Source: an uncultured Clostridia bacterium (GTDB lineage: Bacteria; Bacillota; Clostridia; Christensenellales; Borkfalkiaceae). Taken from it: 59,633 nucleotides of DNA. Made by a program: the position numbers and the translations under genes. The notes below the pieces were generated by a model that did no database searches, was not told the origin of the DNA, and worked only from the letters and a program-made list of their open reading frames with translations. Every line of letters begins with the position of its first letter. Within the stretch, counting starts at the first letter, position 1. The stretch spans positions 1-59,633 of the forward strand of contig CALVPY010000014.1 in assembly GCA_944354535.1 (NCBI GenBank), read 5' to 3'. Positions 1 to 59,633 of the stretch are shown one piece after another.

Positions 1-299
1 CGGATGAGATCGTGCATCACCATGCGCGTTTCGGGATACTTCGTAAGGAGCCATCTCGGCGGCGTTGCCGTGGGCGTGCATAGCACGGTGCCGATGCCGT
101 TTTCATGCAGCTTTTTTACGACGTCTTTCAGCCAGCCGAGCCGAAACTCGCCCTCTTGGGGCTCCATCTTGCCCCAGGCGAACTCCGCGACGCGCACGCA
201 GTTCAAGTCTGCTTCCTTTATCCGCGCGATGTCCTTTTCAATTTCATCCTCTTCCCACAGCTCCGGATAATACGCCGCGCCTAAATATAGTTTGTTCAT
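1..299 (-). CDS. GH42 beta-galactosidase, N-terminal part (runs off the window)
   Basis: The translated start (MNKLYLGAAYYPELWEED) continues with 'IKEADLNCVRVAEFAWGKMEP' and a stretch ending 'GIGTVLCTPTATPPRWLL'. This is the characteristic opening of the GH42 catalytic TIM barrel, which hydrolyses terminal beta-galactosides (some members act on alpha-L-arabinopyranosides). No signal peptide is visible, so the enzyme is probably cytoplasmic and acts on imported oligosaccharides. A GGAGAG ribosome binding site lies 6 nt before the ATG. Only about 99 of the usual roughly 650-700 residues are present; the 3' end lies beyond position 1. It is the most distal visible gene of the minus-strand polysaccharide locus that starts near 14 kb. 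The family call is firm, the exact substrate is not. Confidence 0.88.
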   Translation of the reverse strand, partial: MNKLYLGAAYYPELWEEDEIEKDIARIKEADLNCVRVAEFAWGKMEPQEGEFRLGWLKDVVKKLHENGIGTVLCTPTATPPRWLLTKYPETRMVMHDLI

Positions 300-467
300 C
301 TTTCACTCTCCAAAATTCCTCCGCTTCCCCGTTGACAGAAAGAGGATGGGACAACGCTTTGCCCCATCCTCCCGTTCCGTCAAAGGGGGAAGCAAGGACT
401 TGCTTAAATATATGGTTCTTCCCCCTGCGTCCGTCTGTTCCGATCGCCTATTTTGCGGCCCTTTGCG

Positions 468-1436
468 TCAGGCTGCACAATACGCCGAGCGTTCGGCTTT
501 CAGATCTACCGTATCGAGTGCGATCTCCATATCGCGGATGGTGCAGCCGTGCGTATCATCGGCAAAGAACCCTTCGAAATGCGCGATGCGCATCTGATAG
601 ACCGCGCCCTCCGAGAACCCCGTGACCGAGAAGGCAAGCTGCGGGGTGCCCTGCGCATCTTCCGCATAGCAGGCAAGGCGGTCGCCCTGACGCTGCAGGA
701 GGAAATACAGCCCGTTCTGCTCCTTCATGAGGGCCGCCCATTCCTCGCCCGTAAAGAGCTTTTCTTCCGTGGCGTTCTTATTGGGCGTGACGACGATCGT
801 CTCTTTGCCCTCCGTCGGATGATACTCCATAATGAACTGCCACCAGTTAGGATCGGCATTCGTGCGGTGGATGTTCATATGCACTTCCACCGCCTGTCCC
901 GTCGTGAGCGTATCGACGTCGTAGGTGAATCCCATGAAGAACCGCAGGACGAAATTCTGCGACGCAATGGGCGCAGCCTGCCCGCCGATCTGCGTGCTCT
1001 GGAATACGTCGGGCCCGTTTTCCGTGCCTTTCGCATAAAATTCCCGATCGGAAAACATTTTGATGAGGAGCTGTACGGGCGTATTCCCGCTCTCGTCGGC
1101 GAACGCCGCCCCGCAGCGCGAACAGGAGTAATACTCCTTTGCGCCGTTGGAGAGCGACTGCCCTTCTTCGGGCGTCTTCTTGTTCAGATCGTGCCCGAGC
1201 GCTTGGATGACGGTATCCTCCAAAACGATCTCCGCCGTCGCCGCCTCATCGGAAAAATACTTGCCGCACTCCTCGCAATGCCAATAGGCGCAGTTTCCCG
1301 CCTCGGTACAGGAGGCGTCTTTTGCCGCGATCATCGTAAGGTCATGCGTATGCGAATTGCAGGCGCTCAGAAAGAGCGAACCCGTCAGCATACAGACGCT
1401 CAGGATTACCGCAGCACATTTTGTCGATTTTTTCAT
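468..1436 (-). CDS. Lipoprotein with CxxC zinc-ribbon-like cassettes
   Basis: 322 residues. A type II signal peptide ends in the lipobox LSAC (Cys about residue 26), so the protein should be anchored on the outer face of the membrane. Residues about 35-130 hold two copies of a cassette of the form 'C-T-E-A-G...Y-W-H-C-E-E-C-G-K-Y-F-S-D', with Cys pairs that could bind zinc. The rest is beta-rich and has no family I recognise, although 'DREFYAKGTENGPDVFQ' and the following region recall the sugar-binding-like modules of the large neighbouring lipoprotein. It lies 59 nt downstream of that protein in the same orientation, so both are probably expressed together as surface components of the glycan locus. 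Function unknown; carbohydrate binding is an inference from context. Confidence 0.75.
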   Translation of the reverse strand: MKKSTKCAAVILSVCMLTGSLFLSACNSHTHDLTMIAAKDASCTEAGNCAYWHCEECGKYFSDEAATAEIVLEDTVIQALGHDLNKKTPEEGQSLSNGAKEYYSCSRCGAAFADESGNTPVQLLIKMFSDREFYAKGTENGPDVFQSTQIGGQAAPIASQNFVLRFFMGFTYDVDTLTTGQAVEVHMNIHRTNADPNWWQFIMEYHPTEGKETIVVTPNKNATEEKLFTGEEWAALMKEQNGLYFLLQRQGDRLACYAEDAQGTPQLAFSVTGFSEGAVYQMRIAHFEGFFADDTHGCTIRDMEIALDTVDLKAERSAYCAA

Positions 1437-1495
1437 TCGGACTCCTTTCTCGGAATGCGCGGGGAGGGATGCTCCCCGCTTCCGAACTCATGATC

Positions 1496-4400
1496 TTACT
1501 CCTGCGCGGCAGGCGTGACGGTAACGGAAGTAAACTCCCATTTCACGCCGCAACCGTAGAAGACGATCTCCGTCTCCGCGTCGGCAGCCGCACAGGTGAT
1601 CGTTCCGATCTCGACCCATGCCTCTTCGGCGTTCTGTACGAACAAGGTAATCTCTGCACCCGAACGAACGATACGCATATTCACGCCGTTCTCGCCGCGC
1701 ATGAGCGTATCGATCCAAGCGAAGGTGCTGCCGTTTTCGCCGAAGCGCGTCTTGTTTGCATCGCCGAACGTATCGTCCGTCATGTCAAAGACGTTCGCCT
1801 CTCCCTTCGGAAGGAAGAACAGGAAGCCTTCGTTCCCCTTCGCCATCTGAATGGCGATACGCTGGGATGCCCACTCGTCCGTCGGCCAGCCCGCCGCGGA
1901 ATTTGTGATATTCTTCACGGTGAATTCGAGGATGACCGCAGTACTTGCTTTGAGGTCGTCGGAGATCTCGAGCGTCACGGAATCAGACCACTTGTTGTTC
2001 GTATAATCGCTGACGGCGCCTGCGATCGTGACCGCTTCTTTGAGCGTCAGCGTGAGATCGCCGCCGTCCTTAGGGACAACGAGGGTCGTCTGCGCGTACC
2101 CTTCCGCCGTGACAACATAAGTCCCTGCGAGCATTGCGGCGGGGGCCGCTTCGCCCGCTTTGAAGGAATAGCTGCCGTATTCGCCCGTAAGGGTGATGAG
2201 CGTGCCGTCCGCGACTGCCGCCGCCGTACCGTCGAGCGCCGTGCCGTTTACGGTGAGTTTTACCTCAACGGCGGAGAGAACGACGTCCTCTGCCGTCGCC
2301 GGGGTACCGTCCGTGAGCCAATAATTCTCGCCGTCCGTGTAGTAGGCAACGTTGCCGTCCGAACCGCCCACGACGGGAGACTTTTCTGCCACAAAGGAAA
2401 TTTCCTCAAAGTGAATATTCGACCACTCATAGGTGCCGACGCCCGCGTACACTTCCATATCGAGCTTGTCGCCATCCGCACAGGTGACGGAGCCGAGCTT
2501 GACCCATTCGCTGCCGTTCAGCGCATAGAGATAGAAGGTGTTGCCCGCACGCAGGATGCGCAGCTGCAGGCCGTCCGCATCCAGAAGCTCGTTGGTGATA
2601 AAGCCGATGCCCGCTTCGTCTCCGTTGACGTCTGCATTTTCCTTCGCCGCATTGGTACGATTTTCTTCGCTGAACTGACGGATACGCGTCTTTGCCGTGC
2701 CGTCGTTCCACGACCAGAAGTAGAAACCGGCATTACCTTCCGTCAGACGGATCGCATAGCGCTGCCATGCACCCAGGTCGTTGAAGCCCTCAGTGAAATC
2801 GCTCATCTTCAGCGTCGTTTCAAGCAGGAAATCGCCCGTGACCGTCTCGGGAACAGCGATCGTCTGCTGTCCGTTCCACGCATTATTGACAAGCACTTCG
2901 GCGCCCTTGCCGATCGTGACGACCTTTTGAAGGATGAGTTCGATCTTACCGCCCTCTTCGGGAACGGTGATCGACACGGAGGCATAGCCTTCCGCCGTTA
3001 CGGTGTAAGTGTCGGGCGACATCTTGACGGACTGCGTCTCACCCACTGTATAAGTATAGGTCGATTTGCTGCTCGTGAAGGTGAGAACGGTACCCTCTGC
3101 GACCGTCTCGGCCGTCATGCCGTCCAATGCGACTCCTTCGACGGCAAATGTGACATCGATGGGCACATAGAGCATGACGTCCTCTTTCGTCGCCGAGCTG
3201 CCGTCCGCAAGCCAATAATTCTCGCCGTCCGTGTAGTAAGCGACGTTGCCGTGTGCGTCTGCTTCGGGCTGCTTTTCTGCGACATAGTCAAGCGAGCCGA
3301 CCGTCACGGAAGAGAACTCCCATTCCACGCCGCAGCCGTAGAAGACGATCTCCGTCTCCGCTTCGCCGCAGGCGACGGTGCCGATCTTCACCCATTCGCC
3401 CTCGCCGTTCTGCACGAACAGGGTGACATTCGCGCCCGTACGGACGATGCGCATGTTCACGCCGTTTTCGCCGCGCATGAGCGTATCGATCCAAGCGAAG
3501 GTGCTGCCGTTTTCGCCGAAGCGCGTCTTGTTTGCATCGCCGAACGTATCGTCCGTCATGTCAAAGACGTTCGCCTCTCCCTTCGGAAGGAAGAACAGGA
3601 AGCCTTCGTTCCCCTTCGCCATCTGAATGGCGATACGCTGGGATGCCCACTCGTCCGTCGGCCAGCCCGCCGCGGAATTTGTGATATTCTTCACGGTGAA
3701 TTCGAGGATGACCGCAGTACTTGCTTTGAGGTCGTCGGAGATCTCGAGCGTCGCGGAACCAGACCACTTGTTGTTCGTATAATCGCTGACGGCGCCTGCG
3801 ATCGTAATGACCTTTTGAAGCGTAAGTTCGATCTTACCGCCCTCTTCGGGAACGGTGATCTCCACAGTGCGGCAGCCGTCTGCCGTTACGGTGTAAGTGT
3901 CGGGCGACATTCTGAACGCCTGCGTCTCGCCCACCGTATAAGTATAGGACGTCTTGCTGCTCGTGAAGGTGATGACGGTACCCTCTGCGACCGTCTCCGC
4001 CGTCGTGCCGTCCAATGCGACCCCTTCGACGGTAACTTCGACCGCCACTTCGTACAGGAGAACTACGCCGTCTTCCGTCGTCATGGTGCCGTCTGCAAGC
4101 CAATAATTTTCGCCGTCCGTATAGTAAGCGACGTTGCCGTCCTCCGTCGTCGGCGCCTTTTCGGGCACATAGTCAAGCGTGCCGACCGTCACGGAAGAGA
4201 ACTCCCATTCCACGCCGCAGCCGTAGAAGACGATCTCCGTCTCCACGTCGTCGCAGGCGACGGTGCCGATCTTCACCCATTCGCTCTCGCCATTCTGCAC
4301 GAACAGGGTGACATTCGCGCCCGTACGGACGATGCGCATGTTCGCGCCGCTTTCGCCGCGCATGAGCGTATCGATCCAAGCGAAGTCGCCGTCGAACTTC

Positions 4401-6436
4401 GTTTTCCCTTCGTCGCGGATAGTGCCGTCCGTCATATCGAAGATGTTCGCCTCTCCCTTCGGAAGGAAGAACAGGAAGCCTTCGTTCCCTTTCGCCATCT
4501 GGATAGCGAAGCGCTGAGATGCCCACTCGTCCGTCGGCCAGCCTGCCGCGGAATTTGTGATGTTCTTCACGGTGAATTCGAGGATGACCGCCGTACTTGC
4601 TTTGAGGTCGTCGGAGATGTCGAACGTCACGGAATCAGACCACTTGTTGTTCGTATAATCGCTGACGGCGCCTGCGATCGTAATGACCTTTTGAAGCGTA
4701 AGTTCGATCTTACCGCCCTCATGGGGAACGGTGAGCGCTGCGGGGGCGTATCCTTCCGCCGTTACGGTGTAATCGCCCGCGATCATCTCGGAAATGGCTT
4801 CGCCGCCGACCGTATAGGTGTAAGTTTTCGCGCGGCCCGTCAAGGTGATGACAGTGCCTTCGGGAATGGCCGCTGCCGTCACGCCGTCAAGGGCGATGCC
4901 GTTCACCGTGAGCGTAACGCTGGCGGGCGCATAGATCTTGACGCCCTCCGCCGTCGTCTCCTCGCCGTCTTCGAACCAGAAGCGGGTGCCGTCGGTATAG
5001 TAAGCGTAATTGCCGGGTTCTGCCGCCGTCGCTTCCGATGCGGGAACGAATTCCAGCTCGGAAATGCCGAATCCCGACCAGGTATAGGAAGCCTCTAAGC
5101 CGTAGAGCACGATCTTGGCGGGAGAATCGGGATCGACTTCCATTCTGCCCACTTCGTTCCATGCGCCCTCCTTCATGACGAGCAAAACGAACTCGCCGTC
5201 CAGGCGCAGGATGCGGATGGGAAGGCCGCTGTCGCTGCGGAGCGCATCCGTCATGTAGCCGTTTGCCGCCTCGTCGCCGTTGACGGCAATATTCTCCGCC
5301 ATGGCGTTGTTGAGGTTGTTCACCGCAAACCTGCGGACGAACGTCTTGCTCACGCCGTCTGCGGTCCACGACCAGAAATAGAAGCCCGTGTTCTGCTCGG
5401 TCAGCTGGATGGCATAGCGCTGCTGCGTGCCGCCCGTCGTCCAGCCGTCTTCGAAATCGCCCATCTTGAGGGTTGTCTCGAACACGAAGAAGTTGTTATC
5501 GATCCCTGCGGGAAGGATGAGCTCCGCGCTTCCCGTCCACATATTCGCGCTCATATCCTGCGCGGCGATGGAGACGGAACCCTCCGCATCGTTCACCGTC
5601 ACCTTGTCATTGGAGCCGTAAGCGATGGTCATCGAGAGTTTGAGCGTGTATTCGCTTGTGCCCTCCTCCACGGTAAACACGCTGCGCGCATAGCCGTAGA
5701 GGTCGACTTCGTACTTGCCGACGACGGCAGAGGTGAGCGAGAGCGTGCCGTCGCTGTCGATCTCGAGGTCGTTGTACTGATTGCTCGAATATTCGCCCTT
5801 TAAGACGAGCTCTCTGCCGAGGGCGGCATAGTCGGGCGATGCCACCAAATTGCCCGCCGTATCATACACTTCCACCTTGACGGAAATGTCCTGCGAGACG
5901 AGCTTTGCAAGAACGAGCTCTTTCGGGTCGAGTTCCTTTTCGCCGTAGGCGTCCTCGAAGCAGGTGTGGCACACGCTGCATTCGTAGTGGGCGAGCATCC
6001 CTTCCGCCGAAGCGGTCGGTTCGACGAGCTCTACCCAACCGATGTCGTGCCCTGCGGGGATGGCGACGGAAGCGATCTCCTTCGTGCCCTCCGCATCCGA
6101 AAAGTTGAGCTCGCAGCGGCTGCACGACCAGTATTCGAGGTTGCCTTCCTCGGTGCAGGTCGCTGCGGCCGCCTCGTGGTGGGTCATCTCATGCCCGAGC
6201 GCCGCGATGGTGACGTCCGCATCCGAAACTTCCGTCTCGGCATTTTCGTCCGCAAACAGTTTCCCGCAGTGCGAGCAGAGGTAGTACGCCTCGTGCCCTG
6301 CATTGGTGCAGGTCGCCGGCACTGCTTCAACGTAAGAGAGCGAATGCTCTTCATCGGCACACGCCGCGAAAACGCCGAGCGACAGTGCAAGCATTGCCGC
6401 TGTAAAAAGAACGGCAAGTTTCTTTTTTCCCTTCAT
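1496..6436 (-). CDS. Giant modular surface lipoprotein with LamG-like repeats
   Basis: 1646 residues from the ATG at 6436, which follows a strong AGGAGG site; an in-frame start 13 codons upstream has no such site. A signal peptide ends at a lipobox (FAAC). Residues about 25-150 carry three Cys-rich cassettes (CxxCGKLFADE type). Next come five modules of about 150-190 residues, each beginning near 'TIAGAVSDYTNNKWSDS' or 'VNNAWNGQQTIAVPE', with features such as 'QRYAIQLTEQNTGFYFWSW' that suggest a concanavalin/LamG-type beta-sandwich. The modules are joined by four linkers containing 'NVAYYTDGENYWLADG' and a small carboxypeptidase-regulatory-like beta domain. Three modules are nearly identical at DNA level. 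No catalytic motif is seen; the likely role is extracellular glycan binding for the adjacent transporter and hydrolases. That role is inferred from context. Confidence 0.8.
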   Translation of the reverse strand: MKGKKKLAVLFTAAMLALSLGVFAACADEEHSLSYVEAVPATCTNAGHEAYYLCSHCGKLFADENAETEVSDADVTIAALGHEMTHHEAAAATCTEEGNLEYWSCSRCELNFSDAEGTKEIASVAIPAGHDIGWVELVEPTASAEGMLAHYECSVCHTCFEDAYGEKELDPKELVLAKLVSQDISVKVEVYDTAGNLVASPDYAALGRELVLKGEYSSNQYNDLEIDSDGTLSLTSAVVGKYEVDLYGYARSVFTVEEGTSEYTLKLSMTIAYGSNDKVTVNDAEGSVSIAAQDMSANMWTGSAELILPAGIDNNFFVFETTLKMGDFEDGWTTGGTQQRYAIQLTEQNTGFYFWSWTADGVSKTFVRRFAVNNLNNAMAENIAVNGDEAANGYMTDALRSDSGLPIRILRLDGEFVLLVMKEGAWNEVGRMEVDPDSPAKIVLYGLEASYTWSGFGISELEFVPASEATAAEPGNYAYYTDGTRFWFEDGEETTAEGVKIYAPASVTLTVNGIALDGVTAAAIPEGTVITLTGRAKTYTYTVGGEAISEMIAGDYTVTAEGYAPAALTVPHEGGKIELTLQKVITIAGAVSDYTNNKWSDSVTFDISDDLKASTAVILEFTVKNITNSAAGWPTDEWASQRFAIQMAKGNEGFLFFLPKGEANIFDMTDGTIRDEGKTKFDGDFAWIDTLMRGESGANMRIVRTGANVTLFVQNGESEWVKIGTVACDDVETEIVFYGCGVEWEFSSVTVGTLDYVPEKAPTTEDGNVAYYTDGENYWLADGTMTTEDGVVLLYEVAVEVTVEGVALDGTTAETVAEGTVITFTSSKTSYTYTVGETQAFRMSPDTYTVTADGCRTVEITVPEEGGKIELTLQKVITIAGAVSDYTNNKWSGSATLEISDDLKASTAVILEFTVKNITNSAAGWPTDEWASQRIAIQMAKGNEGFLFFLPKGEANVFDMTDDTFGDANKTRFGENGSTFAWIDTLMRGENGVNMRIVRTGANVTLFVQNGEGEWVKIGTVACGEAETEIVFYGCGVEWEFSSVTVGSLDYVAEKQPEADAHGNVAYYTDGENYWLADGSSATKEDVMLYVPIDVTFAVEGVALDGMTAETVAEGTVLTFTSSKSTYTYTVGETQSVKMSPDTYTVTAEGYASVSITVPEEGGKIELILQKVVTIGKGAEVLVNNAWNGQQTIAVPETVTGDFLLETTLKMSDFTEGFNDLGAWQRYAIRLTEGNAGFYFWSWNDGTAKTRIRQFSEENRTNAAKENADVNGDEAGIGFITNELLDADGLQLRILRAGNTFYLYALNGSEWVKLGSVTCADGDKLDMEVYAGVGTYEWSNIHFEEISFVAEKSPVVGGSDGNVAYYTDGENYWLTDGTPATAEDVVLSAVEVKLTVNGTALDGTAAAVADGTLITLTGEYGSYSFKAGEAAPAAMLAGTYVVTAEGYAQTTLVVPKDGGDLTLTLKEAVTIAGAVSDYTNNKWSDSVTLEISDDLKASTAVILEFTVKNITNSAAGWPTDEWASQRIAIQMAKGNEGFLFFLPKGEANVFDMTDDTFGDANKTRFGENGSTFAWIDTLMRGENGVNMRIVRSGAEITLFVQNAEEAWVEIGTITCAAADAETEIVFYGCGVKWEFTSVTVTPAAQE
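1690..4680 (-). repeat. Three near-identical internal module copies
   Basis: Three long, nearly identical DNA segments encode the same module of the giant lipoprotein: roughly 1690-2010, 3466-3786 and 4352-4680. The first two are offset by 1776 nt and are almost base-for-base identical, including synonymous positions. This implies recent duplication or ongoing gene conversion within the gene. The linkers between them are also related but more diverged. Confidence 0.8.
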
Positions 6437-6485
6437 AGTTTTCCTCCTGATAAATTGTTTTACAGAATGTACCATAGCGGATCTT

Positions 6486-7199
6486 TTATTTTTCCTCTAT
6501 TTTACACTCTGCCGCTTCCAATGCAGGAACATAAACATTGGTATATGTTTCATTTTTCGGATGTACTCCGTCCTTCAAATCGCTTGCAGAGATTTGATCT
6601 TCCACATTCACAAACGTGATCCAATCTTTATATTCGCACCACTGTTCCATTGCATCATTGACCGCACTCACCTGAGCAGCATATTTCGTATCAGCGCGCT
6701 GCGCAATAGAAAAGTAATAGATATTTGCATCCGGCATCCTATCGTGCAGCAGTGTAAACAGACGCTGCAAATCGCGGACAGTCTCCGGTGCGGCACGGTT
6801 ATCATCATAGATGTTGTTTGTACCTATATTGACGACAACATTCTTCGGCTGCATTCCCGAAAGGATCGTATCGCCTGCGAGCAGGAAACTCTCCCAGTCA
6901 AATGTTGTGGAGCTGCTGATACCGAGCCCCAGAGCATCTTTACCGGCATAATCCGAATAGAAGTTCTGCCATCCCCAATCGGCAACATCAAAGAAGGAAT
7001 CGCCGATAAATACTGTCGTTTTTCCGTCCGTGCCGTTTGCGGAATACTCCCCTTTCAGATTGTTTGCATCTGCAAGATAATCGCTGTTGTTCCATTCCGT
7101 TCCGTTTTTATCTACGTTCGAGCAGATCACGGAGAAACTTGTCGTATCGCTGCCGCTCGTTACTTTTACTTCAAACGTTCCCTCGGCAAGAGCCTTCAC
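6486..7199 (-). CDS. SGNH/GDSL esterase domain, 3' part of an interrupted gene
   Basis: 237 residues if read from a GTG; the frame is the same as that of the gene upstream and is separated from it by one TAA at 7227-7229 and nine further codons. Motifs are those of SGNH hydrolases: 'VFIGDSFFD' (nucleophile Ser), 'NIGTNNIYDD' (Asn block) and 'DGVHP' (catalytic Asp and His). The family includes carbohydrate O-acetylesterases. The segment before the SGNH domain ('AKTVKALAEGTFEVKVTSGS') is the second half of an Ig-like domain whose first half is on the other side of the stop. Base composition is lower in GC than the neighbours (three 60-nt lines counted: 38, 48 and 50%, against 65% in one line of the GH43 gene). 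Independent translation is doubtful. Confidence 0.6.
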   Translation of the reverse strand: MKALAEGTFEVKVTSGSDTTSFSVICSNVDKNGTEWNNSDYLADANNLKGEYSANGTDGKTTVFIGDSFFDVADWGWQNFYSDYAGKDALGLGISSSTTFDWESFLLAGDTILSGMQPKNVVVNIGTNNIYDDNRAAPETVRDLQRLFTLLHDRMPDANIYYFSIAQRADTKYAAQVSAVNDAMEQWCEYKDWITFVNVEDQISASDLKDGVHPKNETYTNVYVPALEAAECKIEEK

Positions 7200-7226
7200 G
7201 GTCTTTGCGTCCTTGTCGATCGTCAG

Positions 7227-8387
7227 TTAGGAAGTATCGTAGTCGAGTGTATAGTCACTCTCGCCGTTGTTGAGTTCCAGCGTGAATTCCGACGCGGGGT
7301 AGCCGATCCAGGCATATACGTCGCTGACAACGATATTGCCCTCTGGCGCAAACTCGGGTACGACCGTCACATTGCCCTGTGCCATAAAAGAGTAGGTGCC
7401 TGCTACGACATCATCGACGCATTCTTCCCCGTTCACATAGAGGTGCGTCAAACGGTAGCCCTCGTCGGGCGTGACGTTGAGATTGACCATATCGCCCGTG
7501 ATCGTCCAATCGTACCCCCATTCTTCGGTGACGGAGCCGCCCTCCGCTTCTTTGATCGTGAGGCTGTTGGAGACGAACCCGTTGCGGTCGAAGACATATC
7601 CCGAATTGGGCTTGCTCCAGCCGTAGAGGGAACTCTGATGTTCGCCGAAGTTATACCAGGTGCGAAGATCGGAGATGGCGCTGCCGTAGTCGTCGAGCGT
7701 CGCGGAGATCATCGTGGGGTTGAAATACACCGTGACGGGGCGCGACGTCCTTCCGAACAGGGCATAGGGCATGAAGTACTCGACGTAATATTCGTAGCAC
7801 TCTCCCTTGGTGATGTCGCCCACGCGCCTGACGGCGTGCACGGGAGTGACGTCCTCCGACGTATACATGACTTGCAGGCCGCCCGAGACGAACTCGGAGA
7901 TCTTGAACATATTGGCGGCCGTATTTTCGACCTCGTACACGTCATCGCCCGACGTAGTCGTATCGCCGAAGGCAAAATAGCCGCTGAAACACGTCTGGTT
8001 GCCCGTCGCGACGGACGAACTGTATACGGCGGCGCGGCTGTCCGTGATGTGCGCCGCGACGACGATGCCCGTTTCCGAGAAATACGTCGTCATTTCCAGC
8101 GTGCCCGTCTCCGTCTGTCCGCTCTGCTGCAAAATTTTGTTGGCTTTCAGCCACTTTCTGTTCGTGTAGAAGGCCTCGTCGAACACGCCGTCGATAACGA
8201 TGCCCTGATCGACCGTGACGCTCGAACCCGTCGTGTTGACGACGTACTCCTCCGTCTTGTCCGTCAGGCGGTACTCGTATTTGGGGCCGTTGACAAAATT
8301 CTTACCTTCGGAACACCCCGCAAGGCCGAGGCTCGCCATGACGGCGGCACCCGCGATGCAGGTCACATATTTGATCGTCTTTTTCAT
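7227..8387 (-). CDS. CBM9-like lipoprotein, 5' part of an interrupted esterase gene
   Basis: 386 residues with a good AGGAGG site before the ATG and a lipobox LAGC (Cys about residue 25). Residues about 60-280 resemble a CBM9-type carbohydrate-binding domain (IDGVFDEAFYTNRKWLKA, then 'GIVVAAHITDSRAAV'). Two small beta domains follow, one with the repeat-like 'GYRLTHLYVNGEECVDD'. The frame ends at TAA in the middle of an Ig-like domain ('ESDYTLDYDTS-stop-LTIDKDAKTV') and then stays open for 246 codons through an SGNH esterase domain. The two parts therefore look like one secreted, glycan-bound esterase gene split by a nonsense codon. A sequencing error, a real mutation or readthrough are all possible. 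Confidence 0.75.
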   Translation of the reverse strand: MKKTIKYVTCIAGAAVMASLGLAGCSEGKNFVNGPKYEYRLTDKTEEYVVNTTGSSVTVDQGIVIDGVFDEAFYTNRKWLKANKILQQSGQTETGTLEMTTYFSETGIVVAAHITDSRAAVYSSSVATGNQTCFSGYFAFGDTTTSGDDVYEVENTAANMFKISEFVSGGLQVMYTSEDVTPVHAVRRVGDITKGECYEYYVEYFMPYALFGRTSRPVTVYFNPTMISATLDDYGSAISDLRTWYNFGEHQSSLYGWSKPNSGYVFDRNGFVSNSLTIKEAEGGSVTEEWGYDWTITGDMVNLNVTPDEGYRLTHLYVNGEECVDDVVAGTYSFMAQGNVTVVPEFAPEGNIVVSDVYAWIGYPASEFTLELNNGESDYTLDYDTS

Positions 8388-8399
8388 GGGTTCCCCTCC

Positions 8400-10310
8400 T
8401 TATCCCTGCGCATCTGCAAATCTGCCGACGAGCGCCACTTCCGCGACGCCGACGCTCTCCTTCCCCTCCGGCACTTCTACCGTAAAGCGGATGGCTTTGA
8501 CGTTTGAAAGGCTCGCAAATTCCGCATAGCAGCCGCCGCCGAAGATGATATAGTAATTCTCGCTCACCTCGTTGAAGATGTGGTTGCAGTCGTAACTATA
8601 TTTGAGTTCGGGGATGACATACACCTTCTCCTTCCCGTTCTCTTCGCAGAGGAAGGCGATGTTTTTGACGGATTCGAACGCCGTCTCGTCGGAATTGGAG
8701 TTATAGAACATGATACCGCGCAGTTCCCTCGGGCTTTCAAGCGTCACTTCAAAGGTGGAAGTCTGAACGATGCTCGTCTCGCGGACATACTTTTCCTCAA
8801 ACTCCCTGCTGGAGCGGATAAACGCAGAGAACAGGCCGTCGATCATGCTGTCTGCCGAGCTGCCCTCGGCAAGTTCGCCGCGGACGAGCTCGATGCTCTC
8901 CATCGCGCCCGAGACGTCGCCGTACTCCTTACCGATGCCGAACGCGGGCTGCGTGGTGACGGTAGGACCGTTGACGTGCATGACGTCGAGCTGTTCGCCG
9001 TCTTCTCCCTCCACCGTGACCCACTTCACTTCGTCGAAGCGGACCGCTCTGTCGGCATAAGTGTAGAGGTTGGTATGCGCGTGATAGGCGATCATGAGCT
9101 TCTCTTCGCCGTCGATGTTCACCGTAAAGAAGGAGTGATGCCCGGGGCCGCCCACCGCGTGGTTTTCGCCGAGGTCGTTGCTGAGGATCATCCCGTTCTC
9201 CCCGTCGGAGAGCTTGCGGAAGGGACCCATGGGGCTGTCTGCGACCGCCTGCATGACGCCGTAGGAAGATTCCGTATAGTTGCCGATGGAGAAGGTGAGG
9301 TAATATTTGCCGTTGTGCTTATACATGAAGGGTCCTTCGTTGCAGTAGGACGCCATCTCTTCATAGAGCACTTTTTCTACCTTCTCGCCGCTTTGCGCCT
9401 TCTGATAGTCCTCCACGGTGTAATAGCCGCAGGCGGTGAGCGTTTTATAGGTCGACCAGTCGGGCGTGAGCCAGTTGATCATCTTCACGCCGGCAATGGC
9501 GCCGGGCGTCTGCGACCAATAGAGATACTTTTCCCCCGTATCGGGATCGACGAAGGGCGAAAAGTCGATGGTCGCGACATATCCGCCGTCTACGCCGCTC
9601 GATGAGATCGTGATGATGCGTTCGTTGTCGGAATACCCCTCCCGTTCGAACGCTTCCTGATAGGCGGCGTTGTCCAACAGCGCATACCGCGCATACTTTT
9701 GCGGGTACTCATCGGACATCGTGCGCACATACGCCTCGGACCCTTCGCCGAGCGCCCCTTCCACTTCCTCCGCGTTGGTGAGGTCGACGGGCTTGAAGGG
9801 CCCGCGGGGCGAACTGCTGACGGCGACGACGGGCATATAGGCAGGCGCCGTGACGCCTTCGAATTCCGTATCGGGCTGCGGCGTGAGGGAGAAGAAGGCA
9901 TAGTAGAGCCCGGTGTCCTCGTCGTAAATGACTTCGGGCGCCCACTGCGACCCCGCACCGGCCAGCGCGTCGGGAAGTTCCACAAAACTTCCGCCCGACT
10001 TCCAGTCGACAAGGTCGTCGGAATAGGAATAGGTGAGCCCCGTCACATAGGCGTAATAGTAGCCCGTGCGCGCCGTGTCGTCGAGGACGAGCGGGTCGGC
10101 TCCCCCGAGGTCGGAGCCGTTCCTGCGCCAGAGCTCCTTGTTATAGTAGGGTTTGTTGGGATCGGACAGCTCCTCGTAGTAGGTGCCGTCGTAATAGGAG
10201 AGTTCGGTCGCCGCCTGATAGATGGTCTCCGCATCCTCTCCGCAAGCCGCAAGCAGCGGGACGCACATCAATGCCGAGAGCCCGACTGCCGCAATTTTAA
10301 TTGCTTTCAT
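8400..10310 (-). CDS. GH43-family lipoprotein (beta-xylosidase/arabinosidase-like)
   Basis: 636 residues. A signal peptide with lipobox LAAC (Cys23) predicts a surface-anchored enzyme. The five-bladed beta-propeller hallmarks of GH43 are visible: a first Asp in 'GGADPLVLDD' (about Asp72), a middle Asp in 'FSPFVDPDTGEKYLYWSQ', and the general-acid Glu in 'CNEGPFMYKHNGKYYLTFS'. The C-terminal 150 residues form an F5/8-like or other beta domain that I cannot name. GH43 enzymes release arabinose or xylose from arabinan, arabinoxylan or arabinogalactan. The gene lies 18 nt downstream of the second ABC permease and 12 nt upstream of the CBM9-like gene, inside the polysaccharide operon. Substrate is inferred only at family level. 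Confidence 0.85.
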   Translation of the reverse strand: MKAIKIAAVGLSALMCVPLLAACGEDAETIYQAATELSYYDGTYYEELSDPNKPYYNKELWRRNGSDLGGADPLVLDDTARTGYYYAYVTGLTYSYSDDLVDWKSGGSFVELPDALAGAGSQWAPEVIYDEDTGLYYAFFSLTPQPDTEFEGVTAPAYMPVVAVSSSPRGPFKPVDLTNAEEVEGALGEGSEAYVRTMSDEYPQKYARYALLDNAAYQEAFEREGYSDNERIITISSSGVDGGYVATIDFSPFVDPDTGEKYLYWSQTPGAIAGVKMINWLTPDWSTYKTLTACGYYTVEDYQKAQSGEKVEKVLYEEMASYCNEGPFMYKHNGKYYLTFSIGNYTESSYGVMQAVADSPMGPFRKLSDGENGMILSNDLGENHAVGGPGHHSFFTVNIDGEEKLMIAYHAHTNLYTYADRAVRFDEVKWVTVEGEDGEQLDVMHVNGPTVTTQPAFGIGKEYGDVSGAMESIELVRGELAEGSSADSMIDGLFSAFIRSSREFEEKYVRETSIVQTSTFEVTLESPRELRGIMFYNSNSDETAFESVKNIAFLCEENGKEKVYVIPELKYSYDCNHIFNEVSENYYIIFGGGCYAEFASLSNVKAIRFTVEVPEGKESVGVAEVALVGRFADAQG

Positions 10311-10328
10311 ATCTTTCCTCCTCTTTTT

Positions 10329-11231
10329 TTACTCTTTTCCGCCGCCGATGTTGATGCCCTCGATGAAGTACTTCTGCATACTGATATACAGAATGATGAG
10401 CGGGAGCATGGAGATGAAGGAGGCGGCACACCTTGCATTGTTGTAGCCGTTTCCTTCGGACAGCATGCCCGTGAGCTCCGAGAGCGCGAGCTGCAGGTTC
10501 CAGAGCGACTTATCGTTGTAAAGGTACATGAGCTGTGCGGAATAGCTGTTGTAGCCGCCCACGAAAGCGAACAGGAACTGCGCAAGGATAGCGGGTTTGA
10601 CGAGCGGAAGCGCAATGGACAGGAAGAGCTGCACCGTGTTGGCGCCGTCCAGCTTGGCGGCTTCGATGACCTCGTTGGAAAGCCCGCTGTCGAAGTAGGT
10701 GCGCAGGAAGAAGATGGTGCCTGCGCTGCCGAACAGCCCGGGGATGATGAGGGGCAGGAGCCCGCGCGCTCCCCCGACCCAGCCGATGTTCACATAGAAT
10801 AAGTATCCGACGAAGCCGAACGCCCCGAGGGGAAGCATCATCGTGAATACGTTGGCAAGGAAGAACGCCTTTCTGCCCGGGAAGCGGAACTTGGAATAAA
10901 CGAACGCGACCAGTGCCGACACGAACAGCGAAACGCAGGTAGGCACGAGCGTCTGCCACATCGTATTGAAAAACCCGATGAGCAGCGACGGCACCCCGTT
11001 CACGGCATTGGGATCGAGCGTGAAGATGAGCTCGTACCCCTCCCCCGACCATTCGTAAGGGAACAGGTGGAAATCGTATGCTCCCAGCTCGTAATCGGAC
11101 GTGAAGGACGTACAGATGATGACGAGGAAGGGAACAAACAGGACGAGCGTGTACAAGATCATCACGAGATAGGTGACGATCTTCGCTACGGGGATCCTGC
11201 GGTTTGCCTTAGCTTTGACGATCTCTTCCAT
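10329..11231 (-). CDS. Carbohydrate ABC transporter permease, MalG/AraQ type
   Basis: 300 residues with about six membrane segments. The EAA motif that contacts the ATPase is present as 'EAAKLDGANTVQLFLSIALP', followed by 'AILAQFLFAFVGGYNSY'. Together with the other permease (1 nt gap) and the solute-binding lipoprotein it forms a CUT1 importer for oligosaccharides. No ATPase gene is present in the window, so a shared MsmX-like ATPase encoded elsewhere is likely, as is common in Firmicutes. It ends 18 nt before the GH43 gene, which ties import and surface hydrolysis together. Confidence 0.92.
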   Translation of the reverse strand: MEEIVKAKANRRIPVAKIVTYLVMILYTLVLFVPFLVIICTSFTSDYELGAYDFHLFPYEWSGEGYELIFTLDPNAVNGVPSLLIGFFNTMWQTLVPTCVSLFVSALVAFVYSKFRFPGRKAFFLANVFTMMLPLGAFGFVGYLFYVNIGWVGGARGLLPLIIPGLFGSAGTIFFLRTYFDSGLSNEVIEAAKLDGANTVQLFLSIALPLVKPAILAQFLFAFVGGYNSYSAQLMYLYNDKSLWNLQLALSELTGMLSEGNGYNNARCAASFISMLPLIILYISMQKYFIEGINIGGGKE

Positions 11232-11232
11232 A

Positions 11233-12198
11233 TCACAGATCCTCCAAAGAAAGAATACGCTTGCGGATGAGGTACACGGACGGGATCATCATGACGATGA
11301 ACAGGATCCAGCTCAGGATGGAAGCATAGCCCATGTTGCCGAACTGCACGCCCTCGATGTAGATATAGTACATGAGCGCAAGTCCCGCGTTTTCCGGCCC
11401 TGCATACCCGTCCCAGCTCAAAGGCGCCATGATGCGCGCCGCGTCGAAGGTCGTAAGACCCGCCGTGATGCCCGCAAGGACCAGGAAGAAGGTGATGGTG
11501 GAAATGCCGGGGAGCGTGATGTACCAGAATTTCTGGAAGGCATTCGCGCCGTCCAGCTCCGCCGCCTCATAGAGGGCGGGATTGATGGACTTGAACGCCG
11601 AGCAGTACATGACGATACCGTAGCCGGGCGCCTGCCAGATGACGGAGATGAAGATCGCCCACGTCAGCGTGGAAGGGTTTTCCATGTTGTTCAGCCAGTC
11701 GATATCGGTGCCGAGCAGCGAATTGAGCCCCCCGTTCCAACCGAAGATGACCATCCACATGATGGAGACGGCAACGGAGGAACAGACGTAAGGGATAAAG
11801 TAGAGCGTCTGGAAAAAGCGCGTCCCCTTCACGTCCTGGCTCAGAAACGCCGCAATGATGATGGCGATCATGAGGGAGGTGAACTGCGCCAGCGTCAGCA
11901 CGAGCGTCACCTTGATGGACTGCCAGATGGTGCCGATGTCCTCTCCGATGCGGAGGAAGTTGGCGAAGTTGTTCCATTTGAGCGTATCGAGCCGATTGGC
12001 CTCCATATCGCCGAACATCGACAGGATCGAGAAAATGATCGTGAACCCGTTGAACACGAGGAAGGCGAGCAGCGGAACGGAGACGATGATCCAGCAGATC
12101 ACGTTCTGCTTGGTGAAGATCTTGTTTTTCGGGAGCGGCGAGCGCCCCGAAACTGCCTTCCCCTCCTCGGGGACCGCAGCCGTTTTCGCAAGTTCCAT
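11233..12198 (-). CDS. Carbohydrate ABC transporter permease, MalF/UgpA type
   Basis: 321 residues with an N-terminal cytoplasmic stretch and six predicted membrane segments. The EAA loop reads 'EAAELDGANAFQKFWYITLP', a textbook CUT1 signature. It sits 1 nt downstream of the stop of the solute-binding protein and 1 nt upstream of its partner permease, so translation of the three is probably coupled. Imports glycan fragments made by the surface enzymes of the same operon. Confidence 0.93.
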   Translation of the reverse strand: MELAKTAAVPEEGKAVSGRSPLPKNKIFTKQNVICWIIVSVPLLAFLVFNGFTIIFSILSMFGDMEANRLDTLKWNNFANFLRIGEDIGTIWQSIKVTLVLTLAQFTSLMIAIIIAAFLSQDVKGTRFFQTLYFIPYVCSSVAVSIMWMVIFGWNGGLNSLLGTDIDWLNNMENPSTLTWAIFISVIWQAPGYGIVMYCSAFKSINPALYEAAELDGANAFQKFWYITLPGISTITFFLVLAGITAGLTTFDAARIMAPLSWDGYAGPENAGLALMYYIYIEGVQFGNMGYASILSWILFIVMMIPSVYLIRKRILSLEDL

Positions 12199-12199
12199 A

Positions 12200-13975
12200 T
12201 CAGAACCTCCCGTTGAGGTAGATATTGACTTTGGAGATCGCCTCGTCCGCAGCGGCGCCGTCGCTTGCAGTAAACTGCGCGATCGTCATATAGCCCGTAC
12301 GCAGCTGGCCGTTGAAGGAGCCCGACCAGTCGTTGACCCATTCACCGTTTTCAAAGTAAGCCCAGTCGCCGATCTCTGCCGTCTGCGCCTGGGAAGCGAG
12401 CGCCCAGTAGTTCCTGCCGCCGCCCACTTCGTAATATTCCTCGGACATGGCAAGGGAGGTCTGGTTGGGAACATCGCCAAGCTTCATGACATAGCGCTGA
12501 CCCTCCTCGCTTGCTGCCCAGCGGATGAACTTCCATGCCGCATCCTTTAAGGAAGCGTCCGAATTGGCGGGGATAACGAGGGAAGTAAAGGTCGCAAAGG
12601 CAGAGGCGCGCCCAACAAGCTCGGTACCCGTCTCTTCGTCCACGGCAAGTTCGCCCGTGTAAACCCCGTCGTCATACGTTTCGCCGATGACCTTCAGATA
12701 TTCGTTTTCGAACGTCTCTGCGCCGTCATAATACACGCTGCCGCCCACATACTCTCTCCACTGCTGTGCGGGAGCGAGGTCGTACTTGCCCTTGTAGGAA
12801 GTTTCCAGCGAAGTGATCGCCGATTCGCCGCTCGCAAGCAGAGCGACATTGCCGTTCACAAGGCTGCCCGCCGCATTGTCTTGGGAAAAGAGACCGATGC
12901 CGTAGCCTGCTTCGCCCTTGCCGCCGTTCCCGTCCGCGGGGGAAGAGAGACGGACGAATTCATAGAGCGCGTCGTACGTCGAAGGAAGTTCGTGCACGCT
13001 GCCCGACGCCTTCGACGCGGCTTCGCGGTCTGCATAGGAAACGACGTCCCCCGCCGTATAAGTTTTGCCGTTGAGTTCCAGCGTGTCGGAAAGCACGAGA
13101 TAGTTCGCGCCCTCGTCCGCCACCGAGAAGTCATAATTCTCGCCGTTCCAGCCGATGCAGTCGCCGCCCACCGACCAGCCGTAAGAGAACCACCAGTGGG
13201 TGCCCGTCCCGAGCGTAGTGGGAGAACTTTCGTTGTAGCTCTTCGTGAACATCTTGGAAAGATAGCGGAACTCCTCCCAGTTCATCGCGATGCGGTTGTT
13301 GAACACCTTGTAGACGGTCTCTCCCGCAAGATTCGTGGAGGAGACGGCGCCCTCATAGGGAGCTTCCTTGTACTCCGCATAGCCGTGCGGCTGTACGTTC
13401 GGGTATTCCGCCGCAAGCGCCTCTTCCTCGCAGGAGATGATGTTGATCTTCTGGTTTTCAAAGGCGGGAAGGCTGTAATAATAGACCATCGGATCCGCGC
13501 CGAAGGGAATGCCCTGGATATCGGCTCCCTCGCCCGCCATGCGGATGCCGTTTTCGCCGACCTCGGTATCGAGACGGAAGGTCTGCGTGAACGCTTCGGG
13601 GATGCCCTCCTCGGTATAATCGCCCGGGTCGTTCGCATAATAGTCGCTCAGATCGGTAAACAGATCTTCGAGCGCCCACGACTTGAAGTTTTCGTCCGTC
13701 ACCGTGAGGACGTCGGGCGTATCGACATAGAGTGCGGTACGTTCGATGTTCTGGCGGTTGTCGCCCCTGACATACACGCCGTCCTCGAGCCCCTGTCCCT
13801 TGTTGTAGGCATCGATCATCTCGTTCACGATCCTGTTTTCCGAGATAGACGCCGTATACCAGAAGCGGATGGTCGTCTGTCCCTCCTGCGGACCGCCGCA
13901 CCCGGCCATAGCCCCGAGCGCGCCGGCAGTCAAGACAGCGCTGAGCGCCAATGCCGCCAGTTTTGTCTTCTTCAT
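12200..13975 (-). CDS. Sugar-binding lipoprotein of an ABC importer (family 1)
   Basis: 591 residues from the ATG at 13975, which has a perfect AAAGGAGG site; an in-frame start 18 codons upstream lacks one. A lipobox (MAGC, Cys about residue 26) anchors it outside. The mature protein opens with 'TTIRFWYTASISENRIVNEM' and contains 'WWFSYGWSVGGDCIGWNG', as expected for extracellular solute-binding proteins family 1. It is longer than the usual 420-450 residues, as in many gut Firmicute polysaccharide loci that import longer oligosaccharides. It is the first gene after a G-tract promoter (14099-14130) and has a leader of about 115 nt. Confidence 0.9.
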   Translation of the reverse strand: MKKTKLAALALSAVLTAGALGAMAGCGGPQEGQTTIRFWYTASISENRIVNEMIDAYNKGQGLEDGVYVRGDNRQNIERTALYVDTPDVLTVTDENFKSWALEDLFTDLSDYYANDPGDYTEEGIPEAFTQTFRLDTEVGENGIRMAGEGADIQGIPFGADPMVYYYSLPAFENQKINIISCEEEALAAEYPNVQPHGYAEYKEAPYEGAVSSTNLAGETVYKVFNNRIAMNWEEFRYLSKMFTKSYNESSPTTLGTGTHWWFSYGWSVGGDCIGWNGENYDFSVADEGANYLVLSDTLELNGKTYTAGDVVSYADREAASKASGSVHELPSTYDALYEFVRLSSPADGNGGKGEAGYGIGLFSQDNAAGSLVNGNVALLASGESAITSLETSYKGKYDLAPAQQWREYVGGSVYYDGAETFENEYLKVIGETYDDGVYTGELAVDEETGTELVGRASAFATFTSLVIPANSDASLKDAAWKFIRWAASEEGQRYVMKLGDVPNQTSLAMSEEYYEVGGGRNYWALASQAQTAEIGDWAYFENGEWVNDWSGSFNGQLRTGYMTIAQFTASDGAAADEAISKVNIYLNGRF

Positions 13976-14098
13976 AACTTTGCCTCCTTTCAAAATAAAT
14001 TTTTTATCTGTTTCACAGCCGGGCGGCAAACGCCGCCGCGGCCGTGCAAACGATCTGCTTCCATAAAAAGAACATTTCCGAAAGACGCCGTTTTCTGC

Positions 14099-14130
14099 AT
14101 TATATCATTAAGCACCCCCCCCCATGTCAA
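14099..14130 (-). promoter_or_regulatory. Promoter of the ABC importer operon with a G9 tract in the spacer
   Basis: On the minus strand, -35 TTGACA is at 14125-14130 and -10 TATAAT at 14099-14104. Both hexamers are perfect. The 20-nt spacer (14105-14124) contains nine consecutive G (14115-14123). Six G would give the optimal 17-nt spacer, so the present length should make a weak promoter. The -35 box is one half of a 6-4-6 palindrome (14125-14140), and a further imperfect palindrome lies at 14173-14188; either could be an operator. Confidence 0.7.
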
Positions 14131-14241
14131 GGATTTGACACCGCTTTTTTTGCAAAAAACCGACAGAAATCGTGACAAAATTTCGTCATTTTCATGAGAC
14201 CCTGCCGAAAAGGATGCGTTCCGCTCCATTTCCCTTCGATC

Positions 14242-15114
14242 TCACTTCATCACCTCGTTCTCCTTCTGCTTGATCAATGCAAAGGCATCCTCTTTGGGTT
14301 TCAGCCTTTTGTATTCCTGCGGGGTCATGCCTTTCTCTCTCTTGAACACCCGCGAAAAATACTTTTCATCGTAAAATCCCGACCACTTCGCCACTTCCGC
14401 CACGCTCATGTCCGTCTCCTGGAAGCGTTCCGCCGCGACTGCGATCCGGTACGCCGTCAAATACTGCACGGGCGTCATCCCCACCATCTCCGCAAACAGC
14501 GAAGTCAGCGACCGCACCGACAGGTTGTTCTCCGCCGCGATCTCTTCGTTCGTCAGGTCAAGATTGAAATTGTTGTTGACGTAGATCAAGATATCCCGCA
14601 TCAGCCTCCGCCGCCGATACACCCGCTGATCGGTGCGCCCTTCCCGCACGCGCTCGATGCAGTTGCTGATGATGAGGAGCAGATACGCCGACACCCGCAC
14701 CAGCTGCACGTCGCTCTCGTCAAACGCGTCCTTCATGCTCTTGAGCAGCTCGACGTATGCGTCGAAATGTTTGAGAGAGAGCCGCACTTCCTTCTTCGAA
14801 AACCCGCACTCGGAAAACATCGCATCCAGGTTCTCTCCCGTGAGCTCTACCCAGAAATACGTCCACGGATCCTGCGGATCGGGATAGTAGTCGTAATACT
14901 CCCCCTGGTACAGAAGAAAGGACTCCCCCTTCTTGATCTTGTACAGCTTTCCGTCGCCGTCGATGAGCGTTCCGCGGCCGAACAGGACGAAATGCCAGGA
15001 GTAGTTGGGGCGCACGCGCGCCACCGGGCCCTTCTCGGGAGAGCAGTGTTCGTACCCGACCTTTCCGACATGGAAGCCGTATTCGTCGTGCTCCTGTCCG
15101 ATGGAAAATCTCAT
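14242..15114 (-). CDS. AraC-family transcriptional regulator of the polysaccharide locus
   Basis: 290 residues. The ATG at 15114 is chosen because GGAGG lies 8 nt upstream; a GTG nine nucleotides earlier overlaps that site. Residues about 20-110 form an AraC-type sugar-sensing cupin ('GRGTLIDGDGKLYKIKKGES'), and the last 100 residues carry the two helix-turn-helix units with 'LTNEEIAAENNLSVRSLT' and 'MSVAEVAKWSGFYDEKYFSR', ending in the typical 'GMTPQEYKRLK'. It should sense a glycan breakdown product and activate the downstream importer and hydrolase genes. It has its own promoter with a G11 tract, so its expression may switch on and off by slippage. Confidence 0.9.
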   Translation of the reverse strand: MRFSIGQEHDEYGFHVGKVGYEHCSPEKGPVARVRPNYSWHFVLFGRGTLIDGDGKLYKIKKGESFLLYQGEYYDYYPDPQDPWTYFWVELTGENLDAMFSECGFSKKEVRLSLKHFDAYVELLKSMKDAFDESDVQLVRVSAYLLLIISNCIERVREGRTDQRVYRRRRLMRDILIYVNNNFNLDLTNEEIAAENNLSVRSLTSLFAEMVGMTPVQYLTAYRIAVAAERFQETDMSVAEVAKWSGFYDEKYFSRVFKREKGMTPQEYKRLKPKEDAFALIKQKENEVMK

Positions 15115-15184
15115 TCTCAACACCTCCGTCCTCTTTCTCTTCTAAAGCCATGAAAAAGAAAAATTATCTACAATTTATGTTTCT

Positions 15185-15213
15185 ATTTTACACCCCCCCC
15201 CCCGCGGTGTCAA
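15185..15213 (-). promoter_or_regulatory. Promoter of the AraC regulator with a G11 tract in the spacer
   Basis: On the minus strand, -35 TTGACA (15208-15213) and -10 TAAAAT (15185-15190) are separated by exactly 17 nt, eleven of which are G (15193-15203). The predicted start of transcription is about 64 nt before the ATG. A change of one or two G would move the spacer away from its optimum. The 10-mer GCGGTGTCAA at 15204-15213 recurs in inverted orientation upstream of the importer (14135-14144), which suggests a shared regulator site. Confidence 0.75.
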
Positions 15214-15297
15214 CAATCAGGCGGAAAATTTGCCGAAATGTCCACCTAATCATAGTATTTCGCTGTAATTTATATCAATATTTTAGATTTTTGCGAC

Positions 15298-15328
15298 AAA
15301 AAAAGAGCTGCGCGTCGGCAGCTCTTTT
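15298..15328 (-). terminator. Terminator of glgP
   Basis: An 11-bp perfect stem (15301-15311 with 15318-15328), loop of 6 nt, followed on the minus strand by a run of T. It lies 28 nt after the glgP stop and separates it from the AraC promoter. Confidence 0.85.
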
Positions 15329-15355
15329 CCACAAAAACGTGAAGCGGATGTGATT

Positions 15356-17662
15356 TTATTTCAGGTTCCAGATGAGATTTGCATAGTCGGTGACCGAACG
15401 GTCGGCGGAGAACTTGCCCGCCGCCGCCATGTTGCGAAGGCACTTCCTGTCGAAGTCCTCCGTGCCGTAGTCATAGAGAAGCTCGAGCTTGGCGCGGACG
15501 TAGTCGGCAAAGTCGAAGAGGACGAGATAGCGGTCGGCGCCGTAATCGGTGACGATGCTCTCGTAAAGCTTTTTGAGCATCCCCCTCTCGTCGGGGAAGG
15601 TGCCGTCGCGCAGCGTTTCGACCACGCGGCGCAGCTTTGGATCGTTGCCGAGCATCTCCGTCGGGCAATAGTACTGCTTGACTGCCGCCACTTCTTCGAC
15701 GGTCGCGCCGAAGATGTAGTTGTTCTCCCTGCCTGCCTCTTCGCAGATCTCAACGTTGGCGCCGTCCATCGTGCCGAGCGTCACCGTGCCGTTGAGCATG
15801 AACTTCATGTTGCTCGTGCCCGAAGCTTCCATGCCCGCCATGCTGATCTGTTCGCTCACGTCCGCCGCGCAGACGATCTTTTCCGCATAGGAGACGTTGT
15901 AGTTCTGCACGAACACCACCTTCATCACCTTGCTGACATCGGGATCGCCGTTGACGAGCTTTGCGATCTCGTTGATATACTTGATGATGGCCTTCGCGTT
16001 GTAGTAGCCGGGAGCCGCCTTTGCACCGAAGATGAACGCCGTGGGCGGGAAGTCGGTGATCTCGCCGTCCTTGATGGCGTAATAGAAATAGAGGATGGCG
16101 AAGGCGTTGAGAAGCTGGCGCTTGTATTCGTGAAGGCGCTTCACCTGCACGTCGAAGATAAAGTCGGGCGAAAGCTCGATTCCCTCGTGCTTTGCGATGT
16201 AGGCGGCGAGCTTTTCCTTGTTGGCGCGCTTGACAGAGCGGAAGGCGGGCAGCATCTTTTCGATGTGCGGCTCCATCTTCCTCAGCTGCGCAAGGTCGGT
16301 GTGCCAGCCCGTGCCGATGTATTTATCGATCTCCTTCGCCATGTCGGGATTGTTGAGGAGCATCCAGCGGCGGGGCGTGATGCCGTTCGTGACGTTGACG
16401 AACTTTTCGGGGAAGCGCTCGTACCAATTCCTGAAGGTATCCGTCTTTAAGATGTTGGTGTGGATCTCCGCAACGCCGTTGACGTGCGAGGAGACGTAGA
16501 TCGCAAGGTGCGCCATGTGGATGACGTTATCGCGGATGATATAGAACTTGCTGCCGTCAAGGCCGTCCGCCTCGAGGCGGCGCTGGCAGTTGACGATCTC
16601 CTGATAGACGTCGGGGAGAAGGTCGGAAAGGGCGAGGACGTCCCACTTTTCGAGCGCCTCCGCCATGATGGTGTGGTTGGTGAAGTTGAAGGTCTCCGCG
16701 CAGACTTTGAACGCCTCGTCGAAGGAGAAGCCCTCGTTCTTCAGAAGGCGCAAAAGTTCGGGAATGGCGATGACGGGGTGGGTGTCGTTGAGCTGGAAGC
16801 AGTAGTAGCGGGAAAGCTCGTGAAGATCGTGCCCCGCCGCCTTCTGCTTTCTCACGATGTCTTGAAGCGAAGCGCTGACGAGGAAGTACTGCTGGCGCAG
16901 GCGCAGGATCTTGCCCACCATCGTGTTGTCGTTGGGATAGAGGACGTCGGTGATCTTGGTCGCGTTGAAGTTCTCCGTCGCCGTGTGCTCGCCCTTCATG
17001 TCGTTGAAGGTCGCAAAGTCGAACGCCTGCACGGGCTCTGCCTGCCACAGGCGCAGCGTGTTGACGACGCCGTTCTTATAGCCGAAGATGGGCATATCGT
17101 AAGGGACGGCGCGCACGTCCTGATCGGCGAAGTGCACGGTGACGGCGTCGCGCTCGGCGCGCACGCTCCAGGGATCCCCCCATTTGAGCCAATCGTCGCC
17201 CTCTTCATGCTGATAGCCGTCCACAAAGGTCTGGGCAAAGAGGCCGTAGCGGTAGCGGATGCCGTAGCCGTCGAGGGGGATGTCCATCGTCGCCGCGCTT
17301 TCCAAATAGCAGGCGGCAAGACGGCCGAGACCGCCGTTGCCGAGCGCCGCGTCCTCCACCTCTTCGAATTTACTAAGATCTTCGCCGATGCTCTTGAAAG
17401 CTTCGTCCGCCTCTTCGAGGATGCCGAGGTTGAGAAGGTTGGAGAAAATGGCGCGGCCCATGAGGAATTCTGCCGAAAAATAGCCGCAGCGGCGCTTGTT
17501 CTGCACCTTTTCCGCCTTCCAATCGGGATAGACTTCCTGCATGACGGCGCGGGAGAGCGCATTATACAGTTCCTTTCTGTTCGCCGAAGCAAGATCGCAG
17601 CCGTATTCGGCGTGCAGAATGCCGTCGGTCTCCGCTAAAAACTTCTTCTTATCAAATTTCAT
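15356..17662 (-). CDS. glgP: Glycogen/maltodextrin phosphorylase
   Basis: 768 residues from the ATG at 17662 (GAGGACAAC site); a longer frame extends upstream without a ribosome binding site. The pyridoxal-phosphate lysine motif is present ('EASGTSNMKFMLNGTVTLGT'), as are 'ALGNGGLGRLAACYLES' and 'NVTNGITPRRW'. The enzyme releases glucose-1-phosphate from alpha-1,4-glucans. It is somewhat shorter than the E. coli enzymes (about 800-815 residues) at the N-terminus. It is a single-gene unit, with its own promoter (17727-17755) and terminator, divergent from the hydrogenase operon. Confidence 0.96.
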   Translation of the reverse strand: MKFDKKKFLAETDGILHAEYGCDLASANRKELYNALSRAVMQEVYPDWKAEKVQNKRRCGYFSAEFLMGRAIFSNLLNLGILEEADEAFKSIGEDLSKFEEVEDAALGNGGLGRLAACYLESAATMDIPLDGYGIRYRYGLFAQTFVDGYQHEEGDDWLKWGDPWSVRAERDAVTVHFADQDVRAVPYDMPIFGYKNGVVNTLRLWQAEPVQAFDFATFNDMKGEHTATENFNATKITDVLYPNDNTMVGKILRLRQQYFLVSASLQDIVRKQKAAGHDLHELSRYYCFQLNDTHPVIAIPELLRLLKNEGFSFDEAFKVCAETFNFTNHTIMAEALEKWDVLALSDLLPDVYQEIVNCQRRLEADGLDGSKFYIIRDNVIHMAHLAIYVSSHVNGVAEIHTNILKTDTFRNWYERFPEKFVNVTNGITPRRWMLLNNPDMAKEIDKYIGTGWHTDLAQLRKMEPHIEKMLPAFRSVKRANKEKLAAYIAKHEGIELSPDFIFDVQVKRLHEYKRQLLNAFAILYFYYAIKDGEITDFPPTAFIFGAKAAPGYYNAKAIIKYINEIAKLVNGDPDVSKVMKVVFVQNYNVSYAEKIVCAADVSEQISMAGMEASGTSNMKFMLNGTVTLGTMDGANVEICEEAGRENNYIFGATVEEVAAVKQYYCPTEMLGNDPKLRRVVETLRDGTFPDERGMLKKLYESIVTDYGADRYLVLFDFADYVRAKLELLYDYGTEDFDRKCLRNMAAAGKFSADRSVTDYANLIWNLK

Positions 17663-17726
17663 GTTGTCCTCTTTATGCCGCCCGGGATGCCCGCGCGCAC
17701 TTTTGTATTTTTTGACTGACCTTTTC

Positions 17727-17755
17727 ATTTTACACAACACCACCGGAAAAGTCAA
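17727..17755 (-). promoter_or_regulatory. Sigma-A promoter of glgP
   Basis: Minus strand: -35 TTGACT (17750-17755), 17-nt spacer, -10 TAAAAT (17727-17732). It lies about 65 nt before the glgP start codon. Confidence 0.75.
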
Positions 17756-17879
17756 TACAAAATTCTTAGAAAGCAGGATTTTTTCTCCGCTTTTTCATGC
17801 AAAAGAATGCTCGATTTTACATTGATTCGCTGCCCCGAACGTTTTTCGTAATTTTTCCCCGTCAATCTCGGGAAAGTTC

Positions 17880-17908
17880 TTGAAATATCCTTTCCGTTGT
17901 GATATAAT
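17880..17908 (+). promoter_or_regulatory. Sigma-A promoter of hydCBA
   Basis: -35 TTGAAA (17880-17885), 17-nt spacer, perfect -10 TATAAT (17903-17908). It is about 70 nt before the hydC ATG, which has an AGGAGG site. Confidence 0.8.
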
Positions 17909-17981
17909 GTATGTAATTATGCGCTATTTTGCTATTATCATGTCTATTTGCGTCAAAAGAAGCGCGATCAGGAGGTAACGG

Positions 17982-18479
17982 ATGGAAAATTGTGAAGCGT
18001 GCGGAACGCCCGAACAGGCCGAAAAGTTAAAGGCCGTCATCGAGGAGTCCAAGAGCACGCCGGGCTGCCTCATGCACATCCTGCAGGAGGCTCAGGGGAT
18101 CTACGGGTTCCTGCCTATGAGCGTTCAGAAGACGATCGCAGAAGGCTTGGGGATCTCGCTCTCCGAAGTATACGGCGTAGTGACGTTCTACTCGCAGTTC
18201 TCGCTCAAACCCAAGGGCAAACACCGCATCAGCGTGTGCCTCGGCACCGCTTGTTATGTGAAGGGATCGGATAAGATCCTTGCCGAGATCGAAAAGGAAC
18301 TCGGCATAAAGTGCGGCGAATGCACCGAGGACGGGCTGTTCTCGATCGACAGCTGCCGCTGCGTCGGCGCCTGCGGCCTTGCGCCCGTCATGATGATCGG
18401 CGACGAAGTGTACGGCAAGCTCACGCCCGAATCGGTCAAGGGCATCCTCGACAAATACCGCAAGGAGGAAAACGTATGA
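17982..18479 (+). CDS. hydC: Bifurcating [FeFe]-hydrogenase subunit HydC (NuoE-like)
   Basis: 165 residues of the thioredoxin-fold [2Fe-2S] ferredoxin family. The four cluster cysteines are visible in 'CLGTACYVKG' and 'SCRCVGACGLAP'; the N-terminal helix bundle includes 'ILQEAQGIYGFLP'. HydC passes electrons between the NADH/FMN subunit HydB and the rest of the complex. An AGGAGG ribosome binding site precedes the ATG, and the stop overlaps the hydB start (ATGA), as expected for a tight operon. The N-terminal 'CEACG' adds one extra Cys pair of unknown importance. Confidence 0.95.
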   Translation: MENCEACGTPEQAEKLKAVIEESKSTPGCLMHILQEAQGIYGFLPMSVQKTIAEGLGISLSEVYGVVTFYSQFSLKPKGKHRISVCLGTACYVKGSDKILAEIEKELGIKCGECTEDGLFSIDSCRCVGACGLAPVMMIGDEVYGKLTPESVKGILDKYRKEENV

Positions 18480-20386
18480 GCAAGCACGAGCATATCACCA
18501 CCGCGCAGCTGGACGAGATCCGCGCGCGCAAGCACGACCTCATCGCCATCCGCCGCGCCGTGCACGAACAGGCGGAAAAGATCGCAGAACATACGAAGTA
18601 CCGCAAGCAGGTGCTCGTCTGCGGCGGTACGGGCTGCACCTCCTCGCACTCGATGAAGGTCATCGAGCAGCTCGAAACTTCCCTCAAAGAGAACCACATC
18701 GACGACGTCATCGTCGTCAAGACGGGCTGCTTCGGCCTCTGCGCCCTCGGCCCCATCATGATCGTCTACCCCGAAGGCGCCTTCTATGCGCAGATGACGC
18801 CCGAACATGCCAAGACCGTCGTCGAACAGCACCTTGTCAAAGGCGGGCATATCGTCAAGGAGCTCCTCTATCAGGGCACCGTGCACGAAGACGGCAGCAT
18901 CATCCCCTTCGGCGAGACCCCCTTCTATAAGAAGCAGATGCGTATCGCGCTCAGAAACTGCGGTCTCATCGCGGCGGAAGACATCGAAGAAGCCATCGCG
19001 GCGGGCGACTATGCGGCGCTCGAAAAGGTGTTGACTTCCATGACGCCCGACGACGTCATCAACGAGATGCTTGCCTCCGGGCTGCGCGGCAGGGGCGGCG
19101 CGGGCTTCCCCACGGGCAGAAAGTGGGCGTTTGCAAAGGCTTCGCAGGGCGACATCAAGTACGTCTGCTGCAACGCCGACGAAGGCGACCCCGGCGCGTT
19201 CATGGACCGTTCCGTTTTGGAAGGCGACCCCCACTGCGTGCTCGAAGCGATGACCATCGCGGGCTATGCGATCGGTGCGCATCAGGGCTACATCTATGTG
19301 CGTGCGGAGTACCCCGTCGCCGTCCAGCGCCTTCGCATCGCCATCGACCAGGCGCACGAATACGGGCTGCTCGGCAAGGACATCTTAGGCCTCGGCTTTG
19401 ACTTCGATATCGAAATAAGGCTCGGCGCGGGCGCGTTCGTCTGCGGCGAAGAGACGGCGCTCATGACGAGCATCGAAGGCCACCGCGGCGAACCCAGGCC
19501 CCGTCCCCCCTTCCCCGCCGTCAAGGGGCTCTTCGGAAAGCCCACCATCCTCAATAACGTCGAAACGTGGGCGAACGTCAACCCCATCATTTTGAAAGGC
19601 GCCAAGTGGTTCTCCTCCATCGGCACGGAGACTTCGCCCGGCACCAAGGTGTTTGCGCTCGGCGGCAAGATCACCAACGTCGGCCTTGTGGAAGTGCCCA
19701 TGGGCACGACGCTTCGCGAGATCGTCGAAGAGATCGGCGGCGGCATCCCCGGCGGCAAGAAGTTCAAGGCAGCCCAGACGGGCGGTCCTTCGGGCGGCTG
19801 TATCCCCGCAGAGTGCATCGACACCCCCATCGACTACGATTCCCTGCTCGCCATCGGCTCCATGATGGGCAGCGGCGGCATGATCATCCTCGATGAGGAC
19901 ACCTGCATGGTGGATATCGCGAAGTTCTACCTCGAATTCACCGCAGACGAGAGCTGCGGCAAGTGCACCCCCTGCCGTATCGGCACCAAGCGCCTTTTGC
20001 AGCTCCTCACCAAGATCACGGAAGGCAAGGGCGAGCCCGAAGACCTCGACAAGATCGAAGAACTTGCCTCTCACATGAAGCAGTCTTCCCTCTGCGCCCT
20101 CGGCCAAAGCGCGCCCAACCCCGTCCTTTCGACGCTGCGCTACTTCCGCAAGGAGTATGAAGAGCACATCCTCGAAAAGCGGTGCGCGGCGGGCGTGTGC
20201 AAGGCGCTCATGACCTACTACGTCATCCCCGAAAAGTGCAAGGGCTGCACGCTGTGCGCGCGCAACTGCCCCGTCAAGGCGATCTCGGGCTCCGTCAAGC
20301 AGCCGCACGTCATCGATACGAGCAAGTGCGTCAAGTGCGGGCTGTGCATGGCCAACTGTAAGTTCGGCGCCATCGTGAGAAAGTGA
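18476..20386 (+). CDS. hydB: Bifurcating [FeFe]-hydrogenase subunit HydB (NuoF-like, NADH/FMN)
   Basis: 636 residues from the ATG that overlaps the hydC stop. Domain order: an N-terminal thioredoxin-like [2Fe-2S] domain ('CGGTGCTSSHSM', 'KTGCFGLCALGP'), the NuoF core with the FMN/NADH motif 'GLRGRGGAGFPTGRKW' and 'ICNADEGDPGAF'-type sequence (here CCNADEGDPGAF), a [4Fe-4S] site 'ESCGKCTPCRIGT...C', and a C-terminal two-cluster ferredoxin (CKGCTLCARNCP, CVKCGLCMANC). This architecture is that of trimeric hydrogenases that couple NADH and reduced ferredoxin oxidation to H2 formation (or the reverse). Cytoplasmic, with HydA and HydC. Confidence 0.96.
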   Translation: MSKHEHITTAQLDEIRARKHDLIAIRRAVHEQAEKIAEHTKYRKQVLVCGGTGCTSSHSMKVIEQLETSLKENHIDDVIVVKTGCFGLCALGPIMIVYPEGAFYAQMTPEHAKTVVEQHLVKGGHIVKELLYQGTVHEDGSIIPFGETPFYKKQMRIALRNCGLIAAEDIEEAIAAGDYAALEKVLTSMTPDDVINEMLASGLRGRGGAGFPTGRKWAFAKASQGDIKYVCCNADEGDPGAFMDRSVLEGDPHCVLEAMTIAGYAIGAHQGYIYVRAEYPVAVQRLRIAIDQAHEYGLLGKDILGLGFDFDIEIRLGAGAFVCGEETALMTSIEGHRGEPRPRPPFPAVKGLFGKPTILNNVETWANVNPIILKGAKWFSSIGTETSPGTKVFALGGKITNVGLVEVPMGTTLREIVEEIGGGIPGGKKFKAAQTGGPSGGCIPAECIDTPIDYDSLLAIGSMMGSGGMIILDEDTCMVDIAKFYLEFTADESCGKCTPCRIGTKRLLQLLTKITEGKGEPEDLDKIEELASHMKQSSLCALGQSAPNPVLSTLRYFRKEYEEHILEKRCAAGVCKALMTYYVIPEKCKGCTLCARNCPVKAISGSVKQPHVIDTSKCVKCGLCMANCKFGAIVRK

Positions 20387-20394
20387 GGTGCAAG

Positions 20395-22122
20395 ATGCAA
20401 GCGAAAATGGTAAACTTAAAGATCAATAATATCTCCGTCAGCGTGCCCGAGGGGACGACCATCCTCGAAGCGGCGCGCAAGGCGCACATCGAGATCCCCA
20501 CCCTCTGCTACCTCAAAGACGTCAGCTGCGTGGGCTCCTGCCGTATGTGCCTTGTCGAGGCAACGGGCGCGAGAGGGCTCGTCGCCGCGTGCGTCTATCC
20601 CGTCTCCGAAGGCATGGAGGTGCGCACCAACACCGAAAAATGCCGCCAGAGCCGCAAGATGACGCTCGAACTCATTTTGAGCAAGCACAAGAAGAAGTGC
20701 CTCTCCTGCGAACGCAACCACAACTGCGAATTGCAGAAGCTCTCTTTGGGTTACAGCGTCGATGAAGACCGCTTCAAGGGCGAGGACTTCGTGCTCCCCA
20801 TCGACACCTCCACCCCTTACGTCGTCAGAGACAACGACAAGTGCATCAACTGCATGCGCTGCGTCGCCGCCTGCCGCAAGCAGAACGTCAACGCCATCGG
20901 CCCCATCGGCAGAGGCTTCCACGTCCACATCGGTTCGGCGTTCGATATGCCCCTTTCCGAATCCGTCTGCGTGGGCTGCGGCCAGTGCATCGTCGCCTGC
21001 CCCGTCGGCGCACTCTCCGAGAATTCCACCATCGAGAACGTGTGGAAGGCGCTCTCCGACCCCACCAAGCAGGTCGTATTCTTCACGGCGCCCTCCGTCC
21101 GCGCGACGTTGGGCGAGGCGTTCGATATGCCCGTCGGCACCAACGTCGAAGGCAAGATGGTGGCAGCCATCCGCCGCCTCGGCCCCGACCATGTGTTCAA
21201 CATGGACGTCACCGCCGACCTCACCATCATGGAGGAAGCGAGCGAGCTCATCAACCGCATCAAGACGGGCAAGCCCATGCCCATGTTCACCTCGTGCTGC
21301 CCCGCGTGGATCAAGTTCGTCGAGCAGCGCCATCCCGAGATGATCCCCCACCTTTCCTCCTGCAAGTCGCCTCAGCAAATGTTCGGCGCGCTCTTAAAGA
21401 GCTATTGGTGCGAAAAGAACGGCGTCGATCCCAAGAATCTGTACGTCGTCAGCGTCATCCCCTGCACCGCAAAGAAGTACGAGTGTACGCGCGAGGAGAT
21501 GAAGGACGACGTGGATGCAGCCATCACGACGCGCGAACTTGCGCGCATGATCAAGACGGCGGGCATCAAGTTCACCGAGCTTCCCGACGAGGAATTCGAC
21601 AACCCCTTCGCGACGGCAACGGGCGGCGGCGCCATCTTCGGCGCGACGGGCGGCGTCATGGAAGCGGCTCTGCGCACGGCGGCGCACATGATGGACGGCA
21701 GCTTCGAAGTGCTCGACTTCTTCGCGGTGCGCGGCACCAACCCCATCAAGGAAGCGACCTATCTTGTGGCGGGCAACACCATCCGCGTGGCGGTCGCGAG
21801 CGGCCTTGCAAATGCCGAGACCATCATCAAGCAGATCGAGTCGGGCGAGAAGAAGTACGACTTCATCGAGATCATGGCATGCCCGGGCGGCTGCGTCAAC
21901 GGCGGCGGCCAGCCCACCCTTTCGGACAGCGTCCGCAACAACACGGAGCTCAAGGAGTCGCGCGCCAGGGCGCTCTATACCTCGGATACCAAGAACGAAC
22001 TGCGCAGAAGTTCGGATTCGCCCGTGATGGACGTCATCTACAACGACTACTTCGGCTTCCCCAACAGCCACAAGGCGCACGAGATCCTGCATACCACCTA
22101 TCACGCAGACAAGCGCATTTGA
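20395..22122 (+). CDS. hydA: Bifurcating [FeFe]-hydrogenase catalytic subunit HydA
   Basis: 575 residues. The ATG at 20395 is preceded by GAGGTG at 5-nt spacing; a GTG at 20383 overlaps the hydB stop and is less likely. Domains: N-terminal [2Fe-2S] plant-type ferredoxin ('CYLKDVSCVGSCRMCLVEA'), the His-ligated [4Fe-4S] site 'HKKKCLSCERNHNC', two [4Fe-4S] clusters (CINCMRCVAAC, CVGCGQCIVACP), then the H-cluster domain with L1 'FTSCCPAW', L2 'VIPCTAKKYE' and L3 'MACPGGCVNGGGQP'. All H-cluster Cys ligands and the proton-relay Cys are present. The Met that usually precedes PCT in L2 is Ile here. H2 production is expected during fermentation; maturases HydEFG are not in the window. Confidence 0.96.
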   Translation: MQAKMVNLKINNISVSVPEGTTILEAARKAHIEIPTLCYLKDVSCVGSCRMCLVEATGARGLVAACVYPVSEGMEVRTNTEKCRQSRKMTLELILSKHKKKCLSCERNHNCELQKLSLGYSVDEDRFKGEDFVLPIDTSTPYVVRDNDKCINCMRCVAACRKQNVNAIGPIGRGFHVHIGSAFDMPLSESVCVGCGQCIVACPVGALSENSTIENVWKALSDPTKQVVFFTAPSVRATLGEAFDMPVGTNVEGKMVAAIRRLGPDHVFNMDVTADLTIMEEASELINRIKTGKPMPMFTSCCPAWIKFVEQRHPEMIPHLSSCKSPQQMFGALLKSYWCEKNGVDPKNLYVVSVIPCTAKKYECTREEMKDDVDAAITTRELARMIKTAGIKFTELPDEEFDNPFATATGGGAIFGATGGVMEAALRTAAHMMDGSFEVLDFFAVRGTNPIKEATYLVAGNTIRVAVASGLANAETIIKQIESGEKKYDFIEIMACPGGCVNGGGQPTLSDSVRNNTELKESRARALYTSDTKNELRRSSDSPVMDVIYNDYFGFPNSHKAHEILHTTYHADKRI

Positions 22123-22143
22123 AGGCGAAGTCCAAACAACAGC

Positions 22144-22175
22144 AAAAGAGCACGGAAGTTCCGTGCTCTTTTCTT
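22144..22175 (+). terminator. Terminator of hydCBA
   Basis: 13-bp perfect stem (22144-22156 with 22160-22172) and a following TTCTTTT tract, 21 nt after the hydA stop. The A-run on the 5' side means it may also work for the convergent tail-fibre-like gene. Confidence 0.88.
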
Positions 22176-22227
22176 TTGCCCGCCGCGGCGCGGCCTTTCC
22201 CCCGGGCGCCGCGCAGACAGAGTGCGA

Positions 22228-24225
22228 TCAGACGACCGTCTTCCAACTTCCCCAACTGTTATTGGTGCGGTTGCGGATGCGGATGGCGCAGTCGCTCTTT
22301 TCGGAGATCGCGAGCTGCGTGACATACTGCCCTGCGTCGACGTGCGAAAACGTCATCACGAACCACTGACAGTTGGTAGAGCTGTTCTGTTCGGAGGTCG
22401 GCGCATTGGAACAGGGCAGCGCCGACGAACCCTGTACGAAATAACACCCGGTATCGTCGAGCGTATTGAAATTCGCTCCGTAGTGGACGAGATCGCTGAT
22501 CGCAAGCTGTCTCTCGTTCTCTACGAGCCCGAGTCCGAGATCGTTCTTGGAGATGGTGACGGCGCCCGTCTGCCCGTTGACCGACGTCACGCCGCCCCCG
22601 CCGCCCGCCGAAGTCGGCTTATCCAGAAGGTCGTTGTAGGAACCCGTGAGCGCGACTGCCGCAAGGCCGAGATCATCTTTGGAGATCACGACATCGCCCG
22701 TCTGTCCGTTGACAGAGCTCACCGCGCCTCCGCCTACCGCCGTCGGCTTGTCGAGAAGGTCGTTATACGACCCCGAAATGGCAACATCGGCAAGGCCTAA
22801 GTCATATTTGGAAATGGTGACGGCGCCCGTCTGTCCGTTGACAGAGCTCACCGCGCCTCCGCCTACCGCCGTCGGCTTATCGAGAAGGTCGTTGTACGAC
22901 CCCGAAATCGCGACATCGGCAAGCCCTAAATCGTTCTTGGAGATCGTGACCGCACCCGTCTGCCCGTTGACGGAAGTGACCGCAGCCGGCGCGGGAAGAT
23001 CTTCGAGGTCGTTATAAGAGCCCGAGAGCGCGACCTCCGCAAGCCCTAAATCGTTCTTGGAGATCGTGACCGCACCCGTCTGCCCGTTGACGGAAGTGAC
23101 CGCAGCCGGCGCAGGAAGGTCTTCAAGGTCGTTGTAAGAGCCCGAAATGGCAACATCCGCGAGACCTAAATCATATTTGGAAATGGTGACGGCGCCCGTC
23201 TGTCCGTTGACCGAACTCACCGCGCCCCCGCCCACCGCTGTCGGCTTGTCGAGAAGGTCGTTATACGAGCCTGAAATGGCGACATCCGCAAGACCGAGAT
23301 CGTTCTTGGAAATGGTAACGGCGCCCGTCTGCCCGTTGACGGAAGTGACCGCAGCCGGCGCGGGGAGGTCTTCAAGGTCGTTGTAGGAGCCCGAAAGAGC
23401 GACATCGGCAAGCCCTAAATCGTTCTTGGAAATGGTAACGGCGCCCGTCTGCCCGTTGACGGAAGTGACCGCAGCCGGCGCGGGGAGATCTTCGAGGTCG
23501 TTGTAGGAGCCCGAAATGGCGACATCCGCAAGGCCCAAATCATATTTGGAAATGGTGACCGCGCCCGTCTGCCCGTTGACCGAGCTCACCGCACCCCCTT
23601 CTCCGCCGCCGATCCCCGTAATGGGGACGAGGGAACCGTCCTCGTAGTAGCAAAGCGTAAAGCCGTCCTCCTCTTTGCGGAAGAAGATACCCCCGTCTGC
23701 AAGAGAAGCGCTCGGCTGCGTCTGCCCCACGCCGCCCACCTCAACGATCTGCTTGCCGCCCGTGACAAAGCCATAGGCATTGACGTCTACCGCAGAATAA
23801 CTGCCCGGCGTCACCTTTTCTTCCAGCGCAGAAAAATCATACTCATTGAGGAGATCCAGGATCTGTTCGTGGAGCGTCTTCTGCGGAGCCTCCTCCGGTT
23901 CGCAGTAAGCCCCCGCAAGGCAGCGAAGGCGCACGAAAGAGCTTGCGATGCGCTTCCCGGCTCCGTCCGCGCTGTACACGCCGACAAGCGCCGTGTCGCA
24001 GTCGGTCGACGAAACGGCGGGCATATCGCATTCGGTGCCCGTAAAAAGTTTTTCGCGGCAGCCGCCCGCCCAAAGGACGACCGCCACGCGATTGGAATAG
24101 CTATCCCACTCGCTGTCGAATTCAAAGTGAAGGCGGTAACTGTTTTCGTTGAATGAAACGAGATCGCCGAAATCGGTCTCGGCGCGCTTCCCGTTCACTC
24201 TGATCGTAATGGTTTGCTGAGCCAT
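22228..24225 (-). CDS. Orphan phage-tail-fibre-like repeat protein with pyocin-knob end
   Basis: 665 residues from the ATG at 24225 (GGGAGG site). Residues 1-110 ('ITIRVNGKRAETDFGDLVSF', 'LHFEFDSEWDSYSNRVAV') match the N-terminal attachment domain of Firmicute phage baseplate/upper-fibre proteins. Then come nine repeats of about 40 residues with the core 'VNGQTGAVTISK[YN]DLGLADVA[IL]SGSYNDL', typical of tail-fibre shafts. Repeats 1-3 and 4-6 form a duplicated triplet. The last 90 residues ('LDDTGCYFVQGS', 'CQWFVMTFSHVDAGQYVTQLA', 'NSWGSWKTVV') resemble a pyocin-knob receptor-binding tip. No signal peptide and no other phage gene is nearby, so it is either a prophage relic, cargo, or a domesticated adhesion/tail component. 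It lies between two metabolic genes. Confidence 0.8.
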   Translation of the reverse strand: MAQQTITIRVNGKRAETDFGDLVSFNENSYRLHFEFDSEWDSYSNRVAVVLWAGGCREKLFTGTECDMPAVSSTDCDTALVGVYSADGAGKRIASSFVRLRCLAGAYCEPEEAPQKTLHEQILDLLNEYDFSALEEKVTPGSYSAVDVNAYGFVTGGKQIVEVGGVGQTQPSASLADGGIFFRKEEDGFTLCYYEDGSLVPITGIGGGEGGAVSSVNGQTGAVTISKYDLGLADVAISGSYNDLEDLPAPAAVTSVNGQTGAVTISKNDLGLADVALSGSYNDLEDLPAPAAVTSVNGQTGAVTISKNDLGLADVAISGSYNDLLDKPTAVGGGAVSSVNGQTGAVTISKYDLGLADVAISGSYNDLEDLPAPAAVTSVNGQTGAVTISKNDLGLAEVALSGSYNDLEDLPAPAAVTSVNGQTGAVTISKNDLGLADVAISGSYNDLLDKPTAVGGGAVSSVNGQTGAVTISKYDLGLADVAISGSYNDLLDKPTAVGGGAVSSVNGQTGDVVISKDDLGLAAVALTGSYNDLLDKPTSAGGGGGVTSVNGQTGAVTISKNDLGLGLVENERQLAISDLVHYGANFNTLDDTGCYFVQGSSALPCSNAPTSEQNSSTNCQWFVMTFSHVDAGQYVTQLAISEKSDCAIRIRNRTNNSWGSWKTVV
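22560..23610 (-). repeat. Nine tandem coding repeats of about 120 nt
   Basis: The shaft of the tail-fibre-like gene is a tandem array with a period of about 120 nt. Two linker types alternate: DKPTAVGGGA-like and DLPAPAA-like. The third and sixth units end with the same GGGA linker, which shows duplication of a three-unit block. Such arrays change copy number easily. Confidence 0.85.
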
Positions 24226-24292
24226 AAAATATCCTCCCGTATCTTTGCCTCCATGATAGCACAACTTCATAAAAACCTTCTGCTTACATGAC

Positions 24293-24320
24293 AAAAACCG
24301 CGGAAATTTCCGCGGTTTTG
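24293..24320. terminator. Bidirectional terminator downstream of purB
   Basis: Perfect 26-nt palindrome (24294-24306 with 24307-24319) flanked by A and T runs. It follows the purB stop by about 60 nt on the minus strand and precedes the tail-fibre-like gene. Confidence 0.75.
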
Positions 24321-24376
24321 GCTGTGATATGAAGACAAAACGGGCGCTCATTGCCTCCCGATGAGTGAAACGCGGC

Positions 24377-25813
24377 TCAGACGCGCACTTCGCCCGTGGC
24401 GCCGAGGACGGCGCGGTGCTGTTCGAGGATGGGGTCGATCTCGTTCTTGATAAATTCCACCGTCTGATGAGGAGCGCGGCCGACGAACTTCTTGGGCTCC
24501 AGGATCTCTTCGAGCTTATCGTGCGCGGCTTCGAACATGGGATCTTGGCGGATGCGGTCGAGAAGGTCGTTCTCGCCCCCGTTGACTTTGACGTTGGCGC
24601 CCGCCTCCTGCGAAAGCTCGCGGATGCGTTCGTGCACCTCCTGCCTGTCCTTTCCAGCTTTGACGCACTCCATCATGATGTTTTCCGTCGCCATGAAGGG
24701 AAGTTCCTGTGCGATGTGCTTTGTAATGACCTTGTCGTAGACGACGAGGTTTTCCGCAACGTTCATGTAGATGGTGAGGATGGCGTCCGCCGTGAGGAAG
24801 GCCTGCGCGTTGACGATGCGGCGGTTTGCCGAGTCGTCGAGGGTGCGCTCGAACCACTGCGTGGAAGCCGTGATCGCCGAGTTCATGGGAAGGGACACAA
24901 GATAGCGGGCGAGCGAGCCCATGCGTTCGCAGCGCATCGGGTTGCGCTTATATGCCATCGCCGAAGAGCCGACCTGCGTCTTTTCGAAGGGCTCCTCCAC
25001 TTCCTTCATGTGCTGCAGAAGGCGGATGTCGTTGGAGAACTTGTAGGCGCTCTGCGCGATCTGAGAGAGCACGCAAAGGACGTTGTAGTCGAACTTGCGG
25101 GGGTACGTCTGCCCGGTCACGCCGTACACCTTCTCATAGCCCATCTTAGAAACGACGCGCTTTTCAAGTTCTTTGACCTTCTCTTCGTCGCCGTCGAAAA
25201 GTTCCAAAAAGCTTGCCTGCGTGCCCGTAGTACCCTTGACGCCGCGGAGCTTGAAGTGCTCCTTCAAATTTTGCAGGCTCTCGTAGTCGAGCATGAGGTC
25301 TTGGAGCCAAAGCGTCGCGCGTTTTCCCACCGTCGTGAGCTGGGCGGGCTGCAAGTGCGTAAAGCCGAGCGTCGGAAGATCCTTATATTTAAGCGCGAAG
25401 GAGCGCAGCTTATCCATGACGTTGACAAGCTTTTGTTCGATGATGTCGAGCGCGTCGCGCATGATGATGAGTTCCGAGTTGCAGTCGACAAAGCAGCTCG
25501 TCGCCCCCAAATGGATGATGCCCTTTGCGGAAGGAGCGACATCGCCGAATGCCGCGACGTGCGCCATGACGTCGTGCCGCTTCTGGCGTTCGTACTCTTC
25601 GGCACGCTCGTAGTCGATGTCGTCGATGTGCGCCTTAAGCTCGTCCACCTGCTCCCGCGTGATGGGAAGGCCGAGCTCCATCTCGCTCTCGGCAAGCGCG
25701 ACCCAAAGCCGTCTCCACAGGCGGAAACGCTTTTCGTCGCCGAAGTTGATGAGCATCTCGCGGCTCGCATAGCGGGTCGTCAAAGGGTTTTCGTACAGTA
25801 GTTTGTCTGACAT
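24377..25813 (-). CDS. purB: Adenylosuccinate lyase
   Basis: 478 residues. The fumarase/aspartase superfamily signature is present as 'GSSAMAYKRNPMRCER', with 'TLGFTHLQPAQLTTVGKR' and 'IHLGATSCFVDCNSEL' for the other active-site loops. It cleaves SAICAR and adenylosuccinate in purine synthesis. Length is typical of the longer Clostridial/eukaryotic-like form (about 475). An AGGAGAG site precedes the ATG. It is followed by a terminator and no other pur gene is adjacent, so it is a stand-alone unit; no purine riboswitch is seen in the 74 nt upstream. Confidence 0.96.
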   Translation of the reverse strand: MSDKLLYENPLTTRYASREMLINFGDEKRFRLWRRLWVALAESEMELGLPITREQVDELKAHIDDIDYERAEEYERQKRHDVMAHVAAFGDVAPSAKGIIHLGATSCFVDCNSELIIMRDALDIIEQKLVNVMDKLRSFALKYKDLPTLGFTHLQPAQLTTVGKRATLWLQDLMLDYESLQNLKEHFKLRGVKGTTGTQASFLELFDGDEEKVKELEKRVVSKMGYEKVYGVTGQTYPRKFDYNVLCVLSQIAQSAYKFSNDIRLLQHMKEVEEPFEKTQVGSSAMAYKRNPMRCERMGSLARYLVSLPMNSAITASTQWFERTLDDSANRRIVNAQAFLTADAILTIYMNVAENLVVYDKVITKHIAQELPFMATENIMMECVKAGKDRQEVHERIRELSQEAGANVKVNGGENDLLDRIRQDPMFEAAHDKLEEILEPKKFVGRAPHQTVEFIKNEIDPILEQHRAVLGATGEVRV

Positions 25814-25887
25814 AATACTCTCCTAACAGTTCAAAAACAAAAGTTTCGCTATAATTATGCCACGCATAATCATGATATTGCGATATT

Positions 25888-26406
25888 TCAGACGTTTTTT
25901 TCGGGTTCTGGATAGCTTTCGCCGAAGGTTTCCGCCGTGACCTTCTTCATCCTCTGTTCTTTCAGGGGCTTATCGCGGAAGTCGGTCGGCGTTGCGGCGA
26001 TCGCGTCCACCGTCTCCATCCCCTCGATGACCTTGCCGAAGGCAGCGTACTGCCCGTCGAGATAGGGCGCAGCCGCGTGCATCACGAAGAACTGCGACCC
26101 CGCGGAATCGGGGTGCTGTGCGCGTGCCATCGAAAGGACGCCGCGCTCGTGTTTGACGGGGTTTTCCACGCCGTTACTTTTGAACTCCCCTTTGATGTGG
26201 TAGCCGGGGCCGCCCGTGCCGACGCCCTTAGGATCCCCTCCCTGGATCATGAAGCCTTCGATGACGCGATGGAAGATGATGCCGTCGTAAAAGCCCTTCT
26301 GAACGAGAGACAAAAAGTTGTTGACGGTGTTGGGCGCGAGCTCGGGAAATAGTTCGGCGCGGAAGACGGAGCCGTCCTCCATTTCAAAGGTGACGATGGG
26401 ATGCAT
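25888..26406 (-). CDS. Cyclophilin-type peptidyl-prolyl cis-trans isomerase
   Basis: 172 residues, no signal peptide, so cytoplasmic. Core motifs of cyclophilins are intact: 'FHRVIEGFMIQGGDP' with the catalytic Arg, 'GSQFFVMHAAAPYLDG' and 'FGKVIEGMETVD'. It helps proline isomerisation during folding. The start codon is 1 nt after the stop of the dCMP deaminase gene, so both are probably co-transcribed from the promoter at 26894-26922. Confidence 0.94.
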   Translation of the reverse strand: MHPIVTFEMEDGSVFRAELFPELAPNTVNNFLSLVQKGFYDGIIFHRVIEGFMIQGGDPKGVGTGGPGYHIKGEFKSNGVENPVKHERGVLSMARAQHPDSAGSQFFVMHAAAPYLDGQYAAFGKVIEGMETVDAIAATPTDFRDKPLKEQRMKKVTAETFGESYPEPEKNV

Positions 26407-26407
26407 G

Positions 26408-26872
26408 TTATTTCTCCTTGCGATCTAAAAGATCGGAATATTTTTCGATGACGGTCCCCGCTTCGCGGAAGAGCTGCATGGAGAACTCGTCGGGATAGCC
26501 TTCGTCGTAGACGACGCGTTTGATCCCCGCATTGATGATCATCTTCGCGCAGATGACGCAGGGCTGATGGGTACAGTAGAGGGTCGCCCCCGTGATATTG
26601 ATGCCGTATTTCGCCGCCTGGATGATGGCGTTTTGTTCGGCATGGACGCCGTAGCACAGCTCCGCGCGCGTGCCGCTTGCGATGTTGAGCTTTTCGCGCA
26701 GGCACTCGCCCTTCTCAACGCAGGAGGGGATGCCCGAAGGCGCGCCGTTGTAGCCAGTCGTCATGACGCGTTTATCGCGCACGATGACCGCCCCCACCTT
26801 GCGGCGGAAACAGCTCGCCCAGCCGCCGACGTGGCGCGTCAGTTCCATGAAGCGTTCATCCCATTTATCCAT
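26408..26872 (-). CDS. dCMP deaminase (ComEB-like)
   Basis: 154 residues from the ATG at 26872 (AAAAGGGGG site); the frame is open further upstream but without a site. Zinc-dependent deaminase motifs: 'GVHAEQNAI' (His ligand and catalytic Glu) and 'HQPCVICAKMI' (two Cys ligands), plus the N-terminal 'YNGAPSGIPSC' found in dCMP deaminases. It makes dUMP from dCMP for thymidylate synthesis. First gene of a two-gene operon with the cyclophilin. Confidence 0.93.
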   Translation of the reverse strand: MDKWDERFMELTRHVGGWASCFRRKVGAVIVRDKRVMTTGYNGAPSGIPSCVEKGECLREKLNIASGTRAELCYGVHAEQNAIIQAAKYGINITGATLYCTHQPCVICAKMIINAGIKRVVYDEGYPDEFSMQLFREAGTVIEKYSDLLDRKEK

Positions 26873-26893
26873 AGAAGACCCCCTTTTGTTTTC

Positions 26894-26922
26894 AGTATAA
26901 CAATTTTTTCTGCAAAAGTCAA
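26894..26922 (-). promoter_or_regulatory. Sigma-A promoter of the dCMP deaminase-cyclophilin operon
   Basis: Minus strand: -35 TTGACT (26917-26922), 17-nt spacer, -10 TATACT (26894-26899), about 20 nt before the start codon. Confidence 0.78.
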
Positions 26923-26996
26923 CTCGGCTTATGCCCGCTCGAGGCGCCCATATCAAAAAACAGGAAATTTGCGCCAAAAAAATGACACTTTTCCGT

Positions 26997-27024
26997 TTGA
27001 GCGCACATTTTAAGCGTTTATAAT
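26997..27024 (+). promoter_or_regulatory. Sigma-A promoter of groESL
   Basis: -35 TTGAGC (26997-27002), 16-nt spacer, perfect -10 TATAAT (27019-27024). The leader of about 60 nt carries a small hairpin (27042-27055) but no CIRCE inverted repeat, so HrcA control is not evident. Confidence 0.7.
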
Positions 27025-27092
27025 AGAGGGGAAAAGGCAGAAGCCGATAACGGCTCCATGATCGCGGCCGTTCAAGTTTTTAGGAGGTAGAT

Positions 27093-27380
27093 ATGAATAT
27101 CAAACCATTGTTCGACAAGGTCGTCGTCGAAGCGGCGAACGTCGAAGAGAAGACGAAGAGCGGGTTCATCCTCCCCGCCTCTGCTCAGGAAAAGCCCCAG
27201 ACGTGCGTCGTCGTTGCAGTCGGCCCCGGCGGGGTCATCGACGGCAAGGAAGTCACCATGCAGGTGAAGGTGGGCGACAAGGTGCTCTGCTCCAAGTATG
27301 CAGGCACGGACTTTAAGGTGGACGGCAAGGAGTTCACCATCATCAAACAGAGCGATATCCTCGCCGTGGTCGAGGACTGA
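27093..27380 (+). CDS. groES: Co-chaperonin GroES
   Basis: 95 residues, full length. It has the expected start 'MNIKPLFDKVVVEAA', the mobile loop region 'EEKTKSGFILPASAQEKPQ' and the C-terminal 'GTDFKVDGKEFTIIKQSDIL'. It caps the GroEL folding chamber. TAGGAGG precedes the ATG by 6 nt. groEL follows after 62 nt, in the usual order. Confidence 0.97.
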   Translation: MNIKPLFDKVVVEAANVEEKTKSGFILPASAQEKPQTCVVVAVGPGGVIDGKEVTMQVKVGDKVLCSKYAGTDFKVDGKEFTIIKQSDILAVVED

Positions 27381-27424
27381 GCAAGCGGCTGCGATCCAAC
27401 GGCAGCGGCACCCGAAAATAATAA

Positions 27425-29071
<1,647 letters not shown>

Positions 29072-29112
29072 GCCGAGTAAATATTGATTCTCTGATATAA
29101 AATATGGGATCA

Positions 29113-29144
29113 GGGGCTTGCCGAAACGGCAAGCCCCCTTTTTT
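29113..29144 (+). terminator. Terminator of groESL
   Basis: 11-bp GC-rich stem (29113-29123 with 29127-29137), AAA loop, then CTTTTTT. It lies 42 nt after the groEL stop. Confidence 0.92.
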
Positions 29145-29410
29145 AGAGCGCCGCCCGCGGCAAAGCCGCGGGCGGCGCTCTATTTTCTCTTCCCGCAAAT
29201 CTTTTGCTATCGCAAAATCTTTGCGGGAGATATGAAGAGCTGTAAGGATAGACGGCAGCGGGATCAACAACCCCTCCGACTTGCCTTCGGCAAGTCACCT
29301 CCCCTTACACAGGGGAGGCTAAAATGAGGTACGGCTCATCGACGCGGAGGAGATGCAAGCAAGATAAGAAGCGCGCAGATTTGCGCTCTTTCTCGACAAC
29401 AAAGCTCATC
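29145..29410. repeat. Cluster of intergenic hairpins between groEL and the ABC permease
   Basis: No gene is supported here. The stretch holds a perfect 17-bp GC hairpin (29145-29161 with 29165-29181), an A/T-richer inverted repeat around 29192-29230, a hairpin at 29278-29296 with TTC loop, and one at 29298-29318. Such arrays look like interspersed extragenic palindromes rather than a single terminator. A related CCTCCC-type hairpin occurs near 53713-53733. Confidence 0.55.
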
Positions 29411-29536
29411 GTTTGGGCAAGAGTCGCGGCTGAGACGAGGAGCCTGCGTAAGCGACGAAGGGAGCTTACTGAGACGTAAGTGACCGAGGAGTGCGCAAAG
29501 GCGACAAAGTATTCAGCCGATGAATATTGCCCAAAC
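29411..29536. repeat. 126-nt element with 10-bp terminal inverted repeats
   Basis: The ends GTTTGGGCAA (29411-29420) and TTGCCCAAAC (29527-29536) are perfect inverted repeats. The element abuts exactly the stop codon of the ABC permease gene (TGA at 29537-29539). Inside are several short GTAAG/CTTAC inverted pairs. It could be a small MITE-like element or an interspersed structured repeat; no target-site duplication is obvious. Confidence 0.45.
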
Positions 29537-30691
29537 TCATTTGCCGAACATGATGCGCTCGCTGCCCAGCATCTTTGCCACCAACAGGATGAAGAGCGCC
29601 GTGAAGACGAGGTTGATGCCGATCGAGACGAGCCCGACAAGAAGCGCGGATCCCCCTTCCAGCACCGTCTGGATGGCGACCACCGTGCCGAGCACGGGGA
29701 TGACGGCGACCCAATCGCCGATGCCCGAGAGGAACGCCGAGACAAGCGAGAGCACCATGACGACGATCATGATGACGCCCGTATAGGAAGACGCCTCCTT
29801 CACCGACTTTGCGTACGTCGAGATGGCGGTCATTGCCGAGACGATGAGCGGCACGATCGAGACGATGAGCGCAAGGAGCAGGATATAATCGCCAAAGGTG
29901 TACACAAACATGCCGCCAAGCTCGAGCCCCATGAGTTTTGGCATACTGAGGGCGATGCCCAAAAAGCTCGAGAGCGCGCCGAGCGCCGCGATGCAGGAAA
30001 GCGGCAGTACTTTGCCGAGGGCGATGTCCGTGCGCTTGACGGACGTGACGAGGATGGTCGCGAGCGTCCCCCGCTCCTTCTCCCCCGCCACCGATTCGAG
30101 CGTGATGCTCATGCAGCTCGAGAAGATGAGGGTGACGACGAGGAAGGGAAGGAGCCCCCCTAAGATGGTCATCACGACTTCGGAGGTCGACGAGAAGTCG
30201 TACTGCTCGCCGCCGAGGTTGACGTCGAAGGCGTTGGAGATCTCCCCCTCATACGCGGAAAGCAACGACGTCGCCGCCGTGTAGAACGCAGAGCTCGCGT
30301 CGTCCGCCGAGCGGTAGAAGATCTCGATCTCGGGCGCCTTCTCCCCGCTCATGGGGTCGTATTCGGAGACGGCGTTATCGAAATCTTCGGAAAAGGTGAC
30401 AAGCGCCGTAATGCTTCCAGCCTTGACCTGCGCCTTGGCGCTCTCTTGATCCTCGGTGCGGGTGAGCGTGAGGCTTTCCCCGAAGGAGGCTTCGAAGAGC
30501 GCCTCGACTTTCGGCGAAGAGCCGCAGACGAGGACGTCGTAAGAATAGTTCTTCTCGCCGTCCCAGATGGCGCTGCCGAGGAGCGAATAGATGAAATAGA
30601 TGAGGACGCCCGGGAGAACGAGCGTGGCGATGAGTTTGGGATCGCGGAAGAACCGCTGAAATTCCTTTTGGATGAGCGCTCTGAGTTTCAT
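29537..30691 (-). CDS. ABC-2 type transporter permease, NatB-like
   Basis: 384 residues: one N-terminal membrane segment ('KLIATLVLPGVLIYFIYSLL'), an extracytoplasmic domain of about 130 residues, and five more membrane segments near the C-terminus, with 'GEKERGTLATILVTSVKR', a common motif of NatB/CcmB-type exporters. It pairs with the ATPase encoded just upstream (ATGA overlap at 30688-30691). Together they form an efflux pump; NatAB exports Na+, but other relatives export peptides or antibiotics. The context after sdpR-sdpI suggests defence against a toxic peptide or membrane stress. The 126-nt repeat begins right at its stop codon. Confidence 0.85.
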   Translation of the reverse strand: MKLRALIQKEFQRFFRDPKLIATLVLPGVLIYFIYSLLGSAIWDGEKNYSYDVLVCGSSPKVEALFEASFGESLTLTRTEDQESAKAQVKAGSITALVTFSEDFDNAVSEYDPMSGEKAPEIEIFYRSADDASSAFYTAATSLLSAYEGEISNAFDVNLGGEQYDFSSTSEVVMTILGGLLPFLVVTLIFSSCMSITLESVAGEKERGTLATILVTSVKRTDIALGKVLPLSCIAALGALSSFLGIALSMPKLMGLELGGMFVYTFGDYILLLALIVSIVPLIVSAMTAISTYAKSVKEASSYTGVIMIVVMVLSLVSAFLSGIGDWVAVIPVLGTVVAIQTVLEGGSALLVGLVSIGINLVFTALFILLVAKMLGSERIMFGK

Positions 30692-31470
30692 ACGATCTCC
30701 CCCTTGATGCTGCGGTAAATTTCAAAGAACTTATCTTCGAGGCTGCATCCGCCGCAAAGTTCTTCAAGCGTTCCTTCGGCAGCCATCCTGCCGTCGATGA
30801 TGACGCCCACCCTGTCGCACAGTTTTTCGACGAGGGAGAAGATGTGCGTGGAAAGAAGGATGCTCTTGCCCATGTTTTTGAGCTCGATCAAAAAGTCGGT
30901 GACGACCTTTGCCGTGAGCACGTCGAGGCCGTTCGTCGGCTCGTCGAAAATGACGACTTCGGGATCGTGTACGATAGAGACGACGAGCGAGACCTTTTGC
31001 AGCATGCCCGTCGAAAGATCGCTCACCTTGACTTCGGCGAAGCGGTCGATGCCGAAGCGGGAAAAGAGCTCCTGTTTGCGGGCGGCGAGCGCTTCTTTTC
31101 CCACGCCGTGCATGGCGCCGAAAAAGTCAAAGAGATAGCTCGGGGTAAAGAAGCCCTCGAGCTTTAATTCGCTGGTCATGAAGCCGATCTTATCGCGCAC
31201 CTTCTCCCCTTCGCGAAGGACGGAGCAGCCGCCCACGAAGGCGTCGCCTTCATCGGGGCGGATGAGCGTGGAGAGGATGCGGAGCGTCGTCGTCTTGCCC
31301 GCGCCGTTGGGACCAAGAAGCCCGTAGATCTCGCCGCGGTAGGCGGAGAAGGAGAGCCCGTCGACGGCGACTTTGCGCTTTTCGGCGGTCTTTTCGAGCT
31401 TCTGCTGTTTCTGCGAGAGCGTGAAGGTCTTTCTGAGCCCTTCCGCCCGCACGATGGCATTTTCTTCCAT
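30688..31470 (-). CDS. ABC transporter ATPase, NatA-like
   Basis: 260 residues. Walker A 'GLLGPNGAGKTTTLRIL', signature 'VSDLSTGMLQKVSL' (LSTGM instead of LSGGQ), Walker B 'VVIFDEPTNGLD' and the switch His in 'LLSTHIFSLVEKL' are all visible. An N-terminal insertion of about 20 charged residues (about 15-35) precedes the Walker A, as in NatA. It energises the neighbouring ABC-2 permease. The gene starts 9 nt after the sdpI stop, so it belongs to the sdpR-sdpI transcript. Confidence 0.92.
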   Translation of the reverse strand: MEENAIVRAEGLRKTFTLSQKQQKLEKTAEKRKVAVDGLSFSAYRGEIYGLLGPNGAGKTTTLRILSTLIRPDEGDAFVGGCSVLREGEKVRDKIGFMTSELKLEGFFTPSYLFDFFGAMHGVGKEALAARKQELFSRFGIDRFAEVKVSDLSTGMLQKVSLVVSIVHDPEVVIFDEPTNGLDVLTAKVVTDFLIELKNMGKSILLSTHIFSLVEKLCDRVGVIIDGRMAAEGTLEELCGGCSLEDKFFEIYRSIKGEIV

Positions 31471-31479
31471 ATTGACTCC

Positions 31480-32166
31480 TTACTTAGTTTCTTGTGTATT
31501 GTCCGCATCTTCGGGCATGCGCTTTGCGATACGATACGCATGGATGAGCGAGATGACGGTGACGATGAGGATGAGCGCGACCGTCACGATGAGCGCGACA
31601 AAGTCGAGCCCGAGGACGGAAAAGAGGATGGAGGCGGCGGCGCTCAGCGCCCCTGCCGCGAACAGGAGCACGCCCGAAAAGCGGTTGGCTTTCTCCCAGA
31701 CATAGTCGCTTGCAAGCGTCTCCTTCGTGCGGAGACCAAACCACTTGTTGCGCCCCGCAACGGGCATATAGTTGCCCAGCACCATGATGAGGATGGCAAG
31801 GGGAAGCAGGATGGCGGCGGCAAAGGGAAAGTTCAGCTTTTCGCCGAGCTGCGTTCCCTGCGCCCCGAGCGCGAAGAGCACCCAGCCGAGGACGGTCAAG
31901 ACTGCTCCCACCACGACGAGGCAGATGTTGAGGATGCGGGCGTTTTTATTCTCCTTCAAAGCGGCGGCAAACAACCCGCCCGAAACGAGCGCTGCGGCGG
32001 CGGGAAGCGAGATATACACCCACGGGGAGCCCATGCGGTCGCACACGCCCTCGTAGTTGAAGTGGACGGCGACCTCCTCGGGAAGAAAGAGGATGCCGAC
32101 CGTAAACGCCAAAAGGCTCAAAAGCGAAAGTACGGTATAGAGGATGGCGGTCTTGAAATGCTGCAT
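31480..32166 (-). CDS. sdpI: SdpI-family membrane protein
   Basis: 228 residues from the ATG at 32166 (AAGGAGG site). About six membrane segments: an N-terminal DUF1648-type part ('FLPEEVAVHFNYEGVCDRMGS') and a C-terminal SdpI part with the signature 'NKWFGLRTKETLASDYVWEK'. In Bacillus subtilis SdpI gives immunity to the SdpC cannibalism toxin and sequesters the SdpR repressor. The same regulator-SdpI pair is present here, but no sdpABC toxin genes are in the window, so it may protect against toxins made by others. Confidence 0.88.
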   Translation of the reverse strand: MQHFKTAILYTVLSLLSLLAFTVGILFLPEEVAVHFNYEGVCDRMGSPWVYISLPAAAALVSGGLFAAALKENKNARILNICLVVVGAVLTVLGWVLFALGAQGTQLGEKLNFPFAAAILLPLAILIMVLGNYMPVAGRNKWFGLRTKETLASDYVWEKANRFSGVLLFAAGALSAAASILFSVLGLDFVALIVTVALILIVTVISLIHAYRIAKRMPEDADNTQETK

Positions 32167-32265
32167 CAAGTTCCTCCTTGTTCTTTTTCGTTTTTGTTCC
32201 GCGCGAAGCGGGACGGGCGGGGCGGAGCGCAAATTCGAAAGCCCGCTAAGTCGCGAAGTGCGCGG

Positions 32266-32523
32266 TCAGTCTAAGAGCCCTGCAAGCGCGCGCATCATCT
32301 CCTTCACGACCGTCGTGTTGAGATGATAGACGATGGTCTGGGCGCGGCGCTCGCCCGTGATGAGCCCGCTCTCTTTGAGGACGGAGATGTGATGCGAAAC
32401 GGTCGCAGGCGAGAGCGAGAACTGGTCGCAGATCTCTCCCGCCGTATGCGGACGAAACTTCAAAAGTTTTAATATCTCTCGCCGCGTGCTGTCCGATAAC
32501 GCCTCCCATACGTTCTTCTTCAT
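32266..32523 (-). CDS. sdpR: SdpR-family ArsR-type autorepressor
   Basis: 85 residues, a single winged-helix domain: 'EALSDSTRREILKLLKF', recognition helix in 'LSPATVSHHISVLKESGL' and wing 'GERRAQTIVYHLNT'. No metal-binding CxC motif, which fits SdpR rather than ArsR/SmtB. It should repress its own operon (sdpR-sdpI-ABC). The start codon is preceded by G10-TAG, i.e. the G tract stands in the position of the Shine-Dalgarno. Two copies of an 18-bp motif flank the promoter and are good operator candidates. Confidence 0.9.
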   Translation of the reverse strand: MKKNVWEALSDSTRREILKLLKFRPHTAGEICDQFSLSPATVSHHISVLKESGLITGERRAQTIVYHLNTTVVKEMMRALAGLLD

Positions 32524-32526
32524 CTA

Positions 32527-32536
32527 CCCCCCCCCC
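32527..32536 (-). promoter_or_regulatory. G10 tract at the ribosome binding site of sdpR
   Basis: Ten G on the minus strand end 3 nt before the ATG (32521-32523). No other Shine-Dalgarno is present. Poly-G can pair with the CCUCC anti-SD by G-C and G-U pairs, so the tract may both serve as the site and vary in length. Confidence 0.55.
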
Positions 32537-32543
32537 GTGCTTC

Positions 32544-32628
32544 TTTCGATTTTCTTCGAAATAATGATAGCACATGATTTGATGTTTGTCAATGATTTGG
32601 CGGCATTTTATTTCGACAATTTTCGAAA
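32544..32628 (-). promoter_or_regulatory. Promoter of the sdpR-sdpI-ABC operon with two operator-like repeats
   Basis: Minus strand: -35 TTGACA (32587-32592), 17-nt spacer, -10 TATCAT (32564-32569). Two 18-nt copies of TTTCGA-N5-TTCGAAA (forward strand) lie at 32544-32561, just after the -10, and at 32611-32628, upstream of the -35. They are 67 nt apart and fit binding by the SdpR dimer encoded first in the operon. Confidence 0.7.
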
Positions 32629-32663
32629 CAATATCCCCTCCCCCACCGCGGCCGCTGCGAAGC

Positions 32664-32690
32664 AAAAAAAGCGCGGCACAAGGCCGCGCC
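32664..32690 (-). terminator. Terminator of the GH110-SGNH-Gfo/Idh-GH20 operon
   Basis: 7-bp GC stem (32671-32677 with 32683-32689) with a run of seven T on the minus strand (32664-32670), 13 nt after the GH20 stop. Confidence 0.88.
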
Positions 32691-32702
32691 GAATTCAAAC
32701 CG

Positions 32703-34304
32703 TCACATCCGGGGCTTGATCATGGCGGTATGCAGCCAATCGTTGAAGAGGATGGGCCGCCCCTCGAGCTTTCCGTAAAACGCCTCGAATGGAAGGATCT
32801 CCTCTTCGAGTTCAGGGATCGCCCCGCGCTTCCCCGCAAGGTATTCCGAAAGCACTCTGCGGCAATGCGCCACGCGCTGCATGAGCCCGCCGAGGCGGAT
32901 GTCGTGCTTTTCAAACCCGTTGGGCTTGCATTCCCGCTCCCATTGCACCGAAAACAGCCGATAAAATTTCTTCAGCCGCTTTTCAAGCTCCCCGAAGCGG
33001 GCGGCGGTCTCTTCCAGCGCCGCACGGTCCCCCTCCCGATACGCCCTGCGCACCCTGACGCCGAGATCGTACTTGATCGCAAGCACGTCGCAGAGCGCGA
33101 TGAGCGTTCGGAAGATATAGCCGAAGCGTGCGCTCTTTGCTCCCGCCCGCAGCCGCTGTGCAATAGCCAAAAAGCGATCCCCGCTGCCGTCCGCCGTCCT
33201 GTCGAAAATGCCGAGGAAGGGATCGGAATACAGCATATACTTAGAGGGGTCAACGGGATACCGCGTGTCAAGATCGACTTCGTCGAGCGCGAAGAAATCT
33301 TCCCAAGATATGCCCGCATAGCGGGAAAACTTCTCGGCGATGTCCTCTTCATCAAAGTTTCCGCGCGCAAATTCTGCCGCATAGAAGAGCGCGGGAAGCG
33401 TCGCGAACAGGGAGCACTCCGCGCCATCGTCCTTCCAGCAGGTGAGAAGGACGTCTTCAACGCCGTGTTCCAAACACGAGGCAATGGCCGCCTCGCTCGC
33501 ACGGATGGCAAAGCGGTTATGCGGCGCAAACCCGTACCAGCCCGAATCTCCGCCCGCAAAGACGAGCGGAGATGAGAACTGCTTATGCGATGCGATCATG
33601 CCGTCGTAGTGCGCCTTCTCCGTACTGTAATAGTCCCAATAGACGAGCGTGATATTCTTGGGAACGAGCTTTTTGACCCCTTCGGGAATATCTGCCGCAC
33701 GGTAATACTCCCCGTGATTGGCAAGGCGGAAGAACATATCCGACCACATCATGGGAGAAAATCCGTACTTTTCCGCGATCTCAACAACGCGCGTCAGATG
33801 CTTCAGAAGAACGGAAAAGCGATCCTCATAGCCGTGCTTTGTAAGATACTTCCCGAGCCCCACCATGTGCGCTTCGTCCATGCCGATATGGATGCGGCGG
33901 GAGGTAAAGCACTCGGCGCAGGCGGCAAACATCCTGTCGATGAGCTCGTAGGTGCGCTCCTCGCCGATGAGGAGGATATCCTCGCAGTCGATGCACGCGT
34001 TCGAATATTCGTACCAGCGGGCGATGCCGCCGAGATGGGCGAGCGTCTGGATGCAAGGAACGAGTTCCAGCCCGTTTTCCGCCGCCGCCCTAACAAGCTC
34101 TTTGAGCTCCGCCTTCGTGTAGCGCCCGCGGAGATACCCGAAGTACGGCTCCCCTTCCACCTCGTATACGTCCTCGGTATAGAGCTGCACATAGGTATAG
34201 CCCATGCCGGCAAGCAGCGCAAAATAGCGCTTCAAGGCATCGACAGTGTACACCGCATCGCGCGAACAGTCGATCATCACGCCGAGCGAACGGATGCCGC
34301 TCAC
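32703..34304 (-). CDS. GH20 beta-N-acetylhexosaminidase
   Basis: 533 residues, no signal peptide, so cytoplasmic. The catalytic Asp-Glu pair of GH20 is in 'RRIHIGMDEAH' (about D143-E144), followed by the substrate-site Trp motifs 'MMWSDMF' and 'VYWDYYSTEK'. The TIM barrel is followed by a helical C-terminal domain of about 170 residues, as in the compact exo-acting GH20 enzymes of Streptococcus (GH20C type). It removes terminal GlcNAc or GalNAc from glycans. Its start overlaps the stop of the Gfo/Idh gene (ATGA), placing it last in a four-gene glycan operon. Confidence 0.88.
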   Translation of the reverse strand: MSGIRSLGVMIDCSRDAVYTVDALKRYFALLAGMGYTYVQLYTEDVYEVEGEPYFGYLRGRYTKAELKELVRAAAENGLELVPCIQTLAHLGGIARWYEYSNACIDCEDILLIGEERTYELIDRMFAACAECFTSRRIHIGMDEAHMVGLGKYLTKHGYEDRFSVLLKHLTRVVEIAEKYGFSPMMWSDMFFRLANHGEYYRAADIPEGVKKLVPKNITLVYWDYYSTEKAHYDGMIASHKQFSSPLVFAGGDSGWYGFAPHNRFAIRASEAAIASCLEHGVEDVLLTCWKDDGAECSLFATLPALFYAAEFARGNFDEEDIAEKFSRYAGISWEDFFALDEVDLDTRYPVDPSKYMLYSDPFLGIFDRTADGSGDRFLAIAQRLRAGAKSARFGYIFRTLIALCDVLAIKYDLGVRVRRAYREGDRAALEETAARFGELEKRLKKFYRLFSVQWERECKPNGFEKHDIRLGGLMQRVAHCRRVLSEYLAGKRGAIPELEEEILPFEAFYGKLEGRPILFNDWLHTAMIKPRM

Positions 34305-35590
34305 GATCTTTTCTCCTTCCGATCGTCTTCGTGGAGAGCGACTACTCTGCCGCTTTTTCTCGACTGCTCTGCGGCAAGCGCGATAAGGTGGCTCTCCACC
34401 GACCGCTCGAGCGCGGTATCCGCCTGCGCGCTCCCCGTCAGCACCTCGTAGAATGCGCGGATGAGCCCGTAGTCGCCGCCGCCGTGGCCGAAGGAGGACG
34501 CTTCCTCAATGAGCTCCGAGATCTTATATTCCTGCGCCTGCCTTCCGAAGGGCAGCACGCTCACGGTATCGGCATCTTCGTCCAGCCTGATCTCGCCCGT
34601 CGTTCCGTGGAAGGTGTACTTTCTTCCGCCGTTCGCGGTGAAAGCGGTCATGACAAGGGTCGCCTGCACGCCGTTTTGGAACACGATGTCCACAGACTGA
34701 TGATCGACGACGTCGTTGTCACACGCAAACACGCATCTGCCGTACGGGCCGCACTCATAGGCACGGCGCAGCTTCTCCTCCGTGAGGGGCGCCGCCGCGA
34801 TGACGTTGTACGGCCAGGCATCCGCAGGGCAGCCCCTTTCCTTCCACCGCTTCAGATAGATCTGCTCGGCGCTGTAGGGGCAGCTTTCCGGATACGGGCA
34901 GTCCTTGCAGCGCGACGCAGCGCCCTCGGGCTTATTTTCGGGCGTAAAGAAGGTGAGCCCGCCCGCGGAATACACCGTCTCTGCGGCGGAATCTGCATAA
35001 TATTGCAGAAGATCGAGGTCGTGGCAGCACTTCTGCATGATCATGGGAGAAGTCTCCCCCTCGTTGCGCCAATTTCCCCGCACAAAGCTGTGCGCCTGAT
35101 GCCAATAGGCGACCTGCTCCAGAGCGTCGATCATGACGAGCCGCCCGATGGCCCCGCTTTGCAGCAGTTCTTTGACTTTGCGGAACGCGGGCGCATACCG
35201 AAGGACGTGGCAGACGACGACGTTATGCGGATGTTCCCTGTACGCCGCCAGAAGCTCGTCCAATTCCTCCTTCAAGGGAGAAATGGGTTTTTCCAATAAA
35301 ATTTCATATCCGAGTTCCAACGCCCGCCTGCACATACGGACGTGGTCGCGGTCCTGCGTGGCGATCACGAGGACGTCGCTCCGCTTTTCGGCAAAGAACG
35401 CCTCTTCGCTGTCAAAGAGCAGGCCGTCCTCCACCCCGAAGATCGCACCGTAGCGCGTCAGATGTTCGCGATCGGTATCGCACAGAGAGAGGATGCGGAA
35501 ATGTTCCTTCTCCTTATACATGAGCTGCCCGTAGGCGTCGCAGCCGCGCGAGCCGCAGCCGATGATGGAGACCGTAAATTGTTTTTTCAT
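34301..35590 (-). CDS. Gfo/Idh/MocA oxidoreductase (possibly GH109-like)
   Basis: 429 residues. Rossmann NAD site 'VSIIGCGSRGCDAYGQL', catalytic-loop motif 'EILLEKPISPLKEELDEL' (EKP), and the C-terminal beta-sheet domain with 'GNWRNEGETSPMIMQKCCHD' and 'GTTGEIRLDEDADTV'. A Cys-rich insertion 'CKDCPYPESCPY' could bind a metal. Members of this superfamily include GH109 alpha-N-acetylgalactosaminidases, which cleave blood-group A sugars by an NAD-dependent route. Its position between GH20 and GH110-like genes makes that attractive, but the sequence alone does not prove it; an ordinary sugar dehydrogenase is the alternative. Confidence 0.8.
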   Translation of the reverse strand: MKKQFTVSIIGCGSRGCDAYGQLMYKEKEHFRILSLCDTDREHLTRYGAIFGVEDGLLFDSEEAFFAEKRSDVLVIATQDRDHVRMCRRALELGYEILLEKPISPLKEELDELLAAYREHPHNVVVCHVLRYAPAFRKVKELLQSGAIGRLVMIDALEQVAYWHQAHSFVRGNWRNEGETSPMIMQKCCHDLDLLQYYADSAAETVYSAGGLTFFTPENKPEGAASRCKDCPYPESCPYSAEQIYLKRWKERGCPADAWPYNVIAAAPLTEEKLRRAYECGPYGRCVFACDNDVVDHQSVDIVFQNGVQATLVMTAFTANGGRKYTFHGTTGEIRLDEDADTVSVLPFGRQAQEYKISELIEEASSFGHGGGDYGLIRAFYEVLTGSAQADTALERSVESHLIALAAEQSRKSGRVVALHEDDRKEKRS

Positions 35591-35602
35591 AGCTACCTCT
35601 TT

Positions 35603-36244
35603 TCAGGCTTCTCTGCGCTCTTCCCCCTGCAATACCCGCCAGACGGCACGGGCAATGAGCATGGCGCCGTATTCGTTGGGATGCACCCTGTCCCACGAGA
35701 CGGACTGCCCCGACCGGTAACGCATATACGCGTCGAATTCCTGCTGCAGATCGACGATCCGATATGCGTGCCGCGCTGCGACCCGCTTCATGGCAGAGGC
35801 ATACTGCTCCGCAAGGAGGCGCATCTCGTCGGCCCGATTGCGCTCCATGTAATAGGGCGTCATAAAGACGAACTCGCGCGCCGCCTGCCCCTTTTTTGCG
35901 ATCTCTTCGAGATTTTTCTCGTATTCTTCGCAGGAGATGAGCGGCTTTTCGGGGTCGAGCAGATCGAAATGCCGCCATACGTCGTTGATGCCGATCATAC
36001 AGAAGACGATGTCGGGGCGATATGCCGCAACGTCCTTTTCCCAGCGCGCCAGAAGCTCCTGCGAATTGTTCCCGCTGATGCCCGCATTGACGAGCGTCGG
36101 CCTCAGCTCGGGGCGGAATGCGTTGAGCATCCCGTGCAGGAGTTTGACGTACCCCATGCCGAGACGATCGCCCGTCTCATTCTTGCCCGCGTCCGTCGTG
36201 GAATCGCCGGCAAATACGATGATGTCCTTTTCCTTTAATTGCAT
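35603..36244 (-). CDS. SGNH/GDSL hydrolase (glycan O-acetylesterase candidate)
   Basis: 213 residues, no signal peptide. Block I 'IIVFAGDSTTDAG' (nucleophile Ser), block II Gly in 'LVNAGISGNNSQEL', block III 'MIGINDVWRHF' (Asn), block V 'SWDRVHPNEYG' (Asp and His). The family deacylates carbohydrates and lipids. Within the operon it could remove O-acetyl groups from host glycans before glycosidase action. It lies 12 nt upstream of the Gfo/Idh gene and 132 nt downstream of the GH110-like gene; nothing notable is seen in that gap. A similar but separate SGNH gene is at 58105-58713. Confidence 0.88.
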   Translation of the reverse strand: MQLKEKDIIVFAGDSTTDAGKNETGDRLGMGYVKLLHGMLNAFRPELRPTLVNAGISGNNSQELLARWEKDVAAYRPDIVFCMIGINDVWRHFDLLDPEKPLISCEEYEKNLEEIAKKGQAAREFVFMTPYYMERNRADEMRLLAEQYASAMKRVAARHAYRIVDLQQEFDAYMRYRSGQSVSWDRVHPNEYGAMLIARAVWRVLQGEERREA

Positions 36245-36376
36245 ATGATTTCCTCTCAGATCAGATTTGATCGATCTTTTTCTTTTGGCTGCCCGTGCAG
36301 ATGCCCGCGCACAACAGGCTGCTCCGCAGAACGGAGACAGCCCGCACGCGGCGAACGCTTCCGCCTCTTCCGGGGA

Positions 36377-37921
36377 TCAAACCGCCCGATCCGCGGCCTC
36401 CCCTTCGATGACGGTATTATTTTCCGCAATGACTTCCCGGACATTGGCAAAAGCGAACGCGCGCTGCCCCTTTGCGCAGAGGACGACGTTGTCTCTTACG
36501 ACCACTTTCCGGTGCTGTTTGCCCGTTCCCTCTTTGGAACCCGTATAGACGGTGACGGCGCACGGCACGTTCCCGCGCGTTCCGCATCCGATAAAGACGT
36601 TGCTAAGGATCTCGACATGTTCCGAAGATGTCCCCTCGCCCCAATTTTCCTCCGCGGCGACGACGACCGCCGTCAGGTCAACGTGCTCAAAGATGCAGTG
36701 TTCCACGAGCGCCCGATGCGTCTTGATGAGCACAGAGCGCGCGAAATGACTGCGGGCACGGCAATGGGAAAACACGAATTCCGGGCAGGCGGAAGAATTT
36801 TCAAGATAAACCTTTTCCTCTGCGCCCGCAGGAAGGGGCCGACACAAAGTGACGTCGCACGTTCCGTCCGCATTGGCACGGGCCGCCGTGACAAGAAATT
36901 TCTCCCCCTTGTCGAGCGTGCCGCGGGCGATGAGCTGCATCTCGTCCCCGACGGCGGGAAGGTCGGGCGCCTGCGTGTGCGTGCCGTCCGCGGCAAGACA
37001 GGTGAGGCGGTAAGTACTGCCGCCTATGGGCGCAAAGGCGTGGTCGTAGTTCTGAACGTTGACCGCATCGTCGCCCTGCCCGTCAAAAACGCAGTTTTGC
37101 AGAACGAGCTTCCCGTAACAGGAAGAAAAGTGCGTCGCATCCGTATTGGTGGACATCCTCTCCCCCGAAGAGGGGATGACGGACAGGCCCTCGATGCGGA
37201 TGTTCCGCGAGAGATGCCCCACGACGCCCATGCCGGGCTGCGCGTGGATCGTCACATTCTCGAGGGTGATGTCCTCCGCATTCTGAATGCACACGGCGGG
37301 ACGGGAATGATAGGAATGCCAGATATACAGCTCCGCGCCGACATATGCCCGGGAAGCACCGTCCGTTTCGACAGAAAACGTATTGCCGCCGAGCCTCCGC
37401 CATTTCCCGAGCGAAAAGAGCGAATAGCGCAGCACGCCCGTATGCGGATCTGAGACTGCGGAACGCAGGCAGGGAAAGCAGTCGGGCATATCCGCCGTGA
37501 AATGCACGGTGAGTTCGCCGTCCTTTGAAACGCGCTCGATGAGCCCGCGGGAATAGGGCTTGCGCTTGTAGTCGATGGTCAGCCCGCGCACCGTGACTTT
37601 TTTGCAATTCCGCAGGGAGACGGGTTCAAAAAAGCCGTCCAGAAGCAGCGTGACGCCCTCCGCAATGAGGCGCGTCCCCTCCTGCCCCTCAAGATCCAGA
37701 ACGCGCGTATAGGGAAAATCGGGCCGGAACATGACGTCCTGCGGATTGCCGCCCAGCCTTCCCGAGATCATATCATAATAGACGGCGCGGGCGCGGCTCT
37801 CCGTCACTTCATATACCCCGGGCGGGATGACGAGCTCTTCCCCCGGGTGTTCTTTCAGCCACGCCATCGCCGCAGCAAACCGTTCCAAATGATCGTTTCC
37901 GCCAAATTCCGAATAATCCAT
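36377..37921 (-). CDS. GH110-like right-handed beta-helix alpha-galactosidase
   Basis: 514 residues. The protein is a parallel beta-helix ('LRNCKKVTVRGLTIDYKR', 'IQNAEDITLENVTIHAQPG', 'LSRNIRIEGLSVIP'). The segment 'STNTDATHFSSCYGKLVLQN' and 'CVFDGQGDDAVNVQN' carries the Asp-rich motifs typical of GH110 alpha-1,3-galactosidases, which remove galactose from blood-group B or linear alpha-Gal epitopes. No signal peptide is visible, so the action is probably intracellular on imported glycans. It is first in its operon, with a perfect promoter at 38064-38092 and a leader of about 135 nt. A generic beta-helix glycosidase is the alternative. Confidence 0.75.
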   Translation of the reverse strand: MDYSEFGGNDHLERFAAAMAWLKEHPGEELVIPPGVYEVTESRARAVYYDMISGRLGGNPQDVMFRPDFPYTRVLDLEGQEGTRLIAEGVTLLLDGFFEPVSLRNCKKVTVRGLTIDYKRKPYSRGLIERVSKDGELTVHFTADMPDCFPCLRSAVSDPHTGVLRYSLFSLGKWRRLGGNTFSVETDGASRAYVGAELYIWHSYHSRPAVCIQNAEDITLENVTIHAQPGMGVVGHLSRNIRIEGLSVIPSSGERMSTNTDATHFSSCYGKLVLQNCVFDGQGDDAVNVQNYDHAFAPIGGSTYRLTCLAADGTHTQAPDLPAVGDEMQLIARGTLDKGEKFLVTAARANADGTCDVTLCRPLPAGAEEKVYLENSSACPEFVFSHCRARSHFARSVLIKTHRALVEHCIFEHVDLTAVVVAAEENWGEGTSSEHVEILSNVFIGCGTRGNVPCAVTVYTGSKEGTGKQHRKVVVRDNVVLCAKGQRAFAFANVREVIAENNTVIEGEAADRAV

Positions 37922-38063
37922 CTTCTCTTCGCGGCGTCCTTATGCCGCCCCCTCAGATCTTCCGCGCAGCAAAACCGTCGGCCGCCCGAAAAGATCTTTT
38001 CAAAAGACCGCAGCCGAAGGCGCAGCTTTGCCCCGCCTTTTTCGCCCTTGCTTTTCCACGAAA

Positions 38064-38092
38064 AGTATACCTTGCCGCGCAGATTTTGTCAA
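38064..38092 (-). promoter_or_regulatory. Sigma-A promoter of the GH110-like operon
   Basis: Minus strand: perfect -35 TTGACA (38087-38092), 17-nt spacer, -10 TATACT (38064-38069). The leader to the start codon is about 135 nt and contains a palindrome around AGATCTTTTC and a small GC hairpin, but no riboswitch I can name. Confidence 0.85.
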
Positions 38093-38143
38093 TAGCTGAA
38101 GCGCTCAAAAATGCAGCGGCCGCATATAATCTTCTTGTTCCGC

Positions 38144-38191
38144 AACGAAAGGCCGCCCGCCGCGCGGATGCGCGGCGGGCGGCCTTTCGTT
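38144..38191 (-). terminator. Perfect 22-bp hairpin after galM
   Basis: Arms 38144-38165 and 38170-38191 with a GGAT loop; very GC-rich centre and AACGAAA/TTTCGTT base. It lies between the galM stop and the GH110 promoter and probably ends the galK-galM transcript. It belongs to the window's family of strong intergenic GC hairpins. Confidence 0.7.
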
Positions 38192-38209
38192 GATTTGGAA
38201 AAACGCCCC

Positions 38210-39244
38210 TTATGCTTCGAACTTGTAGGCGGCGGTGAAGGAATACACCTCGCCGGGAGAAAGGAAGGAGCTGCCCTTTGCGGCATACTCGGGCACATTG
38301 ACGTTGTTGGGGATGCACTGCGTCTCGAGGCAGAAGCCCGCACGGTTGCCGTAGAAGATGCTCTTGCCCTGCTGATTCAGCCCGTTGCCGGCATAGAACT
38401 GCACGGCGGGCATATCGGTATAGCATGTCATGGAGATCCCCGTCTTGGGGCTCTTTACAACGGCGTACTTGACATACTCCCCGCACTTGTTTTTGAGGAC
38501 GTGGCAGTGGTCGTACCCGTTGCCCTGCTTTAAGTCGACGTCATCCGCCCCGATGTCGCGGCCGATGGGCTTTGCTTCGTTGAAGTCGAAAGGCGTGCCC
38601 TTGACGGCGCGGAAGCCGCCCACGGGGATCATCGTGGGGTTGGTGGGCGTGATCTCGTCGCAGTCGATCCAAAGCTCGTTGTCGAGGATGGTGCCGTCGC
38701 TTTCGCCGTTCAAATTGAAATAGGCGTGGTTGGTGAGATTGAGCGCCGTCTTCTTGTCCGTTTCAGCGCGATAAGCGATCTTAAATTCGCCGTCCTTAAA
38801 GGTGTAGGTGACGGTGACGGACAAATTGCCGGGATAATTCTCCTCGCCGTCGGGGGAGAGGATGGAGAGTTTCAGCTTATCGCCGTCCACTTCATGCGCC
38901 CAGATCTTCTTGTTGAACCCCTCTTTGCCGCCGTGGAGGTGGTTGCCGCGGTCGTTGCAGTAAAGATCGTACGTCGTGCCGTCGATGGTGAGCTTGCCCT
39001 CGCCGATGCGGTTGCCGAAACGGCCGATGAGCGCGCCCAGATACCCGCCGTTGTTCTCGTAACCCGCCACGTCGTTGTAGCCGAGGATGACGTCGGTCGG
39101 CTTGCCGTCCTTATCGGGCACGACAATGCTCTGCACGATGCCGCCGTAGTTGAGGACGGTAGCGCGGCGCGCGCCGTCCTCGAAGGTGAAGGCAAGGACT
39201 TCCCTGCCATCCGCCGTTTTGCCGAATACTCTTGTTGTGATCAT
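38210..39244 (-). CDS. galM: Aldose 1-epimerase (galactose mutarotase)
   Basis: 344 residues. Active-site motifs of the family are visible: 'ALNLTNHAYFNLNGE' (His general acid), 'GGYLGALIGRFGNRIGEG' and the Glu base in 'AGFCLETQCIPNN'. It converts beta- to alpha-galactose, the form used by galactokinase. It follows galK by 15 nt in one transcript. Upstream glycosidases would supply the galactose. Confidence 0.96.
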   Translation of the reverse strand: MITTRVFGKTADGREVLAFTFEDGARRATVLNYGGIVQSIVVPDKDGKPTDVILGYNDVAGYENNGGYLGALIGRFGNRIGEGKLTIDGTTYDLYCNDRGNHLHGGKEGFNKKIWAHEVDGDKLKLSILSPDGEENYPGNLSVTVTYTFKDGEFKIAYRAETDKKTALNLTNHAYFNLNGESDGTILDNELWIDCDEITPTNPTMIPVGGFRAVKGTPFDFNEAKPIGRDIGADDVDLKQGNGYDHCHVLKNKCGEYVKYAVVKSPKTGISMTCYTDMPAVQFYAGNGLNQQGKSIFYGNRAGFCLETQCIPNNVNVPEYAAKGSSFLSPGEVYSFTAAYKFEA

Positions 39245-39259
39245 AATAAGACCCTCCGA

Positions 39260-40480
39260 TCAATGATTTTCGTTTGAAACGCTGAGTGCGCAGGCGCCCT
39301 CGGCGCGGAGATCGGTCACAAAGACGTTCTCCTTCCCGAAGACACGCGCCATCTCGCGGCTGTAGCGCTCCTCTCCTCCCGCGGGGCAGAAGGCGAGCAC
39401 CGTACCCGTGAATCCCCCGCCCATCATGCGGTAAGCGCCGCCCCTGAGCACCTTTTCGCTGAGCTTCAGAGCGATGACGACGGGCTCGAAAGTGTCGCCG
39501 GGGATAAAGCAGTTCTGAAGGTATTTCAAGCTGCTCTCGCCGCTTGAAAGCACCTGTTCGAAAAAGAGCGCGGTATCCCCTTCCCGAAGCGCGCGGGCGG
39601 CGAGCTCCACCCTTTTATTTTCTTCGAAGAAATGGAAGGCGCGCAAAACAGCCCTGTCGCTCACCTTTTGGCGAAGCTCGGGGAGCGCTTCCAAAAGATC
39701 GCGCTCCGAAAGCTCGAAGAGGTATTTTTTATGGAAGAAAGCGGCGACTTCACCCATCTCGCGGCGGATATCCGCATAATGATTGGTGAGTTTTGCGTGC
39801 GAGCCGCCCGTATTGGTGAGCACGAGGCGGTATCCTTCGGGCGCGGGAACGGGAGCAACGAGGGGCTCCCGCGAGGAAAAGTCGATCTCACTCAGCCCGC
39901 CGAGCGCGATGCCCGCCTGGTCGAGAAGGCCGCAGGGCTTACCGAAGTAATCGTTCTCCGCATACATCCCCGCACGCGCCTTGTCCATTGCGGGGAGTCT
40001 CCCCCCGAGATAGAGCTCGTTGACGATCTCGGCGATGAGCACCTCGAACGCCGCCGAGGAGGAAACGCCCGCCCCGCGGAAGATATTGCTGTGCGTGACG
40101 CAGGAAAAGCCGCCGAACGAATAACCGAGGCCGGAAAGATAGCGGAGGATGCCCCGCACGAGAGAGATCGACCTGCCCCGTTCGCGCTCGCGTACGGAAA
40201 GATCGTGAACGGAAAAACGAATGGGATAGTATGCCCCCGAGGCGATGACGACATTGCCGTCGCTGCGCGGCGAGACCGCCGCCATGACATCGCAGGAGAT
40301 CGCCGAGACCAAGACCTTGCCGCCGTTGTGGTCGGTATGGTTGCCCACGATCTCCGCCCTTCCCGGGGAGGAAAAGAAATAGGCGGGCGCTTCGCCGAAC
40401 TGCTCCTTGAACTCGGCGGCGAGCCGTCCCTTGCGGGAGCGCGCCCCTTCCCCGCCGTAAAGCTCAGAATATCCTTGCAT
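39260..40480 (-). CDS. galK: Galactokinase
   Basis: 406 residues of the GHMP kinase family. Motif 1 reads 'SPGRAEIVGNHTDHNGGKVL', motif 2 'IFRGAGVSSSAAFEVLI', motif 3 'YRMMGGGFTGTVLAF'. In the common form motif 1 is GEHTDY; here GNHTDH, a variant seen in a distinct Firmicute galactokinase group. It phosphorylates galactose at C1. The -10 box (40487-40492) ends only 6 nt before the ATG and there is no Shine-Dalgarno, so the mRNA is probably leaderless. galM follows in the same unit; galT and galE are not in the window. Confidence 0.93.
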   Translation of the reverse strand: MQGYSELYGGEGARSRKGRLAAEFKEQFGEAPAYFFSSPGRAEIVGNHTDHNGGKVLVSAISCDVMAAVSPRSDGNVVIASGAYYPIRFSVHDLSVRERERGRSISLVRGILRYLSGLGYSFGGFSCVTHSNIFRGAGVSSSAAFEVLIAEIVNELYLGGRLPAMDKARAGMYAENDYFGKPCGLLDQAGIALGGLSEIDFSSREPLVAPVPAPEGYRLVLTNTGGSHAKLTNHYADIRREMGEVAAFFHKKYLFELSERDLLEALPELRQKVSDRAVLRAFHFFEENKRVELAARALREGDTALFFEQVLSSGESSLKYLQNCFIPGDTFEPVVIALKLSEKVLRGGAYRMMGGGFTGTVLAFCPAGGEERYSREMARVFGKENVFVTDLRAEGACALSVSNENH

Positions 40481-40486
40481 ATCGCC

Positions 40487-40515
40487 ATTATATCACATCG
40501 CGCGCAAAAAGTAAA
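40487..40515 (-). promoter_or_regulatory. Promoter of galK-galM, leaderless arrangement
   Basis: Minus strand: perfect -10 TATAAT (40487-40492), 17-nt spacer, weak -35 TTTACT (40510-40515). The expected transcription start falls on the ATG (40478-40480). Confidence 0.6.
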
Positions 40516-40547
40516 TAAAATGGCGAAAAACAAGGCACACTTTTGGT

Positions 40548-41231
40548 ATGCAGAAACGATTTCTCCCCGCAATGCTCCTTCTTTCGGTGCTGCTTGCGAT
40601 GTTCATTGCCTGCGGGCTGCAATTGGAACGCACGAAGGCGGCGTTCTCCTTTGCGGCGGCAGAGAACGCGCGGCGGGTGTACCTCACCTTCGACGACGGA
40701 CCTTCGACCGTCGTAACGGGCCGCGTTTTAGACATTTTGAAAGAAGAAAATATCAAGGCGACCTTCTTCATCGTCAGCGATATGGCAAAGTCGAGACAAG
40801 AGACCCTCCTCCGCATTGCGGAAGAGGGCCACTCCCTGGGCGTGCATTCGGCTTCGCACGACTATAAACGCATCTATTCTTCGGACGAGGCGCTGCTTTC
40901 CGATATCGACGAGTGCGCCGCATACATCTTTCATACGACGGGCGTGACGCCGCGGCTGTATCGCTTCCCGGGCGGCGGGCACGAGCGGCAGAGAGAGCTC
41001 ATCCGCGAGCGAGGATATGAGATCGTCGGCTGGAACGCCGTGTGCGGGGACGAGGAGATCCCCCATGCGAGCGCGGAACGCCTCGTCAAAGAGGCCGTGC
41101 GCACGAGCAGGGGCAAGGACCCCGTCATCCTCCTTCTCCACGACTCCGCCCGCCACAAAGAGACTGCGAAGGCGCTGCCCGAGATCATCGCGCGCTTCCG
41201 GGAAGAAGGGTGCGTCTTCTGCGCCTTCTGA
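40548..41231 (+). CDS. Polysaccharide deacetylase (CE4 family)
   Basis: 227 residues with an N-terminal hydrophobic anchor ('FLPAMLLLSVLLAMFIACG'), so it acts outside the membrane. NodB-domain motifs: 'VYLTFDDGPST' (metal Asp), 'HSLGVHSASHDY' (H-x3-H type metal site), 'YRFPGGGHERQ' and 'VILLLHDSARH'. It deacetylates peptidoglycan or another N-acetylated glycan, similar to PdaA-like spore-cortex enzymes; which one cannot be told. Transcribed divergently from galK. Its last 47 nt overlap the end of the P-ATPase gene on the other strand. No clear Shine-Dalgarno is present. Confidence 0.9.
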   Translation: MQKRFLPAMLLLSVLLAMFIACGLQLERTKAAFSFAAAENARRVYLTFDDGPSTVVTGRVLDILKEENIKATFFIVSDMAKSRQETLLRIAEEGHSLGVHSASHDYKRIYSSDEALLSDIDECAAYIFHTTGVTPRLYRFPGGGHERQRELIRERGYEIVGWNAVCGDEEIPHASAERLVKEAVRTSRGKDPVILLLHDSARHKETAKALPEIIARFREEGCVFCAF

Positions 41232-43731
41232 GCGGACGCCCTGCCGTTCGACGCCCTCGCAGCCTGCGCCAAAGCCATCCCGCAGGCAAAATGAGAAGGG
41301 ATGCGCACGCCACGAGCGCCCATGCGGGGAGCGGAAGTGCGGCGAGCCCGAACAAAGCGGCAAGGGGCGGGAGCGCGGCAAGAAGGACGGTGGAGACAAC
41401 GCCCAGAAGCTCCGTTGCGATGAGGGCGCGGTTGAAGGCACCGCCGCGCACGTTGAAGGCGTGAAAAAGTTCCAAAAGGGAAAGTGTCAGAAAGGCGCAG
41501 GAAGAGGCGACGGCGTTCCCCCAAAGAACGATGCCGATCGTAAAGACCAAAAGGACGAGCGCCGTCTGCACGCCGCCGTAAAAGGCGATGGAAATGAGGG
41601 AGCGGCGGGAGAGAATATCGTCCGCGCGGACGGGCGGGCGCTCCATGACGCCGACGGTGCGTTCGACGCCGAGGGCGAGGACGGGCAGCGAGTCCGTGAT
41701 GAGGTTGATCCAGAGTAGCTGCGTCGAGGTGAGAAATTCGAACTTCCACAAAAAGAGCGTCGCAAGGAGCACGGCAAGCACTTCCGCAAGGTTGGTGGCG
41801 AGGAAAAAATCGATGGTGCGGCGCACGTTGAAAAAGACGCCCCGCCCCTCTTCCACCGCGCGGACGATGGCTGTAAAATCGTCGTCGCCCAGCACCATGT
41901 CGGCGGCGTTCTTGGTGACGTCGGTGCCCGAGCCCATCGCAACGCCGATGTCCGCCGCTTTCACCGAAGGCGCGTCGTTGACGCCGTCCCCCGTCATGGC
42001 GACGACCTCGCCCTTCTTTTGCAGCGCCTTGACGATGGCGAGCTTATGCTTGGGGCTGACGCGCGCAAACACGCGGCAGCGCCCGATCGCTTCGGCATTT
42101 TCCCCCGAAGCGTCGAGTTCTTCCCCCGTCATGACCTCCTCGCGGGACGTGGCGATGGAGAGCTCTCTTGCGACGGCGAGCGCCGTTGCGGGGCTGTCGC
42201 CCGTGATCATCACCGTGCGCACGCCCGCCCGCCTGCACGCTTGGACCGCCTCTTTGGCGCCCTCGCGCGGCGGGTCGAAGAGCGCGGCAATGCCCAGAAA
42301 GTCGAGTTTCGTCTCATCCGCGCCCTCGGCAAACGCGAGAACGCGCATCGCCCGCTCCTCGTAAGCGGCGGCTTCCTTTCGGATGCGGGCAGCAAGTTCC
42401 TGCGTCAAAGCCCTTCCGTCCGCCGTGCGGCAGTGGGAAAGGACGACGTCGAGCGCGCCCTTTTCGAGAAAGAGCGCTCCCCCTTCCGCCTCGGCGCGCA
42501 CGCGCATAAAGCGCGCTTCGGATGTGAAGGGGCATCCCCCGGGGAGCAGCCGCCCGCCCCGTTCGCCGCGGGCTTCCGCGTATTCGACGAGCGCCACTTC
42601 GGTGGGATCGCCTACATAGGAGCCCGTGCTCCCCTTGACGCTCCCGCACAGGCGCATACAGCGCAGGAGCCGTTTTTCGCCCCCATAGGGAAGGGCGGCG
42701 CCCACCGTCATGCGGTTTTTTGTGAGCGTGCCCGTTTTATCCGAACAGATACAGGTGCAGCTGCCCAGCGTTTCGACGGCGGCGAGGCGGCGGACGACGG
42801 CGCGGAAGGCGCTCATGCGCTGTACGCCCATCGCGAGGATGACGGTGACGACGGCGCCCATGCCCTCCGGGATGGCGGCGACCGCGACGGCGATCGCGGA
42901 CATCAGGTTTTGCAGAATGCCCGCCCGCTGCGACAGGATGCCCACCAAAAAGAGCACCGCCGCGACGGAGAGCACGGTGTAGGAGATGATCTTCGCAAGG
43001 CGGGCAAGGACCTTGTCTAAGGGGGAGAGGACGGGCTGCGCTTTTTCGAGAAGGTCGGCAATGGCGCCCATCTCCGTGTGCATGCCCGTGCCCGTCACAA
43101 CGCAGCGCGCCCTGCCCGAAAGGCAGAACGTGCCCGAAAAGAGGGTGTTTTCCCGCTCGGCAAGGGCGGGCTTTTTCACGGTGCAGTCGCGCTTTTTGAC
43201 GGGGCGAGATTCCCCCGTGAGCGGCGCTTCGTCGCATTTCAGCCCTTCCGAGGAGAGGATGCGGCAGTCGGCGGGGATACGGTCGCCCTCTTCCACTTCG
43301 ACGATGTCCCCCGGCACGAGCAGGACGGCGGGCAGGACGCACACCCTTCCCCCGCGCACCGCCTTCGCCGTCGCCGTGGAGAGCTTTTTCAGCTTTTCGA
43401 TGGCGCTGTCGGCACGGTACTGCTGCACCACCCCCACCGCCGCGTTGAGCACGATGATGAAGAGCAGGATGGCGGTGTCGGTGAGTTCGGACCTGTCCCC
43501 CGTGATATAGGCAAGCACGCCCGAAAGGACTGCCGCCGCCACGAGGATGAGCGTCATGAGGTCTTTGAACTGGGCAAAGAAGAGGGCGGGGATGCTCCGC
43601 CGCTTGCCCTCTTTGAGCTCGTTTCTGCCGAATGTAGCAAGGCGGCGCTCGGCCTCCTCCTGCGTGAGCCCTCCCTCCGAACTTTTGAGCGCCTTGAGCG
43701 CATCCTGTTTGCTTTGAGCGTAGAGTTCCAT
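41185..43731 (-). CDS. Calcium-translocating P-type ATPase (PMCA/SERCA-like)
   Basis: 848 residues, P2-type layout: N-terminal cation-ATPase domain, phosphorylation motif 'CSDKTGTLTKNRM', TGES loop 'LTGESRPVKKRDC', hinge 'MTGDGVNDAPSVKAADIGVAMG', and about ten membrane helices. Ion-site residues are consistent with Ca2+ (or Mn2+): 'AAIPEGMGAVVT' in M4, 'FLATNLAEVL' in M5 and 'LLWINLITDSLP' in M6. Usual length is 850-900. The last roughly 20 residues are an Arg-rich tail encoded in DNA that is also the 3' end of the deacetylase gene. The ATG has no good Shine-Dalgarno. Confidence 0.92.
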   Translation of the reverse strand: MELYAQSKQDALKALKSSEGGLTQEEAERRLATFGRNELKEGKRRSIPALFFAQFKDLMTLILVAAAVLSGVLAYITGDRSELTDTAILLFIIVLNAAVGVVQQYRADSAIEKLKKLSTATAKAVRGGRVCVLPAVLLVPGDIVEVEEGDRIPADCRILSSEGLKCDEAPLTGESRPVKKRDCTVKKPALAERENTLFSGTFCLSGRARCVVTGTGMHTEMGAIADLLEKAQPVLSPLDKVLARLAKIISYTVLSVAAVLFLVGILSQRAGILQNLMSAIAVAVAAIPEGMGAVVTVILAMGVQRMSAFRAVVRRLAAVETLGSCTCICSDKTGTLTKNRMTVGAALPYGGEKRLLRCMRLCGSVKGSTGSYVGDPTEVALVEYAEARGERGGRLLPGGCPFTSEARFMRVRAEAEGGALFLEKGALDVVLSHCRTADGRALTQELAARIRKEAAAYEERAMRVLAFAEGADETKLDFLGIAALFDPPREGAKEAVQACRRAGVRTVMITGDSPATALAVARELSIATSREEVMTGEELDASGENAEAIGRCRVFARVSPKHKLAIVKALQKKGEVVAMTGDGVNDAPSVKAADIGVAMGSGTDVTKNAADMVLGDDDFTAIVRAVEEGRGVFFNVRRTIDFFLATNLAEVLAVLLATLFLWKFEFLTSTQLLWINLITDSLPVLALGVERTVGVMERPPVRADDILSRRSLISIAFYGGVQTALVLLVFTIGIVLWGNAVASSCAFLTLSLLELFHAFNVRGGAFNRALIATELLGVVSTVLLAALPPLAALFGLAALPLPAWALVACASLLILPAGWLWRRLRGRRTAGRPLRRRRRRTLLPGSAR

Positions 43732-43766
43732 ATGCTCAGCGTATGAGCGCAGCAGGAAAATTAGAA

Positions 43767-43795
43767 CAAAAAAACCGGGCGGCAGAAGCCGCCCG
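43767..43795 (-). terminator. Terminator of the beta-helix surface protein gene
   Basis: 8-bp GC stem (43776-43783 with 43788-43795) followed on the minus strand by a run of T, about 53 nt after the stop. Confidence 0.88.
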
Positions 43796-43848
43796 AAACT
43801 ACGTTATGCTGCCTCGGCATACCGCCGCAGGCGCCCAATCTATCGCCG

Positions 43849-46089
43849 TTACTCTTCCTGTTTGGGAAGGGTCATATCCAGCTTCTTCTTGTGCTTGAAG
43901 TACCAGACGAGGAGCACCGCGCCGCCGACGCACAGGACGCCGAAGACGATGGTGAGCGCAAGATACACCCCGAAGCCCGCATTATATGCAACGCAGAACT
44001 GCGTCTGCACGGAGGAAGTCGTAAAGATGAGGTAATCCCCGTCGCGCGTACTTTCGACGGCGATGTGTCCGCCGTCGGTCAGGCGGAACAGCGTCACATC
44101 CTTGTTCGAGAAGAAGCCGTCGATGCGGATGCGCACGGTGATGGGCGCATCGAGCTCGGTGACGATGCGGCCGCCGTCGCGCAGGGAAACGGAGAAGATC
44201 TGCCTTGACTCCATGCCGCCCTCCAGCTTCGGGGAGGAGACTTCCTCGGTCACGTCTTTGATGACGAGCTCCCACGAGAGCGGGATGCCCCCCTCGCGCT
44301 CCACGGTATAGAAGATCGTGCCGTCCTCGTTCGTTGCCGTGAGCGAGGAATAATAGACGGTGAGCGTTGCCGTGCGCGGCCCGCCGACAAGTTCGTAATT
44401 TTTCTCGTCCGTCACATAAAACGTGATCTGCACCGTGTAGGTACCTGCGGAAAGATTGCCCACCGTCCCGCCGCCCGAAAGCGACACTTCGGAAAGAACG
44501 CCCGCGGGAAGGGAGGGCGTGAACGCCTCGGGAGAGACCGCCCACGCCCCCTTGCGCTCCACTTCCACCGCGTCCTCGACAAGGATGTCCGCGGTGTCGA
44601 TGACGTGCCGGGAGATAGCGACAACGATATTCGCCGAGCTGCCGCCCGCCGTCGCCGTGACGCTGACCGTGCCGTTCTCATGTGCGGCAAGATCGCCCGA
44701 GAGCGTATAATATGCCGTGATGTAGTCCTCGCCCGAGAGCGCCTGCGTCTCTTCGGGGGTGCGCCCGAGGGTGCGGTCGTATCCGTCGTTGAAATGCCCC
44801 GTCACCGTAAGATCGTCGACGAGCACATCGAGGGAAGAGTCGAAATAGACGGTCTCCGTCTGCAAGAACGCCGCCTCGATGGAAGTGAGCGAAGGCGCGA
44901 CGACTTCGACCGAGAAGGAAGTTTCGGCGCGTTCTCCCCCTTCGCCCGTCGCCGTCACGACGATCTCGTTGCTGCCCACCGTAAGGCGTTCGATCCCTTC
45001 GGGAAGGGAAAGTTTATAACTTAATGCCGAGGAAAGATACTGTGCGCCGTTCGCATTCGTCCCCGTGACCGTCAGTCCGCCGCGAAGGACTTCGAGATCG
45101 GTCGTCGGATAGATATTCTCCGTCGGAAGATAGCGCGCCTCGACGCTTTCGAGCGGGCTTAACACGAGAGAAAAGGTCACTTCAGACGAGGAATTGGGCG
45201 GGGAAACATCGTAGGCGGGGGAATCGGAAACAAAGCCCGTAGCCGTGCCCGAGGCAAATGCGCCCGCCTCGGGCATCGTGATGCCCACCTGCCCGGAAAG
45301 GCCGCTTGCATCGATGCGCTGCCCTGCGTCGAGATAGAGATTTTCCGCCGCGCCGTCCACCGTATTGTCAGAGATGCGCGCGCCGCCCGAAAGGGAGACG
45401 CTGCCTGCGGCAAACACGCCGCCGCCGATCTCGGAAGCCTTGTTGTCAACGATCCTGCCGCCCGTCATCGTAAAAGAGGAGCCGCCCAAAAGGCACACGC
45501 CGCCGCCCGTACCCGTCGCGGTATTGTCCATGATCGTGCCGCCCGTCATCGTAAAGAAACCGCCGACGCTGACAAAGACGCCCGCGCCGTCCTCTGCGGT
45601 ATTATCCGTGATATAACCGCCCTCTAAGATGAAAGCGCCGCCCCCTTCTACGCGCACGCCGCCGCCCGCGATCTCCCCGCTCTGCGGGTTGGTCGAATCG
45701 GTCACGGTGAGCGTACCCGCCGTCACGCGGAGCGTCCTTCCCGACCTGCCTTCGAGGGTATGACCGTTGAGATCGAGCGTCTTATCCCCCGAAACGGTAA
45801 TGGTCTCGGAAGAAGCAACATCTTGATTGAGTATAAGCGTTGAACCGTCCTCCCATGCTTTCAGCGCATAGGAAAGCGTTGCGTACTCGGCCAAAGAGCC
45901 GTCTGCTTTTTCCACGGTCGCCTCGCCGACGGCGCGGGGCGCAGGAAGTGCATCGTCCTCCGCTTCGGAAACGGTCTCCCCCTCCGCCGCGGCAGGCTGC
46001 GCCGCGGGGAACAACAGCAAAACAAACGCCGCAATGAGCGCCATCGATAACAGGATGAAAATGATGAGCCTTTTCCGCTCCGTCCTCAT
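43849..46089 (-). CDS. Membrane-anchored surface protein with beta-helix and Ig-like repeats
   Basis: 746 residues from the ATG at 46089 (GGAGG site). A signal/anchor segment (about 8-32) is followed by an Ala/Glu-rich linker. Residues about 60-250 form a parallel beta-helix with repeats such as 'GGAFILEGGYITDNTAEDG' and 'FTMTGGTIMDNTATGTGGG'. Then come Ig-like/cadherin-like domains ('LTSIEAAFLQTETVYFDSS') and a C-terminal membrane helix with a KHKKK stop-transfer signal. No catalytic site is recognised. It may act in adhesion or glycan binding at the cell surface. Single-gene unit with a promoter overlapped by a palindrome (46154-46171). Confidence 0.82.
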   Translation of the reverse strand: MRTERKRLIIFILLSMALIAAFVLLLFPAAQPAAAEGETVSEAEDDALPAPRAVGEATVEKADGSLAEYATLSYALKAWEDGSTLILNQDVASSETITVSGDKTLDLNGHTLEGRSGRTLRVTAGTLTVTDSTNPQSGEIAGGGVRVEGGGAFILEGGYITDNTAEDGAGVFVSVGGFFTMTGGTIMDNTATGTGGGVCLLGGSSFTMTGGRIVDNKASEIGGGVFAAGSVSLSGGARISDNTVDGAAENLYLDAGQRIDASGLSGQVGITMPEAGAFASGTATGFVSDSPAYDVSPPNSSSEVTFSLVLSPLESVEARYLPTENIYPTTDLEVLRGGLTVTGTNANGAQYLSSALSYKLSLPEGIERLTVGSNEIVVTATGEGGERAETSFSVEVVAPSLTSIEAAFLQTETVYFDSSLDVLVDDLTVTGHFNDGYDRTLGRTPEETQALSGEDYITAYYTLSGDLAAHENGTVSVTATAGGSSANIVVAISRHVIDTADILVEDAVEVERKGAWAVSPEAFTPSLPAGVLSEVSLSGGGTVGNLSAGTYTVQITFYVTDEKNYELVGGPRTATLTVYYSSLTATNEDGTIFYTVEREGGIPLSWELVIKDVTEEVSSPKLEGGMESRQIFSVSLRDGGRIVTELDAPITVRIRIDGFFSNKDVTLFRLTDGGHIAVESTRDGDYLIFTTSSVQTQFCVAYNAGFGVYLALTIVFGVLCVGGAVLLVWYFKHKKKLDMTLPKQEE

Positions 46090-46153
46090 ATGCAATCCTC
46101 CGTTTTTCACGGCCTTTTCGGGCATCCTCCGCAGGGGAGAGCACCACATATAG

Positions 46154-46194
46154 TATACTGTTTTCAGTATAACACAACGCAGCGAAAAACGCAA
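46154..46194 (-). promoter_or_regulatory. Promoter with overlapping palindrome upstream of the surface protein
   Basis: Minus strand: -35 TTGCGT (46189-46194), 17-nt spacer, -10 TATACT (46166-46171). A perfect 7-4-7 palindrome (46154-46160 with 46165-46171) covers the -10 and may be an operator. Confidence 0.6.
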
Positions 46195-46220
46195 GCAATT
46201 CGAGAAAAGTTACGGCAACA

Positions 46221-47270
46221 TCAGCGGATGTCGGTATATTTCAGCCGCAGAAGGGCGGCAAGCAGCAGCGCGCCGCAGAATGCTGCCGAGAGGAGAACAT
46301 TTGCCCAAACGGGCAGAGCGGTGACGCTCAGAAAGGCGCCATCTAAAAAGAACGCGCAGACGGGCAGGAATTTGGAGACGGACGCTTCCCCCAAAAGAAG
46401 TTCGACGGGCAGCACGAGCCTGCCCGCAGCCGCCGCGAGCCCCGTGAAAAGGAGGGCGGGCAGCGGACGGCGGCAAAGCTGCGCCAGCGAAAAGGCGAAT
46501 ATCCCGAAAGCGGCGAGAGTAAAGAGATAAAGCGCCGTCATGAGGAGCGCCGTCTCCGCAAAGCCGAGGGCGAGGGCGGAATGCGCGGAAGCCGCGATGA
46601 GCCTGCCGCCCGTTCCCGACACGCACGCAAGAAAGAGCGCCGAAAGCACGGCATAACCCGCCAGAAGGCATACGCCCGTGACGAGACGGGCAAAAAGACG
46701 GGCGAGCGTATAGACGATGCGCCCGTGCGGCAGCAGCATGGTGAGCCGCGCCTGCCCTTCCCGGTATTCGGAAGCCGCAGCGACGGCGATGTGTGCCGAA
46801 AAATACAATACGATGACGCAAAAGCCTGCAAGCAGCACAAGAGAGAGGACGCTCACCGAAAGCTTGGTCTGCACCGCCGTCCCGAATGCTCCGAGATAGG
46901 CGCAGCAGTCCTCATAAGCGATGTGTTTTTCATAGAGAACGCTCATCACCGAGAGCGTCTGCCGCTCTTGGGCGAGTTCGGTCTCCATATCCTTCCTCAC
47001 CCCCGAGGAGACGGTCAGATCGTCCTCGGAAAGGCGCAGCCACTCCTCGAGCGCCGCGATGCGCTCTTTGCCCGCCTCGATGTGTTCAATAAGCTCTTCG
47101 CGCGAAGAATACGCCTCCACGCCGTAAACTTCCCCCGCGCCGTCCTCTTCGGAGAAGCGGCATCCGAGCGTGACGCCGACGAGCAGGACAAGGAGCACCG
47201 CCGCCAGGACATAAAAGCCCTTGGAGCGGAAATAACTTCTGCATTCAAACGAGAGTACTCTGCCGAACAT
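46221..47270 (-). CDS. ABC-2 type exporter permease
   Basis: 349 residues from the ATG at 47270 (GAGGAGGG site, 1 nt after the ATPase stop); an in-frame TTG lies within that site and is less likely. An N-terminal membrane helix ('KGFYVLAAVLLVLLVGVTL'), a soluble coiled-coil-like region (about 55-110, 'HIEAGKERIAALEEWLRL'), and five or six helices follow. The permease works with the ATPase encoded directly upstream. Substrate unknown. Confidence 0.82.
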   Translation of the reverse strand: MFGRVLSFECRSYFRSKGFYVLAAVLLVLLVGVTLGCRFSEEDGAGEVYGVEAYSSREELIEHIEAGKERIAALEEWLRLSEDDLTVSSGVRKDMETELAQERQTLSVMSVLYEKHIAYEDCCAYLGAFGTAVQTKLSVSVLSLVLLAGFCVIVLYFSAHIAVAAASEYREGQARLTMLLPHGRIVYTLARLFARLVTGVCLLAGYAVLSALFLACVSGTGGRLIAASAHSALALGFAETALLMTALYLFTLAAFGIFAFSLAQLCRRPLPALLFTGLAAAAGRLVLPVELLLGEASVSKFLPVCAFFLDGAFLSVTALPVWANVLLSAAFCGALLLAALLRLKYTDIR

Positions 47271-47271
47271 C

Positions 47272-48138
47272 TTATCCCTCCTCAAACAGCGCCTCTAAAG
47301 GGTTGCAGACGGTCAGATCGGAAAGTTCGAAGCGGTATTCCGTGAGGAGATCGCTCAGCTCCCGCCCCGTGCCCCTGAAATAGAGAGACTCCCCTTCCTG
47401 CCTCAGGTTTGCATTCCCGGTACGCGCCAGGGCTGCCGCCGCCTGCGCTCTGTCTGCAAACTTCAGCCGGTACACCCGTTCGGGGCTGTGAGAAAGATCG
47501 AACTCCGAGACGATCTTCCCCGCCTTCATCTTAAGCACGCGGCCGCAGAGGGTCTCGATCTCCGAAAGATCGTGCCCGGAGATGAGGATCGTCGTATGAT
47601 AGCTTTGATGATATTCCCGGATGAGGCTTCTCAACTCCAGCGAGATCTTGGGATCGAGCATGGCAGTCGGCTCGTCTAAGATCAGAAGGCGCGGGCTCCT
47701 CATCAGCACGGCGACAAGGCATGCCTTCTGTTTCATGCCCGAAGAGAACGTTCCGACCTTCCTCCTCATCCCTTCCTCGAGCCCCAGGCGCGAGACCAGG
47801 CGGGCGGCTCGTTCCTTTCCGCCCGGGCAGAAGGCAGAAAACAGTTCGATGTTTTCCGCCAGAGTGTACTCACCAAAGAGCGCGGGATACTCGATGAGCG
47901 CGCCCGTCTCTTCAAGATACCCGCACCCCGCCGCGATCTCGCGGCCGAACACGGCAACTCTTCCCGCATCGGGCCGCCAGAGCCCCGTCAGGCATTTGAG
48001 GAGGGAAGACTTCCCCGCGCCGTTTTCCCCCACGAGGCCGACGATCTCCCCCTCTTGCACCGCAAAGGACACGCCGTCGAGGATGCGCCTTCCCCCGATG
48101 GCCTTTGTAAGCCCTTCGACGCAGATCGCTTCCTTCAT
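47272..48138 (-). CDS. ABC transporter ATPase
   Basis: 288 residues. Walker A 'GLVGENGAGKSSLLKCL', signature 'VGTFSSGMKQKACLV', Walker B 'LLILDEPTAMLD' and the switch His in 'LISGHDLSEIETL'. The C-terminal extension of about 70 residues ('YRLKFADRAQAAAALARTG') resembles that of bacitracin- and lantibiotic-type exporters. It overlaps the upstream lipoprotein gene (ATGA) and is 1 nt from the permease gene, so the three form one operon. Confidence 0.92.
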   Translation of the reverse strand: MKEAICVEGLTKAIGGRRILDGVSFAVQEGEIVGLVGENGAGKSSLLKCLTGLWRPDAGRVAVFGREIAAGCGYLEETGALIEYPALFGEYTLAENIELFSAFCPGGKERAARLVSRLGLEEGMRRKVGTFSSGMKQKACLVAVLMRSPRLLILDEPTAMLDPKISLELRSLIREYHQSYHTTILISGHDLSEIETLCGRVLKMKAGKIVSEFDLSHSPERVYRLKFADRAQAAAALARTGNANLRQEGESLYFRGTGRELSDLLTEYRFELSDLTVCNPLEALFEEG

Positions 48139-48770
48139 GACAGCGCCTCAATGGAAGCGAGCACGCTGCCTTCCGAGAACGTGAACACGATGCGGCAGGA
48201 CGCCGTGCCGCCTTTCGGCGCAGTTTGCGGCTCAACGGAAAGGGTATCCCCTTCCGCCGACATCTTCACCTCCTCCAGCCCTTCATAAAAGGCGGAAAAC
48301 TCCGAAATGCCGTATTCCGTCGCGTATTCCCCGTTGTTGAGATACAGCCCGTATTGCCACGCTTCCTGCTCCTCTTCGGCAAAGAGGTGGAAGGGAACGG
48401 CGACGCCGAAATTTTCCGCATTGGAGAGGAAAAAGGTGCTGCCGCTTTGCAGGATGCAGTAGTAGTGCAGCCTCCCCGTCCCGTCCGTCTTGAAGATCGC
48501 CAAAAGCTCCCCTACGGCCTCCGTTTTCAGCTGCGCCGAGCCCGCATCCGTGCCGTCGATCAGCGTCTTCAATTGCGAAAGGCTCATGTCTGCTTCAAAG
48601 GAAATGCCGTTGCTGCCGCCGTCCGAAGTTCCTTTCTGTTCGAGCGGGAGGGTATAGTAGTCCTCCCCGCAGGCACAGCGGACGGTAAGTTCCTCTTCCC
48701 TGCCGCCGCAGCCGCTGAGAAGTACGAACGCAAGCAGCAGGCAAACGCCCGTCACAAATGTTCTTTTCAT
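48135..48770 (-). CDS. Lipoprotein of an ABC exporter operon
   Basis: 211 residues from the second of two adjacent ATGs (48770), which is 7 nt after AGGAGG. A signal peptide ends with lipobox LSGC (Cys about residue 20). The mature part starts 'GGREEELTVRCACGEDYYTL'; I recognise no family in it. As a surface lipoprotein encoded with an ABC-2 exporter it could be a substrate-binding or immunity component, as in lantibiotic immunity systems. This is inference from gene order. It is divergent from the germinant receptor operon. Confidence 0.72.
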   Translation of the reverse strand: MKRTFVTGVCLLLAFVLLSGCGGREEELTVRCACGEDYYTLPLEQKGTSDGGSNGISFEADMSLSQLKTLIDGTDAGSAQLKTEAVGELLAIFKTDGTGRLHYYCILQSGSTFFLSNAENFGVAVPFHLFAEEEQEAWQYGLYLNNGEYATEYGISEFSAFYEGLEEVKMSAEGDTLSVEPQTAPKGGTASCRIVFTFSEGSVLASIEALS

Positions 48771-48943
48771 CATCCAGCCTCCTTTTTCCGTCATTTTGCC
48801 GACGACGGGGCGTCTCTGCCCCGTACAGCCCCTTCTACCCATAAAACAACTTTCGGGCGCAAAACCTTTCATGCCCCCGAAGCAAAGCCGTGCGGGAAAT
48901 GCTCCCCTTACATATTTTTCCATACGCTCCGCATACTCCTTGC

Positions 48944-50377
48944 ATGAAAATCACAGGCGATCTGAAACGAGATTTTTCGGCACTCAAGGAGCTGCTGCCC
49001 GCCGAGGACATCCTATCCTTCGACTTTGCGGCGGAGGGCGGCATCACGTTCCGCATTCTCTTCTGCGACCCCGTCACCGATAAGGAGCTTTTGGGTACGC
49101 TCGTGGTGCGGCCGCTCATGCACTATCGCGGCGGAACGAGGGCGGAAGACGTGGGAGAAGGGCTCGCCTCGCCCGAGATGCGCTCCTTTTCCAACCTTGA
49201 AGAACTTGCGGGCGAAGTGCTTGCGGGAAACCCCGTCCTCCTTTGGGACGGGATGGACGAGGGGCTTGTCGTCGGCACCAAAAAGGTATTCCTGCGCGCC
49301 GTCATGGAGCCGCCCACGGGCGTCACCGTCAAAGGCCCGCGCGAGGGATTCATCGAGGATATCAAGGTAAACACCTCGCTCATCAGGCGAAGGCTGAAGA
49401 CGGGGGAACTCAAGATCGTGTTCTCCAAGATCGGCAGGCGTTCGCAGACCTTCGTCGCCCTCTGCTATCTGGAAGGAACGGCGAACGAAGCCGTCGTAAA
49501 GGGGGTGGAAAAGCGCCTCAAAGCCATCGACATCGACGGGATCCCCGACTCCTCCTATCTTGCCGATTTCCTCTGTTCGCGCCCGCACGCCCTCATCAAA
49601 CAGGTGGGAACGACGGAAAAACCCGATGTCTTCTGCGCAAAACTCCTGGAAGGGCGGGTGGGCGTCCTCGCAGACGGCTCGCCCATCGCGCTCACGCTCC
49701 CCTATCTCTTTGTGGAAGACCTGCAGGCGGGAGAGGACTACTTCGTGCCGCCCCTCAGGGCAACGCTGACGCGCGTTCTGCGCCTGCTTGCCATGCTGGC
49801 GGCGATGTATCTTCCCGCCTTCTATGTGGCGGCCGAGCTGTTCAAGCTGCAGCTCTTTCCCGTCAAACTGCTCCTCACCATTGCGGGGAGCATCCGCGAT
49901 ATCCCCCTCTCCCCCTCTTTGGAGATGCTCCTCGTCCTCCTCATGCTGGAAGTGCTGAACGAGGCGAGCATCCGTATGCCGAAATATGTGGGGATGGCGC
50001 TCTCCGTGGTGGGCGCCCTCGTCCTGGGCGAGACGGCGGTGCGCGCGGGCTTCTTTTCCACGCCCGCCATCATCATCGTCGCGTTCAGCGCCATCGGGCT
50101 GTATGCCGTGCCCGACCTCATCGAAGTGACGAGCATGGTCCGCCTTCTTCTGCTGCTTGCCGCGGGGAGCCTCGGCACCTACGGCATCATACTTGCGACG
50201 GCGTTCCTCTTATTGGAACTCACGGCAACGGAAAACTACGGCGTGCCATTGCTCTCTCCCTTCGCCCCTGCCCGCCCCCGCGACATGAAGGACAGCATCG
50301 TCAAATTCGGCCTGCGTTCGCTGAAACTGCGCCCGAAAACGCTCATGAGCCCCAACAAGAGGAGGATGAACGGATGA
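48944..50377 (+). CDS. gerKA: Spore germinant receptor subunit A (GerA/GerKA family)
   Basis: 477 residues. An N-terminal soluble domain of about 250 residues ('ILFCDPVTDKELLGTLVVRP', 'GPREGFIEDIKVNTSLIRRR', 'FSKIGRRSQTFVALCYLEG') is followed by about five membrane helices, including the family's 'VKLLLTIAGSIRDIPLSPSL'-type region. The subunit sits in the inner spore membrane and senses germinants together with B and C. The ATG at 48944 lacks a Shine-Dalgarno. A possible sporulation-sigma promoter (TTACATA at 48908-48914, CATACTC at 48932-48938) ends 5 nt before it, which would make the mRNA leaderless. Overlaps gerKB by ATGA. Confidence 0.93.
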   Translation: MKITGDLKRDFSALKELLPAEDILSFDFAAEGGITFRILFCDPVTDKELLGTLVVRPLMHYRGGTRAEDVGEGLASPEMRSFSNLEELAGEVLAGNPVLLWDGMDEGLVVGTKKVFLRAVMEPPTGVTVKGPREGFIEDIKVNTSLIRRRLKTGELKIVFSKIGRRSQTFVALCYLEGTANEAVVKGVEKRLKAIDIDGIPDSSYLADFLCSRPHALIKQVGTTEKPDVFCAKLLEGRVGVLADGSPIALTLPYLFVEDLQAGEDYFVPPLRATLTRVLRLLAMLAAMYLPAFYVAAELFKLQLFPVKLLLTIAGSIRDIPLSPSLEMLLVLLMLEVLNEASIRMPKYVGMALSVVGALVLGETAVRAGFFSTPAIIIVAFSAIGLYAVPDLIEVTSMVRLLLLLAAGSLGTYGIILATAFLLLELTATENYGVPLLSPFAPARPRDMKDSIVKFGLRSLKLRPKTLMSPNKRRMNG

Positions 50378-51465
50378 CCGCACCCGCAAAGATCGCCCCG
50401 CGGCAGCTCCTCTTCTTCCTCGCCTGCCTTGCCCCTCTTTCCAAGCTCATCCTGCTGCCCGCCCAGCTCGCAGCGGAGGCAAAGAACGATCTTTGGCTCT
50501 CCGCGCTCTGTTCGCTTGCCGTGGAAACGGCAGCCGTCTTTGCGGCGGTGCTCCTCTCCAAACGCTCGCTCTCCTTCTTCGCCCTTTTGGAGCGCGCATT
50601 CGGGCGGCTCGCGGCCGTCTGCGGCTGCATCGTCCTCTCGCTCTTCTTCCTCTTCGCCGCCTATGTGCCGCTGTTCGAACAGAAGCTGATGGTGCAGAGC
50701 GTCTTTTACGACACCCTGCCCTCCGACCTCCTGTTTGCGCCCTTCTTTCTCATCTCGGTGTACTTCTGCCTGAAACCGCTCGGCTGCTTCGGCCGCATCT
50801 TCGACCTCCTGGGGCCGCTCACCGCGATCGCCTTCTTCTTCCTGATCCTCTTCTCTGCGGGGGAAGCCGATCTCTCCGCCCTTGCGCCCGTCGGCATCAC
50901 GGGGGCGAGGGGCGTATTTTCGGGCGTGCTCCGCACGACGGCATGGTTCTTTGACGGAGCGCTCCTTCTTCCCCTCCTCGGAAAGATCGAATATAAAAAA
51001 GGCCTCGCATGGAAGTCTGCCGCGGCGTACGGAGCGGGCGGAGCTGCGGTGCTCCTGTTCCTCGCCCTCTTTTACGGCATCTTTCAGGACATCGCCCCCG
51101 TACAGTTTTTCGCCTTTTCCAAGACCGCCAAGTACTTCCCCGCCATCCATTTGCTCGGACGCATCGACTATATCTTTATCTATGCAATGGCACTTGCAAT
51201 GGTGTTCGTCTCCCTGTTCCCCATGCTCTCGGCAGCGGAGCTTCTGAAACAGGCCTTCGGGGAGAGCAAGCCGCGCTGCCTCCTCTATTCCCTGCTCCTG
51301 AACGGGGCGATCGCAGCCGTCTCCACCGTCCTGAGCTTTTCCTTCCCCGCGGCAGAGCGCTTCATCACGCGCACGCTCTTTTGGATCTTTCCCCTCTTCG
51401 GCGCCGCTCTGCCCGCCCTGCTGCTCCTGCTGCGGGAGCGCCTTCCCCGAAGGAGGAGCCGATGA
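50374..51465 (+). CDS. gerKB: Spore germinant receptor subunit B (GerKB family permease)
   Basis: 363 residues with about ten membrane helices, of the APC-type GerAB family. Features: 'IAPRQLLFFLACLAPLSKLI', 'FDGALLLPLLGKIEYKK' and 'AFSKTAKYFPAIHLLGRIDY', the last resembling the conserved helix-8 region of this family. It forms the germinant-binding or ion-conducting subunit. The start overlaps the gerKA stop (ATGA, preceded by GGAGG), and the stop overlaps the gerKC start. Confidence 0.92.
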   Translation: MTAPAKIAPRQLLFFLACLAPLSKLILLPAQLAAEAKNDLWLSALCSLAVETAAVFAAVLLSKRSLSFFALLERAFGRLAAVCGCIVLSLFFLFAAYVPLFEQKLMVQSVFYDTLPSDLLFAPFFLISVYFCLKPLGCFGRIFDLLGPLTAIAFFFLILFSAGEADLSALAPVGITGARGVFSGVLRTTAWFFDGALLLPLLGKIEYKKGLAWKSAAAYGAGGAAVLLFLALFYGIFQDIAPVQFFAFSKTAKYFPAIHLLGRIDYIFIYAMALAMVFVSLFPMLSAAELLKQAFGESKPRCLLYSLLLNGAIAAVSTVLSFSFPAAERFITRTLFWIFPLFGAALPALLLLLRERLPRRRSR

Positions 51466-52670
51466 ACCCTATCCTGAAACGCACCGTCCCCAAATTCGCC
51501 CTGTTCCTGGGCGGCATCCTGCTGTTCGCCTTCTTCTCCAACGACTTCGGCCTCATAGACATCCAGAAGGCGGCCATCATCCTGGCGGCGGGCATCGATA
51601 AGACCCCGTCCGGATACGAGCTGACCGCGCAGATCTCCGTGCCGAAGGGCGGCGAAACGGCGGGCGGCACGGCGAGCGTGGAACTTTCGGGACGCGGAGA
51701 GACGGTAGCAGACTGCCTCATGATGATGTATGCAGATTCGGGCTGGGTCCCCAAGTTCGATTTCTGTTCCCTCGTCCTGCTCGGCGAAGAGACGGCAAGA
51801 GAGGGCGCCATGCCCGCGCTCAACTACTTTTTGCACAACGAATATATGTCGGACGACTGCGCCGTTGCCGTCTGCGAAGGGAGCGCCGCCGATGTCCTGA
51901 AGCAGACGAGCTCCATTGACGACACGTCCTCCCTTGCCATCGGCAAACTCTTCTCGGGCGCGGCGGAAAAGTCGGGCGCGACCGTCAAGAATACGCTCCG
52001 CAAGTTCGCCGTAGACACGCTGGGCGTCTCAAAGAGCTCCTTCATGCCCTATATCCGCACCCTGGCTCTCGAACAGGACAACCCCTCCGAAGGCGGCAAA
52101 GAAGCCCCCGGGGGAGGCGCAGGAGAAAGCAGCGCGGACAAAAGCGAGAAAAGCTCGCAGCAGGAGAGCGTGCTCTTCCGCGCCGAGGAGACCGCCCTCT
52201 TTGCGGAAGGGAAGATGACGGGGCTGCTCTCCGCCGAAGAGACCTTCGCCTACAACCTGCTCATGGGCGGCGTAAGTGCGGGCAGCCTCACCGTCCGGGG
52301 CGAAAACGGGCTGCCCGTCTCCCTCAGCATCAAGCGGGATCGGGGTAAAGTGACGCTTTCGAACGACGCCCTGCCGCAGGCGCAGCTCGAGATCGGGCTG
52401 AAGGTACTCGTCAATGACCGCACCGCGGAAGATTTCATGGCGGGGACGGAGACCAACGTCGCAACGCCCGTAGACGAACGCTGCGCCGAGGAGCTGATCG
52501 CCTCCCATGCCGCCTCGCTTTGGGAAACGTGCAGAAAAAGCGGGTGCGATCTCTTTCTGCTTTCGCGCGATCTGTGGCGGAGCGATCCCAAACGGCACGC
52601 CGGGCTCAAAGACAGCATCCCCTCTGCGGTCGAAGCAAAGATCGTTGTCCGCGTGCGCGGGGCAAAATAG
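51462..52670 (+). CDS. gerKC: Spore germinant receptor subunit C (GerKC family), no lipobox Cys
   Basis: 402 residues. The family start 'IDIQKAAIILAAGIDKTPSG', followed by 'DFCSLVLLGEETAREG', matches Ger(x)C proteins. The usual lipobox (LxxC next to 'WDRREL') is missing: the N-terminal helix 'FALFLGGILLFAFFSNDFG' has no Cys, so the protein is probably held by an uncleaved membrane anchor. A Ser/Glu/Lys-rich linker at about 205-235 breaks the domain. AGGAGG overlaps the end of gerKB. Last gene of the operon. Confidence 0.88.
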   Translation: MNPILKRTVPKFALFLGGILLFAFFSNDFGLIDIQKAAIILAAGIDKTPSGYELTAQISVPKGGETAGGTASVELSGRGETVADCLMMMYADSGWVPKFDFCSLVLLGEETAREGAMPALNYFLHNEYMSDDCAVAVCEGSAADVLKQTSSIDDTSSLAIGKLFSGAAEKSGATVKNTLRKFAVDTLGVSKSSFMPYIRTLALEQDNPSEGGKEAPGGGAGESSADKSEKSSQQESVLFRAEETALFAEGKMTGLLSAEETFAYNLLMGGVSAGSLTVRGENGLPVSLSIKRDRGKVTLSNDALPQAQLEIGLKVLVNDRTAEDFMAGTETNVATPVDERCAEELIASHAASLWETCRKSGCDLFLLSRDLWRSDPKRHAGLKDSIPSAVEAKIVVRVRGAK

Positions 52671-52731
52671 CTTTCCTGCCGGGCATCGAATAAAAAATCG
52701 GGAAACAGCCAAAAAATTTTTCCCGAAACGC

Positions 52732-52759
52732 TTGACAAAATACAAATCTGTGTTATAAT
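52732..52759 (+). promoter_or_regulatory. Strong sigma-A promoter of the large ncRNA
   Basis: Perfect -35 TTGACA (52732-52737) and perfect -10 TATAAT (52754-52759) with a 16-nt spacer. It is the only promoter in the window on the plus strand with both consensus hexamers, and no coding frame follows it. Confidence 0.88.
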
Positions 52760-52765
52760 GTAGAC

Positions 52766-53302
52766 AAGAAAGAGAAAGAAACACACAAACAAAGTTTCTT
52801 TCTCACAAATAACCGCAAGGGGACTACTCCAATGTGCACGTAAATCGATGCAACTTTAGGGCAATCTCACAAGGAAGGAAAGACCAATGCACAATTAACG
52901 CAATAACTTCAGAGGCGGAAATTGAAATAGCGAGGGCTACTCCAATGACCATGTGACCCAAGTGGCAAAGGCTGGCGGGGAAAGCAGGCTGACCCCGCAA
53001 AACGGAGATTCTGCTCCGAGAAAATCTCATATCGGGAGGTACGCTTGATATGACTAACTTCATTCCCCGTGAGGCGAGGAAGATCTCGGATAAGGAGGAC
53101 AGACCAACGTACAATTTCACCGAAGGGGCGCAAAGCTGATCGGATGAACGGGACTTGAAACGATCGACCTGACTGATCGTACCGGAAGTTTGATTCCACA
53201 TTGAGTTCAAGCCGAGAAGCGCCATACATGGCCCGCCCCGGTAACAACTGAATTTTGGCAAATGATTTCTCCTCCGTGCTTCTGCACGGAGGAGCTGTTT
53301 TT
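52766..53302 (+). ncRNA. Large structured non-coding RNA candidate, about 537 nt
   Basis: Between a perfect promoter and a strong terminator there is no plus-strand reading frame worth calling, but many helices: 52772-52782 with 52794-52804 (11 bp); a closing helix 52812-52815 plus 52819-52821 with 53236-53242; 52975-52980 with 52993-52998; 53003-53007 with 53014-53018; 53028-53033 with 53047-53052; 53075-53078 with 53085-53088; and a three-way junction at 53151-53213 (53154-53159 with 53206-53211; 53160-53165 with 53175-53180; 53184-53187 with 53194-53197). CTACTCCAATG occurs twice (52824, 52937), and so does AGACCAA-YGYAC-AATT (52881, 53101). Size and style fit large ornate bacterial RNAs (OLE, ROOL, GOLLD class), but I cannot assign it to a known family. 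Confidence 0.75.
53269..53302 (+). terminator. Terminator of the large ncRNA
   Basis: 11-bp perfect GC-rich stem (53269-53279 with 53284-53294), TTCT loop, then CTGTTTTT. Confidence 0.93.
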
Positions 53303-53757
53303 GTCGTTTCGCGGGGGCGGGGGCTTTACCCCCCCCTTTTTCGCTTGGCGGCGGGGAGATGTTTTTTGTTGTTTTCGAGGCGAGGGCTTTGCCGCCCCTT
53401 TTTCGCTTGGCGGCAGGGAAAAAATTTTTCGCGCTCCCCTATTTTTCCTTCTTTGGGCGAAGAGCGAACGATTTGCCTCCCCTTTTCGAGGCGAGGAGCG
53501 AGCGATTTGTCTCCCCTTCTGTCCGGCGGCTGGGGGATATTTGGTGTTTTGTCCCCCTCCCCTTTTCGGGGAAGGGAGAAGCGTTTTCCGGAGACGAAGA
53601 AAAGGAGTTGGAGTTTTGGGCAAAACAAGAGACCTGCTTCAAGCGGAAACGAACCCGAAAAAATCAAGGCGACTCCTTCCGCCGCGCGCCCGCGAGAGCG
53701 GGCGCGCGGCACCTCCCTCAGAGAGGGAGGCACGGGGGTGCTTGCCCGCCCCTCAGA
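53303..53757. repeat. Degenerate repeat tract downstream of the ncRNA
   Basis: No gene is supported in these 455 nt. Two copies of a block ending TTTTTCGCTTGGCGGC lie about 72 nt apart (near 53336 and 53398). A second pair has the core GAGCGA-R-CGATTTG-Y-CTCCCCTT (near 53461 and 53495). Near the end are hairpins of the CGCGCGCCCGC and CCTCCCT...AGGGAGG type (53688-53733). Open frames through here are low-complexity and run in several frames at once, so they are not credible proteins. Confidence 0.5.
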
Positions 53758-54291
53758 TCAGATGCGCTCGGAAGTAAGAAGATCGCTGCCGCGTTCTAAG
53801 ATATTGGCGAGTTTTTCCTCCGTCTCATCGATGACGGGCAGCAGAGCCTTCGTTTTTTTGGCGGCGAGTCTCTTGTAGATCGGATAGTTGACGCTGCAGA
53901 GGACGATCCCTATGAGCCCCAGCACGATGCCGCCGGCAAACGCGGGAACGCTGCCCTCGACGAGCATACAAAGACACATCCCGCCGCCCAGCACGAGCGC
54001 CGCGATACACCCGAAGATATAGGAGAACACGCTTGCCCCCAGCGTCTTGGAACGCTCGAGCCCGCCAATACAGGCGAACGTATCCTCCGCCTGGCGCTCA
54101 AGCTTCACAAGCTCCTGCTTATGGGGAATGTGCCGGTCACGCTTCAGGGAGAGCGTAACGCCGTCGAGCGCGGACGACGTACCCGTCACTTCCCAGCCGA
54201 ACGCCTCGTACATATCCATCGCTTTCGCCTGATCCTTCTCTTTTACCGACACCGTCCTGTATTCATAGGATACAAAATCTTTTTCCTGCAT
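53758..54291 (-). CDS. Small two-helix membrane protein of unknown function
   Basis: 177 residues. The soluble N-terminus of about 90 residues ('YEYRTVSVKEKDQAKAMDMY', 'EAFGWEVTGTSSALDG', 'DRHIPHKQELVKLERQ') is followed by two hydrophobic helices (about 93-117 and 121-141) and a charged C-terminal helix. This layout occurs in uncharacterised Firmicute proteins. GAGAGG precedes the ATG. It is transcribed divergently from a TetR-family regulator 185 nt away, which may control it. Function unknown. Confidence 0.72.
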   Translation of the reverse strand: MQEKDFVSYEYRTVSVKEKDQAKAMDMYEAFGWEVTGTSSALDGVTLSLKRDRHIPHKQELVKLERQAEDTFACIGGLERSKTLGASVFSYIFGCIAALVLGGGMCLCMLVEGSVPAFAGGIVLGLIGIVLCSVNYPIYKRLAAKKTKALLPVIDETEEKLANILERGSDLLTSERI

Positions 54292-54348
54292 AAAAGTTAC
54301 CTCTCTTTGTGGAATTTTCCCGCGGAAAAATGCCGACGCGCGTTTCGG

Positions 54349-54377
54349 TTGACTTTTCCGTAAGACAGGTGTATCAT
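54349..54377 (+). promoter_or_regulatory. Sigma-A promoter of the TetR-family gene
   Basis: -35 TTGACT (54349-54354), 17-nt spacer, -10 TATCAT (54372-54377). A short palindrome GTATCATAC (54371-54379) covers the -10 and could be an autorepression site. Confidence 0.65.
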
Positions 54378-54476
54378 ACCATCATCGGCGATAAAATAGC
54401 AATCGTCCGAACGGGCGATAAGACAGTAACGTCCATTCTGTCGCCGCAAATGAAACATACAGGGGGAATTTGTCTC

Positions 54477-55010
54477 ATGCAATACGCACAGCCTGCACCC
54501 GAAGACTACACGCGGCACTACATCGTAACGGCGCTTTTCAAGCTGATGCACGAATATGAATACGAAAAGATCGCCGTCACCGACATCGTCCGAAAAGCAG
54601 GGGTGGGACGGGCGACCTTCTACCGCTACTTCAGAAGCAAAGAGGACGTCATTATCTATTATTTCGAGCACAATACGCGCGAATTCGTCTTTGCCCGCCG
54701 CATCTATCCCCGCTGCAGAGAGGACTACGTTCAGATAGTGACCGATGTTCTCGCCATGTTCCAAAAACAGAAAGAGCCGTTCAAGCTGATAAAACAGGCG
54801 CATCTGAGCGATCTCTATCTCGATTTCCTCAATCAGAATTTTGTACGCACCTTTGAAGAGGAACACCCCGGAGAAAACCCCTATCTTCCCTATCTTTATG
54901 CAGGGATGCTGTATAATGTCTCGATGAAATGGTTAGAGGGCGACTGCCGCGAGAAGATCGGCTTGCTTGCGGAGCTCATTGTCGATGCCATCTATACGCG
55001 GGAAGTGTAA
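54477..55010 (+). CDS. TetR/AcrR-family transcriptional regulator
   Basis: 177 residues from the ATG at 54477 (AGGGGG upstream). The helix-turn-helix is clear: 'ITALFKLMHEYEYEKIAVTD'-like opening (here VTALFKLM) and 'VTDIVRKAGVGRATFYRYF' followed by 'RSKEDVIIYYFEHN'. The ligand-binding part is helical, with 'GMLYNVSMKWLEGDCREK', typical of the TetR_C group found near efflux genes in Clostridia. Probably controls itself and the divergent membrane protein gene. A longer frame reaches back to 54309 through the promoter and is not used. Confidence 0.9.
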   Translation: MQYAQPAPEDYTRHYIVTALFKLMHEYEYEKIAVTDIVRKAGVGRATFYRYFRSKEDVIIYYFEHNTREFVFARRIYPRCREDYVQIVTDVLAMFQKQKEPFKLIKQAHLSDLYLDFLNQNFVRTFEEEHPGENPYLPYLYAGMLYNVSMKWLEGDCREKIGLLAELIVDAIYTREV

Positions 55011-55018
55011 ACAAAATT

Positions 55019-55054
55019 CGGCGCGGCGGCGGGCATTTGCCCGCCGCCGCGCCG
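55019..55054. repeat. Perfect 16-bp GC hairpin after the TetR gene
   Basis: Arms 55019-55034 and 55039-55054 made only of G and C, with ATTT loop. It has no T run, so it is not a standard terminator by itself; a normal one follows at 55071-55090. Confidence 0.6.
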
Positions 55055-55070
55055 CAGTTCTGTTTCGCTT

Positions 55071-55090
55071 ACCCCCGTGCGGGGGTTTTT
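55071..55090 (+). terminator. Terminator of the TetR-family gene
   Basis: 6-bp stem ACCCCC/GGGGGT (55071-55076 with 55081-55086), GTGC loop and T run. Confidence 0.75.
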
Positions 55091-55096
55091 GCTTTT

Positions 55097-55151
55097 TCCG
55101 ACAAACAAAGACGCAACTTGCGCACGTTTCCCACCTCATCGCCCTTATAAT
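55097..55151 (+). promoter_or_regulatory. spoIIE promoter with wide spacing and a 0A-like box
   Basis: A perfect -10 TATAAT (55146-55151) has no -35 at 17 nt, but TTGCGC lies 22 nt upstream (55118-55123). Next to it, TCCGACA (55097-55103) differs by one base from the Spo0A-box core TTCGACA. Spo0A-activated promoters such as spoIIE and spoIIG of Bacillus have this wide spacing. Confidence 0.45.
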
Positions 55152-55177
55152 GAAGGAAATATCGCCCGAGGTGGTTT

Positions 55178-57457
55178 ATGAAAGGACCCGTCTTCACGAC
55201 CCCGCTCACTCTGAAAACGGCGGGAAAATACTGCGCGCTGCTCGCCTCCATGGTGCTTCTCAACTTTGCGCTGCCGCGGAGAGAGCCGCTCTCCGCATCC
55301 CTCCTCTTTGCCGCGCTCGCCTGCGGGATCGACCCGCTCCTGCTTGCCGCGGGGCATCTTCTTTCATCGGCGGCCGCGCTCTCGTGGATGGCGACCCTCT
55401 CCGCATTTTTACAAGCGCTCATCCTCGCGGGCGGATATTGGCTGTTCAAGCATTTCAAGCGCAGGATGACCTGGGAAAAGTATGCCCTCCTCCTGCTTGC
55501 CCAGATCCCCTTCCTTTTCCTCTTTCCGCATACGGGATACGCGCTCCCCATCCCGCCGATCTGGCAAAAAGTCCTCCTGGCGGCCTTTATGATCATGCTC
55601 TCCCTTCTGTTTGAAGGAGGGCTCAATGCCCTGCTCCAACGCGCCTTCCGCTGTCGGCTGACGGCAGCCCAGCTTGCCGAAGTCTCCCTTCTGTGGCTGT
55701 TTTTCGGGGCGGGACTGTGCTCGGCGCTCGGCGAACCCGTCTTTTATGCCGTCTCGCTCACGGCGCTCCTCCTTGCGGCGCAGCTCCTGAAAAACGCGGC
55801 CGCGGTACCGTTTGCAGTCGTGCTCTCGCTGCCGCTGTGCCTGGCCCATGCAGAGCTCCTGCCGATGGCGACCTATTCCGCCTGCGCGTGCATTGCCCTC
55901 CTCCTCACGCCGTACGGGCGCATCGCCTCGGCGCTCTCCCTGCTCCTGTGCTTCCCCGCCGCGATGGCGCTCGAGGGGCTGTATGCGGAGAGCACGGCAC
56001 ACATCGTCTTCACGCTTTCCGCCTGCCTTCTCGCCGTCATCCTCACGATCGCCCTGCCCGAAAAGCTCTACCGCCGCGCCAAGCACACGCTGCTGTTTTA
56101 CCGCGAACGCTCGCTCCCGCGCATCGCCATCAACCGCAACCGCCGCGCTGTGGGAGAACGCCTCTATGAAGTCTCCTCCCTCTTCCGTGAGATCGAAACG
56201 GCATTCCGGGAGGACGGACGGCAATACAGCACGGCGGCAGCCCTTTCGGAAGAACTGCGCTATACCCTCTGCAGCGATTGCGCGGGCAGACAGCGCTGCG
56301 AGAAGGAGGGGCTGTTCGCCTCGATGGACCGCCTCGTCTCGGTGGGCGCCGTCAAGGGGCAGGTCAGCCTCGTCGATCTTCCCGCCGACCTCGGTGCAAA
56401 ATGCGGCAATGCCGCGGGGCTGCTGTTTGCCTGCAACCGCCTGCTCGCCCAATATCAGGGTACGGTGCGGGAGGAAGAGAGCGCGCGCGAAAGCCGCAGG
56501 CTCCTTGCCGAGCAGGCGCACGGCGTGAGCGAAATTTTGCGCGACATCGCCCTCGAGCAGAGCGAGGAGTGCGTCTTTGCCGAGGGCGAAAACGCCCTTG
56601 CGGGAGCGCTTGCCCAGGCGGGCATCCTGAGTTCGGAGATCTTTGTCTACGGCGAAGGAAACTCCATCACCGTGAGCCTCACCCTCCCGCAGACGGTGAA
56701 CGCCAAAAAATTGTGTTCGGTCGCGAGCGCAGCCCTCGGAGTACCGCTCGCGCTCGCCGAAAAGATCGGGCTCAATGAAGGGAGCGCCTGCTTCGTCCTC
56801 AAACGGCGGCCGGAATTTGATGCGGCATTCGGCGTTGCCACGAGGCCCAAAGAGGGCGAGAACCGCAGCGGCGACACCTACTCCGTCTTGAAGATCGACG
56901 AGAGACGATTCCTCGTCGCCCTCTCGGACGGAATGGGCAGCGGACCGGAGGCACGCGACGTTTCCGACCGCACGCTGACCCTCCTCGAAAGCTTTTATAA
57001 GGCGAAAATGCCCTCCGAAACGGTGCTCTCTACAGTCAACCGCCTCATCTCCTATTCGGGGGAGGAGAGCTTCTCCTGCCTGGATCTTGCCGCCGTCGAT
57101 CTCGACACGGGGGATGCGGACATCGTCAAGATCGGCTCGCCTGTGGGATTTATCCTGACGCCCGAAGAGATGCGGGTACTCGAAGGAGAGTCTCTCCCCA
57201 TGGGGATGCTGGATGCCGTACACCCCGCGACGCTCCGCGCGACGCTCCAGGCGGGAGACTTCATGCTCTTCATGAGCGACGGCGTGACGCAGGCGTTCGG
57301 CTCCTCGGCAGAACTTTACGCTTACTTAAGCGCACTCCGCCCCCTCAACCCGCAGTCGCTCGCCGAAGAAGTGCTCAAAAAAGCGCTCAACTGCTATCGG
57401 GGGAAGGCGGAGGACGACATGACGGTGCTCGCCGTCAAACTCATGAAGACGGCATGA
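55178..57457 (+). CDS. spoIIE: Stage II sporulation protein E (SpoIIE phosphatase)
   Basis: 759 residues. About ten membrane helices occupy residues 15-310. A central regulatory region follows ('LYEVSSLFREIETAFREDGR', Cys cluster 'CSDCAGRQRCEKEG'). The C-terminal PP2C phosphatase domain has 'NRSGDTYSVLKIDERRFLVA', the metal site 'LSDGMGSGPEARDVSDRT' and 'FMLFMSDGVTQAFGS'. SpoIIE dephosphorylates SpoIIAA and so activates sigma F in the forespore. GAGGTGG precedes the ATG. This and the ger operon show that the organism, or a recent ancestor, forms endospores. Confidence 0.96.
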   Translation: MKGPVFTTPLTLKTAGKYCALLASMVLLNFALPRREPLSASLLFAALACGIDPLLLAAGHLLSSAAALSWMATLSAFLQALILAGGYWLFKHFKRRMTWEKYALLLLAQIPFLFLFPHTGYALPIPPIWQKVLLAAFMIMLSLLFEGGLNALLQRAFRCRLTAAQLAEVSLLWLFFGAGLCSALGEPVFYAVSLTALLLAAQLLKNAAAVPFAVVLSLPLCLAHAELLPMATYSACACIALLLTPYGRIASALSLLLCFPAAMALEGLYAESTAHIVFTLSACLLAVILTIALPEKLYRRAKHTLLFYRERSLPRIAINRNRRAVGERLYEVSSLFREIETAFREDGRQYSTAAALSEELRYTLCSDCAGRQRCEKEGLFASMDRLVSVGAVKGQVSLVDLPADLGAKCGNAAGLLFACNRLLAQYQGTVREEESARESRRLLAEQAHGVSEILRDIALEQSEECVFAEGENALAGALAQAGILSSEIFVYGEGNSITVSLTLPQTVNAKKLCSVASAALGVPLALAEKIGLNEGSACFVLKRRPEFDAAFGVATRPKEGENRSGDTYSVLKIDERRFLVALSDGMGSGPEARDVSDRTLTLLESFYKAKMPSETVLSTVNRLISYSGEESFSCLDLAAVDLDTGDADIVKIGSPVGFILTPEEMRVLEGESLPMGMLDAVHPATLRATLQAGDFMLFMSDGVTQAFGSSAELYAYLSALRPLNPQSLAEEVLKKALNCYRGKAEDDMTVLAVKLMKTA

Positions 57458-57470
57458 AGGAAATAGGGAA

Positions 57471-57547
57471 GGCCGCCGCGCGACGAAAGGCGCGCGGCGG
57501 CCCCAATAAAGAGCGCCCGCGGGCGGCTCAAAGCCGCCCGCGGGCGC
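57471..57547. terminator. Two GC hairpins between convergent spoIIE and ybaK
   Basis: Hairpin 1: 57471-57482 with 57491-57502. Hairpin 2: 57513-57528 with 57532-57547 (16 bp, CAA loop). Located between converging genes, they probably stop transcription in both directions. Hairpin 2 resembles the one at 29145-29181. Confidence 0.55.
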
Positions 57548-57561
57548 ATACTTTTCAGCAT

Positions 57562-58026
57562 TTAACTGCGGATGAGGTCGCAAAGTTCGGCGGGGATGGC
57601 GCTTCGGACGGCCTCAAACGTCGTCTCGAGCTGCACGCCCACCTTGCCCGCGCTCACCATGAGGGGGCCGTCTTTTGCCGTCTCGTGGAAGAAGGTCGGG
57701 AAGAGCTTCTTCATGCCGAGGGGCGAACAGCCGCCGTGGACGTAGCCCGTGAGCGGAAAGAGTTCCTTCTGCGGCAGCATCTCGACGGACTTCTCCCCCG
57801 CCGCTTTCGCCGCCTTTTTGAGGTCGAGCTCTGCCGCCACGGGGATGACGAACACATAGTATTTGCGCGGGCTGCCCACGGTGACGAGCGTCTTGAAGGC
57901 GCGCTCGGGATCCTGCCCCAGAGCCGCCGCGACCTCTTTGCCCGAAAGCGCGCCGCCCTCGTAAGTATGCACCTTGTATTCTGCGCCCGCCCGTTCTAAA
58001 ATGCGCATGGCGTTGGTCTTTTCCAT
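57562..58026 (-). CDS. ybaK: Cys-tRNA(Pro)/Cys-tRNA(Cys) deacylase
   Basis: 154 residues, single YbaK/ProX editing domain: 'TNAMRILERAGAEYKVHTYE', 'AFKTLVTVGSPRKYYVFVIP', 'AELDLKKAAKAAGEKSVEML' and 'TGYVHGGCSPLGMKKLFPTF'. It hydrolyses tRNA(Pro) mischarged with cysteine. AAAAGGGAG precedes the ATG. It sits 78 nt downstream of the SGNH gene, beyond a terminator, so it probably has its own promoter. Confidence 0.95.
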   Translation of the reverse strand: MEKTNAMRILERAGAEYKVHTYEGGALSGKEVAAALGQDPERAFKTLVTVGSPRKYYVFVIPVAAELDLKKAAKAAGEKSVEMLPQKELFPLTGYVHGGCSPLGMKKLFPTFFHETAKDGPLMVSAGKVGVQLETTFEAVRSAIPAELCDLIRS

Positions 58027-58050
58027 AAATTTGCTCCCTTTTGCTCTGTG

Positions 58051-58075
58051 AAAAGCGGGAGGTCTCCCCTCCCGC
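58051..58075 (-). terminator. Terminator of the ppa-SGNH operon
   Basis: 8-bp GC stem (58055-58062 with 58068-58075) followed on the minus strand by TTTT, 30 nt after the SGNH stop. Confidence 0.75.
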
Positions 58076-58104
58076 CGTGATGTTGTCGTGACGCCGCGCC
58101 GGCC

Positions 58105-58713
58105 TCAGCCGAGATCCTTTCTCAGCTCCTTGATGACGAGGTCTGCAATATAGCGGCAGCCGCGGTGCGTGGGATGTACGCCGTCCGTCGAAAACTGCCT
58201 CGGGTCGATATCCTGCGTCACGCCCGTAAAGATCTCGTCTACGGGGATGAGCGTCAGCTTCTGTTCCTCTGCAATGGCGCGGATGATGTCGTTAAACTTA
58301 TTGAGAAATGGACGGAACCTCTGCTTATCGCCGATGGGCAGCACATAGGGCTCGATCAGAATGAGTTTTGCGCCCGTCGCTTTCAGCTCTTTGACAAGCT
58401 CGCGGTAGTTGCTTTCAAACTGTTCGGGCGTGACGGCTTCGCCCAGCGAAAAACGGCACCAGACGTCGTTGACCCCTACTTGCAGGACAATATAATCGGG
58501 ATGCTCGCCGATGACGTCCTCACGGACGCGGAGAAGAAGATCGGCGGTACGGTTGCCGCCCACGCCGCGGTTGACGACCTCGATCTTTCTGTCCGGATAG
58601 AGGAGGCGGAGCTTGCCCGCCGCGATCTTGACATATCCTACGCCGAGATCGTTCGGCTCAAGCAGGTTGCGGCCCGATTCGGTAATGGAATCTCCAAAAA
58701 ATAAGATCTTCAT
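58105..58713 (-). CDS. SGNH/GDSL-family hydrolase
   Basis: 202 residues from the ATG at 58713, which has GAGGG 6 nt upstream; an in-frame GTG overlaps the ppa stop and that site. SGNH blocks: 'KILFFGDSITESGRN' (Ser), 'VNRGVGGNRTADLL' (Gly), 'LQVGVNDVWCRF' (Asn), 'FSTDGVHPTHRGC' (Asp, His). No signal peptide. Similar to the enzyme at 35603-36244 and to rhamnogalacturonan/xylan acetylesterase-like proteins. Co-transcribed with ppa (8-nt gap). Physiological ester unknown. Confidence 0.88.
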   Translation of the reverse strand: MKILFFGDSITESGRNLLEPNDLGVGYVKIAAGKLRLLYPDRKIEVVNRGVGGNRTADLLLRVREDVIGEHPDYIVLQVGVNDVWCRFSLGEAVTPEQFESNYRELVKELKATGAKLILIEPYVLPIGDKQRFRPFLNKFNDIIRAIAEEQKLTLIPVDEIFTGVTQDIDPRQFSTDGVHPTHRGCRYIADLVIKELRKDLG

Positions 58714-58721
58714 GCATTCCC

Positions 58722-59252
58722 TCACTTTTCGTACTTATCGTTATATGCCTTGATGCACTTTTTGATGATCTCCACGGCATCGTCGCGGTGGGCGATCTCG
58801 CGGACGGTCGTCTTCTTATGCTCGAGCGACTTATACACCTCAAAGAAGTGCATCATCTCCTCAAAGATGTGTTTGGGCAGTTCGTGGATGTCGTAATATC
58901 CGTTATAGGTGGGATCTTTGAAGGGGATCGCGATGATCTTCTCGTCAAGGGCGCCGCTGTCGATCATCTTGATGACCCCGATGGGAAAACAGTTGATGAG
59001 GGTCATCGGATAGATGGACTCGTTGCAGAGGATGAGGACGTCCAAAGGGTCGCCGTCATCTGCAAGCGTACGGGGGATGAACCCGTAGTTGGCGGGATAG
59101 ACGGTAGACGTGTAGAGCACGCGGTCGAGCTTTAAGATGCCCGTCTCCTTATCGAGCTCATACTTCGCCTTACAGCCTTTGGGGATCTCGACGAGCGCTT
59201 CGAAATTGCTCGGAGCAATGCGGGAGGGATCGATATCGTGCCAAATGTTCAT
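58722..59252 (-). CDS. ppa: Inorganic pyrophosphatase (family I)
   Basis: 176 residues, full length. The family signature is 'LADDGDPLDVLILC' with its metal-binding Asp residues; also 'EIPKGCKAKYELDKETG' and 'YPANYGFIPRTL'. It hydrolyses pyrophosphate to phosphate in the cytoplasm. AAGGAG precedes the ATG. First gene of a two-gene operon driven by the promoter at 59297-59325. Confidence 0.97.
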   Translation of the reverse strand: MNIWHDIDPSRIAPSNFEALVEIPKGCKAKYELDKETGILKLDRVLYTSTVYPANYGFIPRTLADDGDPLDVLILCNESIYPMTLINCFPIGVIKMIDSGALDEKIIAIPFKDPTYNGYYDIHELPKHIFEEMMHFFEVYKSLEHKKTTVREIAHRDDAVEIIKKCIKAYNDKYEK

Positions 59253-59296
59253 CGCAGATTCTCCTTAAAACGATCGCTTGTTCTCTTATCCCGTTT

Positions 59297-59325
59297 ATTT
59301 TATCATAATTTTACGCATATCGCAA
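59297..59325 (-). promoter_or_regulatory. Sigma-A promoter of ppa
   Basis: Minus strand: -35 TTGCGA (59320-59325), 17-nt spacer, -10 TAAAAT (59297-59302), about 45 nt before the start codon. Confidence 0.65.
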
Positions 59326-59374
59326 GGGCGGAAAGAAATTTTTTCGGATTTTTTTACTTTCTCGGGAAAAAACT

Positions 59375-59403
59375 TTGACTTTCACGGCAAAGTATGATAT
59401 ATT
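59375..59403 (+). promoter_or_regulatory. Promoter of tRNA-Ser
   Basis: -35 TTGACT (59375-59380), 17-nt spacer, -10 TATATT (59398-59403). The leader to the tRNA (59404-59468) folds into a hairpin with GTTGT/ACAAC at its base and is probably removed during processing. Confidence 0.7.
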
Positions 59404-59468
59404 GTTGTAGTGCCTCGGGAGCTTCTCTTCCGGGCAGCGACAACAAAATATATTTATAAACTTGACAA

Positions 59469-59559
59469 GCGGTGATACCCAAGAGGCTCAAGGGGCGCCC
59501 CTGCTAAGGGCGTAGACGTGTTACAGCGTGCGAGGGTTCAAATCCCTCTCACCGCGCCA
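59469..59559 (+). tRNA. tRNA-Ser (GCU anticodon)
   Basis: Acceptor stem GCGGTGA (59469-59475) with TCACCGC (59549-59555), discriminator G and an encoded CCA (59557-59559). The anticodon loop CTGCTAA gives GCT at 59503-59505, reading AGC/AGU Ser codons. A long variable arm follows the anticodon stem, as required for tRNA-Ser, and the T loop reads TTCAAAT. Confidence 0.97.
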
Positions 59560-59597
59560 AGACCCCGAGATGGCATTTTTGCCGTCTCGGGGTCTTT
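59560..59597 (+). terminator. Terminator of tRNA-Ser
   Basis: 17-bp stem with one G-U pair (59559-59575 with 59580-59596) and TTTT loop, starting directly at the CCA end. Confidence 0.85.
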
Positions 59598-59633
59598 GCT
59601 GTTGTGAGAGGTTTGAACCACAGCCGCCGAAAC

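What the first reader, a model, noticed from the sequence alone, without database searches (positions are those of the whole stretch)
52732..53302. Orphan large structured RNA with its own strong promoter and terminator
About 537 nt free of plausible ORFs are bounded by perfect -35/-10 boxes and a perfect terminator. Many helices can be drawn, including a long-range closing helix (52812-52821 with 53236-53242) and a three-way junction. The base composition is more AT-rich than the neighbouring genes. It stands alone between a germination operon and a repeat tract. It may be a member of the large ornate RNA classes or a new one.
Basis: partly seen in the sequence, partly recalled or inferred. 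Interest (0 to 1): 0.88.

Follow-up and report, generated by a model that had tools for sequence, protein, structure and literature searches.

The report
Free-standing structured RNA carrying mini-genes
A family of gut bacteria has an undescribed, free-standing gene for a folded RNA that does not look purely non-coding: it carries a chain of extremely short genes (2 to about 14 codons) behind ribosome-binding sites, so RNA folding and translation seem to be built into one regulatory molecule whose target is still unknown.

Summary
The observation mostly holds: window 52732-53302 is an isolated transcription unit with a 12/12 promoter, a strong terminator and more structure than shuffles; no Rfam family matches. 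It is a conserved gene: copies lie in 95 of 103 genomes of its genus (probably Candidatus Gallimonas); a broader model matches 197 of 350 genomes of its family (weak rows not inspected), with no convincing match in samples of order and class. 'Free of ORFs' is wrong. Homologues carry mini-ORFs behind Shine-Dalgarno sequences: ORF1 (mostly 2-6 codons), ORF2 (8-14), ORF3 (9-13), the ORF2 stop usually 15 nt before the ORF3 start. Stops fall in frame far more often than in other frames. In one sister genus the ORF2 peptide MY(R/K)SDLRKLA is under strong purifying selection (pN/pS 0.10); in the window's own genus peptide constraint is weak. In the window ORF2 and ORF3 are fused and a part is duplicated. 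Neighbours change, so it is not a simple cis leader. Best reading: a trans-acting dual-function RNA in which ribosomes on the mini-ORFs open or close a folded 3' domain. Conservation and architecture are well supported; translation, output and target are inference.

The parts
52732..52759 (+). sigma-A-type promoter, TTGACA-16-TATAAT, TG before the -10
   Evidence: 12/12 match; 12/12 in 77 of 89 homologous copies
52767..53302 (+). predicted transcript, about 536 nt (start inferred from the -10 box, not observed)
   Evidence: promoter and terminator; homologues
52772..52804 (+). 5' hairpin, arms 52772-52782 and 52794-52804, 11 perfect pairs
   Evidence: arm-swap test in 89 copies, 0 of 1000 swaps reach the own score
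52832..52843 (+). mini-ORF1 ATG TGC ACG TAA (MCT*), Shine-Dalgarno-like AAGGGG at 52817-52822
   Evidence: counterpart picked in 78 of 89 copies (one of them, 28 codons, a mis-pick), stop within codons 2-15 in 77 of 78 against 20 and 22 in the other frames
52887..52898 (+). mini-ORF MHN*; looks like a decayed duplicate of the ORF3 start region
   Evidence: direct repeat D2; second R2 model match at 52842-52929, E 0.006
52945..52956 (+). mini-ORF MTM*, duplicate of the ORF1 start region
   Evidence: direct repeat D3
53028..53052 (+). hairpin CATATC / GATATG with the Shine-Dalgarno GGGAGG (53034-53039) in the loop and the ORF2 start codon in the 3' arm
   Evidence: arm-swap test in 88 copies, 0 of 1000
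53050..53139 (+). ORF2 and ORF3 fused in frame, 29 codons: MTNFIPREARKISDKEDRPTYNFTEGAQS*; two separate ORFs in most relatives
   Evidence: separate ORF3 in 83 of 89 copies; SD of the former ORF3 at 53092-53098, its start is ACG at 53107 here
53125..53130 (+). 5' strand of the long-range closing helix of the 3' domain (GGGGCG), inside the ORF3 part
   Evidence: arm-swap test in 67 copies: own 16.47, swapped 15.06, 0 of 2000
53234..53239 (+). 3' strand of the closing helix (CGCCCC)
53244..53253 (+). conserved 3' motif ACAACTGAAT just upstream of the terminator
   Evidence: pattern found in 73 of 89 copies; terminator within 90 nt in 72 of these 73
53269..53302 (+). intrinsic terminator

Best explanation
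The locus is a free-standing gene for a structured RNA that also carries a chain of ultrashort ORFs meant to be translated, found in one family of gut Clostridia. Shown by sequence comparison: own promoter and terminator; covarying helices; Shine-Dalgarno-led mini-ORF1 (mostly 2-6 codons), ORF2 (8-14) and ORF3 (9-13) with conserved stops; ORF2 stop typically 15 nt before the ORF3 start; last codons of ORF3 forming one strand of the helix that closes the 3' domain; purifying selection on the ORF2 peptide in a sister genus. Inferred: ribosomes initiate on ORF1 and ORF2, and a ribosome that ends at the ORF2 stop covers the ORF3 ribosome-binding site, so ORF3 translation is coupled to ORF2. Translating ORF3 opens the closing helix of the 3' domain; without it the domain folds. 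The RNA would thus be a ribosome-driven switch whose output, the 3' domain (with its conserved ACAACUGAAU end) and/or the ORF2 peptide, acts in trans, because no neighbouring gene is constantly placed under its control.
For: Homologues in 95 of 103 genus genomes, 57 of the 60 good ones, and R2 matches in 197 of 350 family genomes. Frame test: stop within codons 2-15 in frames 0/1/2: ORF1 77/20/22 of 78, ORF2 83/52/15 of 89, ORF3 83/56/39 of 83 (the picker did not ask for a stop). ORF2-ORF3 spacing of 15 nt in 69 of 83. In the window and four other distinct copies ORF2 has lost its stop, ORF3 its start codon, and the two are fused in frame. Sister genus g29, 34 copies: ORF2 pN/pS 0.10, differences by codon position 14/9/41, p 5e-7; ORF3 pN/pS 0.46, p 0.006. 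Covariation by swapping arms between species: closing helix; 5' hairpin, SD-loop hairpin, upstream element and inner helix; three control pairings are flat. Changing neighbours and orientations.
Against: No RNA or ribosome data exist here; translation is not observed. In the window's own genus peptide constraint is weak (ORF2 pN/pS 0.51, ORF3 0.75; third-position excess p 0.057 and 0.13), and in the first 15 g29 copies ORF3 stood at 0.87 (7 pairs), so ORF3's peptide may not matter. The start codons and Shine-Dalgarno sequences counted are partly built into the pickers. ORF1 was not picked in 11 of 89 genus copies and no 5'-proximal ORF1 was seen in the 15 g29 copies scanned. L088 has lost the ORF3 ATG without fusing. 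The copies are related; neither the frame test nor the swap tests correct for that. RNAalifold on the poor full alignment gave only a fragmentary consensus. The ribosome switch and any trans target are untested.
Confidence: 0.5

Rival explanations
1. A purely non-coding structured RNA (OLE/ROOL/GOLLD style); the Shine-Dalgarno and ATG motifs are structural elements and the ORFs are incidental.
For: Folding better than shuffles; covarying helices; weak peptide constraint in the window's genus.
Against: In-frame stops in 77 of 78, 83 of 89 and 83 of 83 ORFs against far fewer in the other frames; ORF2 pN/pS 0.10 with third-position excess p 5e-7 in g29; in-frame fusion in the window's clade; no Rfam match.
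Confidence: 0.13
2. A transcription-attenuation leader: leader peptides plus terminator regulate read-through into a downstream gene such as spoIIE.
For: Leader-peptide-like ORFs ahead of an intrinsic terminator; spoIIE-like ORF downstream on the same strand in 36 of 89 copies.
Against: A spoIIE-like ORF lies upstream on the other strand in 17 of 89 and was not seen in 36 of 89 flanks; the nearest called downstream ORF is on the same strand in 35, opposite in 26, none called in 28 of 89; in the window the next long ORF (53758-54291) is on the opposite strand; in other genera the context changes.
Confidence: 0.12
3. A tiny polycistronic mRNA whose released peptides are the product; the RNA folds only serve stability and translation control.
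For: ORF2 peptide MY(R/K)SDLRKLA under purifying selection in 34 sister-genus copies; precedent for a leader peptide acting in trans: peTrpL (PMC7298713, start of abstract seen in the listing).
Against: ORF1 products of 2-5 residues are unlikely to be products (inference); ORF2 and ORF3 peptides differ greatly between genera; the 3' domain after ORF3 is structured with covarying helices.
Confidence: 0.18
4. A sponge RNA: for the GGA-binding regulator CsrA (as CsrB), or for 30S subunits / anti-Shine-Dalgarno sequences.
For: Many GGA/AGGAGG motifs, one of them in a hairpin loop.
Against: CsrA (PF02599) matches in 0 of 37 genus genomes searched; 3 of 14 control genomes, E. coli, B. subtilis and T. 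maritima, do match. Pure SD titration does not explain conserved stops, the 15-nt spacing or peptide selection.
Confidence: 0.06

Closest known systems
Dual-function bacterial sRNAs (SR1, SgrS, RNAIII; recalled) and sRNA-encoded peptides (PMC5521070, abstract and outline seen)
   Same: Free-standing transcript, RNA structure plus a Shine-Dalgarno-led small ORF under selection.
   Different: Here a chain of two to four ORFs, mostly of 2-14 codons, with fixed spacing and one ORF forming a strand of the 3' domain; the known ones carry a single longer ORF (recalled). PMC5521070 speaks of ORFs of 10-50 amino acids (abstract).
peTrpL / rnTrpL of Sinorhizobium meliloti (PMC7298713, start of abstract in a search listing)
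   Same: A leader peptide that acts in trans.
   Different: peTrpL comes from a trp attenuator (its length of 14 residues is recalled); here there is no constant downstream operon and there are several mini-ORFs.
Minigenes / two-codon mini-ORFs (axe-txe, PMC8708949, abstract seen)
   Same: ORF1 is mostly 2-6 codons behind a ribosome-binding site; in axe-txe distance and reading frame to the next cistron matter.
   Different: The axe-txe minigene acts in cis on a toxin gene; here the next cistrons are themselves mini-ORFs and no larger gene follows on the predicted transcript.
OLE, ROOL, GOLLD large ornate RNAs (PMC12286853, abstract seen)
   Same: Free-standing structured bacterial RNA of a few hundred nt.
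   Different: No match to any of 4227 Rfam models; mini-ORFs with conserved frames; relatives as short as about 310 nt to the 3' motif.

Membership tests
OLE / ROOL / GOLLD large ornate RNAs | match to the family covariance model | tested here: not met
   cmscan at gathering thresholds over the whole window: 0 matches; at E up to 10 over 52600-53450 only PyrR, ncr1241, Pedo-repair and Bp1_684 at E 1.5-9.9
OLE / ROOL / GOLLD large ornate RNAs | forms RNA-only homo-oligomers | not testable with these tools
   needs native gel or cryo-EM
Dual-function sRNA | free-standing transcript with own promoter and terminator | tested here: met
   sequence signals only, no RNA data
Dual-function sRNA | small ORF under coding selection | tested here: met
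   frame test; ORF2 pN/pS 0.10 in the sister genus; in the window's own genus 0.51 and not significant by third positions
Dual-function sRNA | the small ORF is translated | not testable with these tools
   no ribosome or peptide data
Dual-function sRNA | regulates RNA targets by base pairing | not tested
   no target search was done; ACAACTGAAT is a candidate segment
Cis transcription attenuator / leader peptide | constant downstream gene on the same strand | tested here: not met
   nearest called downstream ORF same strand 35, opposite 26, none called 28 of 89
CsrB/CsrC-type CsrA sponge | host encodes CsrA | tested here: not met
   PF02599: match in 0 of 37 genus genomes
tmRNA or 6S RNA in disguise | takes the place of the standard RNA | tested here: not met
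   6S and tmRNA genes lie elsewhere in the window's genome; 6S in 13 of 13 genomes searched (8 over the cut-off), tmRNA in 12 of 13 (11 over the cut-off)

The most novel reading that the evidence does not exclude
A new class of regulatory RNA: an autonomous 'ribosome relay' in which two to four consecutive mini-genes of 2-14 codons, coupled by fixed spacings, convert translation status (or a nascent 10-residue peptide) into the folding state of a 3' RNA domain that acts in trans.
Probability: 0.3. Interest if true: 0.92.

Novelty: new variant of a known kind. Interest (0 to 1): 0.8.

Why it matters
ORFs of 2-14 codons are below the length limits of gene finders (general knowledge), and RNA-family searches treat such loci as non-coding. 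This family gives more than 100 natural variants (89 in the genus; 34 in a sister genus) in which start, stop, spacing and RNA helices can be read together, plus a 10-residue peptide with a clear protein-coding signature. If the coupling reading is right, it is a free-standing RNA device that reports on translation. It also marks a highly conserved, apparently undescribed gene in animal gut Clostridia, next to germination and sporulation genes in much of the window's genus.

Tried and rejected
Rfam: hits to PyrR, ncr1241, Pedo-repair and Bp1_684 at E 1.5-9.9, far below their gathering scores, are taken as chance. The first DNA search gave 12 of 61 genomes, the own one included; L012 is a polyphosphate-kinase-like gene (by eye) and was dropped. 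Order-level R1 hits L050, L052, L053 and L055 look like ordinary genes or their flanks (by eye). L050 begins like ClpC and resembled ORF3, but the Clp starts printed for the genus do not look like it, so that idea was dropped. Four genome contigs pattern hits (L146, L147, L170, L176) lie in other sequence; the other 31 of 35 are in Clostridia records, of which only L171 and L177 were read. R2 in the order: 5 hits outside the family at E 0.001-0.009 among 396 genomes, not fetched. R2 in the class: 18 hits outside the order among 391 genomes, the best five fetched; none has a promoter above 9/12 nor an ORF2-ORF3 chain. No exact match of one pattern in viral contigs; no blastn match in phages or plasmids. 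CsrB-like sponge rejected; 6S/tmRNA replacement rejected. RNAalifold on an alignment of 42 short copies and of 37 3' domains gave fragmentary consensus structures, so arm-swap tests were used. nhmmer with a 3-sequence profile printed no hits.

Full report
What was claimed.

Check of the observation. The promoter (TTGACA-16-TATAAT, 12 of 12, with TG) and the terminator (11 pairs, T run) are there. The 538-nt transcript folds at -164.8 kcal/mol, z -3.5 against 100 dinucleotide shuffles; 14 chosen relatives, taken without their terminator and against 40 shuffles each, have a mean z of -3.3, from -0.4 to -7.6. G+C is 48.3% against 62.2% for gerAC. Rfam gives no match at gathering thresholds over the window and only chance-level matches at E up to 10 over the element.

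It is a conserved gene. A DNA search of 61 genomes found two full-length relatives at 86-87% identity and diverged ones. A 112-position model of the core (R1) finds it in 95 of 103 genomes of the genus, and in 57 of the 60 that are at least 90% complete and at most 5% contaminated; each has one strong copy except G004 with two (three others have a second match at E 0.006-0.009). A broader model (R2) matches 197 of 350 genomes of the family, 10 of 18 genera, at E up to 0.01. E-values of both models are rough, and many weaker rows (E above about 1e-4) were not inspected, so the genus count is an upper figure. Of 40 loci fetched outside the genus, 30 have a 12/12 promoter upstream, 3 have 11/12 and 7 have 8-10/12, some of them at contig ends; the mini-ORF chain is clear in g29 and g26 and in g128, plausible in g28, and uncertain in g134 and g27. 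In 396 genomes of the order and 391 of the class no convincing match lies outside the family; the best five class-level hits were read and lack the promoter and the ORF2-ORF3 chain. The genus is probably Candidatus Gallimonas: record L177 bears that name and holds a close relative of the window's copy. The family name Borkfalkiaceae (GTDB) is recalled. The name of the window's own genome was not given.

Anatomy across 89 distinct copies of the genus. Promoter 12/12 in 77, 11/12 in 11, one truncated. Length from predicted start to the 3' motif is 307-848 nt in the 73 copies in which the motif pattern was found. A terminator follows within 90 nt in 72 of those 73; in the other 16, terminator-like sites were found within 900 nt downstream, for L114 only at 525 nt and beyond, and some of the 16 have variants of the motif. 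The common order is: 5' hairpin; ORF1 behind a GG-rich Shine-Dalgarno-like sequence with CC(A/G) before the ATG; structured element; a hairpin with the Shine-Dalgarno sequence in its loop and the ORF2 ATG in its 3' arm; ORF2; ORF3 behind AGGAGG...CC(A/G)ATGTAC; 3' domain; ACAACTGAAT; terminator.

The mini-ORFs are conserved as reading frames. A stop falls within codons 2-15 in frames 0/1/2 for ORF1 in 77/20/22 of 78, ORF2 in 83/52/15 of 89 and ORF3 in 83/56/39 of 83. The pickers asked for a start codon and an SD-like sequence, not for a stop; the copies are related, so the counts are not independent. ORF1 is often MDRKA*, MNR*, MHK* or MHN*, 72 of 78 having 2-6 codons. The ORF2 stop lies 15 nt before the ORF3 start in 69 of 83 copies, 12-19 nt in another 13, and overlaps in one. 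In the window and four other distinct copies (L002, L003, L018, L023) the ORF2 stop and the ORF3 start are both gone and the two are one 29-codon ORF; L088 has lost the ATG without fusion. The window's clade also has a duplicated ORF1-type and ORF3-type start region (repeats D2 and D3; extra model match at 52842-52929).

Peptide selection. In the window's genus constraint is weak: ORF2 pN/pS 0.51 (30 disjoint pairs), ORF3 0.75 (34 pairs), third-position excess p 0.057 and 0.13. In sister genus g29 a first set of 15 gave 0.18 and 0.87 on 7 pairs each. With 34 of 35 copies the ORF2 peptide is MY(R/K)SDLRKLA or close to it, pN/pS 0.10 over 16 disjoint pairs, codon-position differences 14/9/41, p 5e-7; ORF3 has pN/pS 0.46, 21/21/38, p 0.006. 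In g26 ORF2 was 0.63 (4 pairs) and ORF3 0.69 (5 pairs). So in at least one genus a gene of about 10 codons is under clear protein-level selection.

RNA structure. Arms of each helix were swapped between species. For the helix between the last codons of ORF3 and the segment before ACAACTGAAT, the own score is 16.47 and the swapped mean 15.06, sd 0.25, reached by 0 of 2000 swaps in 67 copies. Compensatory examples are GAGGC/GCCTC in L111 and GGGAC/GTCCC in L108; some copies (for instance L042, L078, L090, L113) pair poorly there. These tests do not model the tree. Individual folds show, by eye, a closing helix, an inner helix and two hairpins, that is a three-way junction, in several of the 8 copies printed.

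Context. A gerAC-like ORF lies upstream on the same strand in 57 of 89 copies and downstream on the opposite strand in 13; 19 show none within the fetched flank. A spoIIE-like ORF is downstream on the same strand in 36 and upstream on the opposite strand in 17. The nearest called downstream ORF is on the same strand in 35, opposite in 26, and none was called in 28. In other genera some copies still follow gerAC (L215, L225, by eye), others sit beside unrelated genes. A fixed cis target is therefore unlikely. CsrA matches in 0 of 37 genus genomes, 6S RNA and tmRNA are present separately, and the phage and plasmid collections hold no blastn match.

Mechanism. Shown by sequence: Shine-Dalgarno-led starts with conserved in-frame stops, a preferred ORF2-ORF3 spacing, overlap of the ORF3 end with a covarying long-range helix. 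Inferred: translation itself, coupling from ORF2 to ORF3, opening of the 3' domain by ribosomes on ORF3, and a trans output by the RNA or by the ORF2 peptide. I give about 0.5 to the dual-function, ribosome-controlled reading as a whole. That the locus is a conserved transcription unit with mini-ORFs that are translated I hold at about 0.85.

Literature. In eight searches no listed paper, judged by title and start of abstract, describes such an RNA in this group; long result lists were cut, and the library lacks most subscription journals. Abstracts and outlines of PMC5521070, PMC8708949 and PMC12286853 were seen (PMC12286853 was found); PMC7298713 was seen in a search listing only.

Noticed in passing
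window 53303-53757: G+C-rich tract with recurring GGCGGGG-like and CCCCTTTTTCGCTTGGCGG-like units and further terminator-like hairpins just downstream of the RNA.
   Followed up: no
L030 and L041, 3' half of the element: Two copies are about 850 nt to the 3' motif, more than twice the shortest copies, with the extra length after ORF3; origin of the expansion unknown.
   Followed up: no
G004: L009 and L037: The only genus genome with two strong copies, of different lineages; a true second copy or assembly contamination (4%).
   Followed up: no
L024, L026, L027, L031, L032, L035, L036, L038, L040, L057-L059, L061, L062, L064, L085: In this clade the ORF2 nucleotides TTCATTTCCCAAGGATTGAAGATTTCG are almost frozen, also at synonymous sites, and the usual CATATC/GATATG hairpin is changed.
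   Followed up: partly
G063, G064, G066, G091, G100, G031, G115, G124: Eight of 103 genus genomes gave no R1 match; three of them (G064, G091, G115) are at least 90% complete and at most 5% contaminated. G064 has a weak R2 match, E 0.0036. Loss, divergence or gap not resolved.
   Followed up: no
window 53758-55010: A small membrane-protein-like ORF (- strand) and a TetR-like regulator (+ strand), names by eye, lie between the RNA and spoIIE; homologues beside the RNA were seen in only 3 and 2 of 89 copies.
   Followed up: partly
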